Of a stretch of 32,888 nucleotides of DNA, positions 1 to 32,888 are shown in pieces. The translations under genes were made by a program, and so were the position numbers. Source of the DNA: Acidimicrobiales bacterium. GTDB lineage: Bacteria > Actinomycetota > Acidimicrobiia > Acidimicrobiales > UBA8592. Each line of letters begins with the position of its first letter. Positions within the stretch are counted from its first letter, which is position 1. Below the pieces are notes generated by a model. That model was not told the DNA's origin and did not search any database. It saw nothing but the letters and a program-made list of their open reading frames with translations. Location: NCBI GenBank assembly GCA_011523005.1, contig WTHU01000120.1, forward strand, positions 1 through 32,888, in the 5' to 3' direction.

Positions 1-939
1 ATTTTTCAGATCTAGTAAAGATTTCTCTGCATAATATTCTGTTAATTGCGACCTGCTTGGAAGTCCCATTTGATTAAGCCCTGCATGGCCACCTCTGACA
101 ACATCAGGGTCATCGTCTGGGTCAGGCCAATAATTCAACAACGTTCCAAAATCAATAAGTGGATCTCCCAGTGTCGTCATATCCCAATCAAATATTGCGT
201 GCACCTCATCTGGGTTATCTGCTTTAAACATGCAATTGTCTAATTTGAGATCGTTATGAACGAACGCTACTCGTTGAGGCTCTGGCAAATCAGATATCAA
301 AGCCGCATATACGTCATTCATTCCTTGGTGGTAACGTTCATCAGAAACTAGATCCCATCTCTTTTTCCATCCTTCCACTTGCCGGAGCACAAAACCATTT
401 GGCCTCCCTAAGGTTTCCAGCTCAACATCCGTTGGATTCAACGAATGAAACTCGGCAATCGCTGAAGCTAATGCACGACCAATTCGGTCACCTAAACGGT
501 CATGATGCCTCATTGAACGAGGTACGATCCCACGTATTACCTCACCAACACGGCGTTCCATAACAAACATTGCTGCACCAGCAATGTTTACATCATCACA
601 AAATAGATATGCGCGAGGCGCCATCGGGAAGATCTTCCAAAGTTTCGATAGCACCCTATATTCTCTTCCCATATCATGAGCTCCAGGGGCTAGATTTCCG
701 AATGGGGGTCGCCTCAAAACGAGTTCAGTTGCCCCAAATGAAACTAGGTATGTTAAGTTCGCTGCACCATTGGGAAATTGATGGACTTCAAATTTTCCAG
801 CAGTGTCTATCTCTTGAGGCAACGAGTCCCGCAAAAATGATTCAACTATTTCCCAGTCTAAATCTTCGCCAGCTCGCACAACCGCTATTTCGGGTTGAGG
901 CTCATCGCTAAATGGATCTACATCTTCAGGTTTCCACAC
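1..939 (-). CDS. APH-family kinase, ACAD10/11-like (partial, 3' end outside window)
   Basis: This is a protein kinase-like phosphotransferase of the aminoglycoside phosphotransferase fold, in the subfamily that forms the kinase domain of mammalian ACAD10/ACAD11 and includes bacterial LvaA. Characterised members phosphorylate 4-hydroxyacyl-CoAs so that an acyl-CoA dehydrogenase partner can remove the phosphate. Visible are the N-lobe strand LVLRRPP (residues 73-79), the Brenner-type catalytic motif VHNDLKLDN (227-235) and the metal-binding FDWD (250-253) followed by GDPLIDFG. The first 313 residues are present and roughly the last 30-40 of a typical family member lie beyond the window edge. 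There is no in-frame ATG near the 5' end. I chose GTG at 939 because it has no Shine-Dalgarno but has TACGAT six bases upstream, as in a leaderless start. An acyl-CoA dehydrogenase lies nearby at 2630-3739. The exact substrate is inferred. Confidence 0.85.
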   Translation of the reverse strand, partial: MWKPEDVDPFSDEPQPEIAVVRAGEDLDWEIVESFLRDSLPQEIDTAGKFEVHQFPNGAANLTYLVSFGATELVLRRPPFGNLAPGAHDMGREYRVLSKLWKIFPMAPRAYLFCDDVNIAGAAMFVMERRVGEVIRGIVPRSMRHHDRLGDRIGRALASAIAEFHSLNPTDVELETLGRPNGFVLRQVEGWKKRWDLVSDERYHQGMNDVYAALISDLPEPQRVAFVHNDLKLDNCMFKADNPDEVHAIFDWDMTTLGDPLIDFGTLLNYWPDPDDDPDVVRGGHAGLNQMGLPSRSQLTEYYAEKSLLDLKN

Positions 940-945
940 AGATTG

Positions 946-951
946 ATCGTA
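946..951 (-). promoter_or_regulatory. Candidate -10 box, leaderless start of kinase gene
   Basis: On the minus strand the hexamer TACGAT ends six bases before the GTG at 939. A possible -35 (TTCGCA) lies 18 bases further upstream. No Shine-Dalgarno is present, so transcription probably starts at or next to the start codon. Confidence 0.35.
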
Positions 952-1006
952 GATGGTGACAACGGTTTTTGCGAACTATCGTAGAAGCTAGAAAAGGAAA
1001 GATTTG

Positions 1007-2623
1007 ATGGAGAAACCTGAATCACAAATACGACAAGTGGAATTAGAAGATGTGATCTTTGAGAACCCATTCACAAATGAATTACGTGGGGATGAGCTGC
1101 TTACCAATACTCGCCGTCAAGTTCATAATGCATACTACTCAAGAGTTTTTCCTACTCCTACGGCAGCTCCGAAGACCCTTGCGGTGTCTGAAGAAGTTCG
1201 TTTACTGCTTGGCATAACGAGCGATGTTGCGGATTCTACTGAATTTGCAGAGATTTTCTCTGGAAATGCAGTCACTACAGATATGGATCCACATGCAATG
1301 TGCTATGGGGGGCATCAATTTGGGAATTGGGCCGGGCAACTAGGTGATGGTAGAGCAATCAATTTAGGGCAAGTTACAGGAATAGATTGCAATAGCTACA
1401 TGCTTCAGTTGAAGGGTGCTGGACCTACGCCGTATTCTCGAAGTGGTGATGGAAGAGCAGTCCTTCGGTCCTCCATTAGGGAATATTTATGCAGTGAGGC
1501 TATGCACCACCTTGGCGTTCCTACAACGCGTGCACTTAGTCTTTGCAGCACAGGAGACAACGTTGTTCGAGATATGTTTTACGATGGCAATCTCGCTGAA
1601 GAGATCGGTGCGGTTGTGTGCCGAGTAGCTGATTCATTTATTCGATTTGGGAACTTTGAAATCTTTTCTGCTCGGGAAGATATTGATGGACTGAGAACTT
1701 TGCTTGACTTCACAATCAAGCATCACTTTTGTGAAATCGATGATAATTCACCTCAAAAATATGTTGATTTTTTTAAAGAAGTTGTTTCCTCTACAGCTCT
1801 ATTAATGGCTCATTGGCAACGTGTTGGTTTCGTACATGGTGTTATGAATACAGATAATATGTCGATACATGGATTGACTATTGACTATGGACCGTATGGA
1901 TGGATTGATGATTTTGATCCGGATTGGACGCCTAACACTACTGACCGGCACCAACGTCGATACCGGTTCCGTAATCAGCCCGCTGTGGGGCATTGGAACT
2001 TAGCTCAGTTAGCTAATGCGATTTATCCAGTGGTGGGAAATGTTGAGCCGCTTCAAGAAGCCTTGGATGAGTACGAGGAGATCTTTGCACGAAGTTGGTC
2101 TGACATGGTAGCTGCCAAGTTGGGATTGGTTGAACATAGTTCAGACCCATCGCAACGCGTGATTACAGATTTGTTCTCGATACTTGAAACGGGAGAAATA
2201 GATATGACTATTTTTTTTCGTTCGTTGTCCTCGATAACGGTGGGGCCCAACACCAATATTGATGAAATAACTGCCCTCTTAAAGAGCGCTTACTACGAAC
2301 CTGAGTCTAAGCCTCAAGTACATTGGGAGTCTCTTCGTAGCTGGATCAAACATTATTGTGATGTGCTACGCAATCAGGGTGTTGCTGACGAACAGCGAAG
2401 AGAGCAAATGAATCAAGTTAATCCAAAGTATGTGTTGAGAAATTATTTGGCTCAGCTAGCGATAGATTCTGCGGAACAAGGTGATCTCAGCATGCTATAT
2501 GATCTTGAGAAAATGCTGAAAAACCCTTACGATGATCAACCGGAATTTGATAAGTGGTTTGTGAAGCGTCCTGATTGGGCAAAGGATCGAGCCGGGTGTT
2601 CAATGCTCAGTTGCAGTAGTTGA
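1007..2623 (+). CDS. selO: SelO/YdiU family protein adenylyltransferase
   Basis: This is a SelO-family pseudokinase; characterised members transfer AMP from ATP to Ser, Thr or Tyr of proteins and act in redox-stress responses. The match is strong over the full length of 538 residues. Visible are the glycine-rich YGGHQFGNWAGQLGDGR block (about 100-116), LKGAGPTPYSR with Lys136, SIREYLCSEA, the paired arginines in VCRVADSFIRFG (206 and 213), TDN (Asp283-Asn284) and IDYGP (Asp293). These correspond to catalytic residues of the Pseudomonas enzyme. The C-terminus is SCSS, with cysteine at the place where animal SelO has selenocysteine. The frame opens at TTG 1004, but ATG 1007 is better spaced from the AAAGGAAA site just upstream. 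The gene is divergent from the kinase and convergent, six bases apart, with the acyl-CoA dehydrogenase. Confidence 0.95.
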   Translation: MEKPESQIRQVELEDVIFENPFTNELRGDELLTNTRRQVHNAYYSRVFPTPTAAPKTLAVSEEVRLLLGITSDVADSTEFAEIFSGNAVTTDMDPHAMCYGGHQFGNWAGQLGDGRAINLGQVTGIDCNSYMLQLKGAGPTPYSRSGDGRAVLRSSIREYLCSEAMHHLGVPTTRALSLCSTGDNVVRDMFYDGNLAEEIGAVVCRVADSFIRFGNFEIFSAREDIDGLRTLLDFTIKHHFCEIDDNSPQKYVDFFKEVVSSTALLMAHWQRVGFVHGVMNTDNMSIHGLTIDYGPYGWIDDFDPDWTPNTTDRHQRRYRFRNQPAVGHWNLAQLANAIYPVVGNVEPLQEALDEYEEIFARSWSDMVAAKLGLVEHSSDPSQRVITDLFSILETGEIDMTIFFRSLSSITVGPNTNIDEITALLKSAYYEPESKPQVHWESLRSWIKHYCDVLRNQGVADEQRREQMNQVNPKYVLRNYLAQLAIDSAEQGDLSMLYDLEKMLKNPYDDQPEFDKWFVKRPDWAKDRAGCSMLSCSS

Positions 2624-2629
2624 ATTCAG

Positions 2630-3739
2630 TCAGCTGGGGTTGGGTTCCTTTGGGAGGCCGAGTATTCGCTCACCAATGATATTCTTTTGTATCCGTGAAG
2701 TCCCTCCCGCTATCTTCGCTCCTGGTGCTGCAAGAAGGCTGTCAGAGCCATGTCCGGATAATAGTGCTTCAATTTCGGCAATATCTGCTCGCAAGTTAGC
2801 GATATCAAACATTAATTCTGTGATTCCTAACTTGTTCAAAGAAGATGAAACCGATGCGGCCGGGCCCTGCCGTTGACCTAAGTATTGATAACTTTTTCCT
2901 TTTATGAGTAATTGCACAAGCTGTTGACGTTTGTCGTGGGATAGTTCTTTGTTCGCTAGAGATTGAAGGCTATCTAGTCTTCGCTGCATGGTTATGGCTC
3001 CTGCCCCTATTGAGCCTCTTTCCTTCGTCAAGATATCCATGCCTACGTGCCAGCCTCCATTTAGCGGCCCAAGGAGTGCGGTTTGCGGGAGCGAAACATC
3101 GGTGAAGAATACTTCGTCAAACTCTGCTTCACCTGTCATTTGGCGCAATGGCCGTGTTTCTATACCATCGCTCTGCATATCAATTAGGAAGAAACTGATC
3201 CCGCGATGCTTTGACAGATTTGGGTCTGTTCGGGCCATAAGTATTCCCCAGTTGCTGTAACGGCCCCCACTGCACCATACTTTTTGGCCATTCACTACCC
3301 AGCCATCACCATCTGGTTCAGCTGTGGTACGAAGTGACCCTAAATCTGATCCGGATTCAGGTTCGGAAAAGAGCTGACACCAAAGCTGTGTGGCATCAAT
3401 AATTGATTGAAGGTGGAGATTCTTCTGGTGATCTGTCCCATAAATTTGTACGCCTTGTCCTGCAAGAATGACACCAACCATATTTACGTATGGTGGAACA
3501 TCGGCTCGGGCGCATTCTTCAAGCCAAATAGATTGGTGCTCAGGCGTAAGCCCTAATCCACCGTGTTCTTTGGGCCAGTGAATTCCTGCCCACCCTTCAT
3601 GAAATAATCTTTTCTGCCAATCAACTCCTTCCTTTTCTAGTGCTGGTGGCAGGATGGCGCCGTAGTTTGGAGGTGCAACTTCAAGATTTTGTTGTAACCA
3701 GTCTCTGGCATTGTGCTTGAATTCCATTAAAGGGATCAT
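2630..3739 (-). CDS. Acyl-CoA dehydrogenase family protein
   Basis: This is a FAD-dependent acyl-CoA dehydrogenase (FadE-like), expected to make the alpha-beta double bond in an acyl-CoA thioester. At 369 residues it is full length for the family. The FAD/substrate loop WCQLFSEPESGSD (120-132), the middle beta domain with VVNGQKVW (148-155) and GEAEFDEVFFTDV (203-215), and the C-terminal GGTSRIQKNIIGER (345-358) are all visible. At the place of the usual catalytic Glu before GGTS there is Ala (IAGGTS), unlike the paralogue at 9292-10488, which has IEGGTS. The base may come from elsewhere, as in isovaleryl-CoA dehydrogenase, or the protein may be a non-catalytic subunit. The ATG at 3739 has no Shine-Dalgarno and TAACGT six bases upstream. 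Confidence 0.9.
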   Translation of the reverse strand: MIPLMEFKHNARDWLQQNLEVAPPNYGAILPPALEKEGVDWQKRLFHEGWAGIHWPKEHGGLGLTPEHQSIWLEECARADVPPYVNMVGVILAGQGVQIYGTDHQKNLHLQSIIDATQLWCQLFSEPESGSDLGSLRTTAEPDGDGWVVNGQKVWCSGGRYSNWGILMARTDPNLSKHRGISFFLIDMQSDGIETRPLRQMTGEAEFDEVFFTDVSLPQTALLGPLNGGWHVGMDILTKERGSIGAGAITMQRRLDSLQSLANKELSHDKRQQLVQLLIKGKSYQYLGQRQGPAASVSSSLNKLGITELMFDIANLRADIAEIEALLSGHGSDSLLAAPGAKIAGGTSRIQKNIIGERILGLPKEPNPS

Positions 3740-3745
3740 GATGTG

Positions 3746-3751
3746 ACGTTA
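3746..3751 (-). promoter_or_regulatory. Candidate -10 box, leaderless start of ACAD gene
   Basis: On the minus strand TAACGT ends six bases before the ATG at 3739, and no ribosome-binding site is visible. The spacing puts the transcription start at the start codon. Confidence 0.35.
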
Positions 3752-3822
3752 GTTGAAAGTTATGTGGAAAAGTAACTCAGCGGAAATTCTTCTATTGTTA
3801 GATGAGGGATAAAGGAGCATAA

Positions 3823-4842
3823 ATGGAGATTGTTGCTGGGATCAATCCTCGAATGCAGCTACGTGATGTTGGAGATTATGCTCGGCGGGTCGAGTCTTTG
3901 GGTTTTGATACTTTACATATTCCTGAAATGGTTCATGACCCATTTGTCATGTCTTCTCTCGCTTTAGCAGCAACGTCTTCGTTACATGTACGTACAGGAG
4001 TTGCTCTAGCCTTTGTCAGAAGCCCCATGGTTTCGGCTCTTTCTGCTTGGGATCTTGCACAGTTATCTGAGGGTCGCTTTGATTTAGGTTTAGGTACCCA
4101 GATCCGGAAAAATGTTGAGGAACGGTATGGAATGCCCTTTGATAAACCTGTGAATAGGTTGAGTGAATATATTGGTGCTGTTAGGGCGTGCTTTGATTCT
4201 TTTGGGAAGAGGGAGTGTGTTCCCTTTCAGGGCGAGTTTTATAATTTGTCTCGTTTACAGGATGAATTTATTCCTGAGTCTTTAGGTGACATTCGCGTTC
4301 CTGAAATTTGGTTGGGAGCGGTAGGTCCGAAGTTGAGTGCATTGGCTGCTGAACAGTGTGATGGTTTAATTACACATCCAACCAATTCGCATTCTCTTCA
4401 TTTGAGAGAAAATATTATTCCTTTGATTGATTCCACTTCTGGTGTAGGTTACACAAGAATCTTTCCGGTGATCGCTGCACCGTTGACGGTGGTGACAGAT
4501 ACTGCTGCGGAGCGTGAGAGACTTATTGATGAGAAGAAAAAAATGCTTGCTTTCTTATACTCAACTCCTTCCTACACGCCGACCCTTGACCTTTTGGGCT
4601 TTGGGGATTTGGGTGTAGATCTGAGAAAACGGTTTTCGGCTGGTGAAGGTGAGGAGAACTACCGGTTGATACCTGATGAGTTATTTCATCAAGTTGTTAT
4701 TGCTTGTTCATTTAATGATTTGGCCGATGAAGTGCATGCACGCTTCGGTGGCCTCGTTAGCGGGGTTACTTTACGTCCACCTGTAGATACGAAATGTGAT
4801 GATGCTTTAAGATCGTCTATTGAGGCGCTGAAGGGAATATAG
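3823..4842 (+). CDS. LLM class F420-dependent oxidoreductase (TIGR03617-like)
   Basis: This is a luciferase-like monooxygenase-fold (TIM barrel) oxidoreductase that probably uses coenzyme F420 or FMN; the substrate is unknown. Over 339 residues it shows the usual sequence of LLM landmarks: an N-terminal strand MEIVAGINP, an acidic LHIPEMVHDPF segment near residues 30-40, the RTGVALAFVRSP block, the LSEGRFDLGLGTQ signature and a C-terminal region resembling actinobacterial TIGR03617 proteins. AAAGGAG lies five bases before the ATG. It stands alone on the plus strand, divergent from the acyl-CoA dehydrogenase at 2630-3739 and convergent with the LLM gene at 4859-5899. A perfect 18-base palindrome contains its stop codon. 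Confidence 0.88.
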   Translation: MEIVAGINPRMQLRDVGDYARRVESLGFDTLHIPEMVHDPFVMSSLALAATSSLHVRTGVALAFVRSPMVSALSAWDLAQLSEGRFDLGLGTQIRKNVEERYGMPFDKPVNRLSEYIGAVRACFDSFGKRECVPFQGEFYNLSRLQDEFIPESLGDIRVPEIWLGAVGPKLSALAAEQCDGLITHPTNSHSLHLRENIIPLIDSTSGVGYTRIFPVIAAPLTVVTDTAAERERLIDEKKKMLAFLYSTPSYTPTLDLLGFGDLGVDLRKRFSAGEGEENYRLIPDELFHQVVIACSFNDLADEVHARFGGLVSGVTLRPPVDTKCDDALRSSIEALKGI

Positions 4843-4850
4843 ATATTCCC
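4833..4850. terminator. Perfect inverted repeat over the stop codon, between convergent genes
   Basis: GGGAATAT and ATATTCCC flank two bases (AG). The TAG stop of the plus-strand LLM gene lies in the middle. As RNA the hairpin would be a seven-pair stem with loop TAGA, readable from either strand. It has no U-tract, so it is a possible bidirectional terminator or 3'-end stabiliser rather than a textbook intrinsic terminator. Confidence 0.45.
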
Positions 4851-4858
4851 ATTCGCCG

Positions 4859-5899
4859 TTAGGAAATGATTTCCTTTAATTTTTCAACGATTTTCATTTG
4901 TTCTTCTGGCGGTCCGATCGGTCCAATATTTAGGTAGGTCACGCCTGCTTCGGCGAATTGGGCTATTTTTTCTTTGATGTAGCCTTCCGGGCCGACGAGA
5001 TTCATGCCTTCAAGTAGTTCAAGAGGAACTGCTGCTTCAGCTTCCTTTTTCTTACCTGATAGATAGAGATCTTGTATTTGAAGAGCCTCTTGTTCAAAAC
5101 CGTATCGTTGGACTAAAGAATTGTAGAAGTTTCTTCCTCGCGCTCCCATACCTCCGACATAAAGGGCAGTATTTGGTCGTCCGAAATCAAGGTATTGTTT
5201 GACATCGTCACCGATTGCTACCATCCCTCCAGCAACAATGTCGAGTGGAGGAAGATCGCTACTTCGTTTGCTAAGCCCTATTTTAAGAGCATCACCAAAT
5301 GCGAGATCTGCTTTGTCGGGCATGAATAATGTTGGTAGCCAGCCTTCAGCAAGTTCAGCTGTGAGCTCCACATTTTTTGGACCTAGTGAGGCTATGTGTA
5401 TGGGAATGTTTGGGCGCAGCGGATGGGTGATAATTTTTAGAGGTTTGCCCAATCCAGTTCCTTGGTCTTCCGGAAGAGGTAGCGTGTAGTACTTACCGTC
5501 GTATGTTAGCTTCTCCTCTCGCTTCCATACCTTCCTGCATATCTCGATTGCCTCTCTGGTGTGGCCCAGCGGGGCCTTGTATGGAATTCCATGAAAGCCT
5601 TCTATAACCTGTGGCCCTGAAGCCCCAAGGCCCAGAACAAATCGGCCATTTGATATTTCATCCATGCCTACAGCGGTCATTGCTAATAGCGTTGGTGTCC
5701 GACTATATATTGGAAGAATTCCTGACCCTATTTGCACAGTGTCTGTTTTCGCCGCTAGGTATCCCATGGCTGAAACTGCATCGGCCGCATATGCTTCGGG
5801 TACATAGATTAAGTCGAGTCCGGCTTTTTCGAGTTGGACGACTCGGTCAACTGCCTCCGAAAACCTATTTGAGTATGGAAGCAACATTGCTAGTTTCAT
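4859..5899 (-). CDS. LLM class F420-dependent oxidoreductase (TIGR03559/Rv3520c-like)
   Basis: This is a 346-residue luciferase-like oxidoreductase, probably F420-dependent, and the last gene of the thiolase-MarR-SDR-hydratase operon. It carries the LLM signature GRFVLGLGASGPQVIEG, followed by the HPLRPNIPIHIASLGPKN strand and the C-terminal TALYVGGMGARG segment typical of the Rv3520c-like group. It is clearly paralogous to the protein at 15394-16449. The frame is open further upstream, but ATG 5899 is chosen because AAAGGAGAAAAC precedes it and earlier starts would run into the hydratase gene. The gap to the hydratase stop is 31 bases. Its place in a beta-oxidation operon suggests it reduces or oxidises an intermediate of the same pathway (inference). 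Confidence 0.88.
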   Translation of the reverse strand: MKLAMLLPYSNRFSEAVDRVVQLEKAGLDLIYVPEAYAADAVSAMGYLAAKTDTVQIGSGILPIYSRTPTLLAMTAVGMDEISNGRFVLGLGASGPQVIEGFHGIPYKAPLGHTREAIEICRKVWKREEKLTYDGKYYTLPLPEDQGTGLGKPLKIITHPLRPNIPIHIASLGPKNVELTAELAEGWLPTLFMPDKADLAFGDALKIGLSKRSSDLPPLDIVAGGMVAIGDDVKQYLDFGRPNTALYVGGMGARGRNFYNSLVQRYGFEQEALQIQDLYLSGKKKEAEAAVPLELLEGMNLVGPEGYIKEKIAQFAEAGVTYLNIGPIGPPEEQMKIVEKLKEIIS

Positions 5900-5930
5900 G
5901 TTTTCTCCTTTGGTTGAGGAATTTTTGCCT

Positions 5931-6689
5931 CTACGTTCCTGACCAGTTAGGTGAGCGCTTTTCGGCAAAGGACGCTGGACCTTCCTTTGCATCGTTTGAA
6001 GTGAAGACCTTTACCATGTGAGGTTTTTGAAGTTCCCAAAACTCCTCTTCTGTTATACCTTGCTGTGCTTGTATTAAGGCTTTCGAAGCTGCAACGGCTA
6101 GTGGCGCATTCTCCGCTATCTGTTCAGCCAGCTCTAGAGCAGCATCGATGGTTCCTCCATTATCTGTAACTCGTGAAACTAATCCATAGTTTTTCGCTTC
6201 GTCAGATGTTATAGGTTGACCAGTTAACGCCATCTCCATAGCTACCGAGTACGGCAACCTTCGAGGTAATCGAAGCAAAGCTCCTCCAGCTGCGAATAAA
6301 CCGACTTTGACCTCTCTGATTCCTATTTTTGCATCCTTAGCTGCGACTAGCAGATCGCAAGTTAGTGCAACTTCAAGGCCACCTGCTAAAGCAAATCCTT
6401 CAATTGCTGCAATTAGTGGTTTCTTTGACCCTGTTTCAAGAAATTGGTCAAACCCCTTTGGCGGCCCTCCTGCTGCGAAAGCTTTAAGGTCCATTCCCGA
6501 GCAGAATCCTCTCCCGTTTCCGGTCAATACGCCTGCAGTTAGTCCATCATTTGAATCAAGTTCCTCAACTGCTGCAAGAAGGCCTTGAGCAAGATCCGTG
6601 TTGATCGCATTCATTGCTTCAGGACGGTTAAGCGTAATCAAGAGAACTCTGCCCCTCGTTTCTGTGAGGACTGCGCTGTTTTCTGTCAT
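5931..6689 (-). CDS. Enoyl-CoA hydratase (crotonase family)
   Basis: This is a 252-residue crotonase-fold enzyme predicted to hydrate trans-2-enoyl-CoA to 3-hydroxyacyl-CoA. The oxyanion-hole segments GFCSGMDL (61-68) and GFALAGGLEVAL (98-109) are present. Both glutamates of the true hydratases are conserved: Glu126 in REVKVG and Glu152 in AMEMALTG. The canonical PGxGGTQRLPR loop is changed to AAGGALLRLPR. The start has AAGGAG six bases upstream, in the nine-base gap after the SDR stop codon. It sits between the SDR and the LLM gene in the operon read from 9145, matching the second step of the beta-oxidation cycle encoded there. Confidence 0.92.
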   Translation of the reverse strand: MTENSAVLTETRGRVLLITLNRPEAMNAINTDLAQGLLAAVEELDSNDGLTAGVLTGNGRGFCSGMDLKAFAAGGPPKGFDQFLETGSKKPLIAAIEGFALAGGLEVALTCDLLVAAKDAKIGIREVKVGLFAAGGALLRLPRRLPYSVAMEMALTGQPITSDEAKNYGLVSRVTDNGGTIDAALELAEQIAENAPLAVAASKALIQAQQGITEEEFWELQKPHMVKVFTSNDAKEGPASFAEKRSPNWSGT

Positions 6690-6698
6690 TCTTACTCC

Positions 6699-7469
6699 TT
6701 ATTTTGGTGGAAGGCGAACGCCGCCGTCTACTCTGATTGTTTCACCATTCATGTAATCATTTGTTATACATTCAGTGACCATTGATGCGAGTTCGCTGGC
6801 GTACCCGAGTCTCTTGGGAAACAGAACGCTTTGCCCGAGATGCGCTTTAAATTGGTCTGACGCTTCTCCCTCTCCGTAGATTGGTGTATCGATGAGTCCA
6901 GGAGCAATTGTATTTATCCTGATCCCGAGCGGCACCAGATCGCGTGCTATCGGGAGAGTCATTCCTACAACGCCGCCTTTGGAAGCTGAATAGGCGTTTT
7001 GACCTGTTTGCCCATCGAACGCAGCAACTGAAGCCATGTTTACTATGGCTCCTCGCTGCCCATCACTATCAAGTGGATCTGTTTTAGCCATGGAAGCTGC
7101 TCCGAGTCGGATGCAGTTGAACGTACCTATGAGATTCACGCGAATTACGAACTCAAATTGCGCTAAGGGCATAGGGTCGCCATTTCGGTCTACTGTCCGA
7201 GAAGCGCTTCCGATCCCAGCACCATTTACTAATGCCCGTAAAGGGCCCATTTCCATAGCGGCGTCCATTGCAGCTTGAACTTGTTCCTCATCAGCTACAT
7301 CGGCTTTTACATATAAGCCTCCTAGTTCTTTAGCGACTGCTTCTCCTTTTTCGTCCTGCAGGTCAACGATGACGCAGCGTGCTCCAAGACCGGCTAGGTT
7401 TCTTGCGCTTGCTTCGCCGATTCCGGATGCTCCACCGGTAATGACAGCTGATGCCCCTGTTAAGTCCAT
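6699..7469 (-). CDS. SDR family 3-hydroxyacyl-CoA dehydrogenase (HSD10-like)
   Basis: This is a 256-residue classical short-chain dehydrogenase, closest in pattern to type II 3-hydroxyacyl-CoA dehydrogenase (HSD17B10). It should oxidise 3-hydroxyacyl-CoA to 3-ketoacyl-CoA with NAD. Visible are TGGASGIG (11-18), Asp36 at the end of the second strand (an NAD rather than NADP preference), NGAG (82-85) and the catalytic Ser147, Tyr160 and Lys164 (YSASK). The AFDGQTGQNAYSASKGG stretch and the C-terminal GETIRVDGGVRLPPK are typical of this group. The ATG follows the MarR stop by three bases, with GGAG inside the MarR end, so the two are translationally linked. In the operon it takes the place of the dehydrogenase half of FadB. 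Confidence 0.92.
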   Translation of the reverse strand: MDLTGASAVITGGASGIGEASARNLAGLGARCVIVDLQDEKGEAVAKELGGLYVKADVADEEQVQAAMDAAMEMGPLRALVNGAGIGSASRTVDRNGDPMPLAQFEFVIRVNLIGTFNCIRLGAASMAKTDPLDSDGQRGAIVNMASVAAFDGQTGQNAYSASKGGVVGMTLPIARDLVPLGIRINTIAPGLIDTPIYGEGEASDQFKAHLGQSVLFPKRLGYASELASMVTECITNDYMNGETIRVDGGVRLPPK

Positions 7470-7472
7470 AAT

Positions 7473-7961
7473 TTATTCTCCTTTGTAATCAACTTTTGAA
7501 TGATCTTTTCTTACTTTATTAAGGTTGGTTCTAAACTTTTGCAGGACACCTGCGAGTTGAGATCGTTCTTCCCTAGTAACTCCTTCTCGGAATAGATCTC
7601 TTAAATCTAAATCTCTTTGCTCAAGCTGAGCAGCTAACTCTTTACCCTCATCTGTTAACCCAACAAGCCAGACACGTTTATCTTTAGGGTCCGCTTTTCT
7701 ATCAACTAATTTCCTCTTCTCTAAATCATCAATGAGTGCCCCAGCAGATGCACGCCCCATCCCAAGACATTTCCCTACGTTAGTTTGAGATAATGATCCA
7801 TGTTCATATAACAGCGCCATCAATGCCACTCCGGAAAGATTTAAGTCGAAATCAAGGAATACCTCATCGAAAGTTCGTCGAATATCTCGTGCAGCTAACA
7901 TAATTGACCACTCGACACGGCTCCATGGCGGCGCAATAAGTTCTTTGGGGGTTTCTGCCAT
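7473..7961 (-). CDS. MarR family transcriptional regulator
   Basis: This is a 162-residue winged helix-turn-helix regulator. The DNA-binding region runs from about residue 45 to 110: LSQTNVGKCLGMGRASAGAL is the helix-turn-helix, and DPKDKRVWLVGLTDEG is the MarR wing with its conserved D-x-R and T-x-x-G. Flanking helices form the dimer interface. It lies inside the beta-oxidation operon, five bases after the thiolase stop and three before the SDR start, so it is probably autoregulated and may sense an acyl-CoA or related ligand (inference). A palindrome at 9233-9246 over the operon promoter is its best candidate operator. AAGGAC within the thiolase end serves as the ribosome site. Confidence 0.92.
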   Translation of the reverse strand: MAETPKELIAPPWSRVEWSIMLAARDIRRTFDEVFLDFDLNLSGVALMALLYEHGSLSQTNVGKCLGMGRASAGALIDDLEKRKLVDRKADPKDKRVWLVGLTDEGKELAAQLEQRDLDLRDLFREGVTREERSQLAGVLQKFRTNLNKVRKDHSKVDYKGE

Positions 7962-7966
7962 AGTCC

Positions 7967-9145
7967 TTACAAACGCTTAATAAGCGTTCCTGTTCCTAAT
8001 CCTCCACCGCAACACATTGTAACAATTGCGTGCTCTTTATCGGATCGGTGAAGCTCGTGGACTGCTTTCGTTAGAAGTATTGCGCCTGTCCCTCCTAAGG
8101 GGTGACCGATAGCGATTGCTCCACCGTTTGGATTCACTGTTGCCATATCTGGGTTAAGTTCTTTCTCCCATGCAAGCACAACGGAAGCGAATGCTTCATT
8201 TATTTCTACGACATCTATGTCACTCATTTGAAGTCCGTTATCTGCAAGCAGCTTCTGCGTTGCATATATGGGTCCCGTGAGCATCAACACTGGGTCTGAT
8301 CCTACGAGACATGAGTCAATAATTGTAGCCATTGGCTTAACGCCGAGTTCGTCGGCTTTTTCTCTTGTCATGAGAAGGACAGCACCTGCTCCATCTGAAA
8401 TTTGTGAGGATGTTCCAGCTGTGTGGACACCATCAGGCATATTTGTTCGAAGCCCAGCCAATGCTTCAATCGTTGTCTCTCTGAGACCTTCGTCACGAGA
8501 AACTGTGTGTGTGGAATCTGCCGGTTGTCCATCATCGCCAATATCAGGTGCATCAATTGGGAGAATTTGGGAACCAAATCGGTCTTCCTCCCAGGCTTGT
8601 ATCGCTCTGTCCTGTGAAAGTTTTCCGAATGCGTCAAGTTCTTCTCTGCTTATGCCCCATTGTTTGGCAATCCGTTCTGCGCCTTCAAATTGTGATGTGA
8701 GCTCATATTTTTCCCAGTACCCTCTGTTAACTGGCTTACCGACCTCAGCTTCTCCTCGTGGGACTGTAGCCCCCATAGGAACGCCACTCATTAACTCGAC
8801 GCCACAACCGACGGCTACGTCCACTACTCCGCCTGCTACAAGAGCATATGCAAGATTCGTAGCTTGTTGAGAGGACCCACATTGTGCATCGACAGTGGTA
8901 GCAGCTACTTCAAGCGGTAAACCTGAGGTGAGCCATGCATTTCTGGTTACGTTCATGGTTTGCATGCCGACCTGACCGACGCAGCCTCCAACGACCTGTC
9001 CTACCTCTGAGGGGTCAACTCCGCTTCGTGTGAATAGTTCTGATTGGACTGCGCCTAGCAAATCAATTGAGTGCATGGTAGACAAGCCACCATTTCTTTT
9101 ACCAAGAGGAGTTCTGACGGCTTCAACAATTACTACTTCTCGCAT
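7967..9145 (-). CDS. Thiolase family protein (acetyl-CoA acyltransferase)
   Basis: This is a 392-residue thiolase, predicted to cleave 3-ketoacyl-CoA with CoA or to run the reverse condensation. The nucleophile Cys89 lies in DAQCGSSQQA, the NEAFA motif is present, His348 lies in GHPLGGTGA, and the second active-site cysteine is in MCCGGGLG (Cys378). The frame stays open to 9196, but ATG 9145 is preferred: AAGGAA lies eight bases upstream, VVIVEAVRTPLGK is the usual thiolase N-terminus, and the predicted promoter at 9208-9236 leaves no room for the longer form. It is the first gene of the five-gene operon and is divergent from the acyl-CoA dehydrogenase at 9292. Confidence 0.93.
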   Translation of the reverse strand: MREVVIVEAVRTPLGKRNGGLSTMHSIDLLGAVQSELFTRSGVDPSEVGQVVGGCVGQVGMQTMNVTRNAWLTSGLPLEVAATTVDAQCGSSQQATNLAYALVAGGVVDVAVGCGVELMSGVPMGATVPRGEAEVGKPVNRGYWEKYELTSQFEGAERIAKQWGISREELDAFGKLSQDRAIQAWEEDRFGSQILPIDAPDIGDDGQPADSTHTVSRDEGLRETTIEALAGLRTNMPDGVHTAGTSSQISDGAGAVLLMTREKADELGVKPMATIIDSCLVGSDPVLMLTGPIYATQKLLADNGLQMSDIDVVEINEAFASVVLAWEKELNPDMATVNPNGGAIAIGHPLGGTGAILLTKAVHELHRSDKEHAIVTMCCGGGLGTGTLIKRL

Positions 9146-9207
9146 ATACGGTTCCTTGCTATGAAAGTTGACACACCATTTGGCGTGGTACGGCATTTCG
9201 TAGCCAT

Positions 9208-9236
9208 ACTATATTTATAGACATTACATATGCTAA
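9208..9236 (-). promoter_or_regulatory. Predicted promoter of the thiolase operon
   Basis: On the minus strand a -35 TTAGCA (9231-9236) is separated by exactly 17 bases from a -10 TATAGT (9208-9213). Transcription would start near 9201, giving a leader of about 55 bases to the thiolase ATG. The -35 overlaps the palindrome at 9233-9246. Confidence 0.5.
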
Positions 9237-9246
9237 TGACCATTAG
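9233..9246. promoter_or_regulatory. Candidate MarR operator palindrome
   Basis: CTAATG and CATTAG form a perfect inverted repeat around AC. It lies in the divergent region between the thiolase operon and an acyl-CoA dehydrogenase gene and overlaps the predicted -35 box of the operon. Its position suggests repression of the operon by the encoded MarR protein. There is no experimental support in the sequence itself. Confidence 0.45.
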
Positions 9247-9291
9247 GTGTTTTCGCCAACTGCGAGCCATGGACGACGATTGGAGAAATTC

Positions 9292-10488
9292 GTGTCAATA
9301 AGCGATCAAGAACTTCAAGAAAGAACAGAAGCACTAATTGAGGAGGTTGATCCACACGCTGTTGATCAATTTACCTTTCGCGGCGCCCAGTTTGACGCTG
9401 GATTAGCGTTAGTTCATTTCCCTGAAGGCAAGGGAGGGCTGGGACTAAGTAGAGGGAAACAAGCTATTGTTGACGAGGTCCTTCGTGAAGCCAAAGTTCC
9501 GTACCATGACCTTCTTGTGAACCCGATCGGTATAGGGATGGGAGCTGCGGTTGTTCTTAATCATGGAACTGAGGAAATGCATCAAAAGCATCTCAAGAAG
9601 ATCTTCACCGGTGAGGATATTTGGTGTCAACTCTTTTCTGAACCGACGCACGGATCAGATGTCGCCGGTATACCTAGCAAAGCTATTCGCGACGGCGATG
9701 AGTGGATAGTCAATGGCCAGAAGGTCTGGACAACTCTTGCGCATCATTCAAATTTCGGCATGTTACTCACAAGAACCAATCCGGATGCTCCAAAACACAA
9801 AGGTTTGTCTTATTTTATTCTTGATATGCACGCTCCTGGCGTTGAAGTGCGTCCTCTTTATCAGATAACCGGTGAGGCTGAATTTAATGAGGTTTTCTTG
9901 ACTGATGTTCGTGTCCCCGATGACCAAAGACTGGGTGACGAGGGAGATGGATGGCGCGTCGCTATCACTACCTTGATGAATGAACGAGTTGCCCTCGGTG
10001 GTGGTAGTGGCGGAAAGGGTGGTGGCCCAATTCGTAGTTTAATGAACCTTTGGAATACAAAGAAAGATGACCTCACTGAGATTGAGAAACGAGTGATGCG
10101 TGATCGAGTAGCTGATCTTTGGGGTAAAGCAGAGATCTTGAGATTAACGAACCAAAGAGCCAAAGTCATGGCTAAAAGCGGTGATGCTGGTCCTGGCGGT
10201 TCAATAGGAAAACTATTTAGCGCAGAATTAAATCAAAAAATCTTTGAATTATGCATCGAACTTGAAGGAGCGGAGGGCATGTTGCATGCCAACGGATATC
10301 CTATGATCCGAAGCGAAGAAGCTCACAATTCGGGGTCTATCAGTGGCCAATTCTTACGTTCGCGAGCGAACACCATTGAGGGTGGCACCAGTGAAATCAT
10401 GCGGAATATACTCGGAGAAAGAGTTTTAGGACTTCCGGGAGACGTTCGCGTAGATAAAGATGTTCCGTGGAGTGATATTCCTAGATAA
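9292..10488 (+). CDS. Acyl-CoA dehydrogenase
   Basis: This is a FAD-dependent acyl-CoA dehydrogenase of 398 residues, for the first step of beta-oxidation. It has the WCQLFSEPTHGSD loop, VNGQKVWTT, the GEAEFNEVFLTDV strand and the C-terminal IEGGTSEIMRNILGER. Glu363 before GGTS fits the catalytic base. A glycine-rich GGGSGGKGGG insertion follows the NERVAL helix. The frame also allows GTG at 9247, but I prefer GTG 9292 because GGAGA lies five bases upstream and the resulting N-terminus (SISDQELQERTEALI) fits the family. It is divergent from the thiolase operon and shares its control region, which supports co-regulation by the MarR protein. It ends one base before the stop codon of the convergent gene at 10490. 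Confidence 0.92.
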   Translation: MSISDQELQERTEALIEEVDPHAVDQFTFRGAQFDAGLALVHFPEGKGGLGLSRGKQAIVDEVLREAKVPYHDLLVNPIGIGMGAAVVLNHGTEEMHQKHLKKIFTGEDIWCQLFSEPTHGSDVAGIPSKAIRDGDEWIVNGQKVWTTLAHHSNFGMLLTRTNPDAPKHKGLSYFILDMHAPGVEVRPLYQITGEAEFNEVFLTDVRVPDDQRLGDEGDGWRVAITTLMNERVALGGGSGGKGGGPIRSLMNLWNTKKDDLTEIEKRVMRDRVADLWGKAEILRLTNQRAKVMAKSGDAGPGGSIGKLFSAELNQKIFELCIELEGAEGMLHANGYPMIRSEEAHNSGSISGQFLRSRANTIEGGTSEIMRNILGERVLGLPGDVRVDKDVPWSDIPR

Positions 10489-10489
10489 T

Positions 10490-12232
10490 TCACACTTCTA
10501 GGACAGTAATTACTCCAGTATCGCCATTGACATTGATGCGCGCACCGTCTGGAATTCTGCGCGTGGCGTCTGTAGCTGACACTACACACGGAATTCCCAG
10601 TTCTCTACTGACAATTATTGCATGTGAAAGCGGAGCTCCCACGTCTACGACAACTGCTGCTGCAGGCACGAATAAAGGTGTCCATGATGGATCAGTTAGG
10701 GGCGCCACGAGGATATCTCCTGGTTGAAGTGACGTTGGGTCATTGCTGTCAAGGATGACTCGAGCCGTTCCTTCAGCTGATCCTGTACATCCCGGCATCC
10801 CTTGAAGCGCTTCACCTTCCGCTAGTACGTCTTCTGAAACTGCATCGCGCCTACGCCATGTATCCGGATGATCAGCTTGTCCATCAAATAAGAACTGCGC
10901 TTCACGTTCCAGTAATTTGTAATACTCATCGCGCCTTGACCGAATAATATTCAGCATAGAAGTAGGTTCCTTAAATAATGATGCGTATTCTTCTTCGGTT
11001 ACGAAGCCAAAGTCTTCTATTTCATCGAATGCATTTTTCTCAACCATGCGCGCCCCTATTGCTCGCATAATCATTCGCATTTCATGAATAAGTCGGATGT
11101 TGTTCGTTTTTGTTCGTTCTCGTGCTGGTAGCCATGCTGCAGAGGCTGCAATGCCAACTGCGAGTTCTCCGTGCACTTCTGGATCAGCCTCTACCATTGA
11201 AAGTAGCTCTGTAGCTGCTTGTTCACGTTGTGTAGCCCGCTCAGCGTTTTGAGTTTTGGGGGCAAGTTCGTCGCCAGCTAAACGCATTCTGTCAATCGCA
11301 TTGAGTGCTAATTCAGGTCGTGTTTCCCATGAAGGCGAGCGCGCTTCCCATTCATTCGGTCCTCGCGATCCGTATTCGTATATGAAATGTTCAAACGCCT
11401 TTGAAAATTCGCTGGCTTCAGGTGACTCGCTTTGTAATAGGCGATCTATCAAACCTGAGATGCCCTTTTCAAACTCGGCAGTTAAATCATCATTGCTGCG
11501 CACTAGTCGACCCATATCCCACATTGCATGAGATGGTTCAGCGGAATCAACTTCTCCAAAGCCTGCGATGATAGGTAAGAGTAAGTCGGGGCGACCTACC
11601 GCATTTGCAACACCAGAAATAATTCCAACTGGCACTGTTGCCATGTATGTCGTGAAGATGTGTTGGCTGAAATATTTTCGGTGGAGTTTCAGCAATTCCA
11701 GGTATTGGTCGAATAATTCTTCGTTTGAGTATTTTGAGAAATCAGGTCGATCATCTCGAAGTTTTTTTGTAGCGCTTTTGCTTTCTGTGAGTTCTTGAAG
11801 GTCTTCTAATTTTGTGTGGCTGAGGGCCCATTGGAATGTTTCACCTATTTTCTGGGTTTTCGCGAGGTCTTCATCTCCGGCGCGTTGTTTATAGGGAGGT
11901 ACTCCAGGCATTGCCCCGAAGAATTGTTCATCCATATCTTCCCATGACAGTCCCGGTGCGCGAACACCAAATAGTCGAATTAGTGAAGCGTTAAGGTAGC
12001 AATACCCGCCGACGACTCCAAGTTGAGCGAATGTATCTTGCGGAAACTCTTCATGCGTGAATGCTCCCATACGCTCCCAGGCATCCCGCCAACCAAGCTC
12101 AGCTTGATAAAGGCCCGTACTGCTCGTTAAAGGTGTTACGGGGTCGGGGAATACTTCTCCAACATTAGCTCTCGTATATAACGTGTATTGTTCTGAAAGA
12201 TCAGAATCTGTTACGTAGTATCGTTCAGTCAT
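10490..12232 (-). CDS. PEP-utilizing (phosphohistidine swivelling domain) protein lacking ATP-grasp
   Basis: This 580-residue protein matches the C-terminal two-thirds of rifampicin phosphotransferase-like/PEP synthase-like proteins. The N-terminal NVGEVFPDPVTPLTSS segment is typical of the middle domain of that family, as is YGSRGPNEWE about half way along. The C-terminal 90 residues form the swivelling domain with LSHAIIVSRELGIPCVV, whose His carries the phosphate in relatives. The ATP-grasp domain that normally phosphorylates this histidine is absent from the protein and from the window, so a partner encoded elsewhere, or a different role, must be assumed. Transcription is probably shared with the HAD gene 57 bases upstream. 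AGGT precedes the ATG. The substrate is unknown. Confidence 0.85.
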   Translation of the reverse strand: MTERYYVTDSDLSEQYTLYTRANVGEVFPDPVTPLTSSTGLYQAELGWRDAWERMGAFTHEEFPQDTFAQLGVVGGYCYLNASLIRLFGVRAPGLSWEDMDEQFFGAMPGVPPYKQRAGDEDLAKTQKIGETFQWALSHTKLEDLQELTESKSATKKLRDDRPDFSKYSNEELFDQYLELLKLHRKYFSQHIFTTYMATVPVGIISGVANAVGRPDLLLPIIAGFGEVDSAEPSHAMWDMGRLVRSNDDLTAEFEKGISGLIDRLLQSESPEASEFSKAFEHFIYEYGSRGPNEWEARSPSWETRPELALNAIDRMRLAGDELAPKTQNAERATQREQAATELLSMVEADPEVHGELAVGIAASAAWLPARERTKTNNIRLIHEMRMIMRAIGARMVEKNAFDEIEDFGFVTEEEYASLFKEPTSMLNIIRSRRDEYYKLLEREAQFLFDGQADHPDTWRRRDAVSEDVLAEGEALQGMPGCTGSAEGTARVILDSNDPTSLQPGDILVAPLTDPSWTPLFVPAAAVVVDVGAPLSHAIIVSRELGIPCVVSATDATRRIPDGARINVNGDTGVITVLEV

Positions 12233-12289
12233 TTCTACCTCGCTTTGTTCAAACCATACGAGAGTTTCAGTGGCTGGAAAAGTTGGCTT

Positions 12290-12919
12290 TTATATTTGTA
12301 GCAAAGCTCTTGTCTCTTGGATTGCGAGGCCGTGATCGTGGACATCGATTGCATGTAGACCTGCATCTCGGGCTCCTTGAGCCATTGTAGGAAAGTCATC
12401 AAGAAAAATAGCTTCGTGGGGTTGAACATCTAGTTCATGGAGTGCGATGTTAAAGATTTCTGAGTTTGGTTTCCTGCAGCCAACCTCCGACGAAAAGATT
12501 GTGGCGTCAAAAAGATCTCGGGTGGGAATTACTTTGTCCCAAGCCGGTTGCCATTCTTTGACATTATTTGAAATCAATCCTGTCTTAAAACCACCTTTCT
12601 TTATCTCAGTAACAAAATCATGCATTTCTGGTTTTGGCTGAAGACTATCCCCAAAGAATTTCTTTGAGTCTGGGTGCAGAATCGCCCATGCTTCTTTCTC
12701 GACGTCGCCGAGAGATGATAGAAAGAAATCCAAAGTTATTTCACCACGTTCTAACCTATGCCCTGCAACGTCAGAGTCGCCTTCACCCATGAAAACTGGG
12801 ATTAGAGCTTCAGCTAATTGGTCCAGGTCCCCTTCAATTCCAGCAGCGGCTTCAAGGAGAATTGCACCTAGACCTTCTGTTAAGACTCCAGCTACGTCAA
12901 AGATCACTGCTTTAAACAC
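12290..12919 (-). CDS. HAD-IA family hydrolase (ACAD10/EPHX2 N-domain-like)
   Basis: This is a 209-residue haloacid dehalogenase-superfamily protein. Motif I is FDVAGVL, with nucleophile Asp8 but Ala at position 10 where phosphatases have the acid/base Asp. Motif II is LISNN (Ser117), motif III is Lys150 in CRKPNSEIF, and motif IV is FLDDF (Asp174-Asp175). The pattern resembles the HAD domains fused in eukaryotic ACAD10 and soluble epoxide hydrolase, which also vary at the second Asp. It may therefore be a weak phosphatase or have another activity. The GTG start at 12919 has no Shine-Dalgarno but has TACGCT six bases upstream. It precedes the swivelling-domain gene on the same strand. Confidence 0.87.
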   Translation of the reverse strand: MFKAVIFDVAGVLTEGLGAILLEAAAGIEGDLDQLAEALIPVFMGEGDSDVAGHRLERGEITLDFFLSSLGDVEKEAWAILHPDSKKFFGDSLQPKPEMHDFVTEIKKGGFKTGLISNNVKEWQPAWDKVIPTRDLFDATIFSSEVGCRKPNSEIFNIALHELDVQPHEAIFLDDFPTMAQGARDAGLHAIDVHDHGLAIQETRALLQI

Positions 12920-12925
12920 ATTTGG

Positions 12926-12931
12926 AGCGTA
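12926..12931 (-). promoter_or_regulatory. Candidate -10 box, leaderless start of HAD gene
   Basis: On the minus strand TACGCT ends six bases before the GTG at 12919. No ribosome-binding site and no convincing -35 are visible. Confidence 0.3.
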
Positions 12932-13045
12932 CTTTAATATTGCCTTAATAGAAACATTTAGGGAATGCAGACCTATTTAGCGTTTAACCCTCTCTTTTGA
13001 CCTGAGATTATGGTCCCCACTACAACTTTCTTTCTTGAGCGTCAT

Positions 13046-13074
13046 TGTATGGATTAAATCATTTCGGGTAGATT
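13046..13074 (+). promoter_or_regulatory. Candidate promoter with leaderless start
   Basis: TAGATT (13069-13074) ends six bases before the ATG at 13081. A weak -35 (TTGTAT, starting at 13045) lies 18 bases upstream. The rest of the 161-base gap between the HAD and crotonase genes shows nothing else I can support. Confidence 0.35.
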
Positions 13075-13080
13075 GAAAGT

Positions 13081-13911
13081 ATGTCATACGAGGAAGATCT
13101 CAGCGAGAAAGTTCAGTTTGAGATTATTGACCAAGTTGCGTGGATCACGATCAATAATCCAGATAAGGGAAACGCAATGTCTCCGGGTATGCGTGACCGG
13201 ATGACAGGATTATTTGAATCATTAAATGGTCAGTTTGATGCCCGAGCTGTAGTTCTAACAGCGACTGGGCAAAAGCTGTTTTGCCCAGGAGCAGATATCT
13301 CAGTGGGCCGTGAGTATGCTCAGCGTCCAGATGATGCTCCTGCGTTGGCGGTCGGTGAACCAAGGCGAATGATGTTGCGTGGGCAGCATCCTCTTATGTC
13401 ATCGATTCTTGATTGTGAATTACCCGTGATCGCTGCTGTCAATGGTACTGCAGCTGGTATGGGTGTACATCTTGCGTTGATGTGCGACTTGGTAATGATG
13501 GCTGATCATGCAAAGTTCATTGAGGTGTTTGCACGGCGAGGCCTCGTTCCTGATGCTATGGGAACGTGGATCCTCCCGAGACTCATTGGTCCTATGAAGA
13601 CGAAAGAACTGATGTTCTTTGCTGACGATATCCCCGCAGATTATGCCCTTGAATTGGGGTTATGTAACAAAGTAGTTCCGGGTGAGGAATTGATTCCCTC
13701 TGTGATGGAATGGGCGGTCCGTCTGGCTACTGGCCCAACCAAGGCACATATGTTTACTAAATGGCTGGTTAACAGATCCTTAGATGTTGATCGTCGCACA
13801 ATTACTGAAGAAGAAAGTTGGGCGGTCGAACTTAATAACGGGACTTTGGACGCGCAAGAAGGTGTGAATAGTTTCCGAGAGCGACGAGATCCTAACTGGC
13901 GGGGGTTCTAA
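13081..13911 (+). CDS. Enoyl-CoA hydratase/isomerase family protein (PaaG-like)
   Basis: This is a 276-residue crotonase-fold acyl-CoA enzyme. The oxyanion hole segments FCPGADIS (67-74) and GTAAGMGVHLAL (122-133) are present. Only the second hydratase glutamate is kept (Glu176 in TKELMFF); the first is replaced by Phe150. Asp158 in GLVPDAMG matches the catalytic Asp of PaaG-type and dienoyl-CoA isomerases. Isomerase activity is therefore more likely than simple hydration. It is a single plus-strand gene whose stop codon directly abuts the stop of the convergent PPOX gene. Its start looks leaderless. Confidence 0.88.
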   Translation: MSYEEDLSEKVQFEIIDQVAWITINNPDKGNAMSPGMRDRMTGLFESLNGQFDARAVVLTATGQKLFCPGADISVGREYAQRPDDAPALAVGEPRRMMLRGQHPLMSSILDCELPVIAAVNGTAAGMGVHLALMCDLVMMADHAKFIEVFARRGLVPDAMGTWILPRLIGPMKTKELMFFADDIPADYALELGLCNKVVPGEELIPSVMEWAVRLATGPTKAHMFTKWLVNRSLDVDRRTITEEESWAVELNNGTLDAQEGVNSFRERRDPNWRGF

Positions 13912-13929
13912 TCAGATTTCCGTCTGATT
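13910..13929. terminator. Hairpin spanning both stop codons of convergent genes
   Basis: AATCAGA and TCTGATT pair perfectly around a six-base loop (TTTCCG). The repeat includes the last bases of the crotonase stop codon and the stop codon of the PPOX gene, so it could act in both directions. It has no clear U-tract. Confidence 0.4.
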
Positions 13930-14442
13930 TCGTGGATCATCTTTGTTGCTGGCTGCTTCAGGTGAACGTGCCCACATGATTGAACTATCGAACGACAATT
14001 TGTAATCTGGTGTAAATTCTATGACGACTCGTTCAGGCGAATCGAGGAAGTCCTGAAAGACCTGGGCTGCTTTGGGTTCTGGACGAAGGTGACTAGCAAA
14101 TTCAGGATAGAACCAGTCTTTCACGTCTCTTCCCGTATGTATGACGCAGTCGCCTTTATAGGTAACCGTTTTCCCAGTCCCTAACACGGTCCCTGTACTG
14201 TTGACACAAACTGAAGCTCTCGGAAAACGCCTGAGGGCAGGCACTCTGGCTCTTCGCTCGGCGCATGTTAGCCATAATTTTCCATCCTTTGGGAGGAACG
14301 ACATGATTACCCCAAAAGCCTCGCCTTTTTTGTTTGTCCACATGAATGTGCATTCTCGTTGCGTTTGAAGCAATTCCGCCTCAATACCTTCATCTAGCCC
14401 ACACTGGGTGAGATCTTCATAACTATCTGGTTCCTCTGCCAT
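13912..14442 (-). CDS. PPOX (pyridoxamine 5'-phosphate oxidase-like) flavin/F420-binding protein
   Basis: This 176-residue protein has the split beta-barrel pattern of the pyridoxamine phosphate oxidase superfamily: a GVIMSFLPKDGKLWLTCAE strand pair, the RRARVPALRRFPRASVCV segment that binds the cofactor phosphate in relatives, and a TYKGDCVIH strand. Actinobacterial members often bind F420 or FMN and reduce small molecules. The frame begins at TTG 14457, but ATG 14442 has GAAGGAAA directly upstream, and the site lies in the 11-base gap after the alpha/beta hydrolase stop. It is the last gene of the operon with two LLM oxidoreductases, a TetR regulator and a hydrolase. Reaction and substrate are unknown. 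Confidence 0.8.
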   Translation of the reverse strand: MAEEPDSYEDLTQCGLDEGIEAELLQTQRECTFMWTNKKGEAFGVIMSFLPKDGKLWLTCAERRARVPALRRFPRASVCVNSTGTVLGTGKTVTYKGDCVIHTGRDVKDWFYPEFASHLRPEPKAAQVFQDFLDSPERVVIEFTPDYKLSFDSSIMWARSPEAASNKDDPRNQTEI

Positions 14443-14453
14443 TTTTCCTTCTT

Positions 14454-15341
14454 TCAAGCGCTTTCAGTCGCTCGTACATGATTAAGAATTTCTGTTGTGA
14501 TGTCACACCATAGTATTTCTGGCATCTCATGTCCCATTTCATCAAATATTACTAGCCGCGAGTCCTTGACCGCTGCGGCAGTGGCTTCACCTCCGTCTAC
14601 CTGAACGAGAGTATCCTTTGCTCCGTGAATGACGAGGGTCGGAGTCGATATTGACTTGAGCTCTTCTGTGCGATCGGGTCCTGTCATCATGGCTGCAAGT
14701 TGGTAAAGAGTAACTAATGGATTCCAATTTCGTTCATAGTTTGATTCGGCGAGACCTCTATGAGCTTCTTCATCAAATAACGGTCCCGCAAACAGCCGGT
14801 AATTATGTAGTGAACATTCCACTGCTTCTTCTTTTGTGTCTATTCCTAGCGGTGACCTTAAATTGGCTCCTACTTCAGGAGTTGCTATTCCCACTCCAGG
14901 CGCTCCGGTTGTTGACATAATGGAGGTCATTGAGATTACACGTTCGGGTTTTGTGATGGCCATGGTTTGAGCGATGTATCCTCCCATTGAAACCCCTACG
15001 ATGTGCGCTCTAGAAACTTCGACAGTATCAAGGACAGCAAAGGCATCATCTGCCATATCTTCGAGAGTGTAGGGAACTTCGGGAGGGGTTTGGCCTGTCA
15101 TAACTGCCGTGACGATTGCTTGAATATCCGGCGGAGCTGATTGAGTCTTTGAAGTCAGTCCCACATCACGATTATCGAATCTGATTACGTGGTAGCCAGC
15201 GTCAACAAGAAATTGGCAGAAGCCCTCTTTGAATGACGTCATAGGTTCGGTGTAGCCCATGATAAGTAGGATCGACGGATCTTCTCTATTGCCTTTCGTG
15301 TCATAGTGGATTCTTGTTGTTCCATTTACTGCTTCGGGCAT
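14454..15341 (-). CDS. Alpha/beta hydrolase
   Basis: This is a 295-residue alpha/beta-hydrolase-fold enzyme, likely an esterase or lactonase. The nucleophile elbow is GVSMGG, the acid is Asp in HGAKDTLV, and the C-terminal His is in GHEMPE. The LLIMGYTEPM oxyanion loop and RFDNRDVGLTSK strand are typical of the group that includes aclacinomycin methylesterase-like proteins. A canonical AGGAGG lies five bases before the ATG. The gene sits 52 bases after the LLM gene at 15394-16449 and 11 bases before the PPOX gene. A hydrolase after an LLM monooxygenase would suit ester or lactone opening after a Baeyer-Villiger-type step (inference). Confidence 0.9.
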   Translation of the reverse strand: MPEAVNGTTRIHYDTKGNREDPSILLIMGYTEPMTSFKEGFCQFLVDAGYHVIRFDNRDVGLTSKTQSAPPDIQAIVTAVMTGQTPPEVPYTLEDMADDAFAVLDTVEVSRAHIVGVSMGGYIAQTMAITKPERVISMTSIMSTTGAPGVGIATPEVGANLRSPLGIDTKEEAVECSLHNYRLFAGPLFDEEAHRGLAESNYERNWNPLVTLYQLAAMMTGPDRTEELKSISTPTLVIHGAKDTLVQVDGGEATAAAVKDSRLVIFDEMGHEMPEILWCDITTEILNHVRATESA

Positions 15342-15393
15342 TCTTACCTCCTATATGACTTTGGTCTGTGCTTCGACTTGTGAATGATCATGA

Positions 15394-16449
15394 TCATTCA
15401 AGCCCGTATTCGGATTCGGTTATTTCTGAGATTAACTCAATCGTTGATGTATCAGTTGTTCGTATAATCAGTCCTGTTGCCCCATTTGGAACAAGTTGAG
15501 TGAAGCGTTCTCGTATTCTCTCTACTGGGCCTATGAGGCCACTTTGGTCTATGTATTCATCTGGTACTGCAAGCACTGCTCCTTCCTTATCTCCACTTAG
15601 CCAGCACTCCTGAATCTTCTGAGCTGCTTCTGGAAATCCTCTTCTAGCCATTGAATCTCTGTGGTAATTATTGTTTTCACTTCCCATTCCTCCGACATAC
15701 ATCGCTGTCTGGGGTTTACGCCGATTTATTGCACCTTGAATGTCATCTGTTATTTCCACACTGAGATTTGTAAACAATTGGAAATTCTCTCGAGGCACGG
15801 CGTTTTCCTTTCTCTTTTGAAAACCTTTTTCTAAATTGGGTCCATGTATCTCCCAACCATCAAGTCCGTAACCCATTGGGAGCCATCCATCAGCTACTTC
15901 TGCGGCTAAAGCTGTGTTCAGTGGAGCACCGGAAGCGATCCAAATCTCTATATTACCGACAGGGTGAAGAATGGATTTAAGTGCTTTGCCTTCATTAATG
16001 GACCCATCCGCGGTGTATGGCAGGGTAAGTTGTTTGCCTATGTGTGTCACAGGTTCTTCTCGGGCAAAGATTTTTCTCATGATAGAGACATAGTCCCTTA
16101 ACCAGTGGTGGGGGCTTCCCCAGGGTTGCCCGTACCATCCCTCAACGATTTGAGGACCTGAAACCCCCAGCCCGATAATGGTTCTATCCCCTCCAGCAAG
16201 AGCATCAATTGTCATTGCGGCCATGGCTGTTGATGCTGGTGTTCGTGCAGCGACCTGAACGACTGCTGTTCCCAACTTTATCGTTGTTGTTTTTCCAGCG
16301 AGATATGCGAGGGTTGAGAGCGCATCGGATCCGTACGCCTCAGCTGTCCAAACTGAGTGATAACCATAACGTTCTGCGGTTTCTATCGCCTCAATCGGGA
16401 GATCTAATACTGCTTTGTTATAAACCTCTAGTCCAAGTGCGAGTTTCAT
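15394..16449 (-). CDS. LLM class F420-dependent oxidoreductase (TIGR03559/Rv3520c-like)
   Basis: This 351-residue LLM-fold oxidoreductase is paralogous to the one at 4859-5899. They share the YGSDALSTLAYLAGKT region, the GLGVSGPQIVEGWYG signature (about residues 93-107), the TAMYVGGMGSENNNYH segment and the following WLSGDKEGA helix. F420 dependence is inferred from family membership. GGGGGAA precedes the ATG. It is 29 bases downstream of the TetR gene in the operon read from 18313 and precedes the alpha/beta hydrolase. The native substrate cannot be read from the sequence. Confidence 0.88.
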   Translation of the reverse strand: MKLALGLEVYNKAVLDLPIEAIETAERYGYHSVWTAEAYGSDALSTLAYLAGKTTTIKLGTAVVQVAARTPASTAMAAMTIDALAGGDRTIIGLGVSGPQIVEGWYGQPWGSPHHWLRDYVSIMRKIFAREEPVTHIGKQLTLPYTADGSINEGKALKSILHPVGNIEIWIASGAPLNTALAAEVADGWLPMGYGLDGWEIHGPNLEKGFQKRKENAVPRENFQLFTNLSVEITDDIQGAINRRKPQTAMYVGGMGSENNNYHRDSMARRGFPEAAQKIQECWLSGDKEGAVLAVPDEYIDQSGLIGPVERIRERFTQLVPNGATGLIIRTTDTSTIELISEITESEYGLE

Positions 16450-16478
16450 ATTCCCCCTTTACGGAGAATAGCTCAACA

Positions 16479-17081
16479 TTATGATGAAGGTCCGAGTAAA
16501 ACTCCGGTGAGCATGTCAGTGAGCGTCTCAACATATTCTTCATGCGAGTTGGGAAGTTGCCGATTATCGGAAACAAGTTGCGCTCGACTTGCAGTGAGTG
16601 CGGTCATGAGCATGATCATTCCTAGTACCCGTTGACTATCGGTCTCTTTTTGGAGCAGCCCCAAAATGTATCGAAGATATTCGTGGACATTATCATCTTC
16701 AAAAGATGCGACAAACTCCCAATCTGTCATCCAGCCACGCAACTGATCTACGATGCGCAGGTAATCGCATCCGCTTTCGGTGTGAAGGCAACTTGCGTAC
16801 ACTTCAACCAGTAATTGGACGAGTTCACGGGTTGTTGGTCTATCGCCAAGATGCGCTAGCAATTCCGCCCGAATGGCATCTAGTTCTTTACTTCTTCGCC
16901 TCAACAATGTGATGATGAGGTCGTTTCGTGTTCCGAAGTGATAGTTGAGTGCTGATTCGTTTTTTTGTCCGGCGGCTTCCGTAATTTGTCTATTTGTGAC
17001 AGCGAAAACGCCATCAGTCGCAAACATTTTTTCGGCATGGTCAAGTAGCCGTTCTTTTGTGTCCGAACTGTTTCGAGGCAT
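16479..17081 (-). CDS. TetR family transcriptional regulator
   Basis: This is a 200-residue TetR-type repressor. The N-terminal DNA-binding domain (about residues 8-58) includes FAVTNRQITEAAGQKNESALNYHFGTRNDLI, with the family's helix-turn-helix and the Y-x-F-x-x-R/K-x-x-L pattern (quoted here as a landmark across positions 27-57). The rest is helical and should bind a ligand. It starts eight bases after the stop of the LLM gene at 17090-18313, without a strong ribosome site, which suggests translational coupling. The palindrome over the -10 box at 18341-18359 is its likely operator, so it probably represses its own operon. Confidence 0.92.
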   Translation of the reverse strand: MPRNSSDTKERLLDHAEKMFATDGVFAVTNRQITEAAGQKNESALNYHFGTRNDLIITLLRRRSKELDAIRAELLAHLGDRPTTRELVQLLVEVYASCLHTESGCDYLRIVDQLRGWMTDWEFVASFEDDNVHEYLRYILGLLQKETDSQRVLGMIMLMTALTASRAQLVSDNRQLPNSHEEYVETLTDMLTGVLLGPSS

Positions 17082-17089
17082 GAGTCTCG

Positions 17090-18313
17090 TTACGCGCTAA
17101 GCGGAAGAATTGCAGAATCTGGGATCACTGTGACTTCATGAACTTCAGGTGGAAGTTCGTTGTTAAATGCTTCGAATTTAGGCTGAGCGGTTTCTCTCAT
17201 TCGGGTTGTTGAATGAACCGGATCCTTATCAAATTCAGGAATCACTTGATCGCCAAATATTTCTAGCATTTCTTTGATTTCTTCATGTTGCATACCTTCA
17301 ATCGGAAGACCAAAGACGACTTGGTCACATCCGACGCTTTGGTAAGCCTCAAGTTGTTCACTTACTTCTTCAGGGTTTCCGCACAACATGTAACCAGCTT
17401 CAATTATCTGGTCCAGCATTTCGTCGGTCCATTCAATAAGTGTGCTCGCTGGAGCATGAGGCCACGTAATTCCGTCTGGTGATTTTGGCATTGTGTCGTG
17501 GTAAAGGTTGACCATTGTCACGAGGTATCCTCGCCCCCTAGCTTTTGCGATCTCTCGAGCTCGTTCCCTATCTTCTAGACAAATGACGCCGTTTGTCATC
17601 ATGACATTGTTGTTTTGGAATTGTCCGATGATTTCGGTAGGTGAGGCTGCTGCTTCTTTGTATGCTTCGAGGCGGCCTTTGAGATTGTGGATTGGTTCAA
17701 AGTTGAAAGCAATGGCACCAATTCCGAGGGAACCGGCTTTCGCAAAGGTTTCGGGGTTTCCGCATGCAACCCAGATAGGGGGATGTCCTTTGCCATATGG
17801 TTTTGGAAGGATGTTGTGGGGGCCTGGAACTGACCAACCGTTGCCTTCAAATGAGTAGTCTTTTTGTTCCCACATTCTCGGGATTTCGCGAATGACTTCA
17901 TCCCACATAGCTTTTGTTTGGGATGGTTGGGTTCCACTGAATGTCATGAGTTCGTGGCTTCCTGCACCTCGTCCAGTTCCGAATTCGAACCTATTGTTAG
18001 TGACGTGATCAAGCATTGCTGCTCGTTCAGCTATCCGCACGGGGTGTTCTTTGGTGACCGGGAGGCTAGTGATGGCGGAGCCTATATGTATGCGTTCTGT
18101 TTGTGCTGCGACCCAGCCCATAAGTGGTGCGGGTGCTGACATGTGGCTGTATTCGACTAAACCATGGTGTTCGCCGTACCACATGTATTTCCAGTTATTT
18201 CTGTCTGCGATAACAGCGTATTCCGATTCTCTCATGAGTTCGGTGTGCTCAGATTCAGTGTCGTGTGCTGCTGGTCCTGGGATATATCCGTTGCTGAAAA
18301 TTCCGAATTCCAT
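17090..18313 (-). CDS. LLM class flavin-dependent oxidoreductase (LuxA-like)
   Basis: This is a 407-residue luciferase-like monooxygenase and the first gene of the TetR-containing operon. It begins MEFGIFSNGYIPG and contains YMWYGEHHGL (about residues 43-52), the double His segment found in LuxA-like proteins, then ITSLPVTKEHPVRIAERAA, RFEFGTGRGAGSHE, and PPIWVACGNPETFAKAG, where the flavin phosphate is bound in relatives. It is longer than the F420-type LLM proteins here and may use FMN with oxygen. GGAGG lies six bases before the ATG, with a near-consensus promoter about 30 bases further upstream. The substrate is unknown. Confidence 0.9.
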   Translation of the reverse strand: MEFGIFSNGYIPGPAAHDTESEHTELMRESEYAVIADRNNWKYMWYGEHHGLVEYSHMSAPAPLMGWVAAQTERIHIGSAITSLPVTKEHPVRIAERAAMLDHVTNNRFEFGTGRGAGSHELMTFSGTQPSQTKAMWDEVIREIPRMWEQKDYSFEGNGWSVPGPHNILPKPYGKGHPPIWVACGNPETFAKAGSLGIGAIAFNFEPIHNLKGRLEAYKEAAASPTEIIGQFQNNNVMMTNGVICLEDRERAREIAKARGRGYLVTMVNLYHDTMPKSPDGITWPHAPASTLIEWTDEMLDQIIEAGYMLCGNPEEVSEQLEAYQSVGCDQVVFGLPIEGMQHEEIKEMLEIFGDQVIPEFDKDPVHSTTRMRETAQPKFEAFNNELPPEVHEVTVIPDSAILPLSA

Positions 18314-18340
18314 ATTTTCCTCCGTATGGGCGTCTTACGT

Positions 18341-18359
18341 ATTAATGTATGCCATTAAT
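18341..18359. promoter_or_regulatory. Candidate TetR operator palindrome
   Basis: ATTAATG and CATTAAT form a perfect inverted repeat around five bases (TATGC). It covers the predicted -10 box of the operon containing the TetR gene and lies in the divergent region between two LLM genes, so it could control both. Confidence 0.5.
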
Positions 18360-18372
18360 CTGATTATGTCAA
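18344..18372 (-). promoter_or_regulatory. Near-consensus promoter of the LLM-TetR operon
   Basis: On the minus strand TTGACA (18367-18372) is followed after 17 bases by TACATT (18344-18349). Transcription would start near 18337, giving a short leader that contains the GGAGG site of the first gene. Confidence 0.6.
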
Positions 18373-18450
18373 CCGGTAATACAAAAACAGGTCTGAAATG
18401 GATATTGGTGCAAAAATAGTGAAAACTGAGAGGGCATTAAAGGAGAATTA

Positions 18451-19308
18451 ATGAAAATAGGTGTTGTATATCCTCAGACGGAATTAGAAGGTGACCCGAT
18501 CGCAGTAAAAGAAATCGGTTTAGCCACCGAAGATCTGGGCTATGACCACCTGTTGGCATATGACCATGTTGTTGGGGCTATCCATGAGGATAGGGAGCCT
18601 GAATTATGGGGGCCGTATACAAATGAAGACCCATTTCACTGCCCTTTCACCATGTTTAGCTATCTTGCCGGGATCACACAGAAGATCGAGTTGGTTACTG
18701 GCGTAATTATTCTACCGCAGAGACAAACAGCACTGGTAGCGAAGCAAACGACAGATATCGACTTACTTTCAGGTGAGCGTTTAAGACTCGGAGTTGGCAC
18801 CGGATGGAACTATGTGGAATACGACGCGCTCGGCCAAGATTTCTCTGAGCGTGGACCTCGGCTAAGTGAGCAAATTGAACTTCTTCGGAAATATTGGTCA
18901 GAAGACCTTTTCAGCTTCGAAGGCGAATATGACCGCATCGACAGAGGAAATATTAATATCAGGCCAAATCGGCAAATTCCTATCTGGCTCGGGGGGTTCT
19001 CAGAAATTGCCTTTAAGCGAGCAGGAAAACTAGGTGATGGTTTTATTTACGCCGGTGACCATGATCGTTGCTTGGAGGGAAAGAGCCGGACTGAGCATCA
19101 CTTGCGTGAGTTCGGACGAAATGAAGAAGCCTTTGGGCACGAATTGATTACCCTTCGAGATCGGACACCACAAGCTGCCGCAGAGACAGCGAAGCAATGG
19201 CGTGACTCTGGCGGAACCCATATTTCAATTTGCACAATGAACTGTGGTTTGGATGGCCTTCAGGAGCATTTAGATTTCATTAAAGAAGCACGAGACTTGT
19301 TAGGGTAA
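18451..19308 (+). CDS. LLM class F420-dependent oxidoreductase (TIGR03619-like)
   Basis: This is a 285-residue LLM-fold oxidoreductase. It has DHLLAYDHVVGA (about residues 32-43), ELVTGVIILPQRQTALVAKQ, SGERLRLGVGTGWN (about 106-119), and RQIPIWLGGFSE, in the order usual for TIGR03619 F420-dependent enzymes. AAAGGAG lies six bases before the ATG. It is divergent from the LuxA-like gene and convergent, 19 bases apart, with another TIGR03619-like gene. The region before it shares the candidate TetR operator, so control by the TetR protein is possible. Confidence 0.88.
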   Translation: MKIGVVYPQTELEGDPIAVKEIGLATEDLGYDHLLAYDHVVGAIHEDREPELWGPYTNEDPFHCPFTMFSYLAGITQKIELVTGVIILPQRQTALVAKQTTDIDLLSGERLRLGVGTGWNYVEYDALGQDFSERGPRLSEQIELLRKYWSEDLFSFEGEYDRIDRGNINIRPNRQIPIWLGGFSEIAFKRAGKLGDGFIYAGDHDRCLEGKSRTEHHLREFGRNEEAFGHELITLRDRTPQAAAETAKQWRDSGGTHISICTMNCGLDGLQEHLDFIKEARDLLG

Positions 19309-19327
19309 CTCGTCGTTCGGGTGACTT

Positions 19328-20257
19328 TTAGATGCAGTCGTTAAAACGTTTCACCACGTCGGTCAGGTACTCGGTAGCTGGATCAAGTCCATCAGGGACA
19401 GGAAGATAGGCTCTGAAATCAGTCACTCCAGCTGTGACCAGTTGTGGAACATTAGACATTGTTGCATTGAGATCAATACCATCATCATTGCGCGTTATCG
19501 GAAGCGTCCCGATTACTTGTATTTCATCGGGATCTCTTCCGTAAGCCGACACAGCTTTTCGCATTGATTCAATGCCCGATGTAATATCAATGGCGTCGGG
19601 GCCCCAAGGAATCCATCCGTACCCAAAGGTGGCCAAGCGTCGCATTGACAACTTGTTGACCGTTCCACTCACCCAAATCGGCACTCCCCCGTTCTGAAGT
19701 GGTTTTGGCATTGCATGAATGCCAGAGAATTGAAGTTCATTGGCGTTGTACTGCGCCGAAGGCTGCGTCCAAAGGGTTTGGCATACTTCTAGTGTGTGAT
19801 CGAGAAGGCGCCCTCTGTTCGCGAAATCCAAACCGCATGCATCGTATTCTTCCTTTTGCCATCCGACGCCGACACCAAGATCAACTCGGCCATTAGATAG
19901 AACATCGAGAGTTGCTAAAGACTTTGCGAGTACCGCTGGTCGGCGCAGTGCAGCGAGAAGAATGTTTGTTCCTAGCCGAACACTTTCGGTAGCTCCGGCT
20001 ATAACTGACAGGAACGTTAGCGGTTCAAGCCAATGCCCATCAGGGCCTGTAGGTTGCTTACCTCCGGAGACCCCACCGATACTTGGATCACCATAGGCTT
20101 CAAGGAAATTACCAAAAGCGACGTGATCAGAAACAACGACCTTGCCCACTCCTGCCCGATCAGCTGCAATCGCCAAATCGATTACCGGCTGCCATGAGTC
20201 TGGTTGCTCAGGGGAAAATGTTCTCAGCTGGAGAGAAAGGTAAGGTTCGTTAATCAT
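19328..20257 (-). CDS. LLM class F420-dependent oxidoreductase (TIGR03619-like)
   Basis: This 309-residue LLM-fold oxidoreductase has VVVSDHVAFG (about residues 40-49), VRLGTNILLAALRRPAVLAK, SNGRVDLGVGVGWQKEEYDA, and GGVPIWVSGTVNKLSMRR. It is related to the convergent gene at 18451-19308, shares the GVGxGWxxxEYDAxG signature with it, and probably uses F420. GGTTGGA precedes the ATG as a weak ribosome site. The 115-base gap to the divergent sulfatase gene holds a possible sulfatase promoter and nothing else I can support. The substrate is unknown. Confidence 0.87.
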   Translation of the reverse strand: MINEPYLSLQLRTFSPEQPDSWQPVIDLAIAADRAGVGKVVVSDHVAFGNFLEAYGDPSIGGVSGGKQPTGPDGHWLEPLTFLSVIAGATESVRLGTNILLAALRRPAVLAKSLATLDVLSNGRVDLGVGVGWQKEEYDACGLDFANRGRLLDHTLEVCQTLWTQPSAQYNANELQFSGIHAMPKPLQNGGVPIWVSGTVNKLSMRRLATFGYGWIPWGPDAIDITSGIESMRKAVSAYGRDPDEIQVIGTLPITRNDDGIDLNATMSNVPQLVTAGVTDFRAYLPVPDGLDPATEYLTDVVKRFNDCI

Positions 20258-20336
20258 TCCAACCTATTTTTGCTTGGTGCTATGCGTCTCATTTATGTAT
20301 AAGTTACACGATTCCGTGATCGGCACATAGCTGACA

Positions 20337-20365
20337 TTTACGGACGACCATTATCCGGCTACAAA
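20337..20365 (+). promoter_or_regulatory. Candidate promoter with leaderless start of sulfatase
   Basis: TTTACG (20337-20342) and TACAAA (20360-20365) are separated by 17 bases, and the -10 ends seven bases before the GTG at 20373. No Shine-Dalgarno is visible. Confidence 0.35.
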
Positions 20366-20372
20366 TAGAGTC

Positions 20373-21836
20373 GTGCGAATAATTTACATTGATATCGATA
20401 CATTACGCGCTGACCACCTCGGGTGCGGTGGGTACCATCGAAACACATCGCCCAATATTGATAATGTCGCTAGTGAGGGGATCAACTTCAGGAACGTATA
20501 CGCATCCGACGTTCCATGTCTGCCAAGTAGAACAGCGTTAATTACCGGAATGTTTGGTATCCGCAATGGCGTCATTAATCACGGGGGCCGTGCAGCTGAT
20601 CTTCAACCCGAGGGAAAGGATCGAGGGTTTTTCGGAAGGTTCAGTATGCGGTCATGGGCCTCTGTTTTCTACCTTGCTGGGTGGCACACAGCATCTATAT
20701 CGTCATTCCCTTTTAGACATGGTGCGTCATGGTGGAATAGCGGATTCATGGAATCCATGAACCTGATGCGTGGGTTCGGAGGAGAAAGAGCAGATCAAGT
20801 AATTCCTGGTGCTTTGGATTGGTTGGAGAGGCGCGGAAAAGCAGATGACTGGTTTTTGCATGTTCATCTTTGGGACCCTCATACCCCATATCGGACACCT
20901 GAAGATTACGGAAACCCTTTTGAGAGTGACCCCGTTCCATCATGGCATACGGAGGATGTTCGCATGGCGAACTGGGATTTATCAGGTCCACATTCCGCTC
21001 AGGAACCATGGGGCTTCCGACCCGATGAATGGGGAGAGCCACCACCTCGGCAACCATGGAATGCGTCCTCAATGGATGCAGTGAAACAAATTTTTGATGG
21101 GTATGACGTCGGTATTCGCTATGCAGATGATGCTGTTGGGGTATTACTTAATAAACTCGCCGATTTAAATGTGTTGGAGGACACCGCTGTTCTAATTAGC
21201 TCCGACCATGGTGAGGCTTTCGGTGAACTCGGAGTGTATGCCGATCATCAGGCAGCTGACGAAGTGACATGCCATATCCCTTCAATACTCAAATGGCCTG
21301 GCTTAGAGCCTCAGACTTTCAATGGCTTGCAATACCATCTTGATGTTGCCGCTACGGTTGTTGACCTTGCAGGTTTGCGCATTCCTAGCCATTGGGATGG
21401 TGAATCAATTGCAAAGCATGTGCGTGAAGGGAATGATGCTGGTCGTGAATTTCTTGTATTGTCTCAGGGGGCATGGTCATGTCAACGTTCGGTTCGCTGG
21501 GATGATTACCTGTATATGCGGACATGGCATGATGGTTTCCACGGGCATTGGAATGAAGAAATGCTGTTTGACATCACGAATGACCCTCACGAACAAGACG
21601 ATCTCTTTTCTACAACAAACCCTGATGCTTCCCACGGAAGGTCGGTGCTTTCAGATTGGACTTCGTCACAATTGGAAAGGGGTTATAGCGCTGTTGACCC
21701 TATGGAAATTGTTCTTGAGGAAGGCGGACCATTCCACACAAGAGGCCACCTACCTGAATACATAGACAGACTTCGAAAAACTGGGCGTTCGCATTGGGCT
21801 GACGTACTCGAAAGCAGACACCCGACAGAACTTTAA
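20373..21836 (+). CDS. Sulfatase (formylglycine-dependent arylsulfatase family)
   Basis: This is a 487-residue alkaline phosphatase-superfamily sulfatase. The DTLRADHLG segment (9-17) begins the metal site, and VPCLPSR (47-53) is the formylglycine signature C-x-P-x-R, with Cys49 the residue converted to formylglycine. HVHLWDPHTPY and SSDHGEAFGE supply further metal and substrate contacts. The C-terminal third has the YMRTWHDGFH/EEMLFDITNDPHEQ pattern of choline-sulfatase- and arylsulfatase-like proteins. No signal peptide is visible, so it should act in the cytoplasm on an imported sulfate ester. The modifying enzyme (FGE) is not in this window. GTG is the only suitable start. The gene is divergent from an LLM gene and convergent with the carboxyltransferase. 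Confidence 0.93.
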   Translation: MRIIYIDIDTLRADHLGCGGYHRNTSPNIDNVASEGINFRNVYASDVPCLPSRTALITGMFGIRNGVINHGGRAADLQPEGKDRGFFGRFSMRSWASVFYLAGWHTASISSFPFRHGASWWNSGFMESMNLMRGFGGERADQVIPGALDWLERRGKADDWFLHVHLWDPHTPYRTPEDYGNPFESDPVPSWHTEDVRMANWDLSGPHSAQEPWGFRPDEWGEPPPRQPWNASSMDAVKQIFDGYDVGIRYADDAVGVLLNKLADLNVLEDTAVLISSDHGEAFGELGVYADHQAADEVTCHIPSILKWPGLEPQTFNGLQYHLDVAATVVDLAGLRIPSHWDGESIAKHVREGNDAGREFLVLSQGAWSCQRSVRWDDYLYMRTWHDGFHGHWNEEMLFDITNDPHEQDDLFSTTNPDASHGRSVLSDWTSSQLERGYSAVDPMEIVLEEGGPFHTRGHLPEYIDRLRKTGRSHWADVLESRHPTEL

Positions 21837-21858
21837 ATTTCGTTAAAAGAACTTTATG

Positions 21859-23349
21859 TTAGAGGTTCACGGTTCGTTGCTTTGGATTCGCAGCGCCATC
21901 AATTCTGCTTGATGCAATCTCTAAACCCTGCAGGAGCATATTACGTGTGTCAGAAGGGTCAATAATGTCATCAATGCTCAGAGAAGATGCTGATCGATAC
22001 CCTGAGCTAAGTTCCGCCTCTCGCAATGCTTTACGTGTTTCCTGATCAGCTCCAGTCGCGTCATCGGCTCCCTTGGCAGGCATTGCGCCGAAACTCACGC
22101 CTGGAAAGGCAAGGTTCAGGGTTTGCCCATCGAATGGATTCATACCCATCGCTGTACTGCCAAAACCATACGCTTTACGCAACGTGACTTGTATTTTAGG
22201 GACCGTAGCGTGGTGTTGCGCAAGGAACATTCTTCCAGCATGTCTGAGAATGCCAGCTTTTTCAGATGATGAACCCGCCAGCACACCTGGATTATCGGTT
22301 AAGAAAATGAGTGGGAGGTGGAACGAGTCAGCGACTTGAATGAACTGGGTGGCCTTATCTGCTGCTTCGACAGTGATTGATCCCGCCATGTGCTGAGGCT
22401 GATTAGCTACGATCGCAACTGGTCTTCCGCTTAATCTTGCAAAGCACGTAATAAGTGACTGCCCGAACATTGGTTGAATAGTAAACACGCTTCCACTATC
22501 TGCGACTGTGTTGATGACGTCGTGCATGTCGTATGCTTGCCTGGGGTTTTCAGGGATGATGTCAAGGAGTTCATTCACGGTTCTTTCACCTTCAGCATCC
22601 GCAAGGCGTATTGGTGCTTGCCACGCTGATGATGGAAGGTACGAAAGCCAGGTTCGTATCTGCCCCAAGGCACTCTCATCGTTACTCGCTAGGTTATGAA
22701 TAACTCCACTGTGTAAAGCGATCTCAGGTCCACCGAGTTCTTCTTTTGTGATCTCTTCACCCAAGGAAGCTTTAACAAGGGGCGGGCCAGCGGTAAATAT
22801 TGATGCTTGTTCGGTCATGACAGTGAAGTCTGCGAGTGGTGCGCTTAGAGCTCCATGGCCTGCTGAGGGTCCAAGAACTGCTGTTGCGAGCGGGATGCGT
22901 CCGGATGCATCTGCTTGAGCTTGAAGATCCCCAGGTGTTCTAAATGAAGGTGGATCATCGGGAAGTGGAGGTCTATGACCAGCTCCTTCTAGGAGCATGA
23001 TGAGCGGAATTCGTTCTTGCAAGGCTAGTTCAGCTATCCGATACCGTTTCGCAGATTCTGCTCTACCGATAGAGCCACCCTTTACAGTGAAGTCTTCGCA
23101 ACCCACGGCTACAGGTCGACCATTGAGAGAACCAATGCCTGCAATGAACGCATCTACTTCGCCGCCAGCTAACTGCCCGACTTCTGTAAATGATCCGCCC
23201 TGAAGAAGAGACGCTATACGCTGACGCGCATCCATTTTTCCTGTGGCATGGTGCTTCGTGACTTTGTCACCACCCCCCATGGTTTGTGCATCTGCTTTAC
23301 GATCTTTTAGGTTTGCTATTTTTTCTCTCCATTTGCTTGTTTCAGCCAT
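21859..23349 (-). CDS. Acyl-CoA carboxylase carboxyltransferase (beta) subunit
   Basis: This 496-residue protein has the two-part crotonase-like fold of the carboxyltransferase subunits of propionyl-, methylcrotonyl- and geranyl-CoA carboxylases. The N-half has DARQRIASLLQGGSFTE, EDFTVKGGSIGRAESAKRYR and LEGAGHRPP; the C-half has FLTDNPGVLAGSSSEKAG, RHAGRMF and VTLRKAYGFGSTAMG. It should transfer CO2 from biotin to an acyl-CoA, but no biotin carboxylase or biotin carrier gene is in the window. The end of the P450 gene and this start form TGACTCCATG without a ribosome site, so translation is coupled. The sequence is divergent from standard propionyl-CoA carboxylase, and the acyl substrate cannot be assigned. 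Confidence 0.88.
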   Translation of the reverse strand: MAETSKWREKIANLKDRKADAQTMGGGDKVTKHHATGKMDARQRIASLLQGGSFTEVGQLAGGEVDAFIAGIGSLNGRPVAVGCEDFTVKGGSIGRAESAKRYRIAELALQERIPLIMLLEGAGHRPPLPDDPPSFRTPGDLQAQADASGRIPLATAVLGPSAGHGALSAPLADFTVMTEQASIFTAGPPLVKASLGEEITKEELGGPEIALHSGVIHNLASNDESALGQIRTWLSYLPSSAWQAPIRLADAEGERTVNELLDIIPENPRQAYDMHDVINTVADSGSVFTIQPMFGQSLITCFARLSGRPVAIVANQPQHMAGSITVEAADKATQFIQVADSFHLPLIFLTDNPGVLAGSSSEKAGILRHAGRMFLAQHHATVPKIQVTLRKAYGFGSTAMGMNPFDGQTLNLAFPGVSFGAMPAKGADDATGADQETRKALREAELSSGYRSASSLSIDDIIDPSDTRNMLLQGLEIASSRIDGAANPKQRTVNL

Positions 23350-23353
23350 GGAG

Positions 23354-24610
23354 TCAGCCGTTCTTGAGTTTGTACTTCACGGGAAGTGTTTTGAGGCCAA
23401 CAACAAAATTTGAGGAAATAAAAGTGCGCTCACCGTTTGGTTCCATCCACTCGACGCGCCGCACCATTTCTTCAGTGAGAGCTTTCATACTTGCTTTTGC
23501 GAGATGTGCGCCTAAGCAATAGTGCTCGGCCCAACCAAACCCGAGATGCCTGTTTGGGCTGCGACCGATATCAAATGTGAAAGGATCCTCGAACACATCT
23601 TCGTCTCTGTTTGCCGAGCAGTAAAAGAGTGCGAGTTCCTCGCCAGCTTTAATATTTTGGCCACGGAGTTCGTAGTCTTGGACAGCTTGTCGCTTCATAT
23701 AGTTCACAGGTGTTGTCCAGCGAACAATTTCATCCACGGCTGATTTCGAAAGACTAGGGTCTTGTCGTAAACGTTCAAATTGATCAGGGTGGTCAAGGAA
23801 CGCTGATATGGCTCCCGAAAGAGCATTCCGTGTTGTGTCATGGCCTGCTGTGAAAACAATCAGGTAGTAGCCAAGCGTTTCTAATTGTCCAAGTGGGCAT
23901 CCATCTGAAAGTTCAGCGTTTGCGAGCATGGTCGCTAGATCATCTCGTGGACACGCACGCCTATCTTTGATGATTTCATCAAAGAGCATATAGAACTCCA
24001 TGCCGAGTTCTTTTCGAGCAGCTTCACGGTCTTCGCCCTGTCGTTGCATATCGGGATCTTCGCCTCCGAATAATTCCTGTGTAATCACTAAAAGGCGTTC
24101 TTCTTGTTCCTCATTGATTCCGAGGATTGTGGCTAACACTCGAAGTGGATGCTTTTGGGCAATGGTTTCAATGAAATCCACTTCGCCTTCATCTGGAAGC
24201 TCGTCAAATATTGCTGCTGCGCTACTTTTGACGATTTCATCAAGGTTCGTGACTCCTCGGGGAGTGAAATATCCGCTTGCTACTTTCCGATACGATCGAT
24301 GTTCTGGCGGGTCCATAGTGATGATGGTTTTCATCTGGGCTAGAGGGCTTCCCGATCCACCTTCGATAAATGATTGTATTTGTGCTTCGTTAAGGACAAT
24401 GATTCCGCCTGCTTCGTTGGAGAAGATGTCGGGCTGGCTTGATACCTCCATGATGTCCTCATGTTTTGTAATGGCCCAGAATGGAGTGTGGCCCCGCTGT
24501 GCATACCAGTAGACAGGTGACTCTTTTCGTAGATGTGTCCAAAGCTCGTGTGGGACACCATTTTGTCCGTATGCGGATGCGTTGATGAGATCAGTGATTG
24601 TTGCTTCCAT
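23354..24610 (-). CDS. Cytochrome P450 (CYP125/CYP124-like)
   Basis: This is a soluble 418-residue bacterial P450. It has the I-helix AGHDTT (255-260), the K-helix EIVR (294-297) and the heme-ligand loop FGWAEHYCLG with Cys365. The heme loop has Ala where the family consensus F-G-x-G-x-H-x-C-x-G has Gly. The stretch WTTPVNYMKRQA followed by YELRGQNIKAGEEL and SANRDEDVF resembles the steroid and terpenoid hydroxylases CYP125 and CYP124, which suggests a hydrophobic alicyclic substrate (inference). Ferredoxin and reductase partners are not in the window. The start has no Shine-Dalgarno and TAAGTT seven bases upstream. It is co-transcribed with the carboxyltransferase and divergent from an SDR gene. 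Confidence 0.93.
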   Translation of the reverse strand: MEATITDLINASAYGQNGVPHELWTHLRKESPVYWYAQRGHTPFWAITKHEDIMEVSSQPDIFSNEAGGIIVLNEAQIQSFIEGGSGSPLAQMKTIITMDPPEHRSYRKVASGYFTPRGVTNLDEIVKSSAAAIFDELPDEGEVDFIETIAQKHPLRVLATILGINEEQEERLLVITQELFGGEDPDMQRQGEDREAARKELGMEFYMLFDEIIKDRRACPRDDLATMLANAELSDGCPLGQLETLGYYLIVFTAGHDTTRNALSGAISAFLDHPDQFERLRQDPSLSKSAVDEIVRWTTPVNYMKRQAVQDYELRGQNIKAGEELALFYCSANRDEDVFEDPFTFDIGRSPNRHLGFGWAEHYCLGAHLAKASMKALTEEMVRRVEWMEPNGERTFISSNFVVGLKTLPVKYKLKNG

Positions 24611-24617
24611 GCGTAAT

Positions 24618-24623
24618 AACTTA
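24618..24623 (-). promoter_or_regulatory. Candidate -10 box, leaderless start of P450
   Basis: On the minus strand TAAGTT ends seven bases before the ATG at 24610. The whole divergent control region towards the SDR gene is only 56 bases long. It also contains an inverted repeat GTCTTC/GAAGAC (24642-24663, 10-base spacer), a weak operator candidate. Confidence 0.35.
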
Positions 24624-24654
24624 TCTCTTTTATGACGTTCCGTCTTCTTTGTGG

Positions 24655-24660
24655 TACGAA
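24655..24660 (+). promoter_or_regulatory. Candidate -10 box, leaderless start of SDR
   Basis: TACGAA ends six bases before the ATG at 24667, with a possible -35 ATGACG 17 bases upstream. The last base differs from the usual T, so this is a weak call. Confidence 0.25.
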
Positions 24661-24666
24661 GACATC

Positions 24667-25464
24667 ATGGATACTAGTCAATTAATGCTTACAGGAAAGG
24701 TTGCGGTGGTAACTGGCGCAGCTAGAGGAATCGGGAAAGCAACTGCGTTGGCGTTTGCTGACCTGGGCGCAACCGTAGCTGTCTGTGACCTTTTAAAGGA
24801 TGAACTTGATGAAACAGTGAACGAACTTCGCTCCAAAGGCGCAGGCGCATACAGCGAGGTTATTGATGTTCGTGATGGTGAGGCGGTGACCACTTTTTTC
24901 GCAGCTGTAAGCGAAGAGTTAGGTTCGGTGGATGTGCTGGTAAATAATGCTGGTGGAGGGTTTTGGGCTCCGTTTGATCAGGTGTCGGAGAAAGGTGAGT
25001 CTGTTTTGATTCGTGAGAACTTCGGTTCCGTAACGAATTGTGTTCGTGCTTCACTTCCTATACTTAACGATGGTGCATCGATTGTGAACGTCACATCTGT
25101 TGAGGCGTATCATTCAGCTCCTGGTTTCGCTGTCTACGCTGCGATGAAAGCCGCTGTTCAGCAATTTACGCAATCGTTAGCTGTTGAGTTGGGTTCAAGG
25201 GGTATTCGCGTTAATTGCGTCGCTCCTGACATGATTCCCACTCCCGGTGATGCAGGATTAGCTGACGACTCGGGAGCGTTGATTGATGGACTGCAGCCAA
25301 CTCCGCTCGGCCGGAAAGGAACCGCTGAAGAATGCGCCGCCGTAATCTGCTTCTTGGCGTCGGATATGTCGAGTTTTGTAACGGGTTCTTCTATTCCGGT
25401 TGATGGCGGTACTGTCGCTGCGGGTTCGTGGAAGGTTCGTGATGATGGGTCGTGGGGAATGTAG
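24667..25464 (+). CDS. SDR family oxidoreductase
   Basis: This 265-residue classical short-chain dehydrogenase has TGAARGIG near residues 15-22, Asp at the end of the second strand (VCDLLKDE), NNAGGG, the catalytic Ser in VNVTSVEAY, YAAMK with the catalytic Tyr and Lys, and the C-terminal GSSIPVDGG. It should oxidise or reduce an alcohol/ketone with NAD(H). The frame is open to 24598, but ATG 24667 gives the normal SDR N-terminus and avoids overlap with the divergent P450. Sharing a 56-base control region with the P450 suggests a joint pathway, for example oxidation of the alcohol the P450 makes (inference). Confidence 0.9.
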   Translation: MDTSQLMLTGKVAVVTGAARGIGKATALAFADLGATVAVCDLLKDELDETVNELRSKGAGAYSEVIDVRDGEAVTTFFAAVSEELGSVDVLVNNAGGGFWAPFDQVSEKGESVLIRENFGSVTNCVRASLPILNDGASIVNVTSVEAYHSAPGFAVYAAMKAAVQQFTQSLAVELGSRGIRVNCVAPDMIPTPGDAGLADDSGALIDGLQPTPLGRKGTAEECAAVICFLASDMSSFVTGSSIPVDGGTVAAGSWKVRDDGSWGM

Positions 25465-25475
25465 GAGTAGCGCCG

Positions 25476-28016
25476 TTACGGGTGTTGATAGTTTTCTTCT
25501 CCGCTGAGTTCCCATTCAATAACTGCGTGGTGATTGGTTGCTGATCTGGCAACGACGAGGTCATATACTCCTGGCTCCGCATACCATCCGGGTTCTGTTC
25601 TCCGGGACCCTGTCTCTCTGGGTACTGGTGAATTTGCGTCAAGCGTATTGTAGAACTGATCGCCCGGATCGAAATATGCAAATGATCTGAAATTCAGCGT
25701 GATACTCGCTGTTTTCGTTTCGCCAGGTTCGAGGGCGAGTTTTGCATAGCCTTTGAGTTCGATGGGTGGGCGGTGAAGTGTCGATTTGGGAGGCGCTATG
25801 TAGAGCTGAACGACTTCAGTGCCCGATCTTTCGCTGGTATTAGTTACATCCACTTCAACGATGATGCCTGAGGATAGATCAGTTGACTGAGACCCGGTTA
25901 CATTTGGTGTTCCCCACTCAAATGATGCGTACGATAGGCCGTGTCCGAAAGGTACTGCTGGTTCAAGATGGCGTGCAGTGAACCAGCGATAACCTATGTA
26001 GAGTCCTTCTCCATATCGCACGACACTGTTTTCTCCCGGGTAGTTGAGGTACGCAGGGCTATGTTCGTATCGTGCAGGGACTGTTGTTGGCATGCGACCT
26101 GATGGGTCCTTTTCTCCTAAGAGGACGTCTACGAGAGCTTCCCCCAGTTCTTGCCCGGCAAATCCAATATTGAGTACGGCATTCGGGGTATCAATCCATG
26201 TCATGTCGTGTGGTCCTCCTGTGTTCACGACGACAATGGTTTTTGAATTAGCTAGACTGACTCGCTCAATGAGTTCAACTTGGTCGCCGGGGAGGAAAAA
26301 CGAGTCGCGGTCTCTTCCTTCTGTTTCCCAGTCATCATTTGTTCCGACAATTACAACGGCAGCATCTGATTTTGCTGCCAGATCTTCAGCTTCTTGGAGT
26401 AGGTCTCTTTCCATGATTGGTTTGAGTCCGATTCTGCATCCGAGCATAAGTATGGCGCCTTCACTGGAGAATTCAATTTCAATAGGTACCTCACGTCCTG
26501 CTTGCAGGTCAATCTCGGCTGTGATTTCAGCAGATCCCATTCCAAAGAAATCGTCGCCTTTGCCGTAGTCTCCTTCAGTGGCATCAATGATGACTTCATT
26601 GTTGATGCGTATTCTTGTTTTCCCGCTTTGCACCAGGCGGAGTTCATGCTTTCCCGAGATTTCAGGTGTGATTGTAGCTTTTCCGGAGAATGAATATGTG
26701 TGAGGGTCGACTCCTTTTGTGGGCGATCCAAAGAATTTAAAGTCAGCTCGGGAATATGTTTTGTGTGCTGCGATTTCTCCACCAATACTGTGACTGTTGA
26801 AAAAATCGACTTCAATAGGACTTGACAGGATCGGGGTTTCGATTGGGGGTGTTGTGCGATCAATATCGCAACCCTGCGCATAGGTAATCTCCAGATTTGT
26901 TCGCTCTGTTAGCGCGCTGAGAGGGCTCACATTTCTGTATGGTCTTACACCAGCGGATCCTCCACCCATGATTTTCGCTGACCTGGCATTTGGCCCTATG
27001 AGGGCCAGCGTTTCAAAGGCGTCTGGGTTGAGAGGCAGTACACCGTCGTTTTTGATGAGGACTGTTCCTTCAGTTGCGGCGTGACGGATAAGTTCTCGAT
27101 GCTCTGTGCTGTCGATTTGTTTTTCTTCTCCTCCGCCGACTCCGTTGAATGCGTTGGTGCGTTGCATGAGTCTCAGCATGTCTTTCACGATTTCATCTAG
27201 TTCTGATTCGGTGCATTCATCATTTTCTATTGCCTCAATAATGCGTTCCGGCCCATACCACTGACCCTTACCAGGCATTTCAAGACTCAGCCCGGCTTTG
27301 ATTGATGGTCCTGTTGATCGGGCGGCGAACCAGTCTGAGACAACAAAACCATTGAATCCCCATTGCTCTCTCAGTACCGTTTTTAACAGCCACTCATGTT
27401 CTGATGCGAATGTTCCATTGATCCGGTTGTAGGAACTCATTATCCCCCACGCGTTCCCGTCTTTTACTGCGTGTTCGAATGGCAGCAGATATACCTCACG
27501 TAATGTTCGTTCATCGACTTGGCTATCGATTGAATTTCGTTCGAACTCTGAGTCATTGGCGACGAAATGTTTCGCAGTCACAGCCACGTGCTGTGATTGG
27601 ACTCCATTGATGTAGCCTGCTGCGAGGGTTCCGGTGAGATATGGGTCTTCTGAATAGCATTCAAAGTTGCGTCCCCCTAGTGGGTTTCGGTGAAGGTTGA
27701 TCGTTGGGGCAAGAAGCACGTGGGCTCCCTTGGCGATGCTTTCCTCGGCTAGGAGAACCCCTAATTCTTCCATGAGGGTGGGGTTCCATGTTGATCCGAG
27801 GACAGAACCTGCTGGAATGCATGCGGTTGGTGTTCCGGTCCCCATCAGGCCTGCGCCTCTGGCACCGTTGGGTCCATCGGTTACGGTGAGTGCAGGGATT
27901 CCTGCGTCGCCGATTATTCTCGTTGTCCACATGCCATGACCGGTGACGACATTGGCTTTATCGGTAAGCGATAGTTCAGCGATGATATCGCTGATTTTGT
28001 TCTCGTCTACTGTCAA
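25476..28016 (-). CDS. GH3 family beta-glucosidase with PA14 domain
   Basis: This is an 846-residue glycoside hydrolase family 3 enzyme with the layout of Kluyveromyces BglI. The N-terminal TIM barrel has VTDGPNGARG, AKHF (148-151) and nucleophile Asp228 in GFVVSDWF. The second domain is interrupted by a PA14 insertion, roughly residues 400-540, and then has GTNDDWETEGRDRDS with the general-acid Glu. A fibronectin III-like C-terminal domain begins at GTEVVQLYIAPP. No signal peptide is visible, so the enzyme should cleave imported glycosides inside the cell. The start is TTG, supported by AGGAGG eight bases upstream. It lies 17 bases after the MaoC-fusion gene, in one operon. Confidence 0.93.
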   Translation of the reverse strand: MTVDENKISDIIAELSLTDKANVVTGHGMWTTRIIGDAGIPALTVTDGPNGARGAGLMGTGTPTACIPAGSVLGSTWNPTLMEELGVLLAEESIAKGAHVLLAPTINLHRNPLGGRNFECYSEDPYLTGTLAAGYINGVQSQHVAVTAKHFVANDSEFERNSIDSQVDERTLREVYLLPFEHAVKDGNAWGIMSSYNRINGTFASEHEWLLKTVLREQWGFNGFVVSDWFAARSTGPSIKAGLSLEMPGKGQWYGPERIIEAIENDECTESELDEIVKDMLRLMQRTNAFNGVGGGEEKQIDSTEHRELIRHAATEGTVLIKNDGVLPLNPDAFETLALIGPNARSAKIMGGGSAGVRPYRNVSPLSALTERTNLEITYAQGCDIDRTTPPIETPILSSPIEVDFFNSHSIGGEIAAHKTYSRADFKFFGSPTKGVDPHTYSFSGKATITPEISGKHELRLVQSGKTRIRINNEVIIDATEGDYGKGDDFFGMGSAEITAEIDLQAGREVPIEIEFSSEGAILMLGCRIGLKPIMERDLLQEAEDLAAKSDAAVVIVGTNDDWETEGRDRDSFFLPGDQVELIERVSLANSKTIVVVNTGGPHDMTWIDTPNAVLNIGFAGQELGEALVDVLLGEKDPSGRMPTTVPARYEHSPAYLNYPGENSVVRYGEGLYIGYRWFTARHLEPAVPFGHGLSYASFEWGTPNVTGSQSTDLSSGIIVEVDVTNTSERSGTEVVQLYIAPPKSTLHRPPIELKGYAKLALEPGETKTASITLNFRSFAYFDPGDQFYNTLDANSPVPRETGSRRTEPGWYAEPGVYDLVVARSATNHHAVIEWELSGEENYQHP

Positions 28017-28033
28017 CGGAAGTCCCTCCTCTC

Positions 28034-29476
28034 TTAGTCAGTGAATCGGAGTGTTGCGGTTCCTTTGACGTGGGACCCTAACTTGTTATCACCGTTGAAA
28101 CTCACAGTGATTGATCCATCGTCGTTGAGCGTATGCACAGTCCCTGACATTGTCATCGTGTCGTAGGGATAGTTTGGAGCCCCTAACTGTATTTTGAGAT
28201 CTTCGAAAATAACATTGTTGCCAGCCCAATCACCTAGCCATCGTGCAGTTATTCCTGCGGTGCTGAGAATATTCATGAAAATATCTTTCGACCCTTTTTG
28301 ATGGGCTGCGTCGCGGTCGTGATGTACGTCTTGAAAGTCTCTGGTCGCTAACGCTGTTGAGATAATCAATCTGGGTGTGAGTGCAACTGGGCAGAGGGGC
28401 AATTGATCGCCTTCGGAGATTTCGCTGCGTTTCCTTGTTTCTTCTGTTCGGGATGGTTGCGCAGGTTGGAATTGGTGAAGGACGATGTCATCATCTGAGT
28501 TTGTGTCAGGGAAGCAGACTTCAACTGGCATGCCTATCTCTATTTGTTCAGGTTTCACGTTTACGATGTTGGTGATGATACGCACACCCTCCTCGAGTTC
28601 AACCAGTCCGACGATAAGGGGGTAATCAAATGATGGAACCTGAGGGTAGTGCACAACGGTGTGACTGTAGAGCGTTCCTCTTCCGGAGGAAACGATCCAG
28701 TCGTATTCCATGCTGTGTGTGTTTGGGTTCGCGTTTGCGGGTGGGAACATCAGCGTTCCATCGTCGGTGAATCGCTGAATTCGTAACTCGTGGTTTTTGA
28801 GACCTTCCCAAAACCATTCTTGGTCCTGGTTCCATTGTGGCCTTGGGCGGGTAGGTCGTTCCGGTGGAGAGAGGTAGTCGTCAGGATTAAGCCCTGCGGC
28901 TTCAAGAGCTTCTGCTTTCGGGTCTGGTTTTTTGTTGACTCGTCCGGTGCCTGGACGGAATTTGAGGATTCTGAAGAACATTGACCCGACAGGTTCATCA
29001 TTTTCATCGACATATTCTGTTTCTGTGGTGACAAAATGCCCGATACCGAGTCCAGTCGCTTTTTCTTCAGAGACGTCAACAAGTTTTGTTCGGCCACTAA
29101 TGACATCGCCCAGTTTAAGATATCTGTGGAACACATATTCTACGTTTGTTGCAACGACACTAACGAAGCCTGCTTCGTCGAGCATTGCGTAGGTGGCGGA
29201 ACTGGGGTCCTTTGACCGCTGTGGTTGCTGACCCATGATCAGTCCGGGCATGGACCATACTTGGAGCATTGCGGGAGGGGCGACAATCTGGCCGTGTGGG
29301 CCTTCTTCAGCTGCTTCAGGGTTAAGGTAGTGCGGGTTTGATTCTGAAACAGCATCACACCAATTCCTGATTGTTGATTGGTTGACTGCGTCTCGGGCCG
29401 TGATTGTATCTCCCGTGTTACCTACTTGGGAGCGCAACTCAGTGAGGAATGATTCCTTTTCTGCTTCAGTGGTCAT
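28034..29476 (-). CDS. MaoC hydratase - OB-fold (DUF35) - MaoC hydratase fusion protein
   Basis: This 480-residue protein has three parts: an N-terminal hot-dog hydratase-like domain (about 25-175), a ChsH2-like DUF35 OB-fold domain (about 220-325, with DWIVSSGRGTLYSHTVVHYP) and a second MaoC domain (about 360-478) carrying the hydratase pair Asp380/His385 in RDFQDVHHD. It resembles ChsH2 fused to ChsH1, the hydratase for shortened steroid side-chain enoyl-CoAs in Mycobacterium. The DUF35 zinc ribbon has lost its cysteines: QRFTDDG and PPANANPNT stand where relatives have QRCxxCG and a later C-x-x-C. ATG 29476 is preferred over an upstream frame start because GGGGGCGAG precedes it. It is the first gene of the operon with the GH3 enzyme. 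Confidence 0.88.
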   Translation of the reverse strand: MTTEAEKESFLTELRSQVGNTGDTITARDAVNQSTIRNWCDAVSESNPHYLNPEAAEEGPHGQIVAPPAMLQVWSMPGLIMGQQPQRSKDPSSATYAMLDEAGFVSVVATNVEYVFHRYLKLGDVISGRTKLVDVSEEKATGLGIGHFVTTETEYVDENDEPVGSMFFRILKFRPGTGRVNKKPDPKAEALEAAGLNPDDYLSPPERPTRPRPQWNQDQEWFWEGLKNHELRIQRFTDDGTLMFPPANANPNTHSMEYDWIVSSGRGTLYSHTVVHYPQVPSFDYPLIVGLVELEEGVRIITNIVNVKPEQIEIGMPVEVCFPDTNSDDDIVLHQFQPAQPSRTEETRKRSEISEGDQLPLCPVALTPRLIISTALATRDFQDVHHDRDAAHQKGSKDIFMNILSTAGITARWLGDWAGNNVIFEDLKIQLGAPNYPYDTMTMSGTVHTLNDDGSITVSFNGDNKLGSHVKGTATLRFTD

Positions 29477-29640
29477 TTCTCGCCCCCTTTGGTATTGCCC
29501 CAGCATATTCTGAGCATGTAGATGCCACCAAACAGGTGCAACAAATACCTTTCCATTGTTCAATAAATTTTTGTATTTGGATCAGAATTGGGAATAAATG
29601 CGGTGCTTTCGTGGTTGAAAAGTATGTAAAACAAAATGCA

Positions 29641-29683
29641 CCAGAAACGCTGCTTCTCTGTCCGGAAGAGACGGCGTTTCTGG
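29641..29683 (+). promoter_or_regulatory. Long hairpin in the leader of the hsp20 gene
   Basis: CCAGAAACGC and GCGTTTCTGG pair perfectly. Inside, TCTCT and AGAGA pair around GTCCGGA. The hairpin ends 59 bases before the hsp20 ATG and has no U-tract. It could be a transcript-stabilising or thermosensing element, or part of an operator. It does not match CIRCE or HAIR. The rest of the 266-base gap from 29477 shows only a weak small reading frame. Confidence 0.4.
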
Positions 29684-29742
29684 AACATATTTGGGAATGC
29701 CTTCGGGGTTCCCCTGACTTTGCTTAACTAGGAGGTTGAGTT

Positions 29743-30180
29743 ATGACTACATCCACATTGTCGCTCTTTAATAAGTTGCGACCGGTGAGCGTTGGATTTG
29801 ATTCGGTTTTCGACCATTTTGAATCCCTGTTCAACGAATCACCTTCATTGCATACGAATTACCCACCGTATGACATTCTGAAAACTGATGAGCACTCATA
29901 TGTTATTGAGCTTGCTGTCGCCGGGTTTTCAAAGAAGGACATCGCAGTAACTGTTGAGAACGGTGTTCTCACGGTTGAGAGCGACCGTGAGGGTAACACT
30001 GCGAGTAGCGGACAGGAAATTATTCACCGAGGCATTTCGAAGCGGTATTTCAAGAAGTCCTTTTCGATTTCTGATGATGTCGAAATCCGAGGAGCTGAAC
30101 TTAAAGACGGGTTACTTCGGATTTCTATGGAAAAGATCATTCCTGAGAGCAGGAAAAGAAAAGAAATCAGCATCAAATAA
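29743..30180 (+). CDS. Hsp20/alpha-crystallin family small heat shock protein
   Basis: This is a 145-residue small heat shock protein (IbpA-like) that binds unfolded proteins and holds them for refolding by ATP-dependent chaperones. The N-terminal arm has FDSVFDHFESLF, the alpha-crystallin domain starts at PPYDILKTDEHSYVIELAVAG (positions about 41-61) and runs to SMEKIIPE, with the conserved ELKDGLLRISM strand. A short basic tail ends in ISIK, a variant of the I-x-I oligomerisation motif. AGGAGG lies seven bases before the ATG. The gene stands alone between a leader hairpin and a strong downstream hairpin. Confidence 0.95.
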   Translation: MTTSTLSLFNKLRPVSVGFDSVFDHFESLFNESPSLHTNYPPYDILKTDEHSYVIELAVAGFSKKDIAVTVENGVLTVESDREGNTASSGQEIIHRGISKRYFKKSFSISDDVEIRGAELKDGLLRISMEKIIPESRKRKEISIK

Positions 30181-30181
30181 A

Positions 30182-30226
30182 GTTCGCTCCGTTGGGTCTG
30201 CGCCCCCGGGCCCAACGGAGAAGAAC
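30182..30226 (+). terminator. Strong hairpin after hsp20
   Basis: CTCCGTTGGG and CCCAACGGAG form a perfect ten-pair stem around a 14-base GC-rich loop. GTTC and GAAC extend it after a small bulge. It begins two bases after the hsp20 stop codon. There is no U-tract, which is common for terminators of actinobacteria. Confidence 0.65.
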
Positions 30227-30293
30227 TCACCGACAAGTTCGTGAACGAAGTCAAAGGTTGGTAGCATTCCGTCATCCCCCGATAGGAACACCA

Positions 30294-31100
30294 ATGGAAA
30301 CAAAAAGAGTGCATGTGCCGTCAACTAACCTTCGTGAGTTAGGCGGGTATCAAACCACTGATGGGTCCTTCATTAAATATGGTTGCATTTTTCGTTGTGG
30401 GCACATGAGTGAACTCACTCTTGAAGAAGAAGATATATATCGCAGTCTGAAGCTTAGGTTGATTATTGATTTACGTCGTGACGATGAGGTTGCCGAACGA
30501 CCAACTCCGACATTTGGTTCTGAGGACAATATTCATATTTCTGTGTCAGACCCTGATAACGCTTTCGCAGAGGCTGCAGCTAAGGCTCATGAGGATGGCG
30601 CTGAAAAGCTGATTCTTGCGGACGCGGTCCGCTATTACCGTGAGGTGGTCACTGACAATCTACATCGCTATATTCCAGTATTTGAGCAGATCTTTGACGC
30701 AGAGAATCACCCTGTTTTGTTTCATTGCACCGCTGGCAAGGACCGCACGGGTTTCGTCGCTGCTGCATTACTGAAGTTTCTTGGAGTTGATGATGAAACC
30801 GTTTTTGCTGATTATCTTCTGACGAATACCTTGCTCGGCGATCGCACTGAGGAGCGTTTGCAAGCGTGGGCGAAACGAATGGCGAATCAGCGAGGGACTC
30901 CTATAACTGAGATTAATGAGGAAGCGTTAGGTGCATTACGGATTCTGATGCTTACCCATGCTGATATGCTCCAGTCAACATTTGATGCTGTTGATGAGTT
31001 GTATGGATCGTGGGATGAGATGCGCAGAACGGGTCTAGGTATTAGTGATGAGAAGATGGCTGCGTTCTGCGAAGCCGTGCTCGTCAAGAATTCTGCGTGA
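30294..31100 (+). CDS. Tyrosine phosphatase family protein (Y_phosphatase3-like)
   Basis: This is a 268-residue protein of the tyrosine/dual-specificity phosphatase fold. The P-loop is FHCTAGKDRTGF, with nucleophile Cys145 and Arg151 (C-x5-R). The N-terminal TNLRELGGYQTTDG and LIIDLRRDDE segments are typical of the bacterial family that includes MPtpB. It may act on phosphoproteins or phosphoinositides. The frame stays open to 30192, but ATG 30294 gives the normal N-terminus, and AGGA lies six bases upstream, after the hairpin. Its last 17 bases overlap the 3' end of the convergent transporter gene. Confidence 0.9.
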   Translation: METKRVHVPSTNLRELGGYQTTDGSFIKYGCIFRCGHMSELTLEEEDIYRSLKLRLIIDLRRDDEVAERPTPTFGSEDNIHISVSDPDNAFAEAAAKAHEDGAEKLILADAVRYYREVVTDNLHRYIPVFEQIFDAENHPVLFHCTAGKDRTGFVAAALLKFLGVDDETVFADYLLTNTLLGDRTEERLQAWAKRMANQRGTPITEINEEALGALRILMLTHADMLQSTFDAVDELYGSWDEMRRTGLGISDEKMAAFCEAVLVKNSA

Positions 31101-31971
31101 GAGTCGTTAGATACGCTCCCGCTAAAACAATGACTGTGCCCAAAATTGCCCACAGTGTTATGGAGTCGTTACGAAATACCACGCCGAGGAAGACGGCAAC
31201 GATAGGAATCAGGTAGGTGACGATTGATGTCCGGACTGCTCCGACACGGCCATTGAGCTCTGCCGCTAGAACGAACGCTATCCCGGTTCCCCCAGCTCCA
31301 AGTGCGATGCAGGCTATCATCGGACCCCATCCGAATCCGCTGTCGGTAACGCCTACTACTCCGTACGGGAGCGCAAGGATTACTGCTACAAGAAGCGCAC
31401 TTCGTACAACGGGTATAGCACCATACTGGCGTTGGAGAGGCCCAGCGATGTGCACAGCGACCCCATATGAGAGAACGGCGAGAATCACTAAAAGAACTCC
31501 TATTGCATTTGTGCCGTCTGTCGTAACCTCTGGGAGTCCGATGAGTACTAGACCTGCGAGCCCTGTGAAAACTCCGATCAGTTGAATGGGTGCGGTGGGG
31601 GTGGCAAATACTGCTAACCCTATGAGTACAGTGAAGATGGGCATTGCGCTGTTGAGCATGCCTGTCAATGATGAGTTGATCCATTGTTGGGCGATGGGAA
31701 ACATGGTGAGAGGAAAAGCAATCCATGTGATTCCAAGAAGAACGATTTTTTTTCGATCCTGCTGGTCGAAAGGTCGGGTTTTGATGGGAATCAGCCAAAG
31801 AGCTGCGCATCCAAAGGCTATTCGGAAAAGCGTTACAAGCCCCGGCGCGAAGGCCTCCAAACCTATATCGATAAAGAAAAAAGATGCTCCCCAAATCCCT
31901 GCTGCGCCGAGAAGCAACCCCCAGTCAAGGAGTTGGAATTTAGCATGTTCAGCATTTACCGTTTCAGCCAC
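31084..31971 (-). CDS. EamA (DMT) family transporter
   Basis: This is a 295-residue integral membrane protein with about ten hydrophobic helices in two EamA repeats (about residues 15-145 and 155-290). It belongs to the drug/metabolite transporter superfamily, which exports metabolites or amino acids; the substrate is unknown. GLLLGAAGIWGASFFFID starts the first repeat and the SIVTYLIPIVAVFLGV helix lies near the end of the second. The GTG start has no well-spaced ribosome site but has TAGGCT six bases upstream, suggesting a leaderless mRNA. The 3' end overlaps the phosphatase gene. Confidence 0.92.
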   Translation of the reverse strand: MAETVNAEHAKFQLLDWGLLLGAAGIWGASFFFIDIGLEAFAPGLVTLFRIAFGCAALWLIPIKTRPFDQQDRKKIVLLGITWIAFPLTMFPIAQQWINSSLTGMLNSAMPIFTVLIGLAVFATPTAPIQLIGVFTGLAGLVLIGLPEVTTDGTNAIGVLLVILAVLSYGVAVHIAGPLQRQYGAIPVVRSALLVAVILALPYGVVGVTDSGFGWGPMIACIALGAGGTGIAFVLAAELNGRVGAVRTSIVTYLIPIVAVFLGVVFRNDSITLWAILGTVIVLAGAYLTTLTQNS

Positions 31972-31977
31972 TCCACA

Positions 31978-31983
31978 AGCCTA
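31978..31983 (-). promoter_or_regulatory. Candidate -10 box, leaderless start of transporter gene
   Basis: On the minus strand TAGGCT ends six bases before the GTG at 31971. No convincing -35 is visible. The 34-base gap to the next gene could still allow readthrough from it. Confidence 0.3.
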
Positions 31984-32005
31984 GAAGCATTTTTATTGAA
32001 TCCAT

Positions 32006-32888
32006 CTACCGTGTGCAGATGAGGGCTCCTTGCCCATCCTCGGTATCAGGATTTCCATCCGGATCAGTACCGACGAGAAGACATGTTCCCGAAGGCACCG
32101 TTGGAGTGGGTGGGAAAAGGTCAGATTCAACATCTCCATTCTCATCAACGACCCCTATCAGAAATGGGTTGGCGACATCACAGGCTGCTGGGAAGACTTG
32201 AATGAATGTTTCGTATGTGGCTGCGCATCCCAACCCGCCTAGATATTGACCAGGTGTGAATCCGCTTCCTGTAATGACACCTTGCCATAGTTCACCATCA
32301 ACAATGCCAGGGCTTATCGTAACTTCGACTCCAGGGTCAGAATAGATCTGATTACTGGTGAGGTCTGGTACATCCGATTCTGGCAGCACTTGCGTGTTTT
32401 CAGAACAAAGGATTGCTCCTGGGCCATCGTCGGTATCAGGATTGTTATCTGGATCAGTTGCGATTCCAAGGCATGTTCCAGAGGGTGATATTAGAAAAGG
32501 GTCGTTGATCGTGATTGAGAATGTTCCTTCGTTATCTGTAAATGCGAAGATTGGTTGATCAATGGCGCATACGTCGAAGAAGTTCGTGAATACAACTATC
32601 TCATCGCCTGCTTCACATCCAAAAATTGCAACACCGACGTTTGCGGGTAGGCCACTTCCAGATATTTCGCCTTCCCATAAATATCCGTTAGTGAAACCGG
32701 GACTGATAACAACTTGAACTCCTGGGTCAGCCCATTCAAGGTCATTAACGAGATCAGGTGCCGGTGTATCAGGGAACATGAAGTTACTTACATCCTGATC
32801 ATCGCTTGCAGTGTCAGCCAAGCCATCTGTGTCATCGTCAAGTATTCCGGATTCTAAAACGGCTGCGAAATCAGCTGGTGAGAGTTCA
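32006..32888 (-). CDS. Secreted-type repeat protein, neocarzinostatin-like domains (partial, 5' end outside window)
   Basis: I see 293 residues up to the stop codon; the N-terminus lies beyond the window edge, so a signal peptide cannot be checked. The frame continues through position 32821 to the edge, and the TTG there is simply an internal Leu codon. An acidic linker (DDDTDGLADTASDDQD) precedes two repeats of about 118 residues. Each has DPGVxVxISPG, LWxGxIxGSG, a G-C, a later C, PSGTC and TDPDxNPDTxDGxGAxxC, so four cysteines per repeat that could form two disulfides. The GxGFxPGxY...GC pattern recalls the neocarzinostatin/actinoxanthin Ig-like fold of actinobacteria. This is a fold suggestion only; function is unknown, and a cell-surface or secreted place is inferred. 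Confidence 0.75.
   Translation of the reverse strand, partial: ELSPADFAAVLESGILDDDTDGLADTASDDQDVSNFMFPDTPAPDLVNDLEWADPGVQVVISPGFTNGYLWEGEISGSGLPANVGVAIFGCEAGDEIVVFTNFFDVCAIDQPIFAFTDNEGTFSITINDPFLISPSGTCLGIATDPDNNPDTDDGPGAILCSENTQVLPESDVPDLTSNQIYSDPGVEVTISPGIVDGELWQGVITGSGFTPGQYLGGLGCAATYETFIQVFPAACDVANPFLIGVVDENGDVESDLFPPTPTVPSGTCLLVGTDPDGNPDTEDGQGALICTR
32015..32368 (-). repeat. Protein repeat unit B (about 118 residues)
   Basis: This is the second tandem domain, offset by 130 codons from unit A. It runs from PDLTSN to ALIC, and its cysteines fall at positions matching unit A, apart from a one-residue shift at the second cysteine. Confidence 0.7.
32405..32758 (-). repeat. Protein repeat unit A (about 118 residues)
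   Basis: This is the first of two homologous tandem domains in the partial gene at the right edge. It runs from PDLVND to AILC, with cysteines in IFGC, DVC, SGTC and AILC. Confidence 0.7.

Follow-up and report, generated by a model that had tools for sequence, protein, structure and literature searches.

Does the end of this contig encode a surface protein built from tandem neocarzinostatin-type domains, and if so, what might it do in a bacterium that is not a streptomycete? Domains of this type mostly enter the discussion as carriers of enediynes, and the original prediction considered tandem copies in an apparent surface protein of a non-streptomycete to be noteworthy. The window, by which we mean the whole stretch of 32,888 nucleotides analyzed here, is the complete contig C85 of assembly G000 (1.95 Mb in 187 contigs, 88% complete), and its host is probably a marine bacterium of the order Acidimicrobiales. 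A minus-strand reading frame is entered at the contig end (position 32887) and reaches its stop at 32006, giving 293 residues. Since the window is the whole contig, the 5' end of the gene was cut by the assembly, and the true start lies beyond the contig. Based on the open frame and its homologues, we describe this feature (32006..32887, minus strand, 293 codons plus stop) as the 3' part of a probable lipoprotein gene; judged from the homologues, it would encode about two thirds, the C-terminal part, of a membrane-anchored lipoprotein.

The frame has a simple architecture, all of it on the minus strand. Homologue alignment places the end of a helical two-cysteine module (ELSPADFAAVLESGIL; helices predicted in the homologue L008) and an acidic linker at 32762..32887, ahead of two candidate neocarzinostatin-like domains: repeat 1 at 32399..32761, with cysteines at repeat positions 49, 65, 97, and 119, and repeat 2, the one modelled below, at 32009..32371, with cysteines at positions 49, 64, 97, and 119. 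The repeats are 121 residues each and 41% identical. Both contain the motifs SPG, GSGL or GSGF, and GC, as well as four cysteines and a loop rich in Asp, which the repeat alignment locates at 32423..32458 in repeat 1 (TDPDNNPDTDDG) and at 32033..32068 in repeat 2 (TDPDGNPDTEDG). The tandem four-cysteine repeats with an Asp-rich loop that had been predicted are therefore present. The motif proposed for them needs amendment: SPG, GC, and the cysteines occur as described and repeat 2 has GSGF-T-P, but the pattern GSGF/L-x-P fails in repeat 1, which reads GSGL-P with no spacer residue.

The gene was found (E 0.001) in 7 of 99 sampled genomes, its own included, and all seven are among the 18 genomes of its genus; G002, the sole genus genome more than 90% complete, is without it. 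Five other genus genomes encode both repeats, at 52–72% identity to the window frame over the shared part, while the copy in G001 is a fragment cut by its contig. The ratio pN/pS lies between 0.21 and 0.45 in six comparisons of the window with a relative; one further comparison, in which two very close relatives are set against each other, gives 0.63. The second repeat of the window shares 74–77% identity with the second repeats of the three relatives nearest to it. These homologues, the repeat-wise identities, and the pN/pS values of 0.21–0.45 indicate that the repeats are more than a product of chance, and because repeat 2 is 74–77% identical between species while the two repeats are 41% identical to each other, the duplication predates the split of these species. 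For profile comparisons we assembled a set of 12 repeats, leaving out L007 and L050 (from G001, cut by the contig) and aligning L006 once with L008, as they are the same gene. The 12-repeat profile had no match outside the genus at E 0.001 in 248 genomes of the order, and no relatives were found in plasmids and phages at E 0.01. By sequence, the repeats thus appear as a divergent variant found, in the sets searched, in this genus alone.

The homologues also supply the front of the protein. Their frames span 407–433 residues from stop to stop. A signal peptide opens four of the five long ones, with LAGC, LASC, LAGC, and LTGC as their lipoboxes; an acidic linker and then the two-cysteine module follow. 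With the LTAC lipobox of the contig-cut G001 copy, the signature of a bacterial lipoprotein, a signal peptide with a lipobox cysteine, is found by pattern in 5/6 homologue fronts; L005 is the one front lacking it, and the front of the window protein itself lies beyond the assembly. The earlier description of an apparent surface protein gains support from these fronts. In a full-length model of L008, built from two rows (window and L008), the module contains helices in blocks at pLDDT of approximately 49–81, while both repeats, at pLDDT of approximately 23–43, are left without resolved structure; a structure search with this model yielded no row above Z 4.5.

The two-cysteine module is not restricted to this protein. 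It was matched in 4 of 118 genomes drawn from the order, all four from this genus, where it follows the lipoprotein signal in a series of unrelated lipoproteins (L078, L081, L082, L086, L088, L089, and, by sequence, a protein on contig C21 of the window's own genome, L080). Several of these, including the C21 protein, are ABC solute-binding proteins, with Peripla_BP_6 over its cut-off in L078 and L086 and below it in L081; others are a beta-lactamase-like protein (L088) and a protein without a Pfam match (L089). We considered the solute-binding fusions as a hint of a ligand-binding or receptor role and dropped the idea, as the module also occurs on L088 and L089. Its presence on unrelated lipoproteins suggests a generic stalk that is silent on ligand, and from sequence the helical module looks like a lipoprotein stalk or tether of this kind.

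Are the repeats related to neocarzinostatin? The window frame has no Pfam match even at E 10, L008 alone has none at E 0.01, and a PF00960 search of the window's own genome is likewise empty at E 0.01. Against NCBIfam, the frame matches NF040680 (enediyne antibiotic chromoprotein) at E 0.0014 with 18.5 bits, for a cut-off of 86 bits; three longer homologues do so at E 5.1e-7, 2.5e-6, and 0.0024, the best of them scoring 29.6 bits, also below the cut-off. PF00960 was matched in one of six frames at E 6.8e-5. When the 12 repeats were scanned singly at E 10, PF00960 was the sole Pfam family matched (1/12, E 0.009) and NF040680 the sole NCBIfam family (8/12, best E 0.002). Neither the window frame nor the repeats reach the curated cut-offs (25 bits for PF00960, 86 bits for NF040680), and a PDB sequence search with the window frame and the 12-repeat profile found no neocarzinostatin relative. 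The original prediction named a confident match to another named domain as an outcome that would speak against it; the Pfam scans of the frame and the repeats contain none.

Comparison of profiles is more informative. With hhalign, the 12 repeats align to 30 PF00960 domains of the order with probability 94.4 and a score of 45.0. The controls stay far lower: column shuffling of the repeats gave no score above 17.0 in 100 trials, and reversal gave 11.3. The alignment spans 63 columns of the front half and leaves the rear half, with the Asp-rich loop, unmatched. Similarly, the repeats score 10.7–18.9 bits against a model of the 30 domains, compared to at most 8.3 bits for 2400 shuffled sequences. 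Homology to accepted PF00960 members is therefore found at the profile level for the front half only. Three small proteins of the genus (L040, L041, and L044) form a bridge, as their profile aligns to the repeats with probability 95.6 and to the family with 96.8, and in the PDB sequence search the tandem protein L012 from the Acidimicrobiales has direct matches to macromomycin (E 1.5e-8) and C-1027 (E 2.5e-7). Based on these comparisons, it appears largely right to describe the repeats as divergent relatives of the neocarzinostatin family rather than filed members.

Structure prediction points in the same direction. The model of repeat 2, built from four rows (window and L008), has eight strands and one short helix, with a mean pLDDT of 53.4 and a pTM of 0.54. 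In Foldseek, the top three places go to macromomycin, kedarcidin, and neocarzinostatin, in that order, with E values from 0.009 to 0.031 and TM-scores of 0.39–0.55; there is no match at E 0.001. We took a second look at the Foldseek list with VIA-align, whose notes call Z under 8 common. Its first nine rows all belong to the neocarzinostatin family (Z 7.2 to 6.1, rmsd 2.7–3.5 over 89–93 residues), including 4jw3, which we identified as neocarzinostatin; the tenth is a monobody that ties with the ninth at Z 6.1, and kedarcidin is 32nd at Z 5.5. The family thus comes first in both structure comparisons of a predicted Ig-like sandwich, at a pLDDT of 53.4, Foldseek E values of at least 0.009, and Z under 8. 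Modelling of one repeat and a fold search had been proposed as a check, and the outcome agrees with the prediction in placing the chromoproteins on top and in giving no non-Ig-like fold, but at this pLDDT it is too weak to settle the matter.

A different origin for the repeats has to be weighed at this point, namely that they belong to another Ig-like family and that GSGFxPG...C...C reflects convergence among bacterial surface Ig-like domains. Both curated cut-offs are missed, and chains of a monobody, a biofilm protein, and a superoxide dismutase reach Z 5.8–6.1, close to the 6.1–7.2 of the neocarzinostatin family. Convergence would nevertheless have to account for PF00960 and the chromoprotein model being the only matches of the repeats at E 10, for a front half, both cysteines included, that aligns to PF00960 domains far above shuffles, and for the small single-domain proteins that bridge the two groups, and we regard it as quite unlikely. 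A neocarzinostatin-type fold is supported by the model, not proven. Overall, profile kinship (94.4; 45.0 versus at most 17.0) and model ranking support the predicted fold, and the resemblance first noticed is genuine, if subtle; the missed cut-offs, the restriction to the front half, and the rear cysteines mark the repeats as divergent.

These rear cysteines constitute the main departure from the family. When 6 of the 12 repeats were aligned jointly with 8 of the 30 PF00960 domains by MAFFT, every row had the first two cysteines and also a third. In the repeats, 22 residues separate the two rear cysteines, compared to 6–12 in the eight family domains. The two alignments at hand differ as to which member of the family's rear pair corresponds to the third cysteine of the repeats: MAFFT places it on the second and a HMMER alignment to L012 on the first; the spacing from the second to the third cysteine (31–34 residues in the repeats, 33–36 in the family) favors the first. 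The MAFFT alignment and an end-to-end alignment of the model with chromoproteins suggest that the last cysteine may have shifted to where the last strand ends. Alternatively, the HMMER alignment to L012 would allow the Asp-rich loop to be an insertion between the rear pair, with the last strand or strands of the family missing.

The loop itself is conserved. It occurs in 12/12 repeats in the form TDPDxNx[DNE]TxDG, in 0/30 PF00960 frames, and in 0/3 of the small genus proteins. The original prediction suggested that it may bind calcium, and each repeat could then be a calcium-stabilized adhesion domain, as its presence in every repeat, its absence from the PF00960 frames, and the net charge of the repeats, -15 to -20, might lead one to expect. 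The canonical calcium-binding loop motif is given as Dx[DN]xDG (PMC3123361). It is found in none of the 12 loops and matches once elsewhere, in repeat 2 of L005, so the motif lends the proposal no support, although the loop might bind a metal all the same. Moreover, the acidity may merely reflect habitat. From sequence, calcium-stabilized adhesion is possible but doubtful.

Taking these observations together, we consider it probable that the gene encodes a tethered surface protein with disulfide-stapled, divergent neocarzinostatin-type Ig-like domains and a binding or adhesion role. In this model, the protein would be exported, and a lipid on the lipobox cysteine would tether it to the membrane, with the acidic linker and the small helical module holding the domains off the surface. 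The outer end would consist of two Ig-like beta-sandwich domains, divergent relatives of neocarzinostatin, each probably held together by a disulfide in the first position of the family and by a second that would connect the two final strands, which flank the Asp-rich loop. The pair would most likely serve as a surface binding or adhesion module for something extracellular rather than as an enediyne carrier. The frame, the repeats, the homologues, the lipobox in relatives, the kinship of the front half at the profile level, and the gene order are observed directly; the details of the fold, the pairing of the disulfides, the surface location, and the binding role are inferred.

The genomic setting suggests a partner. 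A gene for an EamA-family transporter (31084..31971, minus strand; Pfam EamA, E=1.6e-27) lies 34 bases downstream and may form an operon with the lipoprotein gene. It is located 33–34 bases downstream on the same strand in all six loci that reach that far; the opposite flank has an oxidoreductase-like gene (named by eye) in divergent orientation in 5/6. A close EamA orthologue (E 1e-40) is present in 7 of the 18 genus genomes, six of which contain the lipoprotein; the other is G007, where the orthologue is 55% identical and has different genes upstream. Thus, 6/7 lipoprotein-bearing genomes have the orthologue (the seventh locus is cut by a contig end), compared to 1/11 of those without the lipoprotein. 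Because of this gene order, co-expression of the two genes is likely; that they also act together on a small molecule is guesswork. The promoter scan found none (shuffled mean 2.2) and the tRNA scan likewise none. Elsewhere in the window are a tyrosine-phosphatase-family gene (Y_phosphatase3, 30192-31100) that shares 17 bases with the convergent EamA frame, a family 3 glycoside hydrolase whose C-terminal domain match encloses a PA14 domain (Pfam; 25476-28016), and a sulfatase-family gene (20373-21836) that adjoins several genes recurring in related loci.

By analogy to chromoproteins, which sequester their chromophore, the lipoprotein could instead bind or sequester a small molecule and work with the EamA transporter. 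The constant pairing of the two genes, on one strand with a gap of 33–34 bases in 6/6 loci, and their co-occurrence across the genus are what this idea would predict, but in genomes that are incomplete such co-occurrence may merely track one subclade. EamA transporters have many substrates, which also counts against a specific assignment, and a ligand pocket is not readable in a model with a pLDDT of 53.4. We therefore regard sequestration as unlikely. A bolder combination is improbable in our judgment: a genus-specific neocarzinostatin branch with a rewired second disulfide and an acidic, perhaps metal-binding loop by the ligand cleft of the family, which would work with an EamA exporter as a tethered receptor or scavenger. 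If it were true, the chromoprotein principle of binding and moving a labile small molecule would be in use outside enediyne biology.

The tethered binding or adhesion protein that we favor leaves the question of enediynes, since the window frame and its homologues do give sub-threshold matches to the chromoprotein model. An ordinary apoprotein would be tied to an enediyne pathway of the host. Acyltransferase (PF00698) frames occur in 14 of the 18 genus genomes, with no match in the other four, and they are only 381–528 residues long; no polyketide-type gene run was seen by eye around the loci; and the protein carries two domains on a lipoprotein stalk. We rejected an enediyne pathway on the grounds that none of the 18 genus genomes contains a synthase-sized PF00698 frame (more than 528 residues); this absence, from a search with PF00698 alone in genomes 62–94% complete, is strong, not absolute. 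The search can miss some frames, as it found none in G161 (97% complete), where a small housekeeping one is expected. An ordinary enediyne apoprotein is thus a very remote prospect.

The wider distribution of the family bears on how unusual this protein is. The original prediction took the family to be a small one, described chiefly from enediyne producers. This premise fails: a search of 198 genomes of the order matched PF00960 at E 0.01 in 57, of which 44 are over the cut-off, and at E 0.001 it was matched in 17 of 100 genomes of a class-wide draw, 16 over the cut-off (the two draws have genomes in common); none of 14 control genomes had a match. Tandem arrays are also present, with five matched copies in one frame in L010 and four in L012. 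The domains are frequent in the Acidimicrobiales (L009-L038), with 22 PF00960 matches in the genome G024. With the surface protein CwpG described below, this means that tandem and surface-bound neocarzinostatin-like domains are not rare, and rarity, for which such copies had been singled out, no longer recommends this protein. We found no paper linking neocarzinostatin with Acidimicrobi- in the open-access collection searched.

Several known proteins resemble the window protein in part. The apoproteins of neocarzinostatin, macromomycin, C-1027, and kedarcidin share with the repeats the front-half pattern, the first cysteine pair, and the third cysteine, as well as, for the family as a whole, the predicted sandwich and domain size. 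The repeats differ in falling below the curated cut-offs, in the spacing of the rear cysteines (22 versus 6–12 residues), and in having the Asp-rich loop and a two-residue insertion in the front; unlike the enediyne apoproteins, the window protein is tandem and a probable lipoprotein with a helical module, and no enediyne synthase is indicated in its genus. L010, L012, and other tandem PF00960 proteins of the Acidimicrobiales likewise contain neocarzinostatin-family domains in tandem, but they pass the Pfam cut-off, lack the Asp-rich loop, and do not match the stalk module. L040, L041, and L044 (178–188 residues) have a single neocarzinostatin-like domain with a profile link to the repeats and no Asp-rich loop, and L044 has an LPXTG-type C-terminal anchor (Pfam and NCBIfam match) instead of a lipid anchor. 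CwpG of Actinoplanes missouriensis, reported in 2026 as a candidate sortase-dependent surface protein (PMC13251363), is comparable in that its surface protein, too, includes a domain resembling neocarzinostatin; it is from another order and, in the portion of that report available to us, has a single domain (residues 31–131) and no mention of a lipid anchor.

What this gene adds is the probable lipid-anchored form, together with the unusual rear cysteines and the acidic loop, on a small protein. Neocarzinostatin-type domains are widely used as building blocks in the order Acidimicrobiales, and tandem copies are frequent. Among five multi-copy genomes, G024 and G149 have large synthase-like frames, G129 and G158 have small acyltransferase frames only, and G161 has none. 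The lack of a synthase-sized acyltransferase frame in three of the five (G129, G158, and G161) fits the idea that an extracellular domain came first and that the apoproteins of the enediyne antibiotics are one specialized use of it.
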